In this document: positions 1 through 54,255 of the stretch, piece by piece
Layout of the letters: every line of letters begins with the position of its first letter
How positions within the stretch are numbered: the stretch's first letter is position 1
From: Prevotellaceae bacterium
Lineage (GTDB): Bacteria; Bacteroidota; Bacteroidia; Bacteroidales; UBA932
Assembly: GCA_031267135.1 (NCBI GenBank)
Contig: JAIRZQ010000183.1
Span: 1-54,255 of the forward strand
Reading direction: 5' to 3'
DNA: 54,255 nt
Notes under the pieces: generated by a model
Databases searched by the model: none
What the model was told of the DNA's origin: nothing
What the model saw: the letters and a program-made list of their open reading frames with translations, nothing else
Position numbers and translations under genes: made by a program

Positions 1-457
1 ATTGATGAATGTCAATTTTTATATTGTTTTGTATTTCAAATTCTGAAAGCAGATTGCACAATGCTCTAAACTGGTATATGCGCGATTGTGAGTATTTTTT
101 ACGCGACAGGAATATCTTAAATAAATTTTGTATTGTATCCGCTTCGGGAATTTCGTTTGCAAGAAGCCTGTTTATCTCAGCGGTTAATGATTTTGATGTT
201 GGATTTTTAAGATTGGAATATGCTTTTAATATCAAATTTTTCCTTTCAAAAATTGCAGTATTAATTTCAATTCTTTTTTGCGTATCAAAAGTTATTCGGG
301 AACTTATGCCCTGTTCTTTTTTATTCCACAGTTTGGCGTTTACTTTGATTTCCGAAGTGCAATAAAGTTTGGGCTTATTTCTGCCCTGCGACACGCTGAA
401 CCTGACGTTTGTCATTTCGCTTTTTGATGCTTTGATAAAAGGAGTTACGGATGCCAT
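1..457 (-). CDS. Tyrosine recombinase (phage-type integrase), N-terminal part, cut by the window edge
   Basis: Reading the minus strand from an ATG at 457 gives 152 codons that stay open to the left edge. The protein starts MASVTPFIKASKSEM and has the N-terminal layout of Bacteroidota tyrosine recombinases: an arm-type DNA-binding beta region (KLYCTSEIKVNAKLWNKKEQ, residues about 31-50), then a helical SAM-like core-binding region (KIFLSRKKYSQSRIYQFRA, about 116-134). The catalytic domain with the R-H-R-Y residues would lie outside the window, so activity cannot be judged. The gene starts 171 bases from the 3' end of a tRNA-Leu gene and points away from it, the usual place for an integrase that uses the tRNA 3' end as its attachment site. 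I infer that it is the end gene of an integrated element extending left. Family call is from motif recognition only. Confidence 0.8.
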   Translation of the reverse strand, partial: MASVTPFIKASKSEMTNVRFSVSQGRNKPKLYCTSEIKVNAKLWNKKEQGISSRITFDTQKRIEINTAIFERKNLILKAYSNLKNPTSKSLTAEINRLLANEIPEADTIQNLFKIFLSRKKYSQSRIYQFRALCNLLSEFEIQNNIKIDIHQ

Positions 458-627
458 AATCTTTTTTCGACAAAGGTAGAAAATATTCCGCACAAATTCC
501 GCACAACTTTGAAAATGATTGAAAATATTTGAAAACAGATTGAAGTTTCTTTTGTCGTAACCGCCTGAAAAACAGAAAAACGTCGCTAAACGTTTTCATT
601 CTATTTTCATTCTTTTTCAATACTTTG

Positions 628-711
628 TGCCCAGGACAAGACTCGAACTTGCACACCTCAATCGGCGCCACCCCCTCAAAGTGGTGTGTCTACCAATTCC
701 ACCACCTGGGC
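628..711 (-). tRNA. tRNA-Leu(GAG)
   Basis: The minus strand folds into a full class II tRNA. The acceptor stem pairs GCCCAGG (5' end at 711) with CCTGGGC (629-635), with discriminator A at 628. The D-loop contains TGGTGGAATTGGTAGAC. The anticodon stem CCACT/GGTGG closes a TTGAGGG loop, giving anticodon GAG. There is a long variable arm, as expected for Leu, and a T-arm with GTTCGAGTC. The 3' CCA is not encoded. The 3' end faces the recombinase gene at 1-457. Confidence 0.97.
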
Positions 712-896
712 ATTTTGAAGTTGCAAAGGTATAATATTTTATTGACTTAACACAAAATTTTATGAAAACTTTATACCATCAAGTATTCAATGCAATTTTT
801 TGTTAACAACAGTTACGTATTTGTCTTTATATTAATTCTAACATGAGTGAAGAATAATTTATACGGACACACATGTAAAATTGAAACTTAAAAATA

Positions 897-932
897 ATGA
901 AAGAAGCTGACCAAAAGGTCAACTTCTTTCAT
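897..932 (-). terminator. Rho-independent terminator of the cytochrome bd operon
   Basis: A ten-base stem (ATGAAAGAAG/CTTCTTTCAT) extended by TGACC/GGTCA around an AAAA loop lies 25 bases past the cydB stop codon. On the minus strand it is followed by TATTTTT. Confidence 0.8.
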
Positions 933-957
933 ATTATAACGATTTAAATTTCTTAAA

Positions 958-2109
958 TCAATAAGTATGTTCGTTTTCTTCCATTTCTTTACTCGTAATC
1001 TTATGTATGTCGAGCGCACGCCATGCATACACAATATAAGCCAGTACCAGAGGAATAAGGATTGAAACATACGCCATGGTTTTCAATGTAAATAAACTTG
1101 ACGAACTGTTACTGATGGTCAATGAACTTTGCGTGTCTGACAACGAAGGATAATATGCAGTATTGTTCCATCCTGCGCAAAGCAGCAATGCCAATACGGT
1201 CAATACAGTTCCTGTTCCTGCAAACCAAATGCCTTTTTTCCATGTTTGTGATAATATTGTTTTACCTATTCCGAATAATACGCCCACAACACCAACCAGC
1301 AGTACAGCAAGCACCACCGGCATTTGCAGAAAGTTGTGCAAATACTTGCATGGAACTTTTGATACTATACTTGTTTGCGGATCCACTGCAAATCCTTCCT
1401 GTATTAACAGATGAACAAAGAATGTAAGGAAAAATACAAGGAATAATACTGTTTCAATCAGCAGTTGTTTGCGTGATTTTTTCCTGATTTCATCATCGTT
1501 AATATTGTTTATAAAATAAAGTAAAGCCAATACGCGCGACAGGAAGAATACAGCCAGCCCGAGCAATACATTCCATATTACGAATGCAGCTTCGAGTCCG
1601 TGCCATGAGGTTTTCCATGACGAAATTACAGGATTAGCCAAATCTGTAAGGTTTTGTTTTTCCACAATAAAGTTTGCTCCGTTGAAAAACGTTCCTACGG
1701 CTGCGCCCAGTAATACAGGTCCTAAAATGCCGTTTATTACGAGGAATATCTGATACGTTTTCTTTCCCAATAAATTTCCGTGTTTTGCCTGATATTCGTA
1801 TGATACGGCTTGCAGCACAAAGCACAGCAGTATTAAAATCCAAACCCAGTAAGCGCCTCCGAAACTTGTAGAGTAAAACAGCGGGAACGAAGCAAAGAAT
1901 GCTCCTCCGAAAGTAACCAAAGTTGTAAATGTAAATTCCCATTTACGACCTGTAGAGTTCAACAGCATTTTTTGCTGTGTCTGATTTTTGCCTATAGTGA
2001 AAAGCAATGACTGTCCGCCCTGTACAAACAGCAGAAACACCAGTAATGCTCCTAACAAAGATACTAAAAGCCACCAGTAATGTTGTAAGAATATGTATGT
2101 TGCATCCAT
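958..2109 (-). CDS. cydB: Cytochrome bd ubiquinol oxidase subunit II
   Basis: The 383-residue protein is the CydB subunit of the bd-type quinol oxidase, which passes electrons from quinol to oxygen at very low oxygen without pumping protons. It is almost entirely hydrophobic helices, beginning with one at about residues 12-30 (WWLLVSLLGALLVFLLF), and has typical CydB length. It is immediately downstream of cydA (13-base gap) in the same orientation, and a strong terminator follows it, so it is the last gene of the operon. CydB carries no haem ligands; identification rests on the membrane topology, N-terminal sequence and position. In an otherwise anaerobic lineage this oxidase usually supports oxygen removal and nanaerobic growth. 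Confidence 0.95.
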   Translation of the reverse strand: MDATYIFLQHYWWLLVSLLGALLVFLLFVQGGQSLLFTIGKNQTQQKMLLNSTGRKWEFTFTTLVTFGGAFFASFPLFYSTSFGGAYWVWILILLCFVLQAVSYEYQAKHGNLLGKKTYQIFLVINGILGPVLLGAAVGTFFNGANFIVEKQNLTDLANPVISSWKTSWHGLEAAFVIWNVLLGLAVFFLSRVLALLYFINNINDDEIRKKSRKQLLIETVLFLVFFLTFFVHLLIQEGFAVDPQTSIVSKVPCKYLHNFLQMPVVLAVLLVGVVGVLFGIGKTILSQTWKKGIWFAGTGTVLTVLALLLCAGWNNTAYYPSLSDTQSSLTISNSSSSLFTLKTMAYVSILIPLVLAYIVYAWRALDIHKITSKEMEENEHTY

Positions 2110-2122
2110 AACTGTTTAATTT

Positions 2123-3829
2123 TTATTGTTCATTAATTTGAGGTCCTTTTTTTATTGCGCTCGTAAGTATTTTCAATTCGGCAATAAGCAAAATTGTAAA
2201 TAATGCAAGGAAAATAAAGAATGTCAATTGCACCGATGATGTCGATAATTTTGATATGGCAGCCGATGTCGGTAAAATATCCTGAATCGCCCACGGTTGC
2301 CGTCCTACTTCGGCAACTACCCAGCCTGCCTGTCCTGCAAAGATCGCAAGGAAAATAGAAATCAAGCATGTCCATTGTAACCAGCGTTTGGTTTCAAATT
2401 TGTTTTTATACGACAAATACGTTGCAAGCGCAAACAGCAGGAGTAAAAATCCGCCGAGTATAACCATCACCCTGAACGCATAGAATGTAAGACTTAAAGG
2501 CGGAATCAAATCTTTTGGCTCTTTAATGTATCCGTAGCCGAAATAGTCAAAATTGTCATCCAGCTGCTTTCGTGAATTTACAATTTTAGTTTGAATTTCC
2601 GCTGTTTTGCCGGAAAACAGTTCATCAGCTGTCAATGCCTGTGAAGTTGCTCCGGTGTCATCGGATACTGTTTCCGCATAATTTTCAATTTCGGCAGCCA
2701 GTACAATCTTTATACTGTCGGCTTTGTTTGCGTACAGTGCGCTGTCGGCTTTTGCCTTTTTATATTCGGATAAAGCATCAATGGCAAGTTTTCCTCGTGC
2801 TATTTTTTCTTCAGCCGACAAGGCTATAGCGCCGTCAGGCTGTTTATAACCACCTTCGAGTATGTTCTTAATTCCCGGCACATATTCGTTGAATTTTCCA
2901 AAAGCGAGATATGACAGCAATTTCGGTATGGGAACATCTATTTTGAATAAAAACGCTTTTTCATTATCGTTATATTCTTTTTTACTCGGATTTAATATTC
3001 CTATTCCAACTAAATTTACACCATTGTCGCCTTCATACAGTCCTTCCATTGCCGCAAGCTTCATTGGTTGTCTTTTTGCAACCTGTGAAGCAGAGCCATC
3101 GCCTGTCCATATTGACAACAGGCATGCTATCAAGCCAAATACAACAGCTACTTTAATACTTGACAATGCAAATTTTATTTCGCGTTTTCTCAACAAATAC
3201 CAGCTGGATATGCCTGCAACAAACATTGCGCCTATTATCCATCCTGATAATACGGTATGGAAAAATTTATTGATTGCAACGGGTGAAAATGCTACCGCCC
3301 AAAAACTTTCCATCTCATTTCTGACAGTGTCGGGATTGAAGCCCATTCCTGTCGGATATTGCATCCAGCCGTTGGCAACCAGTATCCAAAACGCTGAAAT
3401 TGTTGCGCCCAAAATGGTCAGCCAGGTTGAAGCAAGATGAAAGCCCTTGCTTACCTTGTTCCACCCAAAGAACATCACCGCAATAAACGTTGCTTCCATA
3501 AAGAATGCAACAACGCCTTCGATTGCAAGAGGAGCGCCAAAAATGTCGCCTACAAACCAACTGTAATTCGACCAGTTGGTACCAAATTCAAATTCGAGAA
3601 TCAATCCTGTTGCTACGCCTATGGCAAAATTAATTCCGAACAGTTTCATCCAAAACTTGGCGGTTTTTTTCCAAAACTCATCGCCTGTCTTGTAATAAAT
3701 AGTTTCCATAACAGCCTGAACGATGCCAAGCCCCAATGTCAATGGCACAAAAAGCCAATGATAAAAAGCCGTTAGAGCAAACTGTGCTCTCGACCAATCA
3801 ATAAGAGAAATGTCAATTTCTGCGATCAT
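2123..3829 (-). CDS. cydA: Cytochrome bd ubiquinol oxidase subunit I
   Basis: This 568-residue protein is the catalytic haem subunit of cytochrome bd. Conserved features are visible: the N-terminal motif FALTAFYHWLFVPLTLGLG with haem ligand His24, the EFGTNWSNYSWFVGDIFG segment, the His of NKFFHTVLSGW, the Met of TFYAFRVMV, and the quinol-site motif GWVVAEVGRQPW near the C-terminus. Between about residues 285 and 430 there is a long hydrophilic stretch rich in Ala, Lys, Glu and Asp, as in the longer Bacteroidota form of CydA. That stretch sits where the quinol-binding Q-loop would be. The gene lies between the small DUF4492 gene (20-base gap) and cydB. Confidence 0.97.
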   Translation of the reverse strand: MIAEIDISLIDWSRAQFALTAFYHWLFVPLTLGLGIVQAVMETIYYKTGDEFWKKTAKFWMKLFGINFAIGVATGLILEFEFGTNWSNYSWFVGDIFGAPLAIEGVVAFFMEATFIAVMFFGWNKVSKGFHLASTWLTILGATISAFWILVANGWMQYPTGMGFNPDTVRNEMESFWAVAFSPVAINKFFHTVLSGWIIGAMFVAGISSWYLLRKREIKFALSSIKVAVVFGLIACLLSIWTGDGSASQVAKRQPMKLAAMEGLYEGDNGVNLVGIGILNPSKKEYNDNEKAFLFKIDVPIPKLLSYLAFGKFNEYVPGIKNILEGGYKQPDGAIALSAEEKIARGKLAIDALSEYKKAKADSALYANKADSIKIVLAAEIENYAETVSDDTGATSQALTADELFSGKTAEIQTKIVNSRKQLDDNFDYFGYGYIKEPKDLIPPLSLTFYAFRVMVILGGFLLLLFALATYLSYKNKFETKRWLQWTCLISIFLAIFAGQAGWVVAEVGRQPWAIQDILPTSAAISKLSTSSVQLTFFIFLALFTILLIAELKILTSAIKKGPQINEQ

Positions 3830-3849
3830 AATACAAAAAGTTTTAAAGA

Positions 3850-4068
3850 TTATTTAGCACGTTGAATTAGTTCATTTGATACGTATTTCTGTTTCTCGGC
3901 AGCATTGTCAAACTTTCCGAGATAGCTGGGGAAGAAAAAAAATTTCAGGAAAACAAACATTACAAATAACTTGACCAAAATGATCAGCCAAAGCGTTTTT
4001 CCTATTGTCATGCTTCTAAATCCTTCCACATAGAAAGATAATATTCGTTTTAGTACAGATGTTTTCAT
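3850..4068 (-). CDS. DUF4492 small membrane protein, first gene of the cyd operon
   Basis: A 72-residue protein with one hydrophobic helix (LWLIILVKLFVMFVFLKFFF, about residues 24-43) preceded by a basic, amphipathic stretch. It matches the DUF4492 family, which in Bacteroidota and some Epsilonproteobacteria sits directly before cydA; a role as an accessory subunit or assembly factor, like CydX, is inference. I place the start at the ATG at 4068. The frame could extend to 4110 from a non-ATG codon, but that would begin inside the -7 promoter box at 4108-4115. Confidence 0.85.
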   Translation of the reverse strand: MKTSVLKRILSFYVEGFRSMTIGKTLWLIILVKLFVMFVFLKFFFFPSYLGKFDNAAEKQKYVSNELIQRAK

Positions 4069-4107
4069 CTTACAGGGATTTTTACATTTTACAAGATAAA
4101 TATCATA

Positions 4108-4115
4108 CAAATATA
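4108..4115 (-). promoter_or_regulatory. -7 promoter box of the cyd operon
   Basis: The minus strand reads TATATTTG, a match to the Bacteroidota -7 consensus TAnnTTTG, 40 bases before the DUF4492 start codon. Confidence 0.6.
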
Positions 4116-4528
4116 AAATATTTTTTGATATTACCCAAATTTTTTTAAAAAAATAATGAAATTTTTAATACTTTCTTTATAATTGCTCAATATAAATACC
4201 TTGCGATTATAAATTAAGATACTTTTTGCCATTGAAAGCATATATCAGTCTATTGAATTTTAACATTAATATTCAAAATTACGTTCAGAATTATCGGGTA
4301 AAAAGGCTGTTTTGAACGTCATCGTTTCGTAATTAACAGTAATTGATGTAAAGAATATTAAATTTACGAAGCAGGCTCATACATTCTATAATAAAATATT
4401 TCTCAAATATAGATGAATTCTTTGCATTGCATACAGGCAAATAAAAACTTTTATGTATTTTTGTAAAATACTTTTATGCAGGCAAAAGCACTATTAATTT
4501 CAATAATAATTACCGAATATCAGATAAA
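4116..4528. other. Divergent intergenic region
   Basis: About 410 AT-rich bases between the leftward cyd operon and the rightward FAD-dehydrogenase gene. It holds promoter elements at both ends. I see no ORF, repeat or strong hairpin inside it. Confidence 0.6.
4456..4463 (+). promoter_or_regulatory. -7 promoter box of the FAD-dependent dehydrogenase gene
   Basis: TATTTTTG matches TAnnTTTG and lies 65 bases before the start codon at 4529. Confidence 0.5.
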
Positions 4529-6082
4529 ATGCAATATAAAATACAAATAAAAGTTTCGCCGCAAGAGGCAGGCAACAGCGAGATTATTAAAACGATTGCG
4601 GCGCGAAAACTGAAAACCGCAACAGCCGGAATAACATGCGTCCGCATCGAGCGCAAATCAATAGATGCACGCTCCCGTGAACCTAAAATAAACTTGTCGC
4701 TGAATGTCTTTTGCGGCGAAATACCAACTTCGCTGAAAGCAAATTTCAATTATCAAAACGTAACAGGTAAGCCCGAAGTTTTGATTATAGGTTCAGGTCC
4801 TGCAGGACTTTTTGCTTCGCTTCGCTTAATAGAACTGGGATTGAAGCCTGTAATTCTCGAACGCGGTAAAAATGTCAGTGAACGCAAAAAAGACATTGCA
4901 ACAATGATTCGCAACAAAACCATAAACGCCGAGTCGAACTATTGCTATGGAGAAGGCGGAGCGGGAACGTTTTCGGATGGAAAGTTATATACTCGTTCCG
5001 GCAAGCGCGGTAATGTATTTGGAATACTGCAACGTTTTCATTTTCATGGAGCGCAGGACGAAATCCTTTACGAATCGCATCCTCACATAGGCACGGACAG
5101 GCTGCCTGAAATTGTAAAAAACATGAGCAGGACGATTATTGAATGTGGCGGCGAAATTTATTTCGACAATAAGGTTGATGATATAATCATATCGAATAAA
5201 AAAGTATCGGGAGTGAAATGTGCAAACGGAAATGTTTATACTGCAAATACAGTAGTACTTGCAACGGGACATTCGGCTCGCGACATATACGAACTGCTGA
5301 GCAGAAAAAACATAAAAATCGAAGCTAAAAACTTTGCTGTCGGCGTGCGTGTCGAACATCCTCAACCACTGATAGATACGATACAGTATCATTGCAAAAC
5401 GCGGGGAGAATTTTTGCCCGCGGCAAGCTATTCGTTGACGGCGCAGACATGCGGACGCGGCGTATATTCGTTTTGCATGTGTCCGGGAGGATATATTGTT
5501 CCATCGTCAACATCTGACCATGAAATAGTTGTAAATGGAATGTCGTCGTCGCGCCGGCATACTGAATTTGCAAATTCGGGAATTGTTGTCGAAACTCGAA
5601 TCGAAGATTTGAAGCAATTTGAACAATATAAAAATCTTTGCGGATTGAAATTTCAACAGCAAATCGAAAAAGCGGCATTTGAAAACGGCGGCGACGGGCA
5701 AATCGCTCCTGCACAGCGCTTAATGGATTTTGTAAACTCGAAATATTCATCCACTTTACCCGACAGTTCGTATCTTATCGGATTGAAAACTTCGGCTCTG
5801 CATGAATGGCTGCCCGATGCCGTTGTCAAACGTTTGCAGGAAGCGTTCAGGATTTTTGATAAAAAAATGCGAGGATTCCTCACCGGCGAAGCATTATTAA
5901 CCGGCGTTGAATCACGCTCATCTTCGCCCGTTCGCATTCCGCGCAACGAAAACATGCAGCATGTCGATATCGAAGGATTGTATGTTTGCGGCGAAGGAGC
6001 AGGATACGCAGGAGGAATAACATCGTCGGCAATGGATGGAGAAAAGTGCGCAGAAAAAATTGCCGAAAGCCTGCAAAATTAA
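4529..6082 (+). CDS. FAD-dependent dehydrogenase (COG2509-type NAD(P)/FAD oxidoreductase)
   Basis: A 517-residue flavoprotein. Residues 1-75 form a small N-terminal domain of the kind that precedes the flavin fold in this family. A dinucleotide-binding motif VLIIGSGPAGLFASLRL follows at about 84-100, then the acidic end of the second strand (VILERG). YGEGGAGTFSDGKLYTRSGK (from about residue 139) is a signature of this family of uncharacterised dehydrogenases. The C-terminal GLYVCGEGAGYAGGITSSAM is the second FAD contact. The substrate is not known. It is alone between two intergenic gaps with its own promoter. Confidence 0.85.
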   Translation: MQYKIQIKVSPQEAGNSEIIKTIAARKLKTATAGITCVRIERKSIDARSREPKINLSLNVFCGEIPTSLKANFNYQNVTGKPEVLIIGSGPAGLFASLRLIELGLKPVILERGKNVSERKKDIATMIRNKTINAESNYCYGEGGAGTFSDGKLYTRSGKRGNVFGILQRFHFHGAQDEILYESHPHIGTDRLPEIVKNMSRTIIECGGEIYFDNKVDDIIISNKKVSGVKCANGNVYTANTVVLATGHSARDIYELLSRKNIKIEAKNFAVGVRVEHPQPLIDTIQYHCKTRGEFLPAASYSLTAQTCGRGVYSFCMCPGGYIVPSSTSDHEIVVNGMSSSRRHTEFANSGIVVETRIEDLKQFEQYKNLCGLKFQQQIEKAAFENGGDGQIAPAQRLMDFVNSKYSSTLPDSSYLIGLKTSALHEWLPDAVVKRLQEAFRIFDKKMRGFLTGEALLTGVESRSSSPVRIPRNENMQHVDIEGLYVCGEGAGYAGGITSSAMDGEKCAEKIAESLQN

Positions 6083-6249
6083 TTATGTATTAAACAGTCA
6101 GCTACCGATTAAACAGTACTTTATGTGCAAAGGCATTTTTCTGTTTTTAACGAAACAGTTATTTGCTTTTTAATATTATTCTGTACAATATAATTATTGA
6201 TATTCCAATTGTTGGGAAAGATGGCAGCTTATTTGGCTCAAATTCAAAA

Positions 6250-6257
6250 TATTTTTG
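6250..6257 (+). promoter_or_regulatory. -7 promoter box of the cobalamin adenosyltransferase gene
   Basis: TATTTTTG matches TAnnTTTG and ends 25 bases before the ATG at 6283. Confidence 0.55.
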
Positions 6258-6282
6258 TAAGTTTGTGAAAAAATAAATTACT

Positions 6283-6825
6283 ATGAAAGTTTATACGAAA
6301 ACAGGGGACGGAGGAACAACCTCTTTAATCGGCGGCACGCGGGTTCCCAAGTTCGATATTCGAGTCGAAGCGTATGGAACGGTTGATGAACTGATTTCAT
6401 ATATTGGACTGATTCGGTCGCAAAAAATTGATTTGCGCATCATTGAAATCCTGCATCAGATTCAAATCAAATTAATGGATATTGCAGCGATTATTGCAAG
6501 CGACGAAAAAGCAAAAAAAACTCGACAGGTTACTGTTGAAGACATTAATATCATCGAAAATGAAATCGACAGATACGATGCGGAACTCGAACCTCTCAAA
6601 TATTTTGTACTTCCGGGCGGGCACAGCATTCCCGCTTTCTGTCATATTACTCGATGCATTTGCCGCAGAGCGGAACGCATGATTTTGCGGGTTCACAGCG
6701 AAAATCCGATTTCTCAAAATGTACTGACATACATAAATCGCTTATCCGACTATTTTTTCGTTCTCGCACGAAAACTGCATAAAAATCTTGATGTTCAAGA
6801 GCTTTTTTGGATTACCGATAAATAA
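6283..6825 (+). CDS. Cob(I)alamin adenosyltransferase, PduO type
   Basis: The 180-residue enzyme transfers the adenosyl group of ATP to cob(I)alamin to make coenzyme B12. The N-terminal ATP-binding motif KVYTKTGDGGTTSLIGG is complete, followed by the YGTVDELISYIGL segment. The C-terminal half contains the conserved RCICRRAERMILR helix and YINRLSDYFFVLAR. Length and motifs match the PduO/MMAB class, not CobA or EutT. No B12 biosynthesis genes adjoin it, so a salvage or cofactor-maintenance role, for example for methylmalonyl-CoA mutase, is inferred. Confidence 0.95.
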   Translation: MKVYTKTGDGGTTSLIGGTRVPKFDIRVEAYGTVDELISYIGLIRSQKIDLRIIEILHQIQIKLMDIAAIIASDEKAKKTRQVTVEDINIIENEIDRYDAELEPLKYFVLPGGHSIPAFCHITRCICRRAERMILRVHSENPISQNVLTYINRLSDYFFVLARKLHKNLDVQELFWITDK

Positions 6826-6959
6826 ATATTAACAATTTTATAAATCAATGTTTGTAAAAATTTCATTAAACATGTTGTTTTAATCAAAATTATTTATATT
6901 TTCGCATCCTTAAAACAGGATGTTGAATTGTTAATTAATTGATTATTAAATTTTATATT

Positions 6960-7181
6960 ATGTACTGGACATTAGAACTTGCTTCAAAATTAGAAGATGC
7001 GCCCTGGCCGGCGACCAAGGAAGAATTAATCGATTACGCTGTACGCTCCGGCGCTCCGCTGGAAGTTGTTGAAAATCTTCAAGAATTGGAAGATGATGGA
7101 GAAATTTATGAAAACATCGATGACATTTGGCCGGATTATCCGAGCAAAGATGATTTCTTTTTTAATGAAGATGAATATTAA
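6960..7181 (+). CDS. DUF2795 domain protein
   Basis: A 73-residue acidic protein, MYWTLELASKLEDAPWPATK onward, matching the DUF2795 family, which is strongly conserved in Bacteroidota. The order is hydrophobic helix, a WPATKEELIDYA turn-helix, then a highly acidic tail ending NEDEY. It has no catalytic motif and its function is unknown. The start at 6960 is the conserved MYWT; an in-frame extension to 6939 has no ATG and lies in AT-rich leader. Confidence 0.85.
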   Translation: MYWTLELASKLEDAPWPATKEELIDYAVRSGAPLEVVENLQELEDDGEIYENIDDIWPDYPSKDDFFFNEDEY

Positions 7182-7204
7182 CGCAAAAAATTACTGTAGA
7201 GATG

Positions 7205-7224
7205 GAAGACCTGTCAGGGTCTTC
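7205..7224. terminator. Hairpin after the DUF2795 gene
   Basis: GAAGACC/GGTCTTC forms a seven-base stem with a six-base loop, 24 bases after the stop codon. The downstream T-run is weak (TGTCTTATT), so termination is only probable. Confidence 0.45.
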
Positions 7225-7265
7225 TGTCTTATTATATATAAACAATATATGCAATAAATATTGAC

Positions 7266-7616
7266 ATGCATACAATAGAACTCGAAAATATGGAATTTTT
7301 TGCTCATCACGGTTGCTTTGATGAAGAGCAAATTACAGGAAATAAGTTTATTGTCAGTCTGAAAATCATTACCGACGAATCGCTGTCGGAAATCACAGAT
7401 AATATTGATGATGCCGTCAACTATCAAATCATATACAATATTGTTTGCAGAGAAATGAAACAGACATCGCATCTGCTCGAAAATGTTTGCAGACGCATAA
7501 TTGACGCCATTTGTACGGAAACAGAAAACATAAATAACATAACCGTAAAAATCAGCAAACAAAATCCTCCAATGGGCGGAAAAACAGGCTGTGCAAGCGT
7601 TACAATGCAGCGATAG
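7266..7616 (+). CDS. folB: Dihydroneopterin aldolase
   Basis: A 116-residue protein of the FolB family, which splits 7,8-dihydroneopterin to 6-hydroxymethyl-dihydropterin and glycolaldehyde in folate synthesis. It shows the family start (IELENMEFFAHHGCFDEEQ), with the pterin-anchoring region near the N-terminus, and the C-terminal KISKQNPPMGG containing the catalytic Lys. Length is normal. No other folate gene is adjacent. Confidence 0.93.
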   Translation: MHTIELENMEFFAHHGCFDEEQITGNKFIVSLKIITDESLSEITDNIDDAVNYQIIYNIVCREMKQTSHLLENVCRRIIDAICTETENINNITVKISKQNPPMGGKTGCASVTMQR

Positions 7617-7739
7617 ACTGCAAAAACACGAGTGCATAATATTAAAGCAGTATTTACAGGTTTTCATTATTTTAAATTTGGAATCTTACAATTCACGGAT
7701 ACCCTGCTAAATGTAGCTTTTTATTCCAAACTTTATATT

Positions 7740-7747
7740 TACTTTTG
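7740..7747 (+). promoter_or_regulatory. -7 promoter box of tgt
   Basis: TACTTTTG matches TAnnTTTG and ends 16 bases before the ATG at 7764, so the leader is short. Confidence 0.6.
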
Positions 7748-7763
7748 CAGCATAAAATAAAAT

Positions 7764-8894
7764 ATGAAATTCAAGTTACAAAATACCGACAGCCTTACAA
7801 AAGCACGGGCAGGAATAATCACAACCGACCATGGATATATTGAAACACCAATATTCATGCCTGTAGGAACTGCGGGCAGCGTGAAAGGCGTATTTCACCG
7901 CGATCTCGTAAACGAAGTTCATGCTCAGATAATTCTCGGAAATACTTATCATTTGTATTTACGACCAACTACAGCAATACTCGAAAAAGCAGGCGGATTG
8001 CATAAATTCATTTCGTGGAACAAACCCATACTTACCGACAGCGGCGGGTTTCAGGTTTTTTCGCTGGCGGCAAATCGAAAACTTACGGAACAGGGTTGTG
8101 AATTTCGGTCGCATATCGATGGTTCAAAACACTTCTTCACGCCCGAATCGGTAATTGATATTCAACGGGCAATCGGAGCTGATATTATTATGGCGTTTGA
8201 CGAATGCCCGCCGGGAACAGCATCTTACGATTATGCCGAAAAATCGTTGAAACTTACTCAAAAATGGCTCGAACGATGCGTAAAGCAATTCAGCGGCACT
8301 CAACCAAAATACAGTTACAGCCAAACACTATTTCCTATTGTGCAGGGTTGCGTTTATAAGGATTTGCGCTTGCGTTCTGCCGAACATGCAATAGCGCAAA
8401 ATTGCGAAGGCTATGCAATAGGAGGACTTGCTGTTGGCGAACCAACAGAACAAATGTATGAAATGGTTGATTACGTTTCCGGTATCCTTCCTGCCGACAA
8501 GCCCCGTTATCTTATGGGAGTCGGAACACCTGCAAATATTTTAGAAAATATTGCGCTTGGCGTGGACATGTTCGACTGCGTAATGCCGACACGCAACGGA
8601 CGCAACGGGATGCTGTTTACCGACGAGGGAGTAATAAATATAAAAAATCAAAAATGGAATGATGACTTTTCTCCGATAGATGCCAATGGAACGGCATTTG
8701 TCGATACCGTTTACAGCAAAGCCTACTTGCGGCATTTGTTTGTTGCAGGCGAAATGCTTGGAGCGCAAATAGCAAGCATGCACAACATTGCATTTTATTT
8801 GCGACTTGCAGGCGAAGCGCGGCAACATATTATTAACGGCGATTTCCTTTTGTGGAAAAACACAATGATAAATAAAATCACACAGCGGCTGTGA
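7764..8894 (+). CDS. tgt: tRNA-guanine transglycosylase
   Basis: The 376-residue protein exchanges guanine 34 of tRNAs with GUN anticodons for preQ1 on the way to queuosine. It shows LGNTYHLYLRP, the catalytic region LTDSGGFQVFSLA, a second active-site stretch IGGLAVGEPTEQMYEMV, and PRYLMGVGTP with the catalytic Asp of FDCVMPTRNGRNG. The C-terminal zinc site is unusual: where bacterial enzymes usually have a CxCxxC cluster, this one reads PIDANGTAFVDTVYSKAYLRHL with no Cys, although the following MHNIAFYL His is kept. I recall the same replacement in other Bacteroidota Tgt proteins, so it may be a lineage feature. Confidence 0.96.
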   Translation: MKFKLQNTDSLTKARAGIITTDHGYIETPIFMPVGTAGSVKGVFHRDLVNEVHAQIILGNTYHLYLRPTTAILEKAGGLHKFISWNKPILTDSGGFQVFSLAANRKLTEQGCEFRSHIDGSKHFFTPESVIDIQRAIGADIIMAFDECPPGTASYDYAEKSLKLTQKWLERCVKQFSGTQPKYSYSQTLFPIVQGCVYKDLRLRSAEHAIAQNCEGYAIGGLAVGEPTEQMYEMVDYVSGILPADKPRYLMGVGTPANILENIALGVDMFDCVMPTRNGRNGMLFTDEGVINIKNQKWNDDFSPIDANGTAFVDTVYSKAYLRHLFVAGEMLGAQIASMHNIAFYLRLAGEARQHIINGDFLLWKNTMINKITQRL

Positions 8895-9093
8895 TTTTGT
8901 AAAATAATTTGTTATTTATTTGCAATACTCGACTGATATGGCGAATACCCACTATTGCTGAGCGTTATTTTTATGATCTTCTCGCCAACTTGCCACGCGT
9001 TTTCTTTCTTACTCCATAATTAAACTTGATAACTGTGCAAAATTATAATATTTTAAATCAAATAAAAAAACAAAAAAATTCTTGAAAATTCGA

Positions 9094-9101
9094 TATATTT
9101 G
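9094..9101 (+). promoter_or_regulatory. -7 promoter box of the HD-domain gene
   Basis: TATATTTG matches TAnnTTTG, 26 bases before the ATG at 9128. Confidence 0.6.
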
Positions 9102-9127
9102 CAGCCCGAAATAATTATACAAAAGAA

Positions 9128-9784
9128 ATGAACATAATAAATCCCGACTTGAAAAACCATATCGAACAGAATATTCTGCCGCGTTATAGCGCCTTTGACG
9201 GCGGACACAATATAAATCATGTTCAAAAAGTAATTGATGACAGTTTAGTTTTGGCGCAACAATTTGATGTTGACATAAATATGGTTTATGCAATAGCTGC
9301 CTATCACGATATTGGCATTGAAAAAGGCAGAGAATTACATCATATAGTTTCGGGAGAAATTTTAGCATCCGACTACAATCTTAAAAAATGGTTTTCGCAT
9401 CGGCAAATCGAAATCATGCGCGAAGCCGTAGAAGATCATCGAGCATCAAACAAACATGTGCCTCGCAGCATTTACGGAAAAATTGTTGCCGAAGCCGACC
9501 GCGACATTTCATTACAAACCATCTTGAACCGTACCATACAGTTTGGACTGAAAAACAATCCGGACAGCGATTTTGAATTGCAGTTCGAAAGGGCTTACAT
9601 TCACATAACCAATAAATACGGCGAAAACGGCTATTTAAAATTGTATCTCCACAGCGAAAAAAACGAAAAAGGGCTTGCTGAAGTCCGTGCTGCAATCAGC
9701 GACAAAACAACATTGCGCAAAATCTGCAAAGAAATCCTCAGCTGGCACGAAACTGCGCCAAACGACTGTCAGATTTGCTTGTAA
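9128..9784 (+). CDS. HD-domain phosphohydrolase
   Basis: A 218-residue soluble protein of the HD superfamily of metal-dependent phosphohydrolases. The metal-binding residues are in order: His of GHNINHVQKV (about residue 27-31), the His-Asp pair of AYHDIGIE (about 58-59), His of VEDHRASNKH and Asp of EADRDI. The alpha-helical layout and length suit the small YedJ/YpgQ-like group. The substrate, perhaps a nucleotide, is not known. It stands alone and is convergent with the nitroreductase gene that follows. Confidence 0.85.
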   Translation: MNIINPDLKNHIEQNILPRYSAFDGGHNINHVQKVIDDSLVLAQQFDVDINMVYAIAAYHDIGIEKGRELHHIVSGEILASDYNLKKWFSHRQIEIMREAVEDHRASNKHVPRSIYGKIVAEADRDISLQTILNRTIQFGLKNNPDSDFELQFERAYIHITNKYGENGYLKLYLHSEKNEKGLAEVRAAISDKTTLRKICKEILSWHETAPNDCQICL

Positions 9785-9802
9785 TCCGTAAGTTTACTAT
9801 GC

Positions 9803-10402
9803 TTACCATTTTCCCTTATGAACTTTTTCGGGTTTCCATTTATCCTTAGGCGATTCTTTCACGCTTGGATAGCCTATGGAAATAACGCATAGCGATTGGA
9901 TGTTATCGGGATGCTGAGTTGCTTTTTTTACGGCGCTCATTCTGCCGGCGTAAGGATAACTCGCCGTCCACACAGCGCCAAGTCCCATTGCTTCGGCTGC
10001 AAGCAGAATGTTTTCAGTAGCGGCAGCGCAATCAACGTACCAGTATGCGGATTTTGAAGTATCGGCACAAACAACTATTGCGAGCGTTGCCTGCTGCAAC
10101 ATTTTTGCGTATGGAAGCTCTGTGGCAAGCGAGTCTAACTCAGGTCTTTCGTTTATAACAATGAATTCCCACGGCTGAGTATTCATACCTGTGGGAGCAG
10201 CCATGCCGGCACGCAGCAGTTTTTCAATTTTTCCGGATTCTATCTGTTTGCCTTCGATGTAATTTCTTACGCTTTTGCGGTTTGCAATGTTTTCCAGCAC
10301 AATTTCTTCGGCTGATTTTGATGTTTTATCGTTGTTGCAGCAGGAAGTAAATGTGCCTGCTGCAAGCAGAACCATACCCGTACAGAAAATTTTTATTGTC
10401 AT
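9803..10402 (-). CDS. Nitroreductase-family lipoprotein
   Basis: A 199-residue FMN-dependent nitroreductase fold protein with a lipoprotein signal (MTIKIFCTGMVLLAAGTFTSC, lipidated Cys21). The FMN-phosphate motif NRKSVRNY is at about residues 42-49, followed by AGMAAPTGMNTQPWEF and a C-terminal AMGLGAVWTASYP. Most nitroreductases are cytoplasmic; export of a flavoprotein as a lipoprotein is notable. It is a clear paralogue of the protein at 26908-27531, sharing both signal type and the C-terminal SPKDKWKP / TPKDKWKE pattern. Reductase substrate unknown. Confidence 0.88.
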   Translation of the reverse strand: MTIKIFCTGMVLLAAGTFTSCCNNDKTSKSAEEIVLENIANRKSVRNYIEGKQIESGKIEKLLRAGMAAPTGMNTQPWEFIVINERPELDSLATELPYAKMLQQATLAIVVCADTSKSAYWYVDCAAATENILLAAEAMGLGAVWTASYPYAGRMSAVKKATQHPDNIQSLCVISIGYPSVKESPKDKWKPEKVHKGKW

Positions 10403-10498
10403 AATTTATAATTTAAATTGTTTTATATGTTTCATTTATAATTATACATGCGATTTGGAATAGGATAGGGGATAAGCTTGTATACATACATTAAATTA

Positions 10499-10993
10499 TT
10501 AAGCCAAGTTATCATCCTTATCTTCATATTCTTCTTCCTGTTCATCATCCATCATAAAATCATCGTCATGCGACATTCCGAATAAGTCTTTTTCGACATC
10601 ATCCGTTATTTCATTGTCAACTTTGACTTCAACTTTTATGAGGTAACTGACATCGTCCGTATCAAGCATTATTGCGTGAAAAAAGTCGCCGTTTCCTTTT
10701 TCAACTTTCAGGATATAATCACGCCATCCTGATGGGTATTTTTCGTTCAACAGTTCAACAAGTTCCGGAGCAAGTTGATTATAATTAACAACAATTCTGC
10801 GTCGTACCGGCTGTTGATTTGTTGATGCCTTTACAGGTTGATTTTCAGTAATATCAATCTCTTTTTTATCTGCTTTTTCAACTGCCTGTTCTTTTATTTT
10901 TTTTTTCGGTTTTGATGGGGTTACAGCTTTTTTTGCAGATTTTTTTCCTGTTGTTTTATTTGTTTTTGTTTGTTTATTATTTGTTGTTGCCAT
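10499..10993 (-). CDS. Conserved hypothetical protein with basic N-terminus and acidic C-terminus
   Basis: The 164-residue protein has three parts: a Lys/Thr-rich tail (about 1-55) like those of nucleic-acid-binding proteins, a folded core VVNYNQLAPELVELLNEKYP onward (about 69-135), and a strongly acidic, Asp/Glu-rich end (about 140-164). The core contains SGWRDYILKVEKGNGDFFHAIMLDTDD, and I believe similar proteins occur as unnamed conserved proteins in Bacteroidales. No enzyme motif is visible and I do not assign a function. It has no close neighbour on its strand. Confidence 0.75.
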   Translation of the reverse strand: MATTNNKQTKTNKTTGKKSAKKAVTPSKPKKKIKEQAVEKADKKEIDITENQPVKASTNQQPVRRRIVVNYNQLAPELVELLNEKYPSGWRDYILKVEKGNGDFFHAIMLDTDDVSYLIKVEVKVDNEITDDVEKDLFGMSHDDDFMMDDEQEEEYEDKDDNLA

Positions 10994-11389
10994 AGTAATT
11001 TTTACTAAAAGTTGTGCAAGTTTAATATCATTTTTTTAATCGTAAAAGAATATTTTACCGTTTTTGATTGAATTTTATAGAAATAAAATCGTTTAATGCA
11101 GTTAATCAATGAGATAAATGATGATACACGTTTAGCAAATTAAAACAATTTAACAAATGTTTTAATTTGTCCTATAATTTATATTATGTTAAGTTTATAA
11201 TTTAACTATTATAATATAAGTTAGTTAGCTACTATTTTGGTATTTTATGAACGATAATAAGTTTTTTTTCTGTTTTTTATTTTTTTGTCTTTTAAATTCG
11301 TTATTTGCTACGTTTTTTACATTATTTGCGTATCGTATTGAAAATAATGTATAAATTTGTTGCAAAAATTAATTTAAATATAAAAAATT
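10994..11389. other. AT-rich intergenic region before glutathione peroxidase
   Basis: About 400 bases, extremely AT-rich with long T runs near 11265-11290. Apart from the promoter at its right end I see no ORF or stable hairpin. Confidence 0.6.
11352..11359 (+). promoter_or_regulatory. -7 promoter box of the glutathione peroxidase gene
   Basis: TAAATTTG matches TAnnTTTG, 30 bases before the ATG at 11390. Confidence 0.55.
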
Positions 11390-11929
11390 ATGAGAAAAAT
11401 ATTTTTATTATCATTTGTATTTCTGGCGCTGTCGGCAAATGCTCAAAGTAAAAATTTTTACGATTTTTCTGTAAAAACTATCGATGGAAACGATTTGTCA
11501 CTGTCGCAATTTAGAGGTAAAAAAGTTATGGTTGTGAATGTTGCATCCAAATGCGGTCTTACGCCTCAATATGCACAGTTACAGGCATTGTTTGAAAAAT
11601 ACGGGAACGATAATTTTGTTATTATCGGCTTTCCTGCTAATAATTTCGGCGCACAGGAACCCGGCACAAATGCCGAGATTAAGGAATTTTGCACGGCAAA
11701 TTACGGCGTTACTTTCCCGATGATGGAAAAGATCTCGATAAAGGGTGACGACATCACTCCTGTTTATAAATGGCTTACGCAAAAAGTCGAAAACGGTAAG
11801 GAAGATGCCGAAGTTACCTGGAATTTCCAAAAATTTTTGATTGATGAAAACGGAAATTGGGTAAAATCATTCTCGCCACGCACAAGTCCTGATGATGAGG
11901 AAATTATAAACTGGATTGAGAATAAATAA
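11390..11929 (+). CDS. Glutathione peroxidase-family thiol peroxidase, exported
   Basis: The 179-residue protein carries a Sec signal peptide (MRKIFLLSFVFLALSANAQ, cleavage after about residue 19), so it should act in the periplasm. The catalytic tetrad is present: Cys55 in NVASKCGLT, Gln89 in FGAQEPG, and Trp144-Asn145 in VTWNFQKF. The active residue is Cys, not selenocysteine. Such Cys enzymes mostly use thioredoxin-like donors to reduce peroxides, which is inference here. Cys101 in KEFCTANYG could be the resolving cysteine. Confidence 0.93.
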   Translation: MRKIFLLSFVFLALSANAQSKNFYDFSVKTIDGNDLSLSQFRGKKVMVVNVASKCGLTPQYAQLQALFEKYGNDNFVIIGFPANNFGAQEPGTNAEIKEFCTANYGVTFPMMEKISIKGDDITPVYKWLTQKVENGKEDAEVTWNFQKFLIDENGNWVKSFSPRTSPDDEEIINWIENK

Positions 11930-11953
11930 AAATTATTTTCAATCAATTTTACA

Positions 11954-12391
11954 ATGAAAAATTTTCAAATAAGATTTTGCATTGCGGATGATTATGCAGC
12001 GATTTTTGAACTGCTAAAACAATTGTGGATTGATAAGCAATTAAACTGTAAAGTGCTTCAAGCTGTATATGAAAATGCTTTAAAATCAGACAGGCAAAAA
12101 CTAATTATTGGATTGATTGGCAATAAAATAGTAGGATTTTGTTCGTTGACAATTAATAATAATTTATGGCAAGGCGGAAATTTAGGATATATAGATGAAT
12201 TAATTGTAGATGAAAATTTTCGCGGACAAGGAATTGGTAAAACACTAATGGCTGAAATTACAAAAATTGCAAGGGAAAATAATTGTAAGCAAATAGAACT
12301 AAGTTCGGCATTTCATCGAAAAGAAGCACATCAATTTTATAAAAATTCAGGATACGAAAAACGAGCATATTTGTTTTCAAAAGCAATATAA
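11954..12391 (+). CDS. GNAT-family N-acetyltransferase
   Basis: A 145-residue GNAT protein. The acetyl-CoA binding motif A is clear: LIVDENFRGQGIGKTLMAEI at about residues 83-102. The following strand and helix (CKQIELSSAFHRKEAHQFY) and the YEKRAYLFSK end complete the fold. The acceptor is unknown. It starts 24 bases after glutathione peroxidase and may be co-transcribed with it. Its codon use is more AT-rich than its upstream neighbours, resembling the restriction-modification region to the right. Confidence 0.88.
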   Translation: MKNFQIRFCIADDYAAIFELLKQLWIDKQLNCKVLQAVYENALKSDRQKLIIGLIGNKIVGFCSLTINNNLWQGGNLGYIDELIVDENFRGQGIGKTLMAEITKIARENNCKQIELSSAFHRKEAHQFYKNSGYEKRAYLFSKAI

Positions 12392-12406
12392 TACTTTTGA
12401 TTCTGT

Positions 12407-12469
12407 GAATACTTGCATCTCCCCTACCCTGATTGCATTTCATTGAAATTCAAGTATTCTGGTTTTTTC
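12407..12469 (+). terminator. Terminator after the GNAT gene
   Basis: GAATACTTG (12407-12415) pairs with CAAGTATTC (12451-12459), followed by TGGTTTTTT. The loop is 35 bases, so the hairpin is plausible but not ideal. It lies between two convergent genes. Confidence 0.5.
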
Positions 12470-12495
12470 TAAACAGTAATGTATGAATCTTGACA

Positions 12496-15400
12496 TTATT
12501 CAAAGTCAATTTCGGTATTTGCGATTTTATCCAATTCTCCCGAAATGCTTTTTTTGATTTGTTCTATCTTTTTGTGTTTTTCGGCGATTTCTTTTTGAGT
12601 GGACAAATCAAGTTCGCCTTTGGAATTAATGGGTATCTTAATAGTTATATTAGAATTGAGTATAACATTTTTCATTACTTTTTTGTTATCCGTCCCTGTT
12701 GCAATATTTCTGAAATTAAGAACAGCATTAACAAAAGGCAAATAAACAGTTTTTTTATAATATTCTTTTACTGTCATTAAACCGCACACGTTTGTTATTG
12801 AAAATCTGCCATTACGATAAAATGTTGTTCCTGCATAAATCCCATCTGTCGTCCAAGTTATACCTTCACAATCAAAATCAAAAGAATTTAAGTAACCAAA
12901 TATTCCATTTTCTTTGGTATTTGAAGAATATATAGGATATTCGCCCGCATTATCTTTCAAATCTTTCTTTGAAATTACTCGCCCCCTTGTAAAATTAAAA
13001 ATATCGTTTATTGAAACTTCTTTATATTGATAATTTGTTTCTATTTCTACATTCAACTCTTCTATCTGTTTTTTATAATTATCTATTTTCGTTTTTAATT
13101 CGGAAACAAACTCAAATTTTTCAATTACTTCTTTCTGCTTTTCAATGTCAATATTTCCACTTTCATCAAAAGGAATTTCAATAGAAACATTTTGCATATT
13201 TTTCAACGAAGAACGCAAACCTCTATCAAAACCGTATTTATATTTTACTTTTTCGAGTTGCACCATTAAATATGCAGGCAAAATATCATCTGTTAATATT
13301 CTAATTGCACCGCAATGGTCGGTTGTAACAAATGGTGTGTGTTTTGGAACAAAATTATACTCAAAATCGCCGTCAATTCCCCAAAGCACAAAATTGTTTG
13401 AGAAATCAGAAATATTACTTTTGTTATGGTACGAAATCGGAGTTTTTACATTGGCACTATAAATCGGCATATCGCCGTTAATGTGTATGAGGTTTTTCTT
13501 TACCAATCTTTTGCCAATAAACAAGTCAAAATATTTCTTATCTGTTAAAAATATTTCTCTGTAACTATGTACTAACTTTTTTTTTTCAGCAACTTCACCT
13601 AATAAATCAGTATATTCGTTCAGTGTATCAGAAATGTCTTTTATTAGTTCTTTAAAATCAACAATATCAATAGTTTTATCTTCTTCAATAATTCCTAATT
13701 CAATTTGTTCTTCTTTACTCCACCAACGTTCAATGCTCCAATTTGTATCTGGGTCAAATTTCTCAATCGGTTGAATTTTACAGCGTTTATCATTGAATTT
13801 GAATGATTTTTTTGCATTTTTGAATTGGTTAAACCAATCTACCGATTCGCTTAAATCATCTTGCTCTATGTTAAAACGGTAAATATCACGACTTTCGCCA
13901 ATCTCGCTTACCAAATAAGTAAAAACAGGGTCTGTTTGTTTTTCTGCTTTATTCTGCTTTTTGGTTAGGCACAGAATATAGGTTTTTTTCTGGGTCGTAA
14001 AAAATGTTTTTAAAGGCAAAGAAATAATTCCGTCAATAAAACATTCGTCTAAAATATACTGCCGTAAGTTCTTATCGTTTTGTCGATTGAAAATACCATC
14101 AGGAACAACAACAAACGCTTTTCCACCCGGTTTCAATGCACGAACAATCCATTCCATAAACAAACCTTCAACGCCCATTGCGTTGATTTTGTAATGACTT
14201 TGAAGATTACTTTTTATTATTTCTTCTTTCAAATTACTGCTGCCCGTGGTTACATACGGAGGATTCGTAAGAATTAAATCTATTTTTCCTTCGTAACTTG
14301 TATCGCGCAATGTGCCAAGAATATTTTTTGTTTTTAACTCAAAAGTCTCATTGAAAAGTTTTGAAAATTCAGGAGTTATATCCGAATATTTGCGTATTAT
14401 ATCCGACAAATAAATCAACATATTTGCTTTGGCTAGAATAATCGTTTTTTGTTCCTCTTTATCAAAACCTTTATCTTTGCCGACAAGTGTAATTTTGCGA
14501 ACTAATTTTTTGTTTTTTACTTCGTAAAAATGTTCTATATTATTATTTATCAAAAGTGGTTCAAGTAAAAATTTTCCCACTCCACACGCAGGGTCGCAAA
14601 TCGTTATTCCCTCTTTAATCTCAGCTTCTGCCATTTTTACCATTGAGCGAACAACTTTCAATGGCGTAAAATATTGTCCCCAATTCTTTTTGCTAATACT
14701 TTCTTTCAAAAAAGTCTCAAACAATTTGCTTTTAAAATCTTTGTCAATATTTCGCAATTCTCCACCACCTTCTTTTTCATCTCTAAATTTTTTCAATATT
14801 TTGTGGAAAACTGTGCCAAATCCATCAACAGCTTCATCATCTTTACTAACGAAAATAGTCCCATTTATTATAGTAGTATTATCATCATAGGAAACAGGGA
14901 ACAAATCTTTTTTTATGTATTTGCGTACATTGTCGGCATAATATTTTAATACAATATTTTCATCTTCTTTTTCAAACATTGTCATTATAAAATCATAACT
15001 CAAATGTTCTTTCAAAATTCCCAAATCACTCAAATATTTGAATATAAACAACTCAACAAAACTATACAAGCAGTTTTCGGGTGTCGCACCCGCCGCCATC
15101 CACAAATCCTGCCAAACGCTTTTTGCTAATCTGGTAGGGTCTTTTAATCGAGGTTCACGAATTTGCGAATTATCTTTGTCTATGCTGTCTATAATTTGTT
15201 CTATCAACCTCTCTAAATCCTGATTTTTATAATCGAATGTTGTCTTTAATTCTTCGCCTTTTTCATCTAAAATTTTCTCACCATTAAAGACGTTAATCCA
15301 AATTGTATCAACACTATCGGTTAGAATTAAAATTTTGGCATTGAGAACTTGCGCTACATCTAAACCTTGTTTTAAGGTATCTTGTTTTTGCTTTTCGGTT

Positions 15401-15624
15401 TTAAATTTTGAAATATCCTTGTTCTCAACAACAGCAATTACTTCTTTTTTAGACGTAATAATCCCGTCGGGTTTCCGCCTTTCAAAAGATTTGTAATCTT
15501 TTTTCGGAATAATCCCCGCATTTTTCAATGCATTGAGAGTAGTACTCCCAATATTACGAAAATCCCATTTCCCTATTTTTTCAGGATTTCGGATTAAATC
15601 TCTTTGTAATAGTTCTTCACTCAT
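12496..15624 (-). CDS. Single-chain restriction-modification-specificity protein (Type IIG / fused Type I-like)
   Basis: This 1042-residue protein carries three activities in one chain. Residues 1-150 look like a PD-(D/E)xK nuclease of the HsdR N-terminal kind (RRKPDG at 49-54, VVENKD at 65-70). Residues 165-650 are an N6-adenine methylase: GQYFTP at 316-321, the SAM-binding DPACGVGKFL at 344-353 and catalytic NPPY at 454-457. From about 690 to the end there are two target recognition domains, each followed by a helix like the HsdS spacers (KTKIDNYKKQIEELNVEIE and the C-terminal KHKKIEQIKKSI). No separate hsdR, hsdS or helicase lies nearby, so a Type IIG-like stand-alone enzyme is the best reading. 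A probable controller gene lies 5 bases upstream. Confidence 0.9.
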   Translation of the reverse strand: MSEELLQRDLIRNPEKIGKWDFRNIGSTTLNALKNAGIIPKKDYKSFERRKPDGIITSKKEVIAVVENKDISKFKTEKQKQDTLKQGLDVAQVLNAKILILTDSVDTIWINVFNGEKILDEKGEELKTTFDYKNQDLERLIEQIIDSIDKDNSQIREPRLKDPTRLAKSVWQDLWMAAGATPENCLYSFVELFIFKYLSDLGILKEHLSYDFIMTMFEKEDENIVLKYYADNVRKYIKKDLFPVSYDDNTTIINGTIFVSKDDEAVDGFGTVFHKILKKFRDEKEGGGELRNIDKDFKSKLFETFLKESISKKNWGQYFTPLKVVRSMVKMAEAEIKEGITICDPACGVGKFLLEPLLINNNIEHFYEVKNKKLVRKITLVGKDKGFDKEEQKTIILAKANMLIYLSDIIRKYSDITPEFSKLFNETFELKTKNILGTLRDTSYEGKIDLILTNPPYVTTGSSNLKEEIIKSNLQSHYKINAMGVEGLFMEWIVRALKPGGKAFVVVPDGIFNRQNDKNLRQYILDECFIDGIISLPLKTFFTTQKKTYILCLTKKQNKAEKQTDPVFTYLVSEIGESRDIYRFNIEQDDLSESVDWFNQFKNAKKSFKFNDKRCKIQPIEKFDPDTNWSIERWWSKEEQIELGIIEEDKTIDIVDFKELIKDISDTLNEYTDLLGEVAEKKKLVHSYREIFLTDKKYFDLFIGKRLVKKNLIHINGDMPIYSANVKTPISYHNKSNISDFSNNFVLWGIDGDFEYNFVPKHTPFVTTDHCGAIRILTDDILPAYLMVQLEKVKYKYGFDRGLRSSLKNMQNVSIEIPFDESGNIDIEKQKEVIEKFEFVSELKTKIDNYKKQIEELNVEIETNYQYKEVSINDIFNFTRGRVISKKDLKDNAGEYPIYSSNTKENGIFGYLNSFDFDCEGITWTTDGIYAGTTFYRNGRFSITNVCGLMTVKEYYKKTVYLPFVNAVLNFRNIATGTDNKKVMKNVILNSNITIKIPINSKGELDLSTQKEIAEKHKKIEQIKKSISGELDKIANTEIDFE

Positions 15625-15629
15625 AATGC

Positions 15630-15953
15630 TTAAAGATTTAATTTCCTTTGTTTGGAATTTTTATTTGTCAAATATTGAACAGTATCCTCTGCTACAATAA
15701 ATACATTTTCTGAACATTTATATTTATGTGCTTCGGTTGCAAATTTATCTGCAAAAAATAAATCTATTATTTCCTGCAAATCAATTTGAAAAAGCTTGGC
15801 AAGATTACTCAATTTATTTTTACTGAATTTTTTAGAACCATTTTCTATACGGCTTACAGCGCTTGAGTTAATTTCTATTTTAGCGCCAAATTCGGTTTGA
15901 GTCCAACCCTGTTTTTCTCGCTCTGTTTTTATAAATAATCCAAAACTTGCCAT
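15630..15953 (-). CDS. XRE-family regulator, probable restriction-modification controller protein
   Basis: A 107-residue protein with an N-terminal helix-turn-helix: KTEREKQGWTQTEFGAKIEI then SSAVSRIENGSKKFSKNKL (about residues 9-48). The C-terminal half is basic and of unknown role. It is 5 bases upstream of the restriction-modification gene on the same strand, so the two are co-transcribed and it probably times their expression, as C proteins do. I choose the ATG at 15953 (MASFGLFIK); the longer frame to 15995 begins with TTG and would start in the promoter region. A perfect 19-base palindrome lies upstream at 15994-16012. Confidence 0.85.
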   Translation of the reverse strand: MASFGLFIKTEREKQGWTQTEFGAKIEINSSAVSRIENGSKKFSKNKLSNLAKLFQIDLQEIIDLFFADKFATEAHKYKCSENVFIVAEDTVQYLTNKNSKQRKLNL

Positions 15954-15993
15954 CTTTATGATATTACTTTTTTTGGTTTGATTTATTTTGGGC

Positions 15994-16012
15994 AAAAATA
16001 ATAATTATTTTT
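15994..16012. promoter_or_regulatory. AT-rich palindrome upstream of the controller gene
   Basis: AAAAATAATAATTATTTTT is a perfect palindrome around a central base, 41 bases before the controller start codon. It could be the operator of the controller protein, but so AT-rich a sequence can arise by chance. Confidence 0.35.
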
Positions 16013-16128
16013 CAAATACTATACAATAATAATTAATTTTTTGTAATAATTTTTACATTGTAGAATGTAACTTTATTATTAATATGTTTATAATCAATAT
16101 CTTTATAAAGATTCTTGGAATATTGTAA

Positions 16129-16329
16129 CTAATCATTTTCTTCGAGAATAAATATTTCTTCTACCGTTTTACTGAAATATCGCGCAATTTTTAACGCTAA
16201 TATAGTTGACGGAACATATTTGCCTGTTTCAATTGTATTTATCGTTTGACGGCTTACAAATACGGCATTTGCCAGATTTTCCTGAGTTATATTCTTTACG
16301 GCTCTTTCTACTTTCAAATTAGTTCTCAT
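16129..16329 (-). CDS. Small XRE-family helix-turn-helix protein
   Basis: A 66-residue protein that is essentially one Cro/CI-type helix-turn-helix: VERAVKNITQENLANAVFVS then RQTINTIETGKYVPS, followed by ALKIARYFSKTVEEIF. This is the YgzD-like group of stand-alone regulators. Its start overlaps the end of the upstream membrane protein by 11 bases, so the two are probably translationally coupled. In such pairs the HTH protein often controls the pair itself; I see no direct evidence here. Confidence 0.85.
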   Translation of the reverse strand: MRTNLKVERAVKNITQENLANAVFVSRQTINTIETGKYVPSTILALKIARYFSKTVEEIFILEEND

Positions 16330-16579
16330 TTCTACTTGATTTACGATTAATAAACAGCAAATAATTAAATCTCACAATAAATATCAGCAATGTAGTAAAC
16401 ATGTTATAAATCATAACAGTGGAAAAAGGCATGTTATAAATAAACATGACGCAAAGCAACAGCAGAATATAATTAATGAATACAGCCCATTGAAGTGATG
16501 AAAGCCGCAATTCAGCAATGTATTCATCTTCTGTCTTCTCTTTTGAAAACGCAACAAGCCAAGCCTTGATTTCATCCAA
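16319..16579 (-). CDS. Small two-helix membrane protein, probably 5'-truncated
   Basis: Up to 86 residues with two hydrophobic segments (about 31-50 and 55-76) and a basic tail ending NRKSSRNEN. It precedes and overlaps a small HTH gene, a common arrangement for regulator/membrane-protein pairs. No ATG start is available: the only near-start is TTG at 16579. The first dozen codons lie antisense to a recognisable piece of another gene (the repressor remnant at 16547-16894). I therefore think the natural 5' end was lost at a junction near 16545. Function unknown; expression uncertain. Confidence 0.55.
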   Translation of the reverse strand: MDEIKAWLVAFSKEKTEDEYIAELRLSSLQWAVFINYILLLLCVMFIYNMPFSTVMIYNMFTTLLIFIVRFNYLLFINRKSSRNEN

Positions 16580-16894
16580 AAAATGCTGAAATCCTTTCCT
16601 GCTCTTAATGTCGAATGGCTGATTACAGGCAATGGTAAAATGTATAAAGAGCCGAAAGAACAGTCGCTTTTTATTGATAATGAGCCTGATGATTTATTTT
16701 CACCGACATCGAAAATCATTGATAACGCTCATAATATCTTTAAAAGCGACGAAAATCAAAGCAGAAAAAGTATGAATAATGAGAACGAAACGGATGTTTT
16801 GCCTCAAAACGAAGTTAAAACCTACAGTCGCGAGATGGAACGCATAATTATCTGCTATTCCGACAAAACATTTGAATTTTATTATCCTCGATGA
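16547..16894 (+). pseudogene. 5'-truncated XRE-type repressor remnant
   Basis: The open frame from 16547 reads KRNKPSLDFIQKMLKSFPAL, then NVEWLITGNGKMYKE. This is the end of the helix-turn-helix domain and linker of Bacteroidota phage-repressor-like XRE proteins, where the sequence 'KPSLDFIQKIL..FP.LN..WLLTG.G.M' is typical. The preceding in-frame codon is TGA at 16544-16546 and the DNA-binding half is missing. An ATG at 16583 could still give a 103-residue product with an Asn/Glu-rich middle and the C-terminal MERIIICYSDKTFEFYY. I treat it as a remnant left by a deletion or insertion at about 16545. Confidence 0.7.
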
Positions 16895-16952
16895 ATTTCC
16901 GCAATCTTTAATTTATATGAATAAATTATTTGTATAGATTGTATATAAAATA

Positions 16953-16984
16953 AAAACAGCGATAATTTATTTTACCGCTGTTTT
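16953..16984. terminator. Bidirectional terminator between the repressor remnant and the OmpA operon
   Basis: AAAACAGCG (16953-16961) pairs with CGCTGTTTT (16976-16984) around a 14-base loop, with A/T tracts on both sides. It lies between convergent genes and can serve both. Confidence 0.75.
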
Positions 16985-17005
16985 CTAAAATACAGTTCAT
17001 AAAAT

Positions 17006-18187
17006 TCACTGTATCACAAACTCAAGCCTGCGATTTTGTTTGCGGTTTTCTTTCGATGAATTTTGAGCAAGCGGTTGTGTTTCTCCTTTGCTATCTACGG
17101 AAATACGCTCTGTTGCAATGCCTTTTTCAATCAGGTATTCTTTGCCTGTTTCTGCGCGTTTCAGTCCTTTCTTAATATTAATGTTTTTATAACCGATTTC
17201 GCAAGTATGACCAACTATAAGTATCTTAACATCTGAATATTTATTGAGCATAACAGCAATATCATTAAGTATTGATTTTTGAGCTTCAGATAATGCTGTT
17301 TCGTCAAAAGAATAGCCGTCAATTTTTGTTTCTGCAATTTTTTGAATAGCACTTTTACGTTCTTCGGCGGCTTTGCGTTCGGCTTCCTGCCGTTGAAGTT
17401 CGGCTTGACGCTTGGCTTCTTGTTCGGCAAAAAGAGTCTCATTGTTAGCAATAACTTCATTTTGTTTTTCTTGAAAGGACTGCCAATATTGACTTTCCCA
17501 TTCTGATCGGGTAATGCCTTGGCTTTGTTGCTCTTCTGAATATGAAGAATACTTGTTTTCAACAAATTGTCTGTGCTTTTCAGGATTGTAAGTAAGATTT
17601 CCTCTTTCATCAACATCATACGCAGCGTAGAAATCGGGGTTTTCTTCCATATCTCTATCAAGTTTCTTCAATCTTTTGGCAACTACAATTTTGTCACTTG
17701 TATAGTTGGTAGCCCACATAAGAACGGCAAGTTGTGTCGTTTTATCTCCTTTTGAATCAACAAAAGCTTGTGTAGCATTCAAATTGTCAATAATGAGCTG
17801 TCTTGTAGGATTACGAGGATCGTTAATATTCTTGTCATTATCTTCAAAATAATTGCTGATGGTAACGGCAGATTTATTAAATCCTCCAGAAGCATTATTC
17901 CAAGCATCGGCACGTTGTAAAGATTTGCCATATACTTCTTTTTTTTCTTCGGCAGCCATTGCTTCGGGATTAATATCCCAACCTGTTTGCTCTTTTATTC
18001 TTTGATAGGATTCTCTTTTTTCTGCTTCATATCTATCGGCATTTGTGCGAGTATTACTGTGTTGCTGATTTTTAATGGCGTCATATATTTGGAATCCTCC
18101 TTTTATTATATCTCCCAACGACTGCGCAGAAATATTTCCCGAACAAATTATAATGCTTAAAGCACATAATATCATTTTCTTTTTCAT
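17006..18187 (-). CDS. OmpA-family exported protein
   Basis: A 393-residue protein with a Sec signal peptide ending NISAQ (about residue 22). The middle (about 60-285) is hydrophilic and helical with a Gln/Glu/Ala-rich coiled-coil-like stretch (AEQEAKRQAELQRQEAERKA). The last 110 residues are an OmpA C-terminal domain, with VKILIVGHTCEIGYKNINIK and the peptidoglycan-binding end NSSKENRKQNRRLEFVIQ. No beta-barrel domain is present, so it is a periplasmic peptidoglycan-binding protein, not a porin. It is the last gene of a three-gene operon of secreted proteins; partners unknown. Confidence 0.88.
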   Translation of the reverse strand: MKKKMILCALSIIICSGNISAQSLGDIIKGGFQIYDAIKNQQHSNTRTNADRYEAEKRESYQRIKEQTGWDINPEAMAAEEKKEVYGKSLQRADAWNNASGGFNKSAVTISNYFEDNDKNINDPRNPTRQLIIDNLNATQAFVDSKGDKTTQLAVLMWATNYTSDKIVVAKRLKKLDRDMEENPDFYAAYDVDERGNLTYNPEKHRQFVENKYSSYSEEQQSQGITRSEWESQYWQSFQEKQNEVIANNETLFAEQEAKRQAELQRQEAERKAAEERKSAIQKIAETKIDGYSFDETALSEAQKSILNDIAVMLNKYSDVKILIVGHTCEIGYKNINIKKGLKRAETGKEYLIEKGIATERISVDSKGETQPLAQNSSKENRKQNRRLEFVIQ

Positions 18188-18195
18188 GCCTGTAA

Positions 18196-18606
18196 CTATT
18201 TAATTGTTAAATCTGTAATAATATTATACCCTTTTGCTGTCGAGTCTGGTGATACCAAAACCATTCCTTCTGGAATAAGGAAACCTTTGTACTGCAAAGT
18301 TTCATTTTTAACACTTACCATATTTGCCATAACTTCTATGCCTTTTTTTAAGTTGCCTTTACAATTATAATTACCAGAAGCCGTTAATACAGGCTTTACA
18401 ATAATAGCATTATCCTTTTCTACTGCCGTATAAAAACTGACGGTATTTTTGTCCCAAAAATATACACTTGTAAGTATATTTCCTTTAACTCCGTCTTTTT
18501 CAACAGGAGTTACATTTAGCCAAACTGTCTTATTCAGGTAGTTGCGAGTTGCGCAACTGCATAAAAGCGTAAGACATAAGAGAAATAAAATATGTGTTTT
18601 TTTCAT
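18196..18606 (-). CDS. Hypothetical lipoprotein
   Basis: A 136-residue protein with a clear lipoprotein signal (MKKTHILFLLCLTLLCSCATRN; lipidation at Cys18). The mature part looks all-beta (NKTVWLNVTPVEKDGVKG, VYFWDKNTVSFYTAV). I do not recognise the family. It starts one base after the stop of the upstream gene and ends 8 bases before the OmpA-like gene, so the three are one operon and may form one envelope complex. Confidence 0.75.
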   Translation of the reverse strand: MKKTHILFLLCLTLLCSCATRNYLNKTVWLNVTPVEKDGVKGNILTSVYFWDKNTVSFYTAVEKDNAIIVKPVLTASGNYNCKGNLKKGIEVMANMVSVKNETLQYKGFLIPEGMVLVSPDSTAKGYNIITDLTIK

Positions 18607-18607
18607 A

Positions 18608-19000
18608 TTATCGAATTATTACATTGTTAATGGCGATTTTAAAATCAGCGATTCCGCATCTATTTAATTGTGAGGTATCGCAAGTAAACAGAATAGAACT
18701 TTCACTTGGCGCATAAGAATGATTATTTGGTGGCGTATAGTCTTTATAATCACAGGTTGTAGAAATCAATCTTGTGATATAATCAGAATAAGCACAAATT
18801 TTCACATTAATGCTTTCAATGTCCTTTCCTGCATACTTTCCACTTGTATTGTACATTCTGTCTTGATAGATACCGGAAACCTTGAAATAGACCCGAATAC
18901 CGCCTTTTTCGGGATCTGTTCGTGTAATTGTTGCTGTTTGTGCATTAGTAATTACTACAAAGCCGATAACAGCTACTAAAATAATTAATATTTTTTTCAT
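18608..19000 (-). CDS. Hypothetical exported protein
   Basis: A 130-residue protein beginning MKKILIILVAVIGFVVITNAQ, a Sec signal peptide cleaved after NAQ. The mature part is predicted beta-rich, with four Cys residues that could form disulfides (VKICAYS, STTCDYKD, LFTCDTS, NRCGIAD). I prefer the ATG at 19000; a longer frame from 19027 adds nine residues before the signal peptide. It is the first gene of the operon with the lipoprotein and OmpA-like protein. Its upstream region carries one copy of an 88-base repeat. Confidence 0.7.
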   Translation of the reverse strand: MKKILIILVAVIGFVVITNAQTATITRTDPEKGGIRVYFKVSGIYQDRMYNTSGKYAGKDIESINVKICAYSDYITRLISTTCDYKDYTPPNNHSYAPSESSILFTCDTSQLNRCGIADFKIAINNVIIR

Positions 19001-19106
19001 AAATAATTTGTGTCGGTTATATACCATCGACCCGTCGGTTTTCAGTTAAAAATTTATTTTTCTCGCTCTGCCAGCTTCGCGAGTGTCTTGCCCGTTTTTT
19101 TAGAAA

Positions 19107-19195
19107 GTTTCTGCTCTTTCCTGCATTTTTTTGAGAACAGTTACAGTTCTGTTTTATATGATGTTGGCGGCTTTCCCGTCGTCGGATTTTTTCAA
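19107..19195. repeat. 88-bp direct repeat, copy 1
   Basis: From GTTTCTGCTCTTTCCTGC to the end this stretch matches 19736-19824 at all but a handful of bases, including the shared GAGAACAGTT and CCCGTCGTCGGATTTTT blocks. There is a one-base indel and several substitutions. Both copies lie just upstream of a minus-strand gene with an 'NAQ' signal peptide. Confidence 0.85.
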
Positions 19196-19683
19196 AATGA
19201 GTTTATGTTTATTTCGACATTTGAAAACTTTTCCTGGCAATTAATTATAACATCTTCTTTTTTATAAGGGCTTAACTCGTACGTTTTATTACAGTTATTA
19301 TTTGCTGTTTGGGGATTGATACTTGCACTAACAGTTTGGTTGCTATTGTTATACAAACTTATTGTAGCATAAATATCTTCGTTTGAAGCTGACACTATTT
19401 TTATAATTTCATATTCCAAATGACCCAACGTATCGCTGTTGATTATTACAGGCTTTTTGCGAACGCGAGATTCGATGACACTTTTTAAAATCGACATCAT
19501 ATTACTACTATCACGCCACATTGCATTAAATATTTTACCTATTCATGTTTCTCTTTGTTCCCATTTTTCTAATTTTTCTATTGGTATTTTTTTTACTTCC
19601 TCTAATTTTTTCTTTACTGATTGTGCATTTGCACAAATTCCAAAGCCAATTAGGACTATCAAGATTGCTAAAATCCTTTTCAT
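19192..19683 (-). pseudogene. Exported hypothetical protein interrupted by an in-frame TGA
   Basis: An ATG at 19683 opens MKRILAILIVLIGFGICANA and a Lys/Glu-rich segment, stopping at TGA (19543-19545) after 46 residues. The same frame continues without a further stop through seven codons (IGKIFNA) into a 109-residue stretch from Met at 19521, ending at 19192. The gap is exactly 21 bases, so one base change (for example TGA from CGA or TGG) explains the break. The full product would be about 163 residues with a cleavable signal peptide; the family is unknown. TGA recoding is possible but nothing else in the window suggests it. Confidence 0.65.
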
Positions 19684-19735
19684 TTTATTTTTGAGTTTAA
19701 CGACTACCTCCTTTTGGGCAGTCAAAAAAATAATT

Positions 19736-19824
19736 GTTTCTGCTCTTTCCTGCATTTTTTTGAGAACAGTTGCAGTTCTGTTTTATATGCTGTGGCGGTT
19801 TTCCCGTCGTCGGATTTTTCTCAA
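19736..19824. repeat. 88-bp direct repeat, copy 2
   Basis: The partner of 19107-19195. It lies directly upstream of the interrupted exported-protein gene and directly downstream (minus-strand sense) of the hairpin and terminator at 19841-19968. Confidence 0.85.
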
Positions 19825-19840
19825 TTATATACAAATAAAA

Positions 19841-19860
19841 AAGCGGACTTAAATCCGCTT
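19841..19860 (-). terminator. Terminator-like hairpin adjoining the long hairpin
   Basis: AAGCGGA (19841-19847) pairs with TCCGCTT (19854-19860). On the minus strand it is followed by TTTTTATTT, which makes a good Rho-independent terminator. Four bases of it (19857-19860) are also the base of the outer stem of the long hairpin, so the two structures exclude each other. Confidence 0.65.
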
Positions 19861-19987
19861 CTGAGGTCTTCGCTACCTTATTATACAAGAAATAAGCCCG
19901 CATTCTTGCGAGCGTTATTTGCTTATCCTTGTATAATACTTTGAAAGTTTGCGAAGTTTTCAGAAGCAAGAATTATAGCAAAACGCT
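19857..19987. ncRNA. Long structured hairpin with possible pseudoknot, copy A
   Basis: Nested arms: GCTTCTGA (19857-19864) with TCAGAAGC (19960-19967), CTTCGC (19868-19873) with GCGAAG (19951-19956), ATTATACAAG (19880-19889) with CTTGTATAAT (19928-19937), and ATAAGC (19892-19897) with GCTTAT (19921-19926). The apical loop holds GCGAGCGTT, whose AGCGTT (19911-19916) can pair with AACGCT at 19982-19987. A second element at 44416-44548 has the same plan with different stem sequences. Whether it is a transcribed RNA, an attenuator or a DNA-level mobile repeat cannot be told from sequence alone, and the active strand is not certain. Confidence 0.55.
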
Positions 19988-20255
19988 ATCTTATATGTCT
20001 TTTTTTATGCAATTTAGCACATTTTTTCGTCTTTATATCATAAATAAAATTCTCTTTATCCAATTCAATGCAAAATTATAGAAAAAATTTCAATTACAAA
20101 CAAAATATTTTATAAATTGATAATATTTTTTCATTTATCATCTTATTCACATTAGTACAAAAAGATACACTAAGTAACTAACATTGACAATTTTGATATT
20201 TGGTTTTAATGGTTTAAATTTATTCCGGCTTGTTGTGAAATCCTTTATGTTAAAT
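19988..20255. other. AT-rich intergenic region
   Basis: About 270 bases between the hairpin and the next minus-strand gene, very AT-rich. I see no ORF or clear hairpin. Confidence 0.5.
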
Positions 20256-20672
20256 TCAAGTTATCAGCGTATTTTTTATTGCATTTATATTTGTTTCCCG
20301 TTCCAATGAATATGTTTTACTTTTCAAGTTACACAGTTCATAGAGCTGTAGCGCTTTTTCAAGATATTTTTGAGGATTGGCACATTTATCGCTAAAGCCT
20401 GTTTCAGAAATGCTTTCTGCCAAAAGTTCAATATTTTCAACACAAAATCCCTCGAAAGTGCATAAATATTTATTTGAATCTTCAATATTCAAGTCTAAAA
20501 ATTTATCAAGGTCAAAATTGATTTCCTTTAACAACATCTCTTTTGTATCTTCAATTTGCTTTTCGAGCGTTATTGCCAAGTTTTCTTTTCCACCAAAGAT
20601 TTTCTGTCGAATAGCATTCAATATCGCTCCGATTTTCTCAATTTCTCTTAAAATATAATCTCTCTGTACCAT
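20256..20672 (-). CDS. Hypothetical helical protein
   Basis: A 138-residue, wholly helical, acidic soluble protein starting MVQRDYILREIEKIGAILNA. The C-terminal third (NPQKYLEKALQLYELCNLKS) resembles a TPR-like helical hairpin. The MVQRDYILR opening is reminiscent of the DUF6483 type of small proteins, but this is a weak similarity and I assign no function. I choose the Met at 20672; the frame could start eight codons earlier at 20696. It stands alone, 110 bases downstream of rlmB on the same strand. Confidence 0.7.
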   Translation of the reverse strand: MVQRDYILREIEKIGAILNAIRQKIFGGKENLAITLEKQIEDTKEMLLKEINFDLDKFLDLNIEDSNKYLCTFEGFCVENIELLAESISETGFSDKCANPQKYLEKALQLYELCNLKSKTYSLERETNINAIKNTLIT

Positions 20673-20808
20673 GATTTTGCGTTTTAAGCTAAACATTAAT
20701 TTTATTGTTCAATCCATCTTTATTTATCATTGACTTGTTTAGAAATATTTAAATTTTTGAATTATTAATTCTTCATCTATCACGTCGTGCGAATGAATAT
20801 TTGGGATT

Positions 20809-21570
20809 CTAAATTCCGCCTGCGCTTTGCGTTTCGGTTGGTTTTTGCTTCTGCCGTACTGTTTCGAACATCAAAACGCTTGCGGCTGCCGATACGTTCA
20901 GAGAATTGATTTTACCGCATATCGGAATTTTCACCTGCTCGTCGCACAGTTCAATATTTGCTCTTGAAATTCCCGTATCTTCCGCTCCCATTATTATTGC
21001 GGTCGGCTTTACATAATCGACTTCATAATAAAATTTTTCAGCTTTTTCGGTTGCCGCTATTATCTGAAATCCTGCCGATTTTAAGTAAAAAACAGCAGTT
21101 TTCAGATTCGGAACTCTGCATACCGGAATTATGCTCAACGCGCCGCACGAAGTTTTAACGGCATCGGCGTTAACAGGCGCAGCGCCTTTTGCAGGCATAA
21201 TCACGGCTTGCGCTCCGGCACATTCGGCAGAACGCGCTATCGCTCCAAAATTACGTACATCCGTTACTCCATCAAGGATTATTACAAGAGGATTTTCGAT
21301 GTTTTGTATTATATGCTCTGCTACCGTTTCAAAATCGGCAAGTTCAACGGCAGCGCACAATGCAACAACTCCTTGATGATTTTTTTGCGTGAACCTGTTT
21401 AACCGCTCAACAGGAACCCACTGTACAAAAATGCCATGCTGCTTTATCAGCCTTACAAGCCGGTGAAGAAGCTCGCTGTCGGCGCCATGTCTTAAATACA
21501 CCTTTTCGATTTGCTTACCTGTTTCAATCGCCTCTATCACGGGGCGAATTCCAAAAATTATATTATCCAT
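20809..21570 (-). CDS. rlmB: 23S rRNA (guanosine-2'-O)-methyltransferase, TrmH/RlmB family
   Basis: The 253-residue SpoU-type methyltransferase has an N-terminal substrate-binding domain (about 1-75, MDNIIFGIRPVIEAIETGK) and a knotted SAM-binding domain. The three SpoU motifs are visible: DGVTDVRNFGAIARSAECAG, then AIIMGAEDTGIS, then KINSLNVSAAASVLMFE. This pattern fits RlmB, which methylates G2251 of 23S rRNA; a tRNA target cannot be fully excluded. It follows the ABC-F gene after 62 bases and may be co-transcribed. Confidence 0.92.
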   Translation of the reverse strand: MDNIIFGIRPVIEAIETGKQIEKVYLRHGADSELLHRLVRLIKQHGIFVQWVPVERLNRFTQKNHQGVVALCAAVELADFETVAEHIIQNIENPLVIILDGVTDVRNFGAIARSAECAGAQAVIMPAKGAAPVNADAVKTSCGALSIIPVCRVPNLKTAVFYLKSAGFQIIAATEKAEKFYYEVDYVKPTAIIMGAEDTGISRANIELCDEQVKIPICGKINSLNVSAAASVLMFETVRQKQKPTETQSAGGI

Positions 21571-21632
21571 AACGAGTTTACAATGTTTGTAATATATTCA
21601 TTCATAATATTTAAATCTTACAGCTTAAAATT

Positions 21633-23576
21633 TTAACCGTTTGTAATCAGTTCCAGTTCGTAACCGGATTTTTCCCATTCATGCATTTGCTTTGCAAGTT
21701 GCGATTTCAACGAATTATACTGTTCAAAGATGCTGCTGTCGCCAATATCAATATTATACATTTCGGGATTTGCAAGTTTTATATCCCACTCGGCGATTTT
21801 CATTTCTGTTTCTTCTATTTGCTTTTCTATTTTAGCAATGCCTGTCTGTATTTTCCTTAAATTTTTTTCGTTTTCCTTTTTCTTGAGATATTCATCTTTT
21901 CCCGACGATTCTCTGTTCTTTTGACTTACGGCAGTATCATTTTTCTTTTCTATTTCGTTTAGATTTTCAATTTTTCGGCGCTGCAGGAAATAATAAACTC
22001 CACCAAGATATTCCTTTACCTTGCGGTCGCGAAATTCATAAACCCTGTCAACCAAGCCATCAAGAAATTCACGGTCGTGCGATACCACCAGAAGCGTTCC
22101 GTCATATTTGAGCAATGCATCTTTTAAAATATCTTTCGATCGCATGTCCATGTGATTTGTCGGCTCGTCGAGGACAATAAAATTATAAGGTTCTATCAAT
22201 AATTTTGCCATAGCAAGCCGCGAGCGCTCTCCTCCCGAAAGCACTTTTACTTTTTTATCGACATCATCGCCCCTGAATAAAAACGCTCCAAGGATATCGC
22301 GCAATTTTGTACGGACATCGCCAACGGCAATACGTTCGAGAGTTTCAAATACTGTTGCACTGTCGTCCATTATGGTATCCTGATTTTGTGCAAAATATCC
22401 GAGATTTACATTGTATCCGAGTTTTGCTTCTCCATGCTCGTAATCGAGTTCGCCTGTGATTATTCGCGCCATTGTTGTTTTTCCTTCGCCATTACGACCA
22501 ACAAATGCAATGCGGTTTCCACGTTCTAGTTTAAAATTCACATCTTTGAAAACCACGTTATTTACGAATTGCTTACCGACATCTTTTGCTTCAAAAACTA
22601 TTTGTCCGGAACGCGGCGCCGGCGGAAATTTTATATGCAATGCCGAATTGTCTTCTTCTTCGATTTCAATTATATCAATTTTTTCAAGTTGCTTTATTCT
22701 CGACTGCACCTGATTCGACTTTGTAGGCTTGTATCTGAACTTGTTTATGAAATCCTGAGTGCTTTCAATCAGCTTTTGCTGATTTTGATATGCGGCAATT
22801 TGCTGTTCGCGCCGTTCCTTTCGTAACTGCACGAATTGAGAGTAGGGAACTTTGTAGTCATAAATTTTTCCTAACGAAATTTCTATTGTGCGTGTTGTTA
22901 CATTATTCAAAAATGCACGGTCGTGCGAAATCAGCATCAACGCTCCATCAAAGGTTTTTAAATAATCTTCGAGCCACTGTATCGATTCAATGTCAAGATG
23001 ATTTGTAGGCTCATCGAGCAAAATTAAATCGGGACGCCGCAGAAGAATTTTTGCAAGTTCGATTCGCATGCGCCAGCCTCCGCTGAATTCATTTGTATTC
23101 CGGTAAAAATCGGCTCGTTGAAAACCAAGTCCCAGCAAAGTTTGCTCAATGCCTGCTTCGCGGTTTTCGCCTCCGTGAATATTATACAAATCGTTTGCTT
23201 CGTTAAGTTTTTCTATTGTCTTCAAGTATTCTTCCGAATTGTAATCACTGTATTTTGATAAATCTTCGGTGAGGCTGAATATCCGCTTTTCAATATTTTG
23301 TAGAATATCAAAGGCTTTCATTACTTCTTCAAAAACGGTAAGATGGTCGTAATGCGGCATTTGCTGCGGCAGATATCCCGTACTGATGCCGGCAGGACAC
23401 GAAACCATGCCTGATGAAGGATTTTGTAAACGCATGAGTATTTTCAATAATGTTGATTTTCCGGCGCCGTTTTTCCCTACAAGACCAATGCGGTCGCGCG
23501 AGTTTATCATTATCGAAACATTGTCAATCAGCGTAAATCCGCCAAACGAAACTGTTATGTTATCTAATGAAACCAA
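21633..23576 (-). CDS. ABC-F family ATPase
   Basis: A 647-residue protein with two ABC cassettes and no membrane segment. Cassette 1 has Walker A GKNGAGKST (about 34-42), signature FSGGWRMRIELAKILL and Walker B LILLDEPTNHLDIES. A charged P-site linker (RKERREQQIAAYQNQQKLIE) follows. Cassette 2 has GRNGEGKTT, LSGGERSRLAMAKLL and FIVLDEPTNHMDM. A C-terminal coiled coil (about 540-640) is like that of Uup/YdiF. ABC-F proteins act on the ribosome in translation or, in some groups, antibiotic protection; nothing here favours resistance. A promoter box lies 26 bases upstream. Confidence 0.93.
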   Translation of the reverse strand: MVSLDNITVSFGGFTLIDNVSIMINSRDRIGLVGKNGAGKSTLLKILMRLQNPSSGMVSCPAGISTGYLPQQMPHYDHLTVFEEVMKAFDILQNIEKRIFSLTEDLSKYSDYNSEEYLKTIEKLNEANDLYNIHGGENREAGIEQTLLGLGFQRADFYRNTNEFSGGWRMRIELAKILLRRPDLILLDEPTNHLDIESIQWLEDYLKTFDGALMLISHDRAFLNNVTTRTIEISLGKIYDYKVPYSQFVQLRKERREQQIAAYQNQQKLIESTQDFINKFRYKPTKSNQVQSRIKQLEKIDIIEIEEEDNSALHIKFPPAPRSGQIVFEAKDVGKQFVNNVVFKDVNFKLERGNRIAFVGRNGEGKTTMARIITGELDYEHGEAKLGYNVNLGYFAQNQDTIMDDSATVFETLERIAVGDVRTKLRDILGAFLFRGDDVDKKVKVLSGGERSRLAMAKLLIEPYNFIVLDEPTNHMDMRSKDILKDALLKYDGTLLVVSHDREFLDGLVDRVYEFRDRKVKEYLGGVYYFLQRRKIENLNEIEKKNDTAVSQKNRESSGKDEYLKKKENEKNLRKIQTGIAKIEKQIEETEMKIAEWDIKLANPEMYNIDIGDSSIFEQYNSLKSQLAKQMHEWEKSGYELELITNG

Positions 23577-23601
23577 AGTTTAAAAAATTCAAATTTTGCT
23601 G

Positions 23602-23609
23602 CAAAAGTA
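23602..23609 (-). promoter_or_regulatory. -7 promoter box of the ABC-F gene
   Basis: The minus strand reads TACTTTTG, matching TAnnTTTG, 26 bases before the ATG at 23576. It separates this gene from the aroK operon upstream. Confidence 0.6.
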
Positions 23610-23648
23610 TATATTTTATGCGTAAAATGAAAACAGTATGCTTGTTCA

Positions 23649-24194
23649 TTATACAGACGACAAAATATCCGATTGCACTGCACTTGTTATTATTTCAAAT
23701 ATTTTTTGAGGATTATGGCTTTCACCTGTTAAAATTATTTTTGCCTGTTCATAAACCGGCTCTCTGATTGACAAAAGTTGCTTGACATGCCGGTGCAGTT
23801 CATTGCCGCGTTTGCCTTGCAGTAACGGGCGTTCGGGATCCGACAGTAAAATATTTTCGTATAATTCGTCAACAGTGCATTTCAAATAAATGCTTATGCC
23901 TTGCATGTTCATATACGCGATATTGTTGTAATGACAAGGCGTTCCGCCGCCTGTGGCAAGTACAAAACTGCGGCTGCATGCTGTTATTTCGTATAAAGCA
24001 TTTTGTTCATATTCGCGAAATTTTTTCTCGCCTTCCTCGATGAAAATTTTCATTATCGGACAGTTATATTTTTTTTCTATATATTCGTCCAAATCAAAAA
24101 AAGCAATATTCAAAAGCTCAGCCAAAGGTTTTCCATAAGCGGTTTTTCCGCTGCCCATAAAGCCAATCAGAAATATTTTTATATTTTCGTTCAC
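23649..24194 (-). CDS. aroK: Shikimate kinase
   Basis: The 181-residue enzyme phosphorylates shikimate in the chorismate pathway. The P-loop GFMGSGKTAYGKPLA is at about residues 11-25, then FFDLDEYIEKKYN with the Asp that binds magnesium, and FREYEQNALYEI with the substrate-binding Arg. VLATGGGTPCHYNN is the Walker-B-like GGG motif, and the lid region ERPLLQG follows. Length is standard. It sits 27 bases after parC, so it is likely the last gene of the parE-parC operon. Confidence 0.95.
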   Translation of the reverse strand: MNENIKIFLIGFMGSGKTAYGKPLAELLNIAFFDLDEYIEKKYNCPIMKIFIEEGEKKFREYEQNALYEITACSRSFVLATGGGTPCHYNNIAYMNMQGISIYLKCTVDELYENILLSDPERPLLQGKRGNELHRHVKQLLSIREPVYEQAKIILTGESHNPQKIFEIITSAVQSDILSSV

Positions 24195-24221
24195 GGAAAC
24201 ATGCGGATTTTACAGCCGGAA

Positions 24222-26870
24222 CTACAGCAGTGACATTTGTACTGCTTTGCTGTCATCTGTTTCGGTTTTACCGTTTACTGCTTCATCCTGCTTTGGATTT
24301 TTTTCGACAGGCTCAACAAATTTAACCGTGTCGATTTCAAATGTTGAAATGCGCTTGCCTTTTGCTCTGAAGCTTTTTTCTCCGATGAACTGCTCTACGT
24401 CAATAAATTCAGCCGGACGCTTTGCGTGTTTTCCTTTGAATGTTACTTCAATTTGCGGATATTTGTCCTGTGACATTTCGACAAGGTACGATTGCTGATT
24501 TTCATCTATGAAGCGCTGCGGAGCATTTGATATTTCAAATTTGAAACGCTTAACATAAAAATATTTCTGTTCGCTGTCGAAATAAATTGTCGAAAAAACA
24601 GTATCGGGATCATATTTCCTGATAGACAGAATATCTTCGTCGTAACGGTTGCTTAAATCGAAACCTGTTGTGAAATATATTCCCTGATTTGTTACAACAA
24701 GAATTTTATCGTCGCCTGCAAATTCGCCAATCAAAATTCCTCTTCCTTCGGCGTTCAGGCGATTTATGGATTCATCAAACCAGATTTGGCGACCGCTCAG
24801 TGTTGATTCGCCCTTTTCTTTCAATACAATTTTATGAATGGCATATTTTGTAAATATATTTCCGATTGACTGTCGACCTTTGATTGCAAGCGTGCTGAAA
24901 TCAAGTTCTGCAATAAGATTTTTCAAGCGTGGACGCGGTTTAAAGTATATTTTCAATATTTCGGCTTCGCCGTTGGCGTTTGCGCTGAAATACAAGACTT
25001 GTGAATTTGCAGTTCCCTTTGTAAGGTCATATTCGCGGTCGCGCGTTATTGACGTAACGGCAAAACGTTTCATCATTATTGCTCCGTTTTTTCCATCGCG
25101 GTAAACGGCGTTATATATTGTTCTATCGTCGTTGCGTTTGAAAACTCCCACGTGTATAATATCTTTTCCTACAAAGGTTTTTTCTGCGACTTTTGTAATA
25201 ATATATTTTCCGCTTTTAAGAAAAACTATAATATCGTCAACATCCGAACATTCGCAAACATATTCATCTTTTTTCAATCCTGTTCCGGCAAAGCCTTCCG
25301 CACGATTTACATACAGCTTTTCGTTTGCAACAACAACCTGAGATGCCTGAATTATATCAAAATCCATAATTTCGGTTTTACGCTCTCTGCCTTTTCCGTA
25401 CTTCTTTTTTATTTGCTGAAAATATGTAATTGCATAATCGGTTAGATTGTCAAGATTGTTTTGAACTTCATCAATTTCAAATTCAATGTTTTTGATATGC
25501 TCATCAGCTTTTTTTATATCGAATTTTGATATCCGGCGAACAGGCTTGTCGGTAAGTTTAAGTACATCTTCACGGGTAATTTCGCGTTTCAAACTTTTCT
25601 GATACGGCGTAAATGCCAACTCAATCGCAACAAGCTGGTCTTCCCATGTTTTTGTGTCTTTTTCGAGTTCGCGATAGATACGCTGCTCAAAAAATATTTT
25701 TTCCAAAGACGAGTAGTGCCAGTCTTCGAGCAATTCGTTCATGCGTATTTCCAGTTCAAGTTTCAGCAGGTTTCTTGTCGAATCGGCAGAGCGTTTAAGA
25801 ATTTCGCTAATACCCAAAAACATTGGCATCCTGTCAACAATCACACATGAATTTGGCGATATTGATATTTCACAATCGGTGAATGCATAAAGCGCATCGA
25901 TAGTTTTATCGGGAGACGTATCGTTGGCAAGATGAATGACAATCTCAACGTTTTTTGATGTATTATCGTCAACTTTTTTGATTTTTATTCGTCCTCTTTC
26001 GTTGGCTTTAAGTATTGATTCTATTATGCCTGAAGTGGTTTTTCCAAAGGGAATATTTGTAATTACAAGAGTCTTGAAATCTTCGCCTTTTACTATTCGC
26101 GCGCGTACTTTTACCGCTCCTCCGCGTAAGCCGTCATTGTATCTTGAGCAATCGATATATCCGCTTGTAGGAAAATCGGGATACAGTTCAAAACCTTTAC
26201 CCTGCAAGTACAAAATCGAAGCATCTATAAGCTCGTTGAAATTGTGCGGCATAATTTTCGAAGCCAGTCCTACGGCAATTCCATCAACGCCCTGCGACAG
26301 CAGAAGCGGAAATTTCATTGGAAGCGTTACGGGCTCGTTGTTGCGTCCGTCGTATGATGGCATCCATTGTGTAATTTTATTATTGAAAGCAACGTCGCCG
26401 GCAAATTTTGACAGTCGCGCTTCGATATAACGCGGCGCGGCAGCATTGTCGCCTGTCAGAATATTTCCCCAGTTTCCCTGCGTTTCGACAAGCAGATCCT
26501 TTTGCCCGAGCTGCACCAGCGCGTCGCCGATTGATGCATCTCCGTGAGGATGATACTGCATTGTAAAGCCTATAATATTTGCAACCTTATTAAAGCGCCC
26601 ATCGTCCATATTTTTCATTGCATGCAATATGCGGCGCTGTACGGGTTTAAGTCCATCGTTAACGTGCGGCACGGCGCGTTCCAGAATTACGTATGATGCG
26701 TAATCAAGAAACCAGTCCTTATACATTCCCGAAAGGAGATGTTTTTTTGTATCATCCGTTTCAACAAGCTTTGTAAAGCGCCTTGTAGAAGCATCGGCTG
26801 TACTGTTTGTTTCGTCAACTATTTCTTCTGTTTTTTCTACCGGTTCGTCTAAATCAAAATCGTCTGCCAT
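24222..26870 (-). CDS. parC: DNA topoisomerase IV subunit A
   Basis: The 882-residue protein is the DNA-cleaving subunit of the chromosome-decatenating topoisomerase. The active-site Tyr148 is in AAPRYIEARLS, preceded by the YASYVILERAVPHVNDGLKPVQRR helix region and by YHPHGDASIGDAL of the winged-helix domain. The C-terminal half (about 500-830) is the beta-pinwheel region, without the GyrA box, which supports topoisomerase IV over gyrase. The pairing with a short ParE-like B subunit two genes upstream agrees. The last 50 residues are acidic and low in complexity. Confidence 0.95.
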   Translation of the reverse strand: MADDFDLDEPVEKTEEIVDETNSTADASTRRFTKLVETDDTKKHLLSGMYKDWFLDYASYVILERAVPHVNDGLKPVQRRILHAMKNMDDGRFNKVANIIGFTMQYHPHGDASIGDALVQLGQKDLLVETQGNWGNILTGDNAAAPRYIEARLSKFAGDVAFNNKITQWMPSYDGRNNEPVTLPMKFPLLLSQGVDGIAVGLASKIMPHNFNELIDASILYLQGKGFELYPDFPTSGYIDCSRYNDGLRGGAVKVRARIVKGEDFKTLVITNIPFGKTTSGIIESILKANERGRIKIKKVDDNTSKNVEIVIHLANDTSPDKTIDALYAFTDCEISISPNSCVIVDRMPMFLGISEILKRSADSTRNLLKLELEIRMNELLEDWHYSSLEKIFFEQRIYRELEKDTKTWEDQLVAIELAFTPYQKSLKREITREDVLKLTDKPVRRISKFDIKKADEHIKNIEFEIDEVQNNLDNLTDYAITYFQQIKKKYGKGRERKTEIMDFDIIQASQVVVANEKLYVNRAEGFAGTGLKKDEYVCECSDVDDIIVFLKSGKYIITKVAEKTFVGKDIIHVGVFKRNDDRTIYNAVYRDGKNGAIMMKRFAVTSITRDREYDLTKGTANSQVLYFSANANGEAEILKIYFKPRPRLKNLIAELDFSTLAIKGRQSIGNIFTKYAIHKIVLKEKGESTLSGRQIWFDESINRLNAEGRGILIGEFAGDDKILVVTNQGIYFTTGFDLSNRYDEDILSIRKYDPDTVFSTIYFDSEQKYFYVKRFKFEISNAPQRFIDENQQSYLVEMSQDKYPQIEVTFKGKHAKRPAEFIDVEQFIGEKSFRAKGKRISTFEIDTVKFVEPVEKNPKQDEAVNGKTETDDSKAVQMSLL

Positions 26871-26907
26871 TTCCTGTAATTTCTTAATATTGTTTACTGT
26901 TTTTGTT

Positions 26908-27531
26908 TTACCATTTTTCCCAGTGTAAATAATTTTCTTTCCATTTGTCTTTCGGCGTTTGTTTTCCTTCGGGATAGCCTATTATGACAAGCGACATGGG
27001 AATAACTGTTTCCGGCAAATTGAACGATTCGCGCAGTTGATTTACTCTTTCCATATTCGGATAAACTGCCGTCCACACCGCGCCAAGCTGCATCGATTCG
27101 ACAGCCAGCAGAATGTTTTGTGTAGCAGCCGAACAGTCCTGTACCCAAAATTCGCTTAGTTCGCCCTGAAAAAATCTGTCTGAATTGCCGCATACAAGTA
27201 TTGCGCCGCCGGCATTTCTAAGCATCTTGTTTTGAGGTGTTTTTTGCGAAAGCATATTTAAAACGGCGCTGTCGCTTACCGCAATAAATTCCCAAGGCTG
27301 TTTGTTTCCTGCCGATGGAGCAGCCATTCCTGCCTTGACCAATGTTGTCAAATCCTCTTTGCTTATCATTTTACGTCTTTCAAAATCGCGTACGCTTTTG
27401 CGGTTGTGAATGTTTTGAAGAACAGTGTTTTTGGCATCAGCCGTAACCGTTTTTTCTTTTTTTTCTTTTTTAACGTTGCACGAAGCAATCAAAATACCTG
27501 CTATTGCAAGGCAAATAAAAACTGTTTTCAT
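26908..27531 (-). CDS. Nitroreductase-family lipoprotein between parE and parC
   Basis: A 207-residue nitroreductase with a lipoprotein signal (MKTVFICLAIAGILIASC, Cys18) and a Lys/Glu-rich linker (NVKKEKKEKT). The FMN motif NRKSVRDFERRK, the AGMAAPSAGNKQPWEF segment and MQLGAVWTAVYPN are all present, so the fold should be intact. It is a paralogue of 9803-10402. It lies 27 bases after parE and 37 before parC on the same strand, so it is transcribed with both topoisomerase genes, though no functional link to them is obvious. Confidence 0.9.
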   Translation of the reverse strand: MKTVFICLAIAGILIASCNVKKEKKEKTVTADAKNTVLQNIHNRKSVRDFERRKMISKEDLTTLVKAGMAAPSAGNKQPWEFIAVSDSAVLNMLSQKTPQNKMLRNAGGAILVCGNSDRFFQGELSEFWVQDCSAATQNILLAVESMQLGAVWTAVYPNMERVNQLRESFNLPETVIPMSLVIIGYPEGKQTPKDKWKENYLHWEKW

Positions 27532-27558
27532 TTTTTTATATTTTGAATAAATATTTAA

Positions 27559-29427
27559 TTAACTGTCATAGCGTAACTTGTTTACAATAAAATCTTTTCG
27601 TTCCGGCGTATTTTCACCCATATAAAACTCCAGAAGTTCGCGTATGGAATCATCTTTGCTTAAATGCACTTTGTCGATGCGTATTCTTTCGCCTATAAAT
27701 TCTTCAAATTCTTCCGGCGAAATCTCGCCAAGCCCTTTGAAGCGTGTAATCTCCGCTTTTTCGCCCAGTGCGCTTATTGCTTTTTTGCGGTCGGCTTCAT
27801 TGTAGCAATAATAAGTTGCATCACTGTTTTTTTTTGATTTGGCATCGCTTGACGTTCGAGTTCCTGTTTTGCGAACTCTGAAAAGCGGCGTTTGCAGTAT
27901 ATATAAATGTCCCAAGCGGATTACATCCGGGAAAAACTGCAAAAAGAATGTAAGCAGCAGCAGGCGAATATGCATTCCGTCAACATCGGCATCGGTTGCA
28001 ATCACTATTTTATTGTAGCGCAGATTATCAATATTTTCTTCTATGTTAAGCGCAGATTGCAAAAGATTAAATTCTTCGTTTTCGTAAACCACGCTCTTTT
28101 GTTTTCCGTAAGTATTCAATGGCTTTCCGCGAAGGCTGAAAACGGCTTGCGTATTTACATCCCTTGACTTTGTTATAGAACCGCTTGCAGAGTCGCCTTC
28201 GGTTATAAAAAGTGTGGATTCTTCGGCAAGAGCATGTTTATCGTTGTAATGCACGCGGCAGTCGCGAAGTTTTTTGTTGTGTATATTTGCTTTCTTTGCG
28301 CGTTCGCGGGCATTTTTCTGAATACCCGATATTGTTTTGCGTTCTTTTTCCGATTCCTGAATTTTTTTCAGGATAACTTCGGATATTGCTTTGTTTTTGT
28401 GTAAATATTTATCCAGTTCATTTGAAAGGAAATCTATTACGAAAGTACGGATTGATTTACCATTTGGCGACATGTCTTTAGAACCGAGCTTGGTTTTGGT
28501 TTGCGATTCAAAAACAGGTTCTACAACTTTTATGCTTATGGCAGCATAAATTGACATGCAAATATCTTTTGTGTCAAAATCCTTTTTGTAAAATTCGCGT
28601 ATCGTTTTTCCTATTGCTTCTCTGAATGCGCTCAGGTGAGTCCCTCCCTGTGTTGTGTGCTGTCCGTTTACAAACGAATAACATGTGTCGCCGTAGCCCG
28701 ATCCGTGCGTAATTACGACTTCAATATCATTGCCTTTCAAATATATTGGCGGATACAGCGGTTCTTCGCTCATATTCTCATTAAGCAAATCAAGCAATCC
28801 GTATTTCGAAATATAATTTACGCCGTTGAACGATATGGTTAATCCTATATTTAAATAAGTGTAATTTCGCACCATGGTTTCAATAAAACTGCTGTTAATG
28901 ACATAGTTACCAAAGATATTTTTATCAGCAACAAATGTTGTATTTGTTCCGTTTTCTACATTTGTATCTTTTGATATGTCTTCCGTCAAATTTCCACACT
29001 CAAAAGCAACATGGCGTGCTTTTTTTTCGCGTATCGATTCCACGCAAAATTTCGATGAAAGCGCATTTACCGCTTTTATGCCTACACCGTTCAATCCTAC
29101 TGATTTTTTAAATACCTCCGAATCATATTTTGCTCCTGTATTCATTTTTGATGTTGCCTCAACAAGTGCGCCGAGCGGAATCCCGCGCCCGTAATCACGC
29201 ACGCAGATTTCATCTTCGTTTATTATGATTTCAATACGCTTGCCATAGCCCATTGTATGTTCGTCGATAGAGTTGTCAATAACTTCTTTTAACAGGACAT
29301 AAATGCCATCGTCGGGTGAAGAACCATCGCCGAGTTTGCCAATGTACATTCCGGGACGGCGGCGTATGTGTTCTTTCCAGTCAAGGGTTATAATATCGTC
29401 TTCAATGTATTTTTTTATTTCGCTCAT
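27559..29427 (-). CDS. parE: DNA topoisomerase IV subunit B
   Basis: The 622-residue ATPase subunit of topoisomerase IV. The GHKL ATP-binding features are present: [25 protein letters not shown] and [15 protein letters not shown]. The TOPRIM domain follows, with [12 protein letters not shown] and the metal-binding [10 protein letters not shown]. It is shorter than GyrB and lacks the extra GyrB insert, and the N-terminus [20 protein letters not shown] is typical of Bacteroidota ParE. It is the first gene of the operon with the lipoprotein nitroreductase, parC and aroK. Confidence 0.95.
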
Positions 29428-29485
29428 ATAAAGTTTATGTTCTTTGCTTACTCTTTATTGCTTTGCCTGCAATAAACAGATTGTG

Positions 29486-29493
29486 CAAATGTA
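29486..29493 (-). promoter_or_regulatory. -7 promoter box of the parE operon
   Basis: The minus strand reads TACATTTG, matching TAnnTTTG, 59 bases before the parE start. Confidence 0.55.
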
Positions 29494-29838
29494 CAAACTT
29501 TGCGATAAACATTATTATAAATTTATTAACAATTTGCCTGATATTATACTTTTAATATTGATGTAATTAATTTGTTTACAGTTTTTTACAATTAAAATTA
29601 TTGTGCGAAAATGCAATGTTTTCCGCATTTGCCGCCTATTTATAAACTTTATGAACGGCACAGGCATTGTTACATAATATAAACAATTCCTGCGAAATTG
29701 CATTTATTTTTCGATGCTTTTTGAAAAGAAACATTTTTTGTAACAAGCGATAATTAACATGTTACATTTATTAATAGTTATGTAACTGGCAATAAAATAA
29801 ATGTTACATTTTTGTTTCTTACTGCTGTCGTTTCGATT

Positions 29839-29846
29839 TATCTTTG
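29839..29846 (+). promoter_or_regulatory. -7 promoter box of the xylan utilisation locus
   Basis: TATCTTTG matches TAnnTTTG, 63 bases before the susC-like start codon. A TTTG at 29811-29814 is a possible -33 element, though the spacing is a little long. Confidence 0.55.
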
Positions 29847-29908
29847 TATAATACAAAAATTATGTTAAATAACGAAGTTTATAATATTATTAGGTAAAAA
29901 AAACAGAT

Positions 29909-32900
29909 ATGAATGTAACAAAAACAAAAATGAGCAGGCTGAAAAAACTGCTGACAATAAATGGACTGTATTTATGCATGCTGTTGATTCCTTTATGTTT
30001 ACCGGCTCAAACCGGAATTGTGGTTCAAGGACAGGTTACCGATAAAAACGGTCCTGTATCCGGAGTTGTAGTTTTGGTTCAGGAAACCGGTAAATATGCT
30101 ATTACAGATGACAATGGGAATTATTCCATTACGGTAAACGATGAAAATTCCGTTTTATCGCTTTCTTACATCGGATATAAAACGGTAAACGAACAGGTGG
30201 CAGGCAGAACGCTGGTCAATATCTTGCTTGAAGAAGATATTGCAACGCTTACAGAATCTGTTGTGGTTGGCTATGGACAGATGAAACGAAGCGATTTGAC
30301 GGGTTCGGTTGTTTCCGTATCGTCGGATGTCATTACCAAATCGGTAGTTACTTCTATTGACCAGGTATTGAACAGGGCGGCAGGCGTGCAGATTACCCAA
30401 AACTCAGGTATGCCCGGCGCAAGTGCATCCGTGAAAATAAGAGGCATAAGTTCGTTAAACGCTTCGACCGAACCCGTTTATGTGATAGATGGAATAATTA
30501 TTGATGGAGGCTCGTCTGGCGGTAACAATACAAACACAAATGCAATATCGTTTGTCAATCCTGCCGATATTGTTTCAATAGACATACTGAAGGATGCTTC
30601 GGCTACGGCAATTTACGGCTCAAGAGCATCAAACGGCGTTATTATCATTACAACCAAACGCGGACAAAAAGGCGATGCTTCGGTTACTTACAATGGCTAT
30701 GCAGGCTGGCAGCAAATACCCGGAAAATTAGATGTGTTAAACCTGCGTGAATATGCCATACATCGTAATACGCTGGCAGAATTGGGCATCTCGCAATGGA
30801 ACAACAATTTTGTTCGTCCCGATTTGCTGGGAAACGGTACCGACTGGCAGGATGAATTGTTTGCAAGCGCTTTTATGCAAAGTCACAATATTTCCATTTC
30901 GGGAGGAAGCGAACGAAATACTTATGCAATGACGGCAGGATATCTGAATCAAGACGGTATCGCAGCAGGTTCGGGATTTAAGAGATTGAACTTGACGGGA
31001 AATTTTGATGCGCAGGTAAAGGATTTTTTGAAAGCTGGGATAAACTTTGCATTCAGCAATTCAAATCAAAAATTAACTGTTTCCGACCAATCGCTGATTT
31101 CGGTTGCATTAAGAACAACGCCTGATGTTCCCGTGCGCAATGCCGATGGCTCTTTTGCAGGAACCGAAGAACAGTTTATGCCGAGAAATCCAATGGCATT
31201 GGCATCGCTGGTTAATAATACAAATGAAATTACGGGAATACGCGGAAATACTTATCTGGACGCCAAAATTTTGGATGGGTTAACCTTACGCACCGAACTG
31301 TCTTTTAATTACGGTATTACAAATACCTATAGATTTCAGCCAAAATACAGCCTTTCGTCAACTCAATTTGCCGATGACAACCAGGGCGATTACAACAAAC
31401 AGTACAATAAGTACTGGAACTGGAATACTGTTGCAACATACGGCAAAACGTTCGGCGTGCATACCATCAACGCTATGCTTGGACACGAAATGCAAAAATC
31501 GTTTTGGGAATTTATATCCGGAAGCCGAACAGGATATATTGTGAATACGGGAATGCCGGGGTTGAATTTGGGTGATGCCACAACCGCCACCAACAACGGC
31601 TATCCCGAATCCAGCGCAATTCAATCGGTTTTTGGTCGCGTGTTCTACTCTTTCGCCGATAAATATTTAATAACCGCAACATTGCGGCGAGACGGTTCAT
31701 CAAAACTGCCGCCTGAAAATCGCTGGGACTGGTTTCCATCTGCTGCCGTAGCATGGAAAATATCCAACGAAAAATTCTTTAAGGACATCGATTTTCTTAA
31801 AAATGTTAATAATGCAAAACTGCGTTTAGGCTGGGGACTTGTAGGCAATCAGAATATTCCCGACAATAATGCTTTCCGGTCTGTGTACAGTACGGTAACA
31901 ACAAATTTCGGAACCGGCTTGCTGGCAAGCAATACGCCAAACACGTACATGGTATGGGAAAAAACAAGTTCATATAATATCGGACTGGATTTGAATTTGT
32001 TTAACAACCGCATCGAATTTATCGCCGATTTCTATTATAAGAAAACGCAGAATTTGTTGCTTCAGGCATCGCTTCCTGTTTATTCGGGAACAAGCGGAAC
32101 AGGCGGAAGCGCCCGTCCGTGGGTTAATCTCGGCTCGCTCGAAAACAAAGGTTTTGAACTGACATTGAATACCGTAAATCTTAACAAAAATGATTTCCTG
32201 TGGCGTACAAATATCACGTTTTCGTTAAATAGAAATAAAATGCTGTCAATTAATACTCAAACAGGTACCGACGTGCGAAGCATTGCAGACCCCGAAGGCG
32301 GCACAACTACTCTTACGCGTACAGTCGTAGGTCAGCCTATCGGACAGTTTTACGGCTATCAGATAATAGGTCGTTTTGAAAAGCCAACCGATTTCTATTA
32401 TAAGGATGCAGATGGAAATATAAAACGTACTCCTGTTATGTTCGACTTGCCTGTCGATGAGCTTAACGGCGTATGGATTGGCGATTTTATATATGCCGAC
32501 CGCAACGGAGATGGAAAAATTGATGAAAACGACCTTGCATTTATAGGAAATCCCGAACCTGAATTTACTTTCGGAATCAGCAATACCTTTACCTATAAAA
32601 ACTGGGATCTGACTGTATTTCTTACAGGCTCGGTAGGCAATAAGGCGGTAAATTATATGCGGAGATGGATGGAAAATCCGCGACGGAATATTTCAAACCT
32701 GTTTTCAAAAGCTGCGCGGTATGCACAGACAGGATTGATTAATCCCAACGGACCCGACAATGATTACAGAAATCTGCAAATCACCGGCGGCGACAGCGAC
32801 ATGCCTCGCATACCTCTTTCGACTGCAACTTCCGATTACGATTTTGCATTCAGCGACAGATATGTCGAAGATGCTTCTTACCTTCGTATTCAGAACATAT

Positions 32901-33121
32901 CGCTTGGATATACTTTACCTTCCAAGTTAACAGGCAAATTCGGCGTCAGAACGGCTAAACTGTACCTTAATCTGCAGAACGTATATACATTTACGGATTA
33001 TTCGGGTTACGACCCTGAAATAGGCATATCGTACAGTAACGGCAACCAGCTGACCGGCGTTGATTTCGGACGCTATCCTTCACCGCGTATTTACACATTT
33101 GGAATTAATATTACTTTCTAA
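29909..33121 (+). CDS. SusC/RagA-type TonB-linked outer-membrane transporter
   Basis: A 1070-residue porin that imports oligosaccharides with its SusD lid. The signal peptide ends at about residue 34 (LPAQTG). A carboxypeptidase-regulatory-like domain follows (VVQGQVTDKNGPVSGVVVLV, about 37-115), then the TonB box region, the plug (VVSVSSDVITKSVVTSIDQV to about 250), and a 22-stranded barrel ending in the YTFGINITF terminal strand. The length is normal and there is no STN domain, so it is not an anti-sigma-linked receptor. It is the first gene of the locus, 11 bases before its SusD. Confidence 0.97.
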   Translation: MNVTKTKMSRLKKLLTINGLYLCMLLIPLCLPAQTGIVVQGQVTDKNGPVSGVVVLVQETGKYAITDDNGNYSITVNDENSVLSLSYIGYKTVNEQVAGRTLVNILLEEDIATLTESVVVGYGQMKRSDLTGSVVSVSSDVITKSVVTSIDQVLNRAAGVQITQNSGMPGASASVKIRGISSLNASTEPVYVIDGIIIDGGSSGGNNTNTNAISFVNPADIVSIDILKDASATAIYGSRASNGVIIITTKRGQKGDASVTYNGYAGWQQIPGKLDVLNLREYAIHRNTLAELGISQWNNNFVRPDLLGNGTDWQDELFASAFMQSHNISISGGSERNTYAMTAGYLNQDGIAAGSGFKRLNLTGNFDAQVKDFLKAGINFAFSNSNQKLTVSDQSLISVALRTTPDVPVRNADGSFAGTEEQFMPRNPMALASLVNNTNEITGIRGNTYLDAKILDGLTLRTELSFNYGITNTYRFQPKYSLSSTQFADDNQGDYNKQYNKYWNWNTVATYGKTFGVHTINAMLGHEMQKSFWEFISGSRTGYIVNTGMPGLNLGDATTATNNGYPESSAIQSVFGRVFYSFADKYLITATLRRDGSSKLPPENRWDWFPSAAVAWKISNEKFFKDIDFLKNVNNAKLRLGWGLVGNQNIPDNNAFRSVYSTVTTNFGTGLLASNTPNTYMVWEKTSSYNIGLDLNLFNNRIEFIADFYYKKTQNLLLQASLPVYSGTSGTGGSARPWVNLGSLENKGFELTLNTVNLNKNDFLWRTNITFSLNRNKMLSINTQTGTDVRSIADPEGGTTTLTRTVVGQPIGQFYGYQIIGRFEKPTDFYYKDADGNIKRTPVMFDLPVDELNGVWIGDFIYADRNGDGKIDENDLAFIGNPEPEFTFGISNTFTYKNWDLTVFLTGSVGNKAVNYMRRWMENPRRNISNLFSKAARYAQTGLINPNGPDNDYRNLQITGGDSDMPRIPLSTATSDYDFAFSDRYVEDASYLRIQNISLGYTLPSKLTGKFGVRTAKLYLNLQNVYTFTDYSGYDPEIGISYSNGNQLTGVDFGRYPSPRIYTFGINITF

Positions 33122-33132
33122 ATTAAAATAAA

Positions 33133-34791
33133 ATGAATATGAACACTAAAAAATTAATATATTCGATTACTGTTGCATTAACCTTATCGTTGAGTTCGTG
33201 CAGCGATTTTCTTGAAATTACGCCAAGAAATGTAGTAACGGGAAGCAGTTTGACTGCCGAAAATCTTTCGGCGCTCACATCGCCTCTTTACAATATAGTA
33301 TGGGCTGATTTCAATTCTCAATTTTATTACGGTTTGGGCGATGGAGCTTCGTATAATTTATACGCGCCCTATTCAAACTATATTTACCCTTTTGCCGATT
33401 TTTCGGTAACAGGTCTTACAGGACCGCTGGTAAGCGCGTGGTCGTCGTTCTATCAGGTTGTGCAGCAAGCCAACAAAATAATAATAAGCGTTAACGAAAG
33501 TTCGGCAAGTCAGGATGTGAAAAATCAATACATTGGCGAAGCGCGTTTTATGCGGGGAACTGCCTACTGGTATTTGGCATCGTTATGGGGAAATGTGATT
33601 ATATCCGAAGACCCTGCGCAAATAGTAAACAATCCGTTGATGAATACGCATCGCAGCAGCGATGTTTTTGAATTTGCCATACGCGATTTGGAATTTGCGG
33701 CAAAATATTTACCTGAAAATCCTCCGCAAACAGGACGCATCGACAGATATGCCGCATTTGGAATGTTATCGCGGGTATACTTGGCGTATTCGGGATTTGT
33801 ATCGGGTCAGTCGAACCCTAATTCAGGAACGCGCGACAGCGAATATCTGGATCTTGCAAAAAAAGCGGCAGAAAAAGTTATCGACGAGAGCAGGTACCGG
33901 TTAATGGATAATTATCCGGATTTGTTTAAAGTCGAAAATAACAACAATGCAGAATCCGTATTTGCTTTTCAGTGGGTGCCGGGAATGAACAGCAGTAATG
34001 GCTGGGGAGTAATAAACAATCATCAGGCGTATTTTGCATACAGCTCGGAAATTACCGGAGACGATGCCGCATGGGGCGACTGGACGCGAGCTACGTATGA
34101 TGTGATTAAAGAATACAATTCAGCCGATACAATTCGGCGCAAAGCTACCTGGATGGGCTATGGAGATTTTTATCCTGAAATAAATAAAGCCAACGGCGGC
34201 TTACTCTGCGAACGAAGCAACGGGCAGCAGTATCTTAATGTGAAAAAAGGAGTTGTCGGTTCTACAAAAGACAATCCTGCCATTGCACGCATGAATTCTG
34301 CCCTGAACACATACATGCTGCGTCTGGCTGAAGTTTATTTGAATTATGCCGAAGCGATATTGGGCAACAGTGCCGCTACAACCGATGTTAATGCACTGCT
34401 GTATTTCAATAAAGTTCGTTCTCGTGCAAAAATGCCCGAAAAATCAAGCATTTCGTATGAAGATATACGTTACGAGCGCCGTGTTGAATTTTGTATGGAA
34501 GGTCAATACTGGTATGATTTGCTTGGCCGCTCGTATTATAAGCGGCAGGACGTCATAGAATACCTTATTGCTCAACACAGAGAAACTATTGTACCGTTTC
34601 TTTTTGAATCGCCCAATAATTTAAGCATGGATACTTCGCGGGATGAAGCGTCGCGAGCTGTCGGCAATATTGATGCATCGGTATTTTTATTGCCTTATCC
34701 ATCGGATGAAGTGATACAGAATCCATTACTCAGGGAGCCTCCGATTCCTTATCAGTTTACGGAAGAAAGAATAACAGATTTATTTAATTAA
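33133..34791 (+). CDS. SusD/RagB-type surface glycan-binding lipoprotein
   Basis: The 552-residue lipoprotein (signal ending LSLSSC, Cys23) is the lid and glycan-capture partner of the SusC porin. It contains the SusD hallmarks: an N-terminal FLEITPRNVVTG segment, the TPR-like helical core with FMRGTAYWYLASLWGNV, and the C-terminal RabF-type region with YTYERRVEF-like IRYERRVEFCMEGQYWYDLLG. It follows the SusC gene directly. Specificity for xylan is inferred from the GH10 gene in the same operon. Confidence 0.96.
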   Translation: MNMNTKKLIYSITVALTLSLSSCSDFLEITPRNVVTGSSLTAENLSALTSPLYNIVWADFNSQFYYGLGDGASYNLYAPYSNYIYPFADFSVTGLTGPLVSAWSSFYQVVQQANKIIISVNESSASQDVKNQYIGEARFMRGTAYWYLASLWGNVIISEDPAQIVNNPLMNTHRSSDVFEFAIRDLEFAAKYLPENPPQTGRIDRYAAFGMLSRVYLAYSGFVSGQSNPNSGTRDSEYLDLAKKAAEKVIDESRYRLMDNYPDLFKVENNNNAESVFAFQWVPGMNSSNGWGVINNHQAYFAYSSEITGDDAAWGDWTRATYDVIKEYNSADTIRRKATWMGYGDFYPEINKANGGLLCERSNGQQYLNVKKGVVGSTKDNPAIARMNSALNTYMLRLAEVYLNYAEAILGNSAATTDVNALLYFNKVRSRAKMPEKSSISYEDIRYERRVEFCMEGQYWYDLLGRSYYKRQDVIEYLIAQHRETIVPFLFESPNNLSMDTSRDEASRAVGNIDASVFLLPYPSDEVIQNPLLREPPIPYQFTEERITDLFN

Positions 34792-34804
34792 AACATATAT
34801 TAAA

Positions 34805-36115
34805 ATGAAAAACATAATATATAGAGATATTTTTGCATGGCTTGCGATTATGAGCATATCGGTGATTTGCCTTACATCGTGTAAAGACGATGAAAATGAT
34901 GATTTGAACACGCCGATGAAAATTACAGCCGTTTACTTGGAAGATTCGCAGTCTTCGGTATCCGACAGGCTCGTGGAGTATGCCCGTTTGGGACAGACCC
35001 TGCGTCTGGAAGGTTCCGGATTCGGCGGCTTGCAGAAAATATATGTAAACGGACGTTCTACCTTTTTCAACAACGCATTGCTGACAGATGCCAACGTGCT
35101 TGTAAGCATTTCAGGCGAAACTCCTGTATTGGATGCAGACCCTGATATGAGAAATACAATTATTCTTGAAAAAAACGGAACTCAATACACATATCCGTTT
35201 GAAATACGGCTGGCTGCCCCTGCAATTACGGGCATCTCGCACACAATGCCTCAAGCGGGCGAAGAAATTACCGTTTACGGAACAGGTTTGCAGGGAATAG
35301 ATAAAGTAATATTTCCCGGCAATGTTGCAGTTACCGGCGGAATAATATCCGACAACGTGGATGGTAAGTACTGTATTGTTACAGTGCCTTCGGGAGTTTC
35401 TGACGATGGAGGTTCCCTGTTTATCGAAGGTATTAATGGCGGAGCATATTCTCCTGCTTATTTTAATTTCAAAAGAGGACTTTTTCACAATTTCGATAAT
35501 GTAAATAACTATTCGTGGGCATCGGGTATTGATGATGCAGGAACGCCTCTGACTGATATAATTCCTGCATTGGGAAGTCAGCCAAAATCACAGGGCGGAT
35601 ATCAGTGCTTCAATTTTAGCGGAGCAACCATTGCCGCCAATGCCGATAAGCGCTACTGGACTAACTCTGCCGACTGGCCTTCTGCACTGTTGAATGTAAT
35701 ACCCGGAAATACCGCCGCCGGTATGGCTGCCGTACAAATGGACATTTATGTCGAAGGAAACTGGAATTCGGGAATTATTCGTATGGTAATGGCTGACGGT
35801 TCGGGTACCGACAGATATTGCATGCTGTATCGTCCGTGGTACAGAAACGGAGCCGTTGTACAGTTCGAAAATCCGGGCTGCTGGTACACGATTACGCTTC
35901 CGTTCAGCGACAGCGATGATTATTCGGGAAAAACTTTTGCCGATGTTGTAGCTTCGATGACAAATGCAGCGTATAAGCAATCGGGACCATGGTTCCATAA
36001 TACAGGAATAACTGATGTTTTTGAACCTGATGCAACAGATGTAAAAGTTTACTTTGATAATTTGCGCGTAGTGCCGCTGGATACGCCTGTTTATGATGAA
36101 TTTGGGGATGAATGA
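34805..36115 (+). CDS. IPT/TIG-domain surface glycan-binding protein (SGBP-B type)
   Basis: A 436-residue lipoprotein (signal ending VICLTSC, Cys26) followed by an acidic KDDENDD stretch, like the surface-export signal of Bacteroidota lipoproteins. Two IPT/TIG-like repeats follow: LGQTLRLEGSGFGGLQKIYVNG (about 59) and AGEEITVYGTGLQGIDKVIFPG (about 151). The C-terminal half (about 225-430) resembles the xylan/xyloglucan-binding domain of SGBP-B proteins, with many aromatics (WPSALLN, CMLYRPWYRNG). It should hold xylan chains at the surface between SusD and the xylanase. Confidence 0.9.
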   Translation: MKNIIYRDIFAWLAIMSISVICLTSCKDDENDDLNTPMKITAVYLEDSQSSVSDRLVEYARLGQTLRLEGSGFGGLQKIYVNGRSTFFNNALLTDANVLVSISGETPVLDADPDMRNTIILEKNGTQYTYPFEIRLAAPAITGISHTMPQAGEEITVYGTGLQGIDKVIFPGNVAVTGGIISDNVDGKYCIVTVPSGVSDDGGSLFIEGINGGAYSPAYFNFKRGLFHNFDNVNNYSWASGIDDAGTPLTDIIPALGSQPKSQGGYQCFNFSGATIAANADKRYWTNSADWPSALLNVIPGNTAAGMAAVQMDIYVEGNWNSGIIRMVMADGSGTDRYCMLYRPWYRNGAVVQFENPGCWYTITLPFSDSDDYSGKTFADVVASMTNAAYKQSGPWFHNTGITDVFEPDATDVKVYFDNLRVVPLDTPVYDEFGDE

Positions 36116-36145
36116 AATAATGTATAAGATTTTAAAATTAATAAT

Positions 36146-38320
36146 ATGAAATATTTTAAATTTATTTTCCCTGCAATATTGCTTGCAGGAAGTTTATTTT
36201 CGTGTAATGATGTTGACGAATTTAAATATGGCGATGGAAGAACTCCTTTAACCGATATAAAAAATATTCCGCTTTCATCTGACGAAAAACTTGGATTATA
36301 TGGAAATCTGACGGAATATATTCCATCCGGAATGTTACTGGGTTGTGGTATTGATATGGTTGATGGCTATATGAACAGCGAAACATATCGCAATTTGACA
36401 AATGCAAATTTTAACGCCGTAACGGCGGGCTATCACATGAAACACGGCGCTGTTGTAAGCAATACCGGTACATTGAATTTTCAGGCTGTCGATAATTTCG
36501 TTAACGCTTTACCTGCAAATATCGATTTGTTTGGACATACACTGGTATGGCACCAAAATCAGAATAAAACATATCTTAATCGTCTTATAGCTCCTGAAGT
36601 AATAGCTGCGCCCGGCGAAAATCTGTTGGATTTAAGCGCCTTGGAAGATGGAACATTTACAGGCTGGGGAAGGAATAATGCATCGGATATAACCTTATCA
36701 ACAGGCGAAGGACGCGATGGAGGAGATGCCGTACGCATGGAAACAACCACCGGCGGCAACGAGTGGGATACTCAACTTACTTCTCCCGAAATTCCCGCTG
36801 TAGCAGGACATACTTATGAACTTTCGTTTTGGATAAAATCCGAAGCGCCCGGTCAGGGCAGAGTTTCGTTTGCGGGAATGACAAACAACTACCCGTGGGT
36901 AAACGGGGGAGCATTGTTTGATACGGATGGAACATGGCAGGAAATAACTTACTCGGATTTGGAAGCTGCTGATGACGTTATAAAAATAGCTTTCGATTTG
37001 GGAAAAACAGCAGGCGTATATTATATTGATATTAACTCAATAAGCGTAACAGACCATGATGCAGAACCTGCCTATGTAAATTTGATTGCAAACGGTACTT
37101 TCGATGATAATTTGGATGGATGGGCAAAATGGAATGGCGCAGACAACTGTATGACGCAGGCGGCAGCAGTTGATGCATACGAAGGAACAGGAGCCTTACA
37201 AGTGGAAAACGCTACGGCAGGCAATGAATGGGACACTCAAATACATGTTGATTTCACTTCTACACTTGAAGAAGCCAAGAATTATGAAATTTCGTTTATG
37301 ATAAAATCTGATATTGATGCTACAATGAGATGCTCGACAACAGGAGGAACGACTCATTATCAAGGTACGCAGAACACAGGCGCTTCGTGGATTGAAATTG
37401 TATGGGAATTTGAAGGAAACGGCGCCGAAACAGGATTGAATTTTGACCTTGGAAAAACTGCTGCAACATATTACATTGATAACGTATTGGTAAGAGAAGT
37501 TATTGATGGCGGAGGCGGAACGGTTATCATAAATAAAACATGGGAACAGAAAGTACAGATTATTGACGATGCAATGCGCAACTGGATTACCGAAATGGTA
37601 AATCACTACAAAAATCGGGTACACGACTGGGATGTCGTTAACGAACCAATGACCGAAGGCGGAAATGTTCGCCCGGGACAGGAAGCTACAGAAGCGGCCG
37701 ACGAGTTCTATTGGCAATATTACCTTGGCAGCGACTATGCAGTTAAGGCATTTCAGTATGCACGCGCAGTATGCAATGCCGGCGATAAGCTGTTTATCAA
37801 CGATTATAATCTCGAATCGAATAACTCAAAACTCGAAGGAATCATAAATTATGTAAATTATATTGAGCAGCAGGGGCAAACGGTTGATGGCATTGGAACG
37901 CAGACTCATGCTTACATAAGGAATGCAGACGAATCCACAATAAACGAGATGAAATCCGGAATCGACAACATGTTCCAAAAATTGGCAGCTACGGGTAAGC
38001 TTGTCAAAGTGTCGGAATTGGATATTCGCGTGGGTTCTACTTCTCCAAGTCCCGACCTGCTGCAGCTTCAATCGGATATGTACCGTTATGTGATTGAATC
38101 GTATGTAAGAAATGTGCCTCAGGCGCAACGCTACGGAATTACAATATGGGGAATAAGCGATGGCAACAACGGCTCGTGGCTCGAAGATGATGCTCCCTGC
38201 GTTTGGGACAGCAATTATAATCGCAAGCCTGCGTATATGGGTGTTGCAAACGGACTGGCAGGATACGATGTAAGCGCCGATTGGGATTACGGTTATATGA
38301 CTGACTTGCAAAATCAGTAA
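36146..38320 (+). CDS. GH10 endo-1,4-beta-xylanase with two inserted carbohydrate-binding modules
   Basis: A 724-residue lipoprotein (signal ending GSLFSC, Cys20) that should cut xylan at the cell surface. The GH10 barrel begins at about residue 45 (GMLLGCGIDMVDG) and runs to HTLVWHQNQNKTYLNRLI. It is then interrupted by two CBM4/9-like jelly-roll modules (about 158-305 and 312-455), each starting NL..NGTF/DGTF..GW and ending YYID. The barrel resumes at TWEQKVQIIDDAMRNWITEM. Acid/base Glu500 (DVVNEPM) and nucleophile Glu624 (KVSELDIRV) are both present, so it should be active. Such split GH10 enzymes with inserted CBMs are known from Bacteroidota xylan loci. Confidence 0.95.
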   Translation: MKYFKFIFPAILLAGSLFSCNDVDEFKYGDGRTPLTDIKNIPLSSDEKLGLYGNLTEYIPSGMLLGCGIDMVDGYMNSETYRNLTNANFNAVTAGYHMKHGAVVSNTGTLNFQAVDNFVNALPANIDLFGHTLVWHQNQNKTYLNRLIAPEVIAAPGENLLDLSALEDGTFTGWGRNNASDITLSTGEGRDGGDAVRMETTTGGNEWDTQLTSPEIPAVAGHTYELSFWIKSEAPGQGRVSFAGMTNNYPWVNGGALFDTDGTWQEITYSDLEAADDVIKIAFDLGKTAGVYYIDINSISVTDHDAEPAYVNLIANGTFDDNLDGWAKWNGADNCMTQAAAVDAYEGTGALQVENATAGNEWDTQIHVDFTSTLEEAKNYEISFMIKSDIDATMRCSTTGGTTHYQGTQNTGASWIEIVWEFEGNGAETGLNFDLGKTAATYYIDNVLVREVIDGGGGTVIINKTWEQKVQIIDDAMRNWITEMVNHYKNRVHDWDVVNEPMTEGGNVRPGQEATEAADEFYWQYYLGSDYAVKAFQYARAVCNAGDKLFINDYNLESNNSKLEGIINYVNYIEQQGQTVDGIGTQTHAYIRNADESTINEMKSGIDNMFQKLAATGKLVKVSELDIRVGSTSPSPDLLQLQSDMYRYVIESYVRNVPQAQRYGITIWGISDGNNGSWLEDDAPCVWDSNYNRKPAYMGVANGLAGYDVSADWDYGYMTDLQNQ

Positions 38321-38355
38321 AGTATTAGATTAAATCGGTCAAATTCAGTAATTTT

Positions 38356-38388
38356 GAAGAAAGTTGTCATATTGCGGCAACTTTCTTC
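38356..38388 (+). terminator. Terminator of the xylan locus
   Basis: GAAGAAAGTTG (38356-38366) pairs perfectly with CAACTTTCTTC (38378-38388) around an 11-base loop, 36 bases after the xylanase stop. The T-run after it is short. Confidence 0.75.
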
Positions 38389-38592
38389 TGTTTATCGGCT
38401 TTATATAAGTCCTGTAAAAGCTTACACTTATGATTGCGGCTTATAAAACTGAAACCAATAAGATCAATCACCGGATAGCTCGGTATCGGCTTGCCGAATA
38501 AGGCTTATATGGTAAACGCACAATCGAACAAATTGTCAATAAATACTGTTTGTTTTTGAAAATAAAAATTGCGCTATACCCTGACGATATGC

Positions 38593-39159
38593 TTATTTTC
38601 CGTTCCATCGATAGCTTTCGATATTTGCGTTCGACAGGTTTAACACCCGCTCAACAACAGTTTTTGCAATATCATCGACAGTTTGCGGTTTGCTGTAAAA
38701 TGAAGGCGCTGCCGGACAGACAATTCCGCCTGCAAGCGTTATTTGTTCCATGTTGCGAATATGTACCAGATTTAACGGCGCTTCACGGGTAACTGTAATC
38801 AACCTTCTGCGTTCTTTTAGCATTACATCTGCGGTTCGTGAAATAAGGTCACTTGCGTATCCGTTTGCAATGCGGGCAAGCATGCCCATCGAGCATGGAA
38901 TAACAATCAGCGTGCCGTAATCGGACGAGCCGGAAGAAAAAGGAGCGAACAAATCGTCGTTTTCGTATATACTGATATGCTTGTAGCGATTTATATCTTC
39001 ACAGGTCTCGTAATCGAAAACCTGCTTGCCTGTCGGTGTAAATATGACGGCAATTTCATCAAACTGCGAATAGTGCGCATCAAGCATGTCGAGCATTGTT
39101 TTTGCATATATCTGTCCGCTTGCGCCTGTTATTCCTATTATTATTTTTTGTTTTTTCAT
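38593..39159 (-). CDS. ubiX: UbiX-type flavin prenyltransferase
   Basis: The 188-residue protein matches the UbiX family, which joins dimethylallyl phosphate to FMN to make the prenylated flavin used by UbiD decarboxylases. It has the flavoprotein start KIIIGITGASGQIYAKTML and the IPCSMGMLARIANG segment with the FMN-binding region. The conserved LVTREAPL-like motif reads ITVTREAPLNLVHIRNM, and the GGIVCPAAPSFYSKP end is complete. No ubiD gene is in the window. Bacteroidota use menaquinone, so the client would be an MqnP/futalosine or other UbiD-family enzyme; this is inference. Confidence 0.93.
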   Translation of the reverse strand: MKKQKIIIGITGASGQIYAKTMLDMLDAHYSQFDEIAVIFTPTGKQVFDYETCEDINRYKHISIYENDDLFAPFSSGSSDYGTLIVIPCSMGMLARIANGYASDLISRTADVMLKERRRLITVTREAPLNLVHIRNMEQITLAGGIVCPAAPSFYSKPQTVDDIAKTVVERVLNLSNANIESYRWNGK

Positions 39160-39178
39160 CTTCGTAAAATTATTTTTG

Positions 39179-39186
39179 CAAATGTA
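39179..39186 (-). promoter_or_regulatory. -7 promoter box of ubiX
   Basis: The minus strand reads TACATTTG, matching TAnnTTTG, 20 bases before the ubiX start codon. Confidence 0.6.
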
Positions 39187-39321
39187 TATATTTATTTAAG
39201 TACATAACAAAATTAAAGACATTAATATTAATTTGATTAGAGGATTAAACAAAACATTTGCAATATGTTAATATTTTATTGATATGTACTAAAATAATCT
39301 GTTTGTTGTTATTTATGAAAA

Positions 39322-39350
39322 CCCTTAACTTTATAGTACAAAGTTAAAGG
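39322..39350 (-). terminator. Terminator of the peptide-maturation operon
   Basis: CCTTAACTTT pairs with AAAGTTAAAGG with one bulged base and a seven-base loop. On the minus strand it is followed by GTTTTC, 18 bases past the alpha/beta hydrolase stop codon. Confidence 0.6.
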
Positions 39351-39367
39351 TTCTTTAATTATTAAAG

Positions 39368-40420
39368 TTACCTTTCATTTTTTACAAATTTCACAAATTC
39401 ATCCATAACGTCACTCCATTTGGAATCGTTCCAAATTTTCTTGCCATCGTCATTTATTAATTCAAAATTGTGTCCTCGTCCAGGCATCGGATGCATTTTA
39501 TAATTTGTTTTATTTGCAAATCCGAAATATATCGGTAATAATTCGCAGGCTAAACTGTGATAATCTCTTGTTCCGTAAGTAACAAAAACAGGCTGTTTCA
39601 AATTTGCCAATATTTCTACAACCGATTGCGAAAAACTTTTCCATGTTGCAGGCAAATCGCCGCTCCAATTATCAGGAACATTTGTTGATTGAACCATATA
39701 CATCCAACTGTTCCAATAATTTTCTATTTGCTGTTGCGCTTCATCTTCGGTTATTTGTCCTTTTATTGCTTCTGCGCGTAATTCTTGCATTATGCCTGCG
39801 TATCGGCCAAAAGGACTCGAACTCGAAAAGCCAATGGCTTTTATAGTTTCATTCTCTGATGCCAATCGTGCTGCAACATAGGCGCCCTGTGAATGTCCAT
39901 AAACATATATGCTGTCACTGTACACCAAATTTTCTCCTATCAAACAGTCAATAACTTCATTTGCACGCTCAACATAAGTTTCGACTACATTGCGCTTCAT
40001 GTACGTCTTGTCATAATCGTAAGGATTTTTCGATTTTACGTAAGCGTACTGATTATTCAAATTTTCTACATTCACAACAGGCGGCGTATTGGGTTGTGAT
40101 ATTTCTACAACGTTAAACCGGTTAAAAACCGTTTTGTTGAAAATGCTAAAATGATTTGCATCCAAATAGCCATTGTTATCAACTATTAAAGGCATTGGCA
40201 AAGAACCCTGAATAAATAAAAGTAAAGGTTTTTTTGAGTCAACAGTATCGTATTTCACAAAATGAATTGTATCTGTTGCGGTTGTCAAGCAAAATAATTT
40301 GAGATTTAACTGTTTAATGTTTTCTGTCGTAAGTTTATTTTGCGCAAATGTAATATTGCAGCAAAACGCCAAACATAAACATAACACTAACTTTGTAATG
40401 TTTTTGTTAATTGTAATCAT
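39368..40420 (-). CDS. Exported alpha/beta hydrolase, last gene of the peptide cluster
   Basis: A 350-residue protein with a Sec signal peptide (VLCLCLAFCCNITFAQ). The hydrolase fold is shown by KPLLLFIQGSLPMPL, with an oxyanion-type loop, and by the nucleophile elbow YVYGHSQGAYVAARLA. VFVTYGTRDYHS is the likely acid region and MHPMPGRGHNFELI the catalytic His. The class (esterase or peptidase) cannot be told from motifs; an S9-like peptidase is one possibility. The ATG at 40420 is preferred over a TTG one codon upstream. It lies 17 bases after the EreA/ChaN-like gene in the same operon. Confidence 0.8.
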   Translation of the reverse strand: MITINKNITKLVLCLCLAFCCNITFAQNKLTTENIKQLNLKLFCLTTATDTIHFVKYDTVDSKKPLLLFIQGSLPMPLIVDNNGYLDANHFSIFNKTVFNRFNVVEISQPNTPPVVNVENLNNQYAYVKSKNPYDYDKTYMKRNVVETYVERANEVIDCLIGENLVYSDSIYVYGHSQGAYVAARLASENETIKAIGFSSSSPFGRYAGIMQELRAEAIKGQITEDEAQQQIENYWNSWMYMVQSTNVPDNWSGDLPATWKSFSQSVVEILANLKQPVFVTYGTRDYHSLACELLPIYFGFANKTNYKMHPMPGRGHNFELINDDGKKIWNDSKWSDVMDEFVKFVKNER

Positions 40421-40437
40421 CAAATCTTGCGTTTTAT

Positions 40438-42015
40438 TTACTGATTATCAGGTATCTGAAATCTTTTATTGTTGCTTTTTTGTTTATTTGAATCTAAAAT
40501 ATCATGTATTTTTTCCTTTGTAACGCTATCAACAGGAATGCCGAACACATCTTTCTGGTTGGTTATATTAGCACGCCGTTTCATTTCTTCTACAAAATCA
40601 TCCGTGTAAAGTTCTTTCAACTCATAATCATAAGGTTCTTCTTTTAACGGACAAAGAAAAATATAACCATCGTAAAAATCTTCATAATTTCCATACAAAT
40701 AACCAAATACAAGACCATCATCGTAAGGCTCTTTTCCAAAAAGACTGTTTTTCAAATCAAAAGCAATAGGAGTATTACCTGTTTTTTCAAAAACATAGTC
40801 GAACAATCCGTACCTGACTTTACCAAGCCAATTATGGTTATCGTTTTTCATTGAGTGAGAATTGGTTGCAATAATCCGCATTTGCGGATTATTTTCTGTT
40901 AATTGCTTTAATAATGTTCCTGCCGTTATTCTTATACTTGGTGAGGATTTTTGTGCATGACCTTGCCCAATTATAAACAAGCAATTTCTATCGTCGCTTT
41001 TATTTTGTAAATACGAATAAACAATTTCAGCCATTGTACTGTCTCTGTCTCGTCTTGTGAAAGACACATAGTCATCACGAGTTTGAATGTTGTTCCAGTT
41101 ATCATGAAAATCAGCTGGAATTATTTTTATCTTATTATTTGTATGCTGATTAATTTTCCAAACTTCCTGAATAAATTCATACATTCCTTTATCCTGCCAA
41201 CCATATATATCATCGTCTCCTAAAATTTTTAATATCAACGCGGTATCTAATACATTGTTTTGCAAAAATTCATCAAACAAAGGTTGACTAAAATGCGACA
41301 ATTCCATAAAAACCGTACCGCAATTTTTGACAAAATCAGGCTCATGAATTAGGCTTTTCAAAAAAATCCACGAAATTTGCCGCTTATGAAATTCTCCATA
41401 TATTACTAATGGATACTCACTTAATTTTTCAAGTAAATATGTTTTTGGATTTTTACCATATTGTGTTAGATAGTTGATAAAAGCAATTGTATCAGTCGAA
41501 ACAACTTTTTGGCGATAATATTGTCGTAACCCGTTTAAAAACATGACGCTGTTATTTTCGATATATTGTTTTATTTTTGGGGGATTTTCTGCATCGCATA
41601 ACCCTTCGGCAGATCCCAACCATTTTCCATTTTCCAATTGAGAAAACCCAATCAAATACACATCTGGCGTACCCGGTTCTTTCCTGAATACCAAACCTAT
41701 AGAATCTTTGTATGTTATCACTTGTTCTATTTCGGAATTTAACAATAATTCTGCCGCTTTTTGTGTATATGGCTGCTTTGATGACTGTGGTTTAGCAGCA
41801 ATCAATTCAGTGTAAATTGTATCATATTTTCCTTCAATCCACAAATGCATACGTGCAACATAATTTTCTAAAGGCGAAACGCAGGGATTTTCATAACCAA
41901 TGTCTTTTACCTGTTTGCCAACGTGAATTATTTTATAATCATTACTCAAATTTTGAGCAAAAACAGAAAGCCCTAAAAAGGATAAACATAAGAAAATTAA
42001 TAATCTATTTTTCAT
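40438..42015 (-). CDS. Exported EreA/ChaN-like protein of the peptide cluster
   Basis: A 525-residue protein with a Sec signal peptide ending LSVFAQ. The region from about residue 210 resembles the erythromycin-esterase/ChaN/TraB-type fold: LVIYGEFHKRQISWIFLKSL, then a Glu in TVFMELSHFSQPLFDEFL, then IIPADFHDNWN and DRDSTMAEIVYSYLQ with IIGQGHAQK, which supply the spaced Glu and His residues of that fold. The N-terminal 200 residues are not recognised. It starts 3 bases after the radical SAM gene, so translation is probably coupled. Proteolysis, haem binding or ester cleavage are all possible; I do not pick one. Confidence 0.65.
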   Translation of the reverse strand: MKNRLLIFLCLSFLGLSVFAQNLSNDYKIIHVGKQVKDIGYENPCVSPLENYVARMHLWIEGKYDTIYTELIAAKPQSSKQPYTQKAAELLLNSEIEQVITYKDSIGLVFRKEPGTPDVYLIGFSQLENGKWLGSAEGLCDAENPPKIKQYIENNSVMFLNGLRQYYRQKVVSTDTIAFINYLTQYGKNPKTYLLEKLSEYPLVIYGEFHKRQISWIFLKSLIHEPDFVKNCGTVFMELSHFSQPLFDEFLQNNVLDTALILKILGDDDIYGWQDKGMYEFIQEVWKINQHTNNKIKIIPADFHDNWNNIQTRDDYVSFTRRDRDSTMAEIVYSYLQNKSDDRNCLFIIGQGHAQKSSPSIRITAGTLLKQLTENNPQMRIIATNSHSMKNDNHNWLGKVRYGLFDYVFEKTGNTPIAFDLKNSLFGKEPYDDGLVFGYLYGNYEDFYDGYIFLCPLKEEPYDYELKELYTDDFVEEMKRRANITNQKDVFGIPVDSVTKEKIHDILDSNKQKSNNKRFQIPDNQ

Positions 42016-42018
42016 TTT

Positions 42019-43512
42019 TTATAAAGGGTTTAGTTCATTAATAAACTGCGGTGCAAACTTACAGCGCGGATCAGGAAAATCCCAGTTTTCGTCGCCGTAG
42101 GCTTTCAACACATCTACGTAACATTTATTATGATACGAATAACATTCGTCAAAGATAGTACATTTTTTACAAATACTTGCATCTCTGAAACTTTCTTTTT
42201 TAGGAAACGCAAGTTCAAGCGCATGCGGCGAATTCCAAACTTCCTTAATTGTTTGTTTTGTTAAATCGCCAATAATAAAACGAGGATTCCAATACATTTG
42301 TTCGCAAAGGGTAACCTGTCCATCTGGCAAAACAAAAATATTGGAATAATTCGCCGAGCATCTTGAACCTCTAAAATTTCGGCTACCTCCTTCCTCAGCA
42401 AAATATCTTGTACCCGTATCAAGTGTTGCTTCAATAGTAATTGATGAGTATTGTTTTACATCTGCTATCCATTTGTTTATTTTAACAATAGATTCTTTAG
42501 AAGTTCTTATTTCATCAAAATTTCCCCTGCTGTACATCGACTTAAAACCGACTCTTATATCCCATTTTCTTAAATTTTTAAAATCCAAAAGAAAATTATG
42601 TAAACTCTCTAAATTTTCAATACTGTCGTTGTATTTGGTAAGCACAGTAGCCACTTTAAAAGCAATATTGTGGTTATCTAAAAAAGTAATGGTTTGTTTT
42701 ATATTATCGGCATAATCCGATTTAACCTTAAGTATTTGCACTAATTTGTTTGGATTAACAGAATCCAAAGAGATTTGTACCGGAATATCGTATGTTTTTA
42801 ATGCAATTATATCTTCTTCACAAATGGGTACTTTTGTTGAAATTAAAGATTCCTTAAAACCGTTTTCAAGCAATAAATCAAGCAATTCTTTCCATTGCCA
42901 ATAAAGAAAAAATTCTCCTCCTGTAATAGTTATATCTTGAAATTGTAGTTGTTTTGCCTCTTGTATTATTTCTTTTATTCTATCGAAGGATAACATTTGT
43001 GATTTTACGGACTTATTTGCGTAACAGTAAACGCAGTCGGTAACACAAGTATTATTAATCATCAAAACCATAGTTAAAGGAGCAACGATGAAACGGTCGT
43101 GCCGCAAGTCCAATTCATTGTATGCAAACTGTTCCGGTTTATAATCAATAGTAGGTGCAAACGACTTGTCGGCATCAATAATTATGTTTTTTGGGAAAAA
43201 ATTTTCTGTTCCACCATAGTTGCCCATAACGATTTCGTAGTTGTTGATAAAAGGTTGAATCAAATTTTCAACATCCGATTCAATCATATCCAAAAAATAT
43301 GACAATTCTTTAATTGCATCCTGTAATGCAATCGGTTTTGAAAAAAAAGATAAAATCATGGCATAAACAGGATGAATCCTGCTCAACCATTTTGCATCAA
43401 CAAATTCAGAATATTTACCGTCAACAAAAGTTGGCGCTAATATGTAACTCCTTTTTAAATCGTGTCGTATTTTATAAAAATGATTAAAAACTATTTTCTT
43501 TTCTGTATTCAT
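42019..43512 (-). CDS. Radical SAM/SPASM peptide maturase
   Basis: A 497-residue enzyme. The N-terminal region (about 35-105, YAMILSFF, DAIKELSYFLDM, VENLIQPFINNY) looks like a PqqD-type peptide-recognition domain. The radical SAM core carries the iron-sulfur motif CVTDCVYC (Cys156, 160, 163) after LTMVLMINNT, followed by ITGGEFFLYW. The C-terminal SPASM region has many Cys (GSRCSANYSN, VTLCEQMYW, ICKKCTIFDECYSYHNKC), which would hold auxiliary clusters. It follows the precursor gene by 166 bases, so it should modify that peptide. Which bonds it makes (thioether, C-C or epimer) cannot be read from sequence. Confidence 0.9.
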   Translation of the reverse strand: MNTEKKIVFNHFYKIRHDLKRSYILAPTFVDGKYSEFVDAKWLSRIHPVYAMILSFFSKPIALQDAIKELSYFLDMIESDVENLIQPFINNYEIVMGNYGGTENFFPKNIIIDADKSFAPTIDYKPEQFAYNELDLRHDRFIVAPLTMVLMINNTCVTDCVYCYANKSVKSQMLSFDRIKEIIQEAKQLQFQDITITGGEFFLYWQWKELLDLLLENGFKESLISTKVPICEEDIIALKTYDIPVQISLDSVNPNKLVQILKVKSDYADNIKQTITFLDNHNIAFKVATVLTKYNDSIENLESLHNFLLDFKNLRKWDIRVGFKSMYSRGNFDEIRTSKESIVKINKWIADVKQYSSITIEATLDTGTRYFAEEGGSRNFRGSRCSANYSNIFVLPDGQVTLCEQMYWNPRFIIGDLTKQTIKEVWNSPHALELAFPKKESFRDASICKKCTIFDECYSYHNKCYVDVLKAYGDENWDFPDPRCKFAPQFINELNPL

Positions 43513-43543
43513 GGTTATTATATTTTTTATTTTAAAAATTAAA

Positions 43544-43586
43544 AAACTAATTGAGGATATTTACATATAATATCCTCAATTAGTTT
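43544..43586 (-). terminator. Strong terminator/attenuator between precursor and maturase genes
   Basis: A 17-base perfect stem (43544-43560 with 43570-43586, core CTAATTGAGGATAT) closes a nine-base loop. On the minus strand it runs into TTTTTTAATTTTT, 31 bases before the maturase start. It should stop most transcripts after the precursor and let a fraction pass into the maturase genes. Confidence 0.85.
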
Positions 43587-43678
43587 AAATACTGTTTGTG
43601 TTACCAAAGATGTTGTCTGTTGATAATACTTGTAACATAAATTGTGTACTTTCTGCAAAACACAAACTTGGCAGTGCT

Positions 43679-43888
43679 TTATGTACTTTGAGTGCATGTG
43701 CCGATGCCGCTAGCGCAAATGCCATCTCCATCAGTGCAGAAACCTGCTCCAACCTCACGATTCCTTACACAAACTTGGGTTCCACAACCAACTGTTAATG
43801 CACTTTGACCACCTTTTAGCACAGATAGTTCTTCTACTTTTAAGACTTCTTTATTTCCTGTTAAGTCTTTGAATTTTACTTTTTTCAT
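43679..43888 (-). CDS. Ribosomal peptide precursor with GG leader and Cys/Gly repeat core
   Basis: A 69-residue protein. Residues 1-27 are a leader (MKKVKFKDLTGNKEVLKVEE then LSVLKGG) of the Bacteroidota double-glycine kind. The core (28-69) has five Cys at 35, 40, 51, 58 and 65. The last three are exactly seven apart and form the repeat CxxGxGx (CTDGDGI, CASGIGT, then C65). REVGAGF before them fits the same heptad with Arg in the Cys place. The next gene is a radical SAM/SPASM enzyme. A promoter box lies 67 bases upstream. I am confident it is a modified-peptide precursor; the product's structure and activity are unknown. Confidence 0.88.
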   Translation of the reverse strand: MKKVKFKDLTGNKEVLKVEELSVLKGGQSALTVGCGTQVCVRNREVGAGFCTDGDGICASGIGTCTQST

Positions 43889-43954
43889 ATAAATAATTTT
43901 TATTTATGGCTAGCTTTTAATTAGGAGTAGCCGTTATCCTTTTTAATTTTTTTA

Positions 43955-43962
43955 CAAAAGTA
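43955..43962 (-). promoter_or_regulatory. -7 promoter box of the peptide precursor gene
   Basis: The minus strand reads TACTTTTG, matching TAnnTTTG, 67 bases before the precursor ATG. The leader between them can form a GGCTA/TAGCC hairpin. Confidence 0.6.
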
Positions 43963-43994
43963 AGGAATAATTTTTTACGAACATCTACAATTTG

Positions 43995-44032
43995 TGTCTA
44001 AAAAACGGACAAAAATGATTTATTTTTAGACA
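43995..44032. promoter_or_regulatory. Inverted repeat upstream of the precursor promoter, candidate operator
   Basis: TGTCTAAAAA (43995-44004) and TTTTTAGACA (44023-44032) are perfect inverted repeats 18 bases apart, just upstream of the precursor's expected -33 position and 10 bases past the XRE gene. On the minus strand no T-run follows, so an operator is more likely than a terminator. Confidence 0.5.
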
Positions 44033-44042
44033 GTAAATGTTT

Positions 44043-44366
44043 TTAGTGCTGATTTTTATTTGTTTTTCTGAGTAAAACGGCATTTTCGGGCAAAGTATCG
44101 GGAATTTCGGTTTCGTTCAAATAAACTATAAGTATATATTCGTAACTATTGTTTATAATATTTGTATAATGGTTTTCAATAAAATCGTAACCTAAAACAT
44201 CGGATATTTTTTGCAATAATTGAACGTCAACACTTGCGCTTTCGTAAATATTATAAACGGCTCCTCGCGAAAGATTAATCCGTCTTGCAAACTCAGTAAC
44301 AGAAAGCGAGCGCTGCTTCACTTTTTGTTTTATAATACTGCCGATATGTATTTTATCGCTTTTCAT
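44043..44366 (-). CDS. XRE-family regulator of the peptide cluster
   Basis: A 107-residue protein with an N-terminal helix-turn-helix (IKQKVKQRSLSVTEFARRIN then LSRGAVYNIYESASVDV, about residues 13-49) and LLQKISDVLGYDFIENHY as the closing helix. The C-terminal 40 residues (NSYEYILIVYLNETEIPDTL) may form a small dimerisation or sensing part. It lies on the same strand upstream of the peptide precursor with an inverted repeat between, so it likely controls the cluster and possibly itself. Its own leader contains the long hairpin at 44416-44548. Confidence 0.87.
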   Translation of the reverse strand: MKSDKIHIGSIIKQKVKQRSLSVTEFARRINLSRGAVYNIYESASVDVQLLQKISDVLGYDFIENHYTNIINNSYEYILIVYLNETEIPDTLPENAVLLRKTNKNQH

Positions 44367-44831
44367 TATTCTTCTGTTTGCGAATGTTTAAAATGAAATA
44401 ATCGTGAACTGATATTTGTTATCTATGGCTCTGGGATTGCCTTGCAGTACAAATGAAAAAGCTCACGATTGCTCGCGAGCGTTGCCTTTCATTCCTGTAC
44501 TGCTATCTAAATTTCCCAGATTTAAGATAACAAGAATAAGCTAACGCTTTATTTATTTTCTGTTTTATTCGTTTATGTCATAATAATATCATTTGTTTTA
44601 GCAAAGTTATAATTTTATTTTTAATGTATAATAATCTACATTAAAATTTTCTCATGTTGAGTTGATTTATCATTATAACTTTTAATCTATCAATTGCAAA
44701 AGCACAAAACATCAAAATTTTTTCAAAATAAAATTATAGAATAATATATTAATAATAAAGAAGTTATATGGCAAATCTATAGTTTTTGTCATGTAGTAAA
44801 ATATTTATATTGCAGATTGATAAATCATTTT
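44367..44831. other. Divergent intergenic region containing the long hairpin
   Basis: About 465 bases between the XRE gene and the peptide deformylase gene. The left part holds hairpin copy B; the right part (44560-44830) is AT-rich with no ORF and no clear structure other than the deformylase promoter. Confidence 0.55.
44416..44548. ncRNA. Long structured hairpin with possible pseudoknot, copy B
   Basis: Nested perfect arms: TTGTTATCT (44416-44424) with AGATAACAA (44525-44533), TCTGGGA (44430-44436) with TCCCAGA (44514-44520), GCAGTACA (44444-44451) with TGTACTGC (44496-44503), and AATGAAA (44452-44458) with TTTCATT (44487-44493). The apex contains CGCGAGCGTTG, whose AGCGTT (44478-44483) can pair with AACGCT at 44543-44548. 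AATCGTGA at 44400-44407 can also pair with TCACGATT in the apex (44463-44470), an alternative fold. Plan and loop motif are shared with 19857-19987. It sits 50 bases upstream of the XRE start codon. Confidence 0.55.
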
Positions 44832-44839
44832 TACTTTTG
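44832..44839 (+). promoter_or_regulatory. -7 promoter box of the deformylase gene
   Basis: TACTTTTG matches TAnnTTTG, 17 bases before the ATG at 44856. It also shows that the longer in-frame start at 44817 is not used. Confidence 0.6.
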
Positions 44840-44855
44840 TGAAAAATATTTGGAC

Positions 44856-45464
44856 ATGGAAAAGATAAAAAAAATGTTTTGCATTTGCATTGCATTTATT
44901 TTTGCTGCCGGCTGCACGAAATCATCATTATCGTTTACCGACAGCGAAATTGAATTAATAAACAAATATTCGCAACAAAAAATGCGGGTATTAATTTATA
45001 ATAATGAAAGTGATTCCTTGATTTTGCGGCAGCAAGCCAAAGAATTTTCAATCGCCGATTTGCAAAGCGATATTTTCAAAAGCCTGAAAGCGCAAATGCT
45101 GCTTACAGTGCAGGATACGACAAACACAGGCGTAGGCATTGCGGCTCCTCAGGTTGGAATTTCAAGACGTTTGATTGCTGTTCAGCGTTTCGACAAGCCC
45201 GGCGAACCGTTTGAGTTTTATGCCAATGCTTATATTGTTTACTTTTCCGAAGACAGGCAGACAGGAGCCGAAGGCTGCCTGTCGATTCCGAATATCAGAG
45301 GAAATGTGGAACGTTCGCAAACCGTAGCTGTAAAGCATGTTGACATGGAAATGCTAAAAACCCGCATTGATACCGTTTCGGGGTTTACTTCGGTGATTTT
45401 TCAGCACGAGATCGACCATCTCAATGGCATTTTGTTTATTGACAAGATTCATCCCGATGCATGA
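44856..45464 (+). CDS. Peptide deformylase-family lipoprotein
   Basis: A 202-residue protein with a lipoprotein signal (MEKIKKMFCICIAFIFAAGC, Cys20) and a complete deformylase domain: GVGIAAPQVG (motif 1), EGCLSIP (motif 2, metal-binding Cys) and FQHEIDHLNG (motif 3, metal-binding His pair and catalytic Glu). Deformylases normally act in the cytoplasm on nascent chains, so an exported copy suggests a different substrate, such as a secreted formyl peptide. It is not the housekeeping enzyme by this reasoning. The next gene overlaps it by 8 bases. Confidence 0.88.
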   Translation: MEKIKKMFCICIAFIFAAGCTKSSLSFTDSEIELINKYSQQKMRVLIYNNESDSLILRQQAKEFSIADLQSDIFKSLKAQMLLTVQDTTNTGVGIAAPQVGISRRLIAVQRFDKPGEPFEFYANAYIVYFSEDRQTGAEGCLSIPNIRGNVERSQTVAVKHVDMEMLKTRIDTVSGFTSVIFQHEIDHLNGILFIDKIHPDA

Positions 45465-47217
45465 CTTTTACGATAAAAGATTATGGTTGCCGACTTCAAA
45501 GAAAGAAACTGACGGCTTGGGATGGGAAGACATTGATATAATATTTTTCAGCGGAGACGCCTATGTCGATCATCCGGCTTTCGGTTCTGCGATTATAGCG
45601 CGTATCTGGCAAAATATGGGATTCAAAGTAGCAATAGTTCCTCAGCCGAACTGGCGCGACGATTTGCGAGATTTCAGAAAGCTCGGCTGTCCGCGTCTGT
45701 TTTTTGCTGTTTCGGCAGGAAACATGGACAGTATGGTAAATCATTATACAGCCAATAAGCGCCTGCGAAGTAACGATGCATACACGCCTGATGACAAATC
45801 AGGCTTTCGTCCTGATTATTCGGTAACGGTTTACACAAATATTCTGAAAAAACTTTACCCTTCGATACCTGTTATAATCGGCGGAATAGAAGCCTCATTA
45901 CGCCGGCTTACTCATTACGATTACTGGAAAAACGAACTTATGCCGAGCATTCTGATAGACAGCCAAGCCGATTTGCTGGTTTACGGAATGGGCGAAAAGG
46001 CGGCAAAGGAAATAGCTATTCGAATTGCCAAAGGCGAGAAAACGTACATGCTTACAAATATTCCTCAAACAGCCTATAAAACAAAAAACATACCGGCAGA
46101 CGAAAATATTTTATACCTTAATTCTTACGAAAAATGCAGAAATGACAGGAAAAAATTTGCCGAAAATTTTCGCCTGACCGAAGAAGAGAGCAACGCGTTT
46201 TCGCCTCGTACCATAATTGAACCTGTCGGCGATTACAGTACAGTTATAAATCCTCCGTACGCTGTAATGACCGAAAATGAAATAGACGAAGTTTACAGTT
46301 TGCAGTTTACCCGAATGCCGCATCCGCGCTATGGAAATAAACGTATTCCGGCTTACGAAATGATTCGACATTCGGTAAACATTCATCGCGGATGCTTTGG
46401 CGGATGCAGCTTTTGTACAATATCGGCTCATCAGGGTAAATTTATAACAAACCGCAGCGAAACATCAATCCTGAACGAGATAGCCAAAATCACTGAAATG
46501 TCGGATTTCAAAGGATACATAAGCGATATAGGAGGTCCGTCGGCAAACATGTACGGTATGGGCGGAAAAAATATGAACATTTGTAAAAAATGTCGTCGAG
46601 CCTCTTGTTTATTTCCATCCGTATGCAGCAATCTTAACAGCGACCACAGTAAACTTACTGCAATTTATAAGAAAATACAGTCGTTGCCTGAAATAAAAAA
46701 AGCAAGTATAGGCAGCGGTATTCGATATGACCTGTTTATGAATGAAGATGGATTTATTGATAAAAATTGCGAAAAATATTTTAATCAGTTAGTGAAACAT
46801 CATGTATCGGGACGATTGAAAGTTGCGCCCGAACACACATCCGACAAGGTTTTGAAAGCCATACGCAAGCCATCTTTTGAGCTGTTTAAAGTGCTGAAAA
46901 ATGAATTTGACATGATAAATAAGACTGAAAAGCTAAATCAGCAAATCATACCGTACTTTATATCATGTTTGCCTCACTGTACTTTTGATGATATGAAAAA
47001 ACTGTCGGTTGAAACAAAAAACATGCATCTAAAACTCGAGCAGGTTCAGGCATTCACGCCAACTCCAATGACTTTGGCTTCTGCAATTTACTATACAGGT
47101 ATTGACCCGTACACGGGCAAAAAAGTTTTTACAGCCAGAACAGCAGAAGAACGAAAAAAACAAACCGAACAGTTTTTTTTGCACGGCAGTCAAAATAAAC
47201 ATAAAACAGGTAAATAA
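45457..47217 (+). CDS. YgiQ-family radical SAM protein
   Basis: A 586-residue member of the YgiQ family (UPF0313). It has the N-terminal B12-binding-like segment (DIIFFSGDAYVDHPAFGSAI), FFAVSAGNMDSMVNHYTANK, VIIGGIEASLRRL, and the iron-sulfur motif CFGGCSFC after HSVNIHRG. The C-terminal part includes HVSGRLKVAPEHTS. The family's reaction is unknown. I take the ATG at 45457, which overlaps the deformylase stop codon as ATGCATGA, indicating coupled translation; a longer start at 45424 would overlap 41 bases. Confidence 0.93.
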   Translation: MHDFYDKRLWLPTSKKETDGLGWEDIDIIFFSGDAYVDHPAFGSAIIARIWQNMGFKVAIVPQPNWRDDLRDFRKLGCPRLFFAVSAGNMDSMVNHYTANKRLRSNDAYTPDDKSGFRPDYSVTVYTNILKKLYPSIPVIIGGIEASLRRLTHYDYWKNELMPSILIDSQADLLVYGMGEKAAKEIAIRIAKGEKTYMLTNIPQTAYKTKNIPADENILYLNSYEKCRNDRKKFAENFRLTEEESNAFSPRTIIEPVGDYSTVINPPYAVMTENEIDEVYSLQFTRMPHPRYGNKRIPAYEMIRHSVNIHRGCFGGCSFCTISAHQGKFITNRSETSILNEIAKITEMSDFKGYISDIGGPSANMYGMGGKNMNICKKCRRASCLFPSVCSNLNSDHSKLTAIYKKIQSLPEIKKASIGSGIRYDLFMNEDGFIDKNCEKYFNQLVKHHVSGRLKVAPEHTSDKVLKAIRKPSFELFKVLKNEFDMINKTEKLNQQIIPYFISCLPHCTFDDMKKLSVETKNMHLKLEQVQAFTPTPMTLASAIYYTGIDPYTGKKVFTARTAEERKKQTEQFFLHGSQNKHKTGK

Positions 47218-47218
47218 G

Positions 47219-47245
47219 GCTCATTTAGAATAAATGGAAAAGAGG
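47219..47245. repeat. 27-bp dispersed repeat, copy 1
   Basis: The stretch beginning GCTCATTTAGAATAAAT and ending GAAAAGAGG matches the reverse complement of 54006-54032 at 26 of 27 positions. It starts two bases after the YgiQ stop codon. Confidence 0.8.
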
Positions 47246-47267
47246 TAGTGATGCCAAAAATGGAAAA

Positions 47268-47298
47268 ACCCCGACAGAATTATCAATTCCACCGGGGT
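47268..47298 (-). terminator. Terminator of the AraC gene
   Basis: ACCCCG pairs with CGGGGT around a 19-base loop. On the minus strand it is followed by TTTTCC and TTTTT, 26 bases past the AraC stop codon. Confidence 0.55.
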
Positions 47299-47323
47299 CA
47301 ACAACAATAATTATTTCAAGAAA

Positions 47324-48202
47324 TTAAAGATTAGATACGGCATTCAGTTTGTTATTATTATTGCGTATTGTGCCGGGCGACATTCCAAATTCCTTTTTGC
47401 AAAACTTATCGAAATGCGCAGACGACGAAAAGTCAAATTCCATAGAAATTTCCTTGAATGATTTTTGACTGCAATTTATTTCATAATATATTTTTTTCGC
47501 TTTCTGTTTAAGTATCCAGTGATACGGAGATGCGCCGAATACTTTGACAAATCGCTTTTTAAATCCCGATACGCTGTAATTTACAATATCAGCCAATTCT
47601 GATATGGTCTTTACTTTGTCAAGGTTTTTATAAATCAGTTCGGAAAAAACAATATCTTCGCTAAGTATGGGAGCAAAAAAAGCAAATAAATCCTTTTTAG
47701 GATAATATGCACGCATATAGTAAAGCAGTTCCTTTTGTTTTAGTTCATGAAGATATGCGCATTTCAGTCCGTCTTCAATGGTGCTGACAAGAACGTTGAG
47801 AAAATTATGAATTACGGCGTTTGTCTTCAATGGATAAGGAGATGTGTCGAGTTTAATATCCTTGTTTAATTTGTACAGCATTTCGAGCGAGAAATGATTA
47901 CAGAAATTTATTTTTAATAAATTGACAATTATTAGTGTAGAGTTTTCTTTGATTTTCATTGCACATTTAAATCCGTGCGGGAACAGCAAAAAATTGCCTT
48001 CGTTTAAATCCTTATTCAAATACCGTCCGTAAGAAAACGTTATATTTCCTTTCAGTACAAAGATAATTTGATTATAAGTGCCCGACGTTATAAACAATTC
48101 ATTTTTCCCCAGATTAAAAAACTGTATTATGGGATCTTTGTTGTTATCATACAAATAACAGTTAAGATGTTCATTTATGTTGTGTAATTGTGTCATAGAC
48201 AT
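47324..48202 (-). CDS. AraC-family transcriptional regulator
   Basis: A 292-residue regulator. The N-terminal half (about 15-140) is a cupin-like sensor region (QIIFVLKGNITFSYGRYLNK, EGNFLLFPHGFKCAMKI). The C-terminal 100 residues carry two helix-turn-helix motifs: TISELADIVNYSVSGFKKRF and KEISMEFDFSSSAHFDKFCK, ending with the signature FGMSPGTIRNN. The inducer is unknown. It is isolated, divergent from the DUF4491 genes and convergent with YgiQ, so its target is not obvious. Confidence 0.92.
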   Translation of the reverse strand: MSMTQLHNINEHLNCYLYDNNKDPIIQFFNLGKNELFITSGTYNQIIFVLKGNITFSYGRYLNKDLNEGNFLLFPHGFKCAMKIKENSTLIIVNLLKINFCNHFSLEMLYKLNKDIKLDTSPYPLKTNAVIHNFLNVLVSTIEDGLKCAYLHELKQKELLYYMRAYYPKKDLFAFFAPILSEDIVFSELIYKNLDKVKTISELADIVNYSVSGFKKRFVKVFGASPYHWILKQKAKKIYYEINCSQKSFKEISMEFDFSSSAHFDKFCKKEFGMSPGTIRNNNNKLNAVSNL

Positions 48203-48646
48203 TTGTTTTTAATAATACCAATAAATTTCAGTTTATTTTTTATATTTCTACAAAAATACATCATTTTTTTGAGATTTTCATGATACAATATGTCCATGCG
48301 ATTATAAAAAAGAACCTTGCGCGGATTTTAAAATATTTGTAATCTCAATGTTTATAACGGATTAAGTGTTTTTTGATTTAATGTTAAAAATAAAATACCT
48401 CAAATTCGCATTAACTTATTTTATTATAAATTAACACAAATATTAAGTTTTTATACTGAATATTTAACTGAAAATATTTTAAAATTCATTATTTTCGTTT
48501 ATTCAATATTAAAAAATACTTTTTATCTGTTAGATAAAATTCAATTTATAACAATAAGCTATTATTTGACTTATTTTTATTATTCGTACTTTACATATAA
48601 AAAACATATTGCTTTTTATATACCTTGATTGTAATTCGGGAATTTC
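48203..48646. other. AT-rich divergent intergenic region
   Basis: About 440 bases between the AraC gene and the DUF4491 pair, with promoter boxes at both ends. I see no ORF, repeat or strong hairpin. Confidence 0.55.
48251..48258 (-). promoter_or_regulatory. -7 promoter box of the AraC gene
   Basis: The minus strand reads TATTTTTG, matching TAnnTTTG, 49 bases before the start codon. Confidence 0.5.
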
Positions 48647-48649
48647 ATG

Positions 48650-48657
48650 TACATTTG
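48650..48657 (+). promoter_or_regulatory. -7 promoter box of the DUF4491 pair
   Basis: TACATTTG matches TAnnTTTG, with TTGA at 48625-48628 as a possible -33 element, 17 bases before the ATG at 48674. The surrounding TTCATGTAyATTTGCCG is repeated at the GH3 promoter. Confidence 0.65.
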
Positions 48658-48673
48658 CCGCAAAAATATAAAA

Positions 48674-48949
48674 ATGTATTTCACAGGTTTAATAGTCGGA
48701 GCATCCGTATTTTTGTTGATAGGCTTGTTTCATCCTTTGGTTGTAAAGGCTGAATACCGTTTAGGCAAAAAAAGACTGAAACTGATTTTCGGCGCAGTCA
48801 GCTTAATATCAATAGCAACATCGTTATTTACCAATGTATTGCTGTCGATATATTTGGGATGTTTCGGGTTTTCGTGCTTTTGGGCAATATTTGAAGCCGA
48901 CAAGCAGGAAAAACGGAGAATAGAGCGAAATACGGATATAAAATCATAA
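48674..48949 (+). CDS. DUF4491-family membrane protein, first of two
   Basis: A 91-residue protein with three hydrophobic segments (about 2-20, 35-53 and 56-72) and a charged tail ending RNTDIKS. The MYFTGLIVGASVFLLIGLFH start and the GCFGFSCFWAIFE segment fit the DUF4491 family of unknown function. I start at 48674 because an earlier in-frame ATG at 48647 lies in front of the promoter box. The next gene is a homologue beginning 1 base after its stop. Confidence 0.8.
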   Translation: MYFTGLIVGASVFLLIGLFHPLVVKAEYRLGKKRLKLIFGAVSLISIATSLFTNVLLSIYLGCFGFSCFWAIFEADKQEKRRIERNTDIKS

Positions 48950-48950
48950 A

Positions 48951-49238
48951 ATGGAACAACTATCAGGCATAATAGTAGGATTTTCGTTATTTGTTATAAT
49001 TTACATATCGCAATGGGCATGTATCAAGGGCGAGTATTATTTTACAAAAAAATTCTGGATATTTTTTTTATTTACGGGAATAGCAGGAATAGCTGTTTCT
49101 CTGCTTTCCGACAATATTACGGTATCATCGATTGCAAGCATATCGGGCTTTGTGTCGCTGTGGGGCATAGGCGAAACAGTAATGCAGGAAAAACGCGTAC
49201 AGAAAGGATGGTTTCCCAAACGGCAAAAAAAGAAATAA
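48951..49238 (+). CDS. DUF4491-family membrane protein, second of two
   Basis: A 95-residue paralogue of the preceding protein, with the same three-helix plan: MEQLSGIIVGFSLFVIIYIS, then KFWIFFLFTGIAGIAVSLLS, then a third helix with GFVSLWGIGE. The C-terminal KRVQKGWFPKRQKKK is the typical DUF4491 ending, which the first copy lacks. It is co-transcribed with the first; the two may form a hetero-oligomer. Function unknown. Confidence 0.85.
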   Translation: MEQLSGIIVGFSLFVIIYISQWACIKGEYYFTKKFWIFFLFTGIAGIAVSLLSDNITVSSIASISGFVSLWGIGETVMQEKRVQKGWFPKRQKKK

Positions 49239-49298
49239 AATTCGCAATCACTTTATTTTTACTGATGCTTACGGCTTTTTACTTACAAAAAATTCATG

Positions 49299-49306
49299 TA
49301 TATTTG
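49299..49306 (+). promoter_or_regulatory. -7 promoter box of the GH3 gene
   Basis: TATATTTG matches TAnnTTTG, 22 bases before the ATG at 49328. Its surroundings match the DUF4491 promoter almost base for base. Confidence 0.65.
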
Positions 49307-49327
49307 CCGTAAAATTAAAGTTTGACA

Positions 49328-51004
49328 ATGAAAAGTTTTAATATTATGCTTATCGTATCGCTGTTAGTTGCCGGCTCAATATCTGCAAATGCACAGGAAT
49401 CAAAGCGAAAATGGGTTAATAAACAAATAAAATCAATGACCCTGCGCCGGCAAATTGCACAGCTGTTTGTTATAGCCTGTTATCCCGAACGCGGAGAAAA
49501 TCATATAAATGAAATATCAAATATTATACGGGATGAGCAAATAGGCGGAATTATCTGGGGTGAATGCAGTCCTGCTGTATGTATTAAAACACTGAACAGG
49601 CTTCAATCGCCGGCTAATATTCCTCTGCTTGTAACCATAGATGCCGAATGGGGAATTGCAATGCGTTTGGACAGTGTAATAAAATTTCCGCAACAGCTTA
49701 CGCTCGGAGCAATTCAGGATAACGGTTTGATTTATGAATTTGGCGCGGAAGTTGCCGAGCAGTGTCGGAAAACAGGCATCCACTTTAATTTTGCTCCCGT
49801 TGTTGACATTAACAACAATCCTGACAATCCCGTAATAAACATGCGCTCGTTCGGCGAAAATAAATATAAAGTTACCGAAAAGGCATATTCATACATGAAA
49901 GGAATGCAGGATGGAGGAATACTTACAAGCCTTAAACATTTTCCCGGACACGGCGATACCGACAAGGATTCGCACAAAGAGCTTCCAACAATTACGCACG
50001 ATAAAAAGCATATAAGCGATAACGAATTATATCCTTTCCGCGAGCTTATAAAACGGGGCGCAACAGGTGTAATGACTGCGCATCTGAGAATACCTGCGCT
50101 GTTTGAAAACGATATTCCGGCATCGCAGTCAAAAGAAATATGTACCGATTTGCTGCAAAAGAAATTGAAATTCAAAGGATTGACGGTTACCGATGCTCTT
50201 GAAATGAAAGGCGCTTTGCATAATCGCGATGCGTCAAAGGTCGCATTGTATTCGCTGATTGCAGGAAACAATATTCTGGAAATTCCGGTAGATGTAAAAA
50301 AGTCAATAGATGAAATAGAAAAAGCCGTTATAAATGGCGAAATATCCAAACGGTACATACGGAAAAACTGCAAGAAAATACTTGCTGCAAAATACGACTT
50401 GGGGTTACACAAAGGCTTCATCCCCATAAATTCTCAGGGAATTTTGGAAAGATTAAATACCGAACAGGCAAAGACATTGCGTATGAAACTTGCAGAAGCA
50501 TCGCTTACACTGCTGTCGAATAAAAATATTTTACCTGTAAGTGCAGCAAAAATAAAATATATTGAAATTGGAAACGGTAAGGCATTTAAAACTCAACTTG
50601 AAAAATATTGCAAGATTGATACAATCAGCTTGCAACCCGAAACACTCAAAGAAACTATTGACTCGCTTGCCGTAAAACTGTCGGATGCTGAAACGGTTAT
50701 TATTGGTTATCATAATACGCGTCCACATTCCCGTGTAAATTTCGGTATGGACACGCTTACCGTTGATTTTATCGACAGTTTGACAATAAATAAAAACATC
50801 GTTTTGGTATTTTTCGGAAATCCCTATGCAATATCAAAATTCAAAAACCACGAAAAATTTGCCGCAATAATAGTCGCCTATGACAATTCGGACGAAGCGC
50901 AAATTTGCTCGGCAAATGCAATTTTCGGAAAGCAGAAATTTAAAGGAAAATTGCCTGTAAGCATAAATGAAAAATACAGGGAAGATTTCGGACTAACTTA
51001 CTGA
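49328..51004 (+). CDS. Glycoside hydrolase family 3, NagZ-like, exported
   Basis: A 558-residue protein with a signal peptide ending SANAQ (about residue 22). The GH3 barrel has the NagZ-type motif KHFPGHGDTDKDSHKELP, whose His-Asp dyad is the acid/base of beta-N-acetylglucosaminidases, and the nucleophile Asp in LTVTDALEMKGA. About 190 further residues follow the barrel, resembling the GH3 C-terminal sandwich domain. It probably releases N-acetylhexosamine from muropeptides or glycans in the periplasm. I use the ATG at 49328; a TTG two codons upstream is in frame. The deacetylase-like gene follows 41 bases later. Confidence 0.92.
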   Translation: MKSFNIMLIVSLLVAGSISANAQESKRKWVNKQIKSMTLRRQIAQLFVIACYPERGENHINEISNIIRDEQIGGIIWGECSPAVCIKTLNRLQSPANIPLLVTIDAEWGIAMRLDSVIKFPQQLTLGAIQDNGLIYEFGAEVAEQCRKTGIHFNFAPVVDINNNPDNPVINMRSFGENKYKVTEKAYSYMKGMQDGGILTSLKHFPGHGDTDKDSHKELPTITHDKKHISDNELYPFRELIKRGATGVMTAHLRIPALFENDIPASQSKEICTDLLQKKLKFKGLTVTDALEMKGALHNRDASKVALYSLIAGNNILEIPVDVKKSIDEIEKAVINGEISKRYIRKNCKKILAAKYDLGLHKGFIPINSQGILERLNTEQAKTLRMKLAEASLTLLSNKNILPVSAAKIKYIEIGNGKAFKTQLEKYCKIDTISLQPETLKETIDSLAVKLSDAETVIIGYHNTRPHSRVNFGMDTLTVDFIDSLTINKNIVLVFFGNPYAISKFKNHEKFAAIIVAYDNSDEAQICSANAIFGKQKFKGKLPVSINEKYREDFGLTY

Positions 51005-51045
51005 TTACGGATAAACGAAATATAAAAATAGTTTGGAGCAGGAAC

Positions 51046-51834
51046 ATGAAGAAAAAATTAATCATTTTTATTTGCACAGGCATATTAATATCGGCGTGCA
51101 GCTATTCTCAAAAAAAAGAAATAACAAAAGAATTTGAATACATTCAGGGCGGAATTGTGCGCGGCGATAAAAACGAGAAAAAAATAGCGCTTGTTTTCAC
51201 CTCCGATGGCTATTTTGATGGATATGAAACTATTAGTGCAACATTGAAAAAGCATAATGTCAAAAGTTCGTTTTTCTTTACGGGAAACGCTTACAGAATG
51301 AGCCAATTCAAGCCTGTAATTAATGAGCTGAAACACGATGGACATTACCTCGGCGCACATTCCGACAGGCATTTGCTGTACTGTGCATGGGAAAAACGCG
51401 ATTCGCTGCTCGTTACAAAAAAGGAATATACCGACGACATAGAAAATAATTATAACGAAATGCAAAATTTCGGTATTTCAAAAACAGACGCTCCCTACTT
51501 TCTTCCTGCATACGAATATTACAACGATACAATTTCGGCATGGACACGCGAACTCGGCTTGCAGCTTGTAAATTTCACCGGCGGCACAGGTTCAAACGCA
51601 GACTATACCGTACCGGGCATGGGCGAAAAATATCGCGACAGCAAAACTATTTACAGTAATATCCTGAAATACGAAAACGATAATCCTGACGGGCTCAATG
51701 GATTCATACTGCTCATGCATTTTGGTGTTGATGCGGAACGAACAGATAAGCTGTATAATCTTTTGGATAGCCTGATGACAGATTTGGAACATAAGGGATA
51801 TGCCTTTGTAACAATAACTGAATTATTGAAATAA
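51046..51834 (+). CDS. Polysaccharide deacetylase-like lipoprotein
   Basis: A 262-residue lipoprotein (signal ending LISACS, Cys18) with a CE4/NodB-like barrel. The usual TFDDG motif reads FTSDG (about residue 53), so the metal-binding second Asp is kept but the catalytic-base Asp is Ser. The metal His pair is present in GAHSDRH. FLLMHFGVDAERTDKLY holds the later conserved His. The change may be typical of this Bacteroidota subgroup or may mean a different activity. It lies directly after the GH3 gene, so a shared role in wall or glycan turnover is likely. Confidence 0.85.
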   Translation: MKKKLIIFICTGILISACSYSQKKEITKEFEYIQGGIVRGDKNEKKIALVFTSDGYFDGYETISATLKKHNVKSSFFFTGNAYRMSQFKPVINELKHDGHYLGAHSDRHLLYCAWEKRDSLLVTKKEYTDDIENNYNEMQNFGISKTDAPYFLPAYEYYNDTISAWTRELGLQLVNFTGGTGSNADYTVPGMGEKYRDSKTIYSNILKYENDNPDGLNGFILLMHFGVDAERTDKLYNLLDSLMTDLEHKGYAFVTITELLK

Positions 51835-51900
51835 ACATGCCGTTTTCGATTCATTTCTAAAAAAAATCGGATTAATGCTCAAAACAAAGCTGTAATTTTA

Positions 51901-51908
51901 TATCTTTG
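51901..51908 (+). promoter_or_regulatory. -7 promoter box of the FKBP operon
   Basis: TATCTTTG matches TAnnTTTG, 43 bases before the ATG at 51952. Confidence 0.6.
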
Positions 51909-51951
51909 CATCTTGAAAAACATATTTTAAATATAAAAATACACAATTGTT

Positions 51952-52878
51952 ATGAAAAAACTGATTATATTTATGTCAGTACTGGCAGGTATTATTGCAG
52001 CCTCTTCGTGCCAGTCGCGATTAAACGGTTCATCAAGCGATATTGACTCGCTAAGTTACAGTATCGGTGTTATGTGGGGCTATCAGATGACAATGGACAG
52101 GCTGGACTTTGTAAATATCAGCAAAGCCATAGCTCAACTGAAACAAAAAATCAAAGAACCCGTATCGGCTGAAAACAATATTTATACATTATCGATGCAG
52201 TTAAGAGAATTTTTGCAAAAATCGCCGCAGCGAGTCTATACCAAGCCGGAAAAGGAGCATGTAACAACTCTGCTCGGCGCTGTTTGGGCGCATCAGCTTA
52301 ACGAAGCAAATATTTTACGACTGAATCTAAAATACACAAAGCAGGGAATAAGAGACATGATGAAAAACGATACCGCATCGTTACAGTTGAAACTTGAACA
52401 GTCAAACAACTACATAATGGAATATAAAATTCGGTTTGAAAAAAGGGAAAACGAAAAACGTCTTGAAGAAGGTCGCCGGTTTTTTGAAAAAAACAAAAAT
52501 GAAGAAGGAGTTGTTACAACCGAAAGCGGATTGCAGTATAAAGTCATAAATCAGGGAAATGATGAAAAGACAGCAATAGGCGATACGGCGTATATTAACA
52601 TCGCAATAACCCAAATTAACGGCGATACAATAGAAAACAGCAGTGAAAAGGCTTATTTTATTGCCGAAAACCGCTTAATCAAAGGTCTCTTTGAAGGATT
52701 GCTGCTATTTGGCGAAGGAGCAAAATTTACTTTGTACATTCCGAGCGAACTTGCATTCGGCAGTACAGTAGAACCATGGATAACGCAAAAAATAAAACCT
52801 GACATGGCTTTAATATACAATATCGAAATTAAAAAATTAATCAAAAATAATAGTCATTCTAAATCGAAAAGAAAATGA
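51952..52878 (+). CDS. FKBP-type protein with degenerate isomerase domain, lipoprotein
   Basis: A 308-residue lipoprotein (signal ending ASSC, about Cys20). The N-terminal half (about 25-180) is helical, including an FKBP_N-like dimerisation segment. A C-terminal FKBP domain (about 200-300) begins GVVTTESGLQYKVI, as in the next protein. Its active-site residues have changed: the usual FD is EN (IENSS), the GW of the binding pocket is GL (LIKGLFEG), and the final LIPP-type loop is altered. I expect a chaperone role over proline isomerase activity. Confidence 0.82.
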   Translation: MKKLIIFMSVLAGIIAASSCQSRLNGSSSDIDSLSYSIGVMWGYQMTMDRLDFVNISKAIAQLKQKIKEPVSAENNIYTLSMQLREFLQKSPQRVYTKPEKEHVTTLLGAVWAHQLNEANILRLNLKYTKQGIRDMMKNDTASLQLKLEQSNNYIMEYKIRFEKRENEKRLEEGRRFFEKNKNEEGVVTTESGLQYKVINQGNDEKTAIGDTAYINIAITQINGDTIENSSEKAYFIAENRLIKGLFEGLLLFGEGAKFTLYIPSELAFGSTVEPWITQKIKPDMALIYNIEIKKLIKNNSHSKSKRK

Positions 52879-53552
52879 AACAAATTTTAATTTTATGTAT
52901 TGCGGCATTAATGTTTACAACAGTGTCGTGTGCGCAAGGCACAAATAAAAATTCTCAAAACGAAGAAACAGGACAGGACGTTCAAGATGCATCGTACGCA
53001 TTTGGCGTTGACGTCGGTAACAGCCTTAAATCGTATAATATCGAAGGTTTTGACATCGACAGGTTTATAGAAGGCTTCAAAGCCATATTCAACGATGATG
53101 GAAAAATCGACATTATGGCAAACAGAACGATACTTCAAAACTTTATGGGTGCTTTGCAGGCAAAAAAGAGCGAAAAAAACAGGGCTGAAGGAGAAACGTT
53201 TCTCGAAAAAAACAAAAATGAACCCGGCGTAGTTACAACCGAAAGCGGATTGCAGTACAGAATAGAAAAAGACGGAACGGGAGAATATCCGGTAGCCGAA
53301 AGCGAAGTTGAAGTTGCGTATAGAGGCACGCTTATTGATGGTCGTGAATTTGATGCAAATGAAAAAATTAACTTGTCGCTTAACCGTGTAATTGCAGGCT
53401 GGACCGAAGGAATACAAAAAATCAACGAAGGCGGAAAAATAACGCTTTTTATTCCTTATAATCTTGCTTATGGCGAAAGAGGCGGAGGAAATATTATCGA
53501 ACCGTATTCGGCATTAATTTTTGAAATTGAACTGTTTAAAATCATAAAATAA
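52875..53552 (+). CDS. FKBP-type peptidyl-prolyl isomerase, exported
   Basis: A 225-residue protein with a signal peptide and a possible lipobox (TVSCAQG). An FKBP_N-like helical part (about 40-110) is followed by a complete FKBP domain: EVAYRGTLIDGREFDA, then VIAGWTEGIQKINEGGKITL and FIPYNLAYGERG, with the FD, GW and AYG pocket residues present. It should catalyse proline isomerisation of exported proteins. Its start overlaps the upstream stop as ATGA, so the pair is translationally coupled. Confidence 0.93.
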   Translation: MKQILILCIAALMFTTVSCAQGTNKNSQNEETGQDVQDASYAFGVDVGNSLKSYNIEGFDIDRFIEGFKAIFNDDGKIDIMANRTILQNFMGALQAKKSEKNRAEGETFLEKNKNEPGVVTTESGLQYRIEKDGTGEYPVAESEVEVAYRGTLIDGREFDANEKINLSLNRVIAGWTEGIQKINEGGKITLFIPYNLAYGERGGGNIIEPYSALIFEIELFKIIK

Positions 53553-53553
53553 A

Positions 53554-53952
53554 ATGGCTCTCGACATTGCAGGCATACTTATACAGAAATTGGATATCAA
53601 ATCGGGCGAAGGCGCTCGCGGAGCATGGAAAATACAGGATGTAATAATAGAAACCATAGAACAGTATCCGCGAAAGATTTGCATATCGTTTTGGAATGAG
53701 AAAATAAGCGACCTTGATAAAATAAAGCTTGGAGATAAAATAACGGTAAGCGTAAATATCGACTCGCGCGAAGCCAACGGACGATGGTTTACTTCCATAC
53801 GTGCGTGGCGCATACAGCTTTCGGACGAAAATGCCGATCAACAGCAGGCATCTGCATCCCAGCCGGCGAACAGTTTTAATAACATTCCAACGCCAACATC
53901 AAGTGATTTTATAGATATTTCAACTGATGAAATAGATGATTTACCTTTCTAA
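53554..53952 (+). CDS. DUF3127 OB-fold protein with SSB-like C-terminal tip
   Basis: A 132-residue protein starting one base after the FKBP stop. The DUF3127 core (about 5-95) is a small beta-barrel with GARGAWKIQDVIIET and WFTSIRAWRIQL. A Gln/Ala/Ser-rich linker follows, then an acidic end TDEIDDLPF. That tail closely mimics the acidic DDxPF tip by which single-stranded-DNA-binding protein recruits its partners, so it may bind DNA-repair proteins; this is inference. Confidence 0.88.
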   Translation: MALDIAGILIQKLDIKSGEGARGAWKIQDVIIETIEQYPRKICISFWNEKISDLDKIKLGDKITVSVNIDSREANGRWFTSIRAWRIQLSDENADQQQASASQPANSFNNIPTPTSSDFIDISTDEIDDLPF

Positions 53953-53965
53953 AAAGGTTTTTTTA
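53943..53965 (+). terminator. Terminator of the FKBP/DUF3127 operon
   Basis: ACCTTT (53943-53948) pairs with AAAGGT (53953-53958), followed by TTTTTTT. The stop codon of the DUF3127 gene is in the loop, so termination is immediate. Confidence 0.65.
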
Positions 53966-54005
53966 TGCTATTTGGATGAAAAGAGGTTTATTGTTAAATA
54001 CAAAG

Positions 54006-54032
54006 CCTCTTTTCTATTTATTCTAAATGAGC
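54006..54032. repeat. 27-bp dispersed repeat, copy 2 (inverted)
   Basis: The reverse complement matches 47219-47245 with a single mismatch. Like copy 1 it lies shortly after the last gene of a plus-strand operon. Confidence 0.8.
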
Positions 54033-54145
54033 AGGTTATTTAGTTGCTCCTTAACAAGTATATTTTTCAAAGATAAGAGATAATGAAGATATTTTTTCTG
54101 TTTCTTTTGTACCAAGACAAAAGTAACAGGAAAAACATTTATTAC

Positions 54146-54255
54146 TGTCCGCTAAAACTTTTTTGAGGGCACAAAATCAGGGCTGATTTCTATCTTTTAG
54201 AAATCAGCCCTTTTTTGGTTAATTTTGCGTTATCGAGCTAAAAAAATAAACCAAT
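54146..54255 (+). mobile_element. Possible left end of an insertion sequence
   Basis: From TGTCCGCTAAAAC at 54146 the layout is terminal-repeat-like sequence, strong hairpin, a -7 box TAATTTTG (54220-54227) and a short leader that runs to the window edge just where a start codon would be expected. This is how IS4-type elements of Bacteroidales often begin, as I recall them. No transposase codon is visible, so this is only a suggestion. Confidence 0.3.
54179..54216. terminator. Strong terminator-like hairpin
   Basis: AGGGCTGATTTCT (54179-54191) pairs perfectly with AGAAATCAGCCCT (54199-54211) around a seven-base loop, then TTTTTT. If the flanking sequence is an insertion element, it would protect the transposase from read-in. 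Confidence 0.75.

Follow-up and report, generated by a model that had tools for sequence, protein, structure and literature searches.

The window analysed here, a stretch of 54,255 nt, covers positions 1 to 54,255 of the forward strand of contig JAIRZQ010000183.1 (assembly GCA_031267135.1, Prevotellaceae bacterium). An XRE/HTH_3 regulator gene on its minus strand is followed, at 42019-43888 (minus), by the genes of a SPASM radical SAM enzyme and a GG-leader peptide precursor, a composition that suggests a modified-peptide cluster. The leader of the regulator gene, where the preliminary description of this DNA had placed it, holds a long hairpin element (copy B), which comprises the following features in the order of the RNA:

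44602-44611, minus: promoter -7 box TATAACTTTG, of the Bacteroidota type TAnnTTTG
44573-44581, minus: mini-ORF ATG-ACA-TAA
44543-44548, minus: K5 (AGCGTT), region 1, partner of K3
44531-44537, minus: P2 5' strand (ATTCTTG), covarying with the P2 3' strand
44525-44533, minus: S1 5' strand
44508-44524, minus: HR hairpin, its loop being the S2 5' strand (44514-44520)
44496-44503, minus: S3 5' strand
44491-44497, minus: P2 3' strand (CAGGAAT)
44487-44493, minus: S4 5' strand
44478-44483, minus: K3 (AACGCT), region 2
44474-44480, minus: AT 5' strand (AT5, GCTCGCG), region 2, overlapping K3
44459-44470, minus: X5, region 3, partner of AT5 or X3, with three-way covariation
44461-44467, minus: AT 3' strand (CGTGAGC), inside X5
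44452-44458, minus: S4 3' strand
44444-44451, minus: S3 3' strand
44427-44441, minus: HL hairpin, its loop being the S2 3' strand (44430-44436)
44416-44424, minus: S1 3' strand
44400-44410, minus: X3, region 4, 3' strand of the putative terminator helix
44390-44402, minus: U-rich tail ATTATTTCATTTT, interrupted and weaker than in most copies
44043-44366, minus: XRE/HTH_3 regulator, 107 aa (Pfam HTH_3, 1.1e-6), headed by copy B
43679-43888, minus: GG-leader peptide precursor, 69 aa, downstream of the XRE gene

The elements of copy A follow this order, with other sequences:

20071-20080, minus: promoter -7 box TATAATTTTG
20033-20041, minus: mini-ORF ATG-ATA-TAA
19982-19987, minus: K5, region 1
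19908-19916, minus: K3 and AT5, region 2, AACGCTCGC
19894-19901, minus: X5, region 3
19857-19967, minus: S1, HR, S3, P2, S4 and HL, with the S1 strands at 19960-19967 and 19857-19864
19833-19850, minus: X3 (region 4) and U-run CTTTTTTATTT
within 19833-19850, minus: compact local hairpin AGCGGATTTAAGTCCGCT, at X3 and the U-run
19543-19683, minus: first reading frame after copy A, a predicted 46-aa peptide with a signal-peptide-like start (MKRILAILIVLIGFGICANAQ...)

All four stems claimed for copy B by the preliminary description are present (S1, 9 bp; S2, 7 bp; S3, 8 bp; S4, 7 bp), as is the pairing of AGCGTT with AACGCT (44478-44483 with 44543-44548). The element nevertheless extends further than those stems, taking in HL, HR, P2, the promoter box and often an ORF of 1-3 codons. 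Its general order on the RNA is -7 box, often a mini-ORF, K5, P2 5', S1 5' and HR, then S3 5', P2 3', S4 5', K3 running into AT5, and X5, and finally S4 3', S3 3', HL, S1 3', X3, the U-run and the gene. The loops of HR and HL are mutually complementary, so that S2 is a pairing of loop with loop. Compared with dinucleotide shuffles, the folding energies of the two window copies gave z scores of -6.4 and -5.4 (0 of 200 shuffles as good), and the two-part motif GCGAGCGTT-N45..75-AACGCT occurs twice in the window and in none of 100 shuffles.

The two hairpins are, on well-supported sequence grounds, members of a large and apparently undescribed family of leader RNAs of about 160 bases, a much wider scope than the pair first described. 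With the two-part pattern, clear relatives were detected in further genomes of the genus and in a second genus of the same family, and 14 of these relatives served to build a covariance model (R1, with helices K, HR, X and HL). The search with R1, an approach proposed in the preliminary description, was productive: it identified 26 copies in the window's genome (an incomplete assembly, 87% complete), 5-23 copies per genus mate, and copies in 20 of the 49 genera sampled. The 2.3 Mb genome G023 contains at least 49 copies, all 49 scored candidates having matched. Under strict filters copies were found in 61 of the 295 genomes sampled from the order, and Bacteroidales genomes hold up to dozens each. 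Three copies are present in Alistipes sp. dk3624 and 19 in a metagenome-assembled genome (MAG) assigned to Alistipes senegalensis, around which a genus-level sample yielded the element in 26 of 41 genomes. Other carriers include an Odoribacter genome and MAGs labelled Prevotellaceae, Rikenellaceae, Paludibacteraceae, Bacteroidaceae, Flavobacteriales and Cryomorphaceae. With very strict scoring, a phylum sample added 10 other genomes of the class with one or two copies each; all 11 copies from this sample fit every helix.

The preliminary description had recognised no named RNA family here, in agreement with the searches. Scoring the window with the Rfam covariance models gave no family at threshold, the element copies produced only weak L20_leader matches (22-27 bits against a gathering score of 58.7), and the distant copies matched nothing in Rfam. 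No score above gathering was obtained for Flavo-1, 6S-Flavo, Bacteroidales-1 or the L20 leader, and a search of the open-access literature (PMC) found no description of the element.

The strand read in the preliminary description needs correcting: the RNA is encoded by the minus strand, a well-supported assignment. X pairs better on that strand in 132 copies against 6, AT in 136 against 1, and S3/S4 in 111 against 26, while S1 alone shows no strand preference. Conserved A.C mismatches on the plus strand are G.U pairs on the minus strand, an asymmetry that rules out a plus-strand reading. Since both the G.U pairs and helix strength favour the minus strand, the RNA runs toward the XRE gene.

Selection on structure, as originally proposed, is borne out by compensatory changes across 139 distinct copies. 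As the stems vary too much for alignment, we used a swap test, in which the partner strand of each helix is replaced by that of another copy and the native and swapped energies are compared over the 139 copies. The native pairing is far stronger for S1 (-12.1 vs. -4.8 kcal/mol), S2 (-10.4 vs. -2.7 kcal/mol) and S3/S4 (-13.8 vs. -6.3 kcal/mol), and clearly stronger for X (-14.9 vs. -11.2 kcal/mol), AT (-12.7 vs. -10.3 kcal/mol) and P2 (-10.3 vs. -7.8 kcal/mol); in three control segment pairs native and swapped energies were equal. HL and HR hardly covary in this test because they are almost invariant. In the alignable helices K, HR, X and HL, 20 of 22 pairs show two-sided changes and 97% of cells are paired (0 of 500 shuffles; slid controls collapse), although the alignment was fitted to these four helices and so leans toward them, the swap test being less dependent on it. 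K alone has two-sided changes at 6 of 6 pairs, with 98% of cells paired, and the distant set follows the same trend as the main alignment test. The preliminary description had named near-identical mobile repeats lacking compensatory changes, or a match to a known family such as a MITE or 6S RNA, as outcomes that would count against it; the copies are diverged and covary strongly, and no known family matched. The region upstream of K showed no pairing above swapped controls with any part of the element. Two further candidate structures, a 5'-3' closure (AUAAAAAGC:GCUUUUUU) and a local K hairpin, were rejected as not clearly above controls.

The alternative pairing noted earlier as a possibility in copy B (AATCGTGA with TCACGATT) exists and matters, yet it is not incidental: it corresponds to the covarying putative terminator helix X, present in nearly all copies. 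The middle strand, X5, is common to the AT (AT5:X5) and X (X5:X3) helices. Two bases 5' of the X5 core, the triples seen most often are CGC, TAT, GCG, ATA and TGC, the upstream and downstream strands having mostly the same base and the middle strand its complement. Of 133 copies, 90 accommodate both pairings, whereas 23 would be expected and 1000 shuffles gave 36 at most. Such triple covariation is the mark of selection on two alternative helices, and leaves an unusually clear trace of two alternative RNA folds in the sequence. K in turn overlaps AT5 by three bases (GCU). Two-state pairing is thus well supported by the covariation, and much of the pairing is better explained by two exclusive folds than by the static apical pseudoknot of the preliminary description. 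Of the 93 testable copies, 92 adopt the nested hairpin S1-S2-S3-S4-AT as their minimum-energy fold, and X forms in 83 when domain 2 is folded apart. Equilibrium favours the long hairpin by about 14 kcal/mol, and the terminator state would therefore need kinetics or a factor.

Additional clues come from the sequence upstream. A -7 box of the Bacteroidota type precedes 103 of 139 copies (27 in shuffles), and an ATG with a stop within three codons was found in 56 of the 69 copies of the first set (17.5 in shuffles). Among all upstream ATGs the stop falls within three codons in frame 0 for 70 of 113, against 20 and 15 in the other frames; in the second set the corresponding values are 24 of 38, and 5 and 7. 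These mini-ORF counts overstate independence, the copies being related. About half of the second set has no mini-ORF. Where present, it ends some 20-60 bases before K5, too far upstream to mask K5 directly, and its codons are varied. It may act as a ribosome sensor or as a means to keep ribosomes out of the element. In 79 of 139 copies, against about 9 expected from shuffles, K5 is also preceded at 5-18 bases by a short conserved ACATA motif.

Taken as a whole, we put forward, with a probability of roughly 0.7, that the element is a cis-acting two-state transcription attenuator (pairings 1:2, 2:3 and 3:4) with copy-specific long-range helices, heading accessory genes. RNA polymerase would start at the -7 box, some 70-100 bases upstream, and pass the ORF of 1-3 codons found in many copies before entering the element. 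Two partners would then be available to region 2 (K3/AT5), namely region 1 (K5) and region 3 (X5); region 3 in turn could form the AT hairpin with region 2 or pair with region 4 (X3). The X5:X3 pairing would yield a GC-rich helix with a U-run behind it, and so a putative intrinsic terminator before the gene, which the AT hairpin would exclude. The long nested hairpin S1-S2-S3-S4-AT, built of copy-specific strands, would stabilise the AT state, and the terminator state would be compatible with K, P2, HR and HL. The balance might be tipped by a ribosome at the mini-ORF, a protein, the speed of the polymerase or a ligand. That transcription terminates and that this is regulated, together with the way the logic runs and the nature of the signal, we infer from these sequence patterns.

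In an alternative scenario, which we regard as unlikely, the leader would be a riboswitch or protein-binding RNA with a single fold, S1-S4, the kissing HR-HL, K, P2 and X coexisting as pseudoknots around a binding pocket. The stems of HR and HL with their complementary loops do resemble kissing hairpins, and AGGU/ACCU and GAAA/UUUC are strongly conserved. Against a single fold, however, AT and X draw on the same nucleotides, with covariation in each, AT shares the three bases noted above with K, and at least 30 pairs threaded between two closed domains are sterically unlikely; moreover, invariant unpaired bases are few and the downstream genes share no function.

Somewhat less probable still is that AT is the terminator and X5:X3 the competing structure, in which case the logic would be reversed, or the two would be tandem terminators. 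AT forms a compact, GC-rich hairpin with U-rich sequence behind it, and a terminator scan flags it in both window copies, an observation that counts against the attenuator as we draw it. So do the loop of about 50-60 bases enclosed by the X helix, which is atypical for an intrinsic terminator, and the interrupted U-run behind X3 in copy B. Nevertheless, a run of at least five T follows X3 in 118 of 139 copies and X5 in only 8 of 139, which favours X as the putative terminator.

The gene repertoire behind the element bears on a third alternative. By simple ORF calling, rather than curated annotation, the next gene (at least 70 aa) shares the element's strand in 120 of 135 copies, at a median gap of 51.5 bases. 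The encoded proteins are unrelated (161 Pfam families in 100 proteins, the top family at 5%), so that the candidate of one common downstream family was discarded, and they include BspA-like LRR proteins, secreted proteins, CsgG, TonB receptors, N6 methylases and other restriction-modification proteins, as well as HTH and LytTR regulators, several of them followed by a GG-leader peptide precursor. Pairs of an XRE or LytTR gene and a precursor similar to that of the window also lie behind copies in L008, L009 and L090. NusG paralogues (UpxY/LoaP type) and RRM proteins were considered and seem not to be obligatory partners, G023 having one NusG match and no RRM match. The element might instead be a stand-alone, trans-acting small RNA with the X terminator as its 3' end, the adjoining gene being incidental. 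Its own promoter box and terminator and its many copies per genome would agree with this, but so regular a same-strand gene at about 51 bases is unexpected for an independent RNA gene, no common sequence is free for mRNA targeting, and the stems differ between copies; we consider it improbable. Finally, a DNA element (a MITE, recombination site or phase-variation repeat, palindromic by chance) is very improbable, for although the copies are numerous, palindromic, in several cases near contig ends and placed before variable genes, one strand is favoured via G-U pairs, the U-run is directional, and diverged copies with compensatory changes keep a fixed orientation to the gene. An integron attC-like site was likewise rejected: attC-type pairing of the outer ends is lacking, and RNA is indicated by the orientation, the U-run and the G-U pairs.

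As a kind of device, the element is best explained as an attenuator, an already known kind; as a family that spans unrelated accessory genes with a reinforced two-state design, it looks new. To our knowledge, few cis-regulatory RNAs are known in Bacteroidota, among which the element would rank as one of the commonest, with a range that takes in gut Alistipes and other orders of the class. With trp-type attenuators it would share the four-region logic, a strand common to antiterminator and terminator, the U-run, a short ORF often upstream and the position before a gene. An exclusive 2:3 antiterminator and 3:4 terminator sharing region 3 are indicated by the joint fit of both pairings and the U-run after region 4, and a 1:2 pairing that could compete with 2:3 by the covariation of K5:K3 and its GCU overlap with AT5. 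In contrast, a leader ORF with regulatory codons reaching region 1 was not found: the ORF, absent in many copies, has 1-3 codons, none of them regulatory, and ends well before region 1. The extra long-range helices S1-S4 and P2, the paired hairpin loops and the position before unrelated genes are further differences, trp-type attenuators serving one biosynthetic pathway. The tetQ leader of Bacteroides has a three-codon leader ORF and is, like the present element, a Bacteroidota leader RNA with a proposed structural switch. It is an attenuator controlling translation, whose structure is proposed to switch with the state of the ribosome (PMC5418344); it differs in being translational and in heading a single gene, a distinction drawn from its description. 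Flavo-1 RNA (RF01705) is a multi-copy structured RNA of Bacteroidetes, partly located in 5' transcribed regions and reported to lie sense or antisense to transcripts without preference (PMC9723704); no copy tested, distant copies included, matched it in Rfam.

One RNA switch may thus control many surface, peptide and defence genes. More tentatively, the family might constitute a class-wide regulon: in each genome, dozens of unrelated accessory operons would answer to one RNA switch reading a single global signal, perhaps ribosome initiation or release at the start-stop mini-ORF, with copy-specific long-range pairing preventing cross-talk. Cross-talk between the copies of a genome was looked for and rejected, non-cognate pairing within it being no stronger than pairing with strands from other genomes. 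The element would be a testable switch with its strands mapped, and could offer a new way to see co-regulated accessory genes.

Some individual loci deserve mention. DUF805 RNA (RF03081), a separate 68-base motif, lies in leaders from the same genus, on the 3' side of some A-type copies: it scores above gathering in L010 (1665-1732, plus) and below it in L025, L018 and L008, in the last of which it lies about 770 bases away. A viral contig (L224, IMGVR_UViG_3300001686_000010) has one copy at 855-1022 (plus) before a small secreted protein gene; this copy may be phage-borne, or the contig misclassified. In L026, tandem copies at 1412-1583 and 1635-1809 (minus) precede a membrane glycosyltransferase-like gene, and the second, which is without S1 and S2 complementarity, may be decaying.
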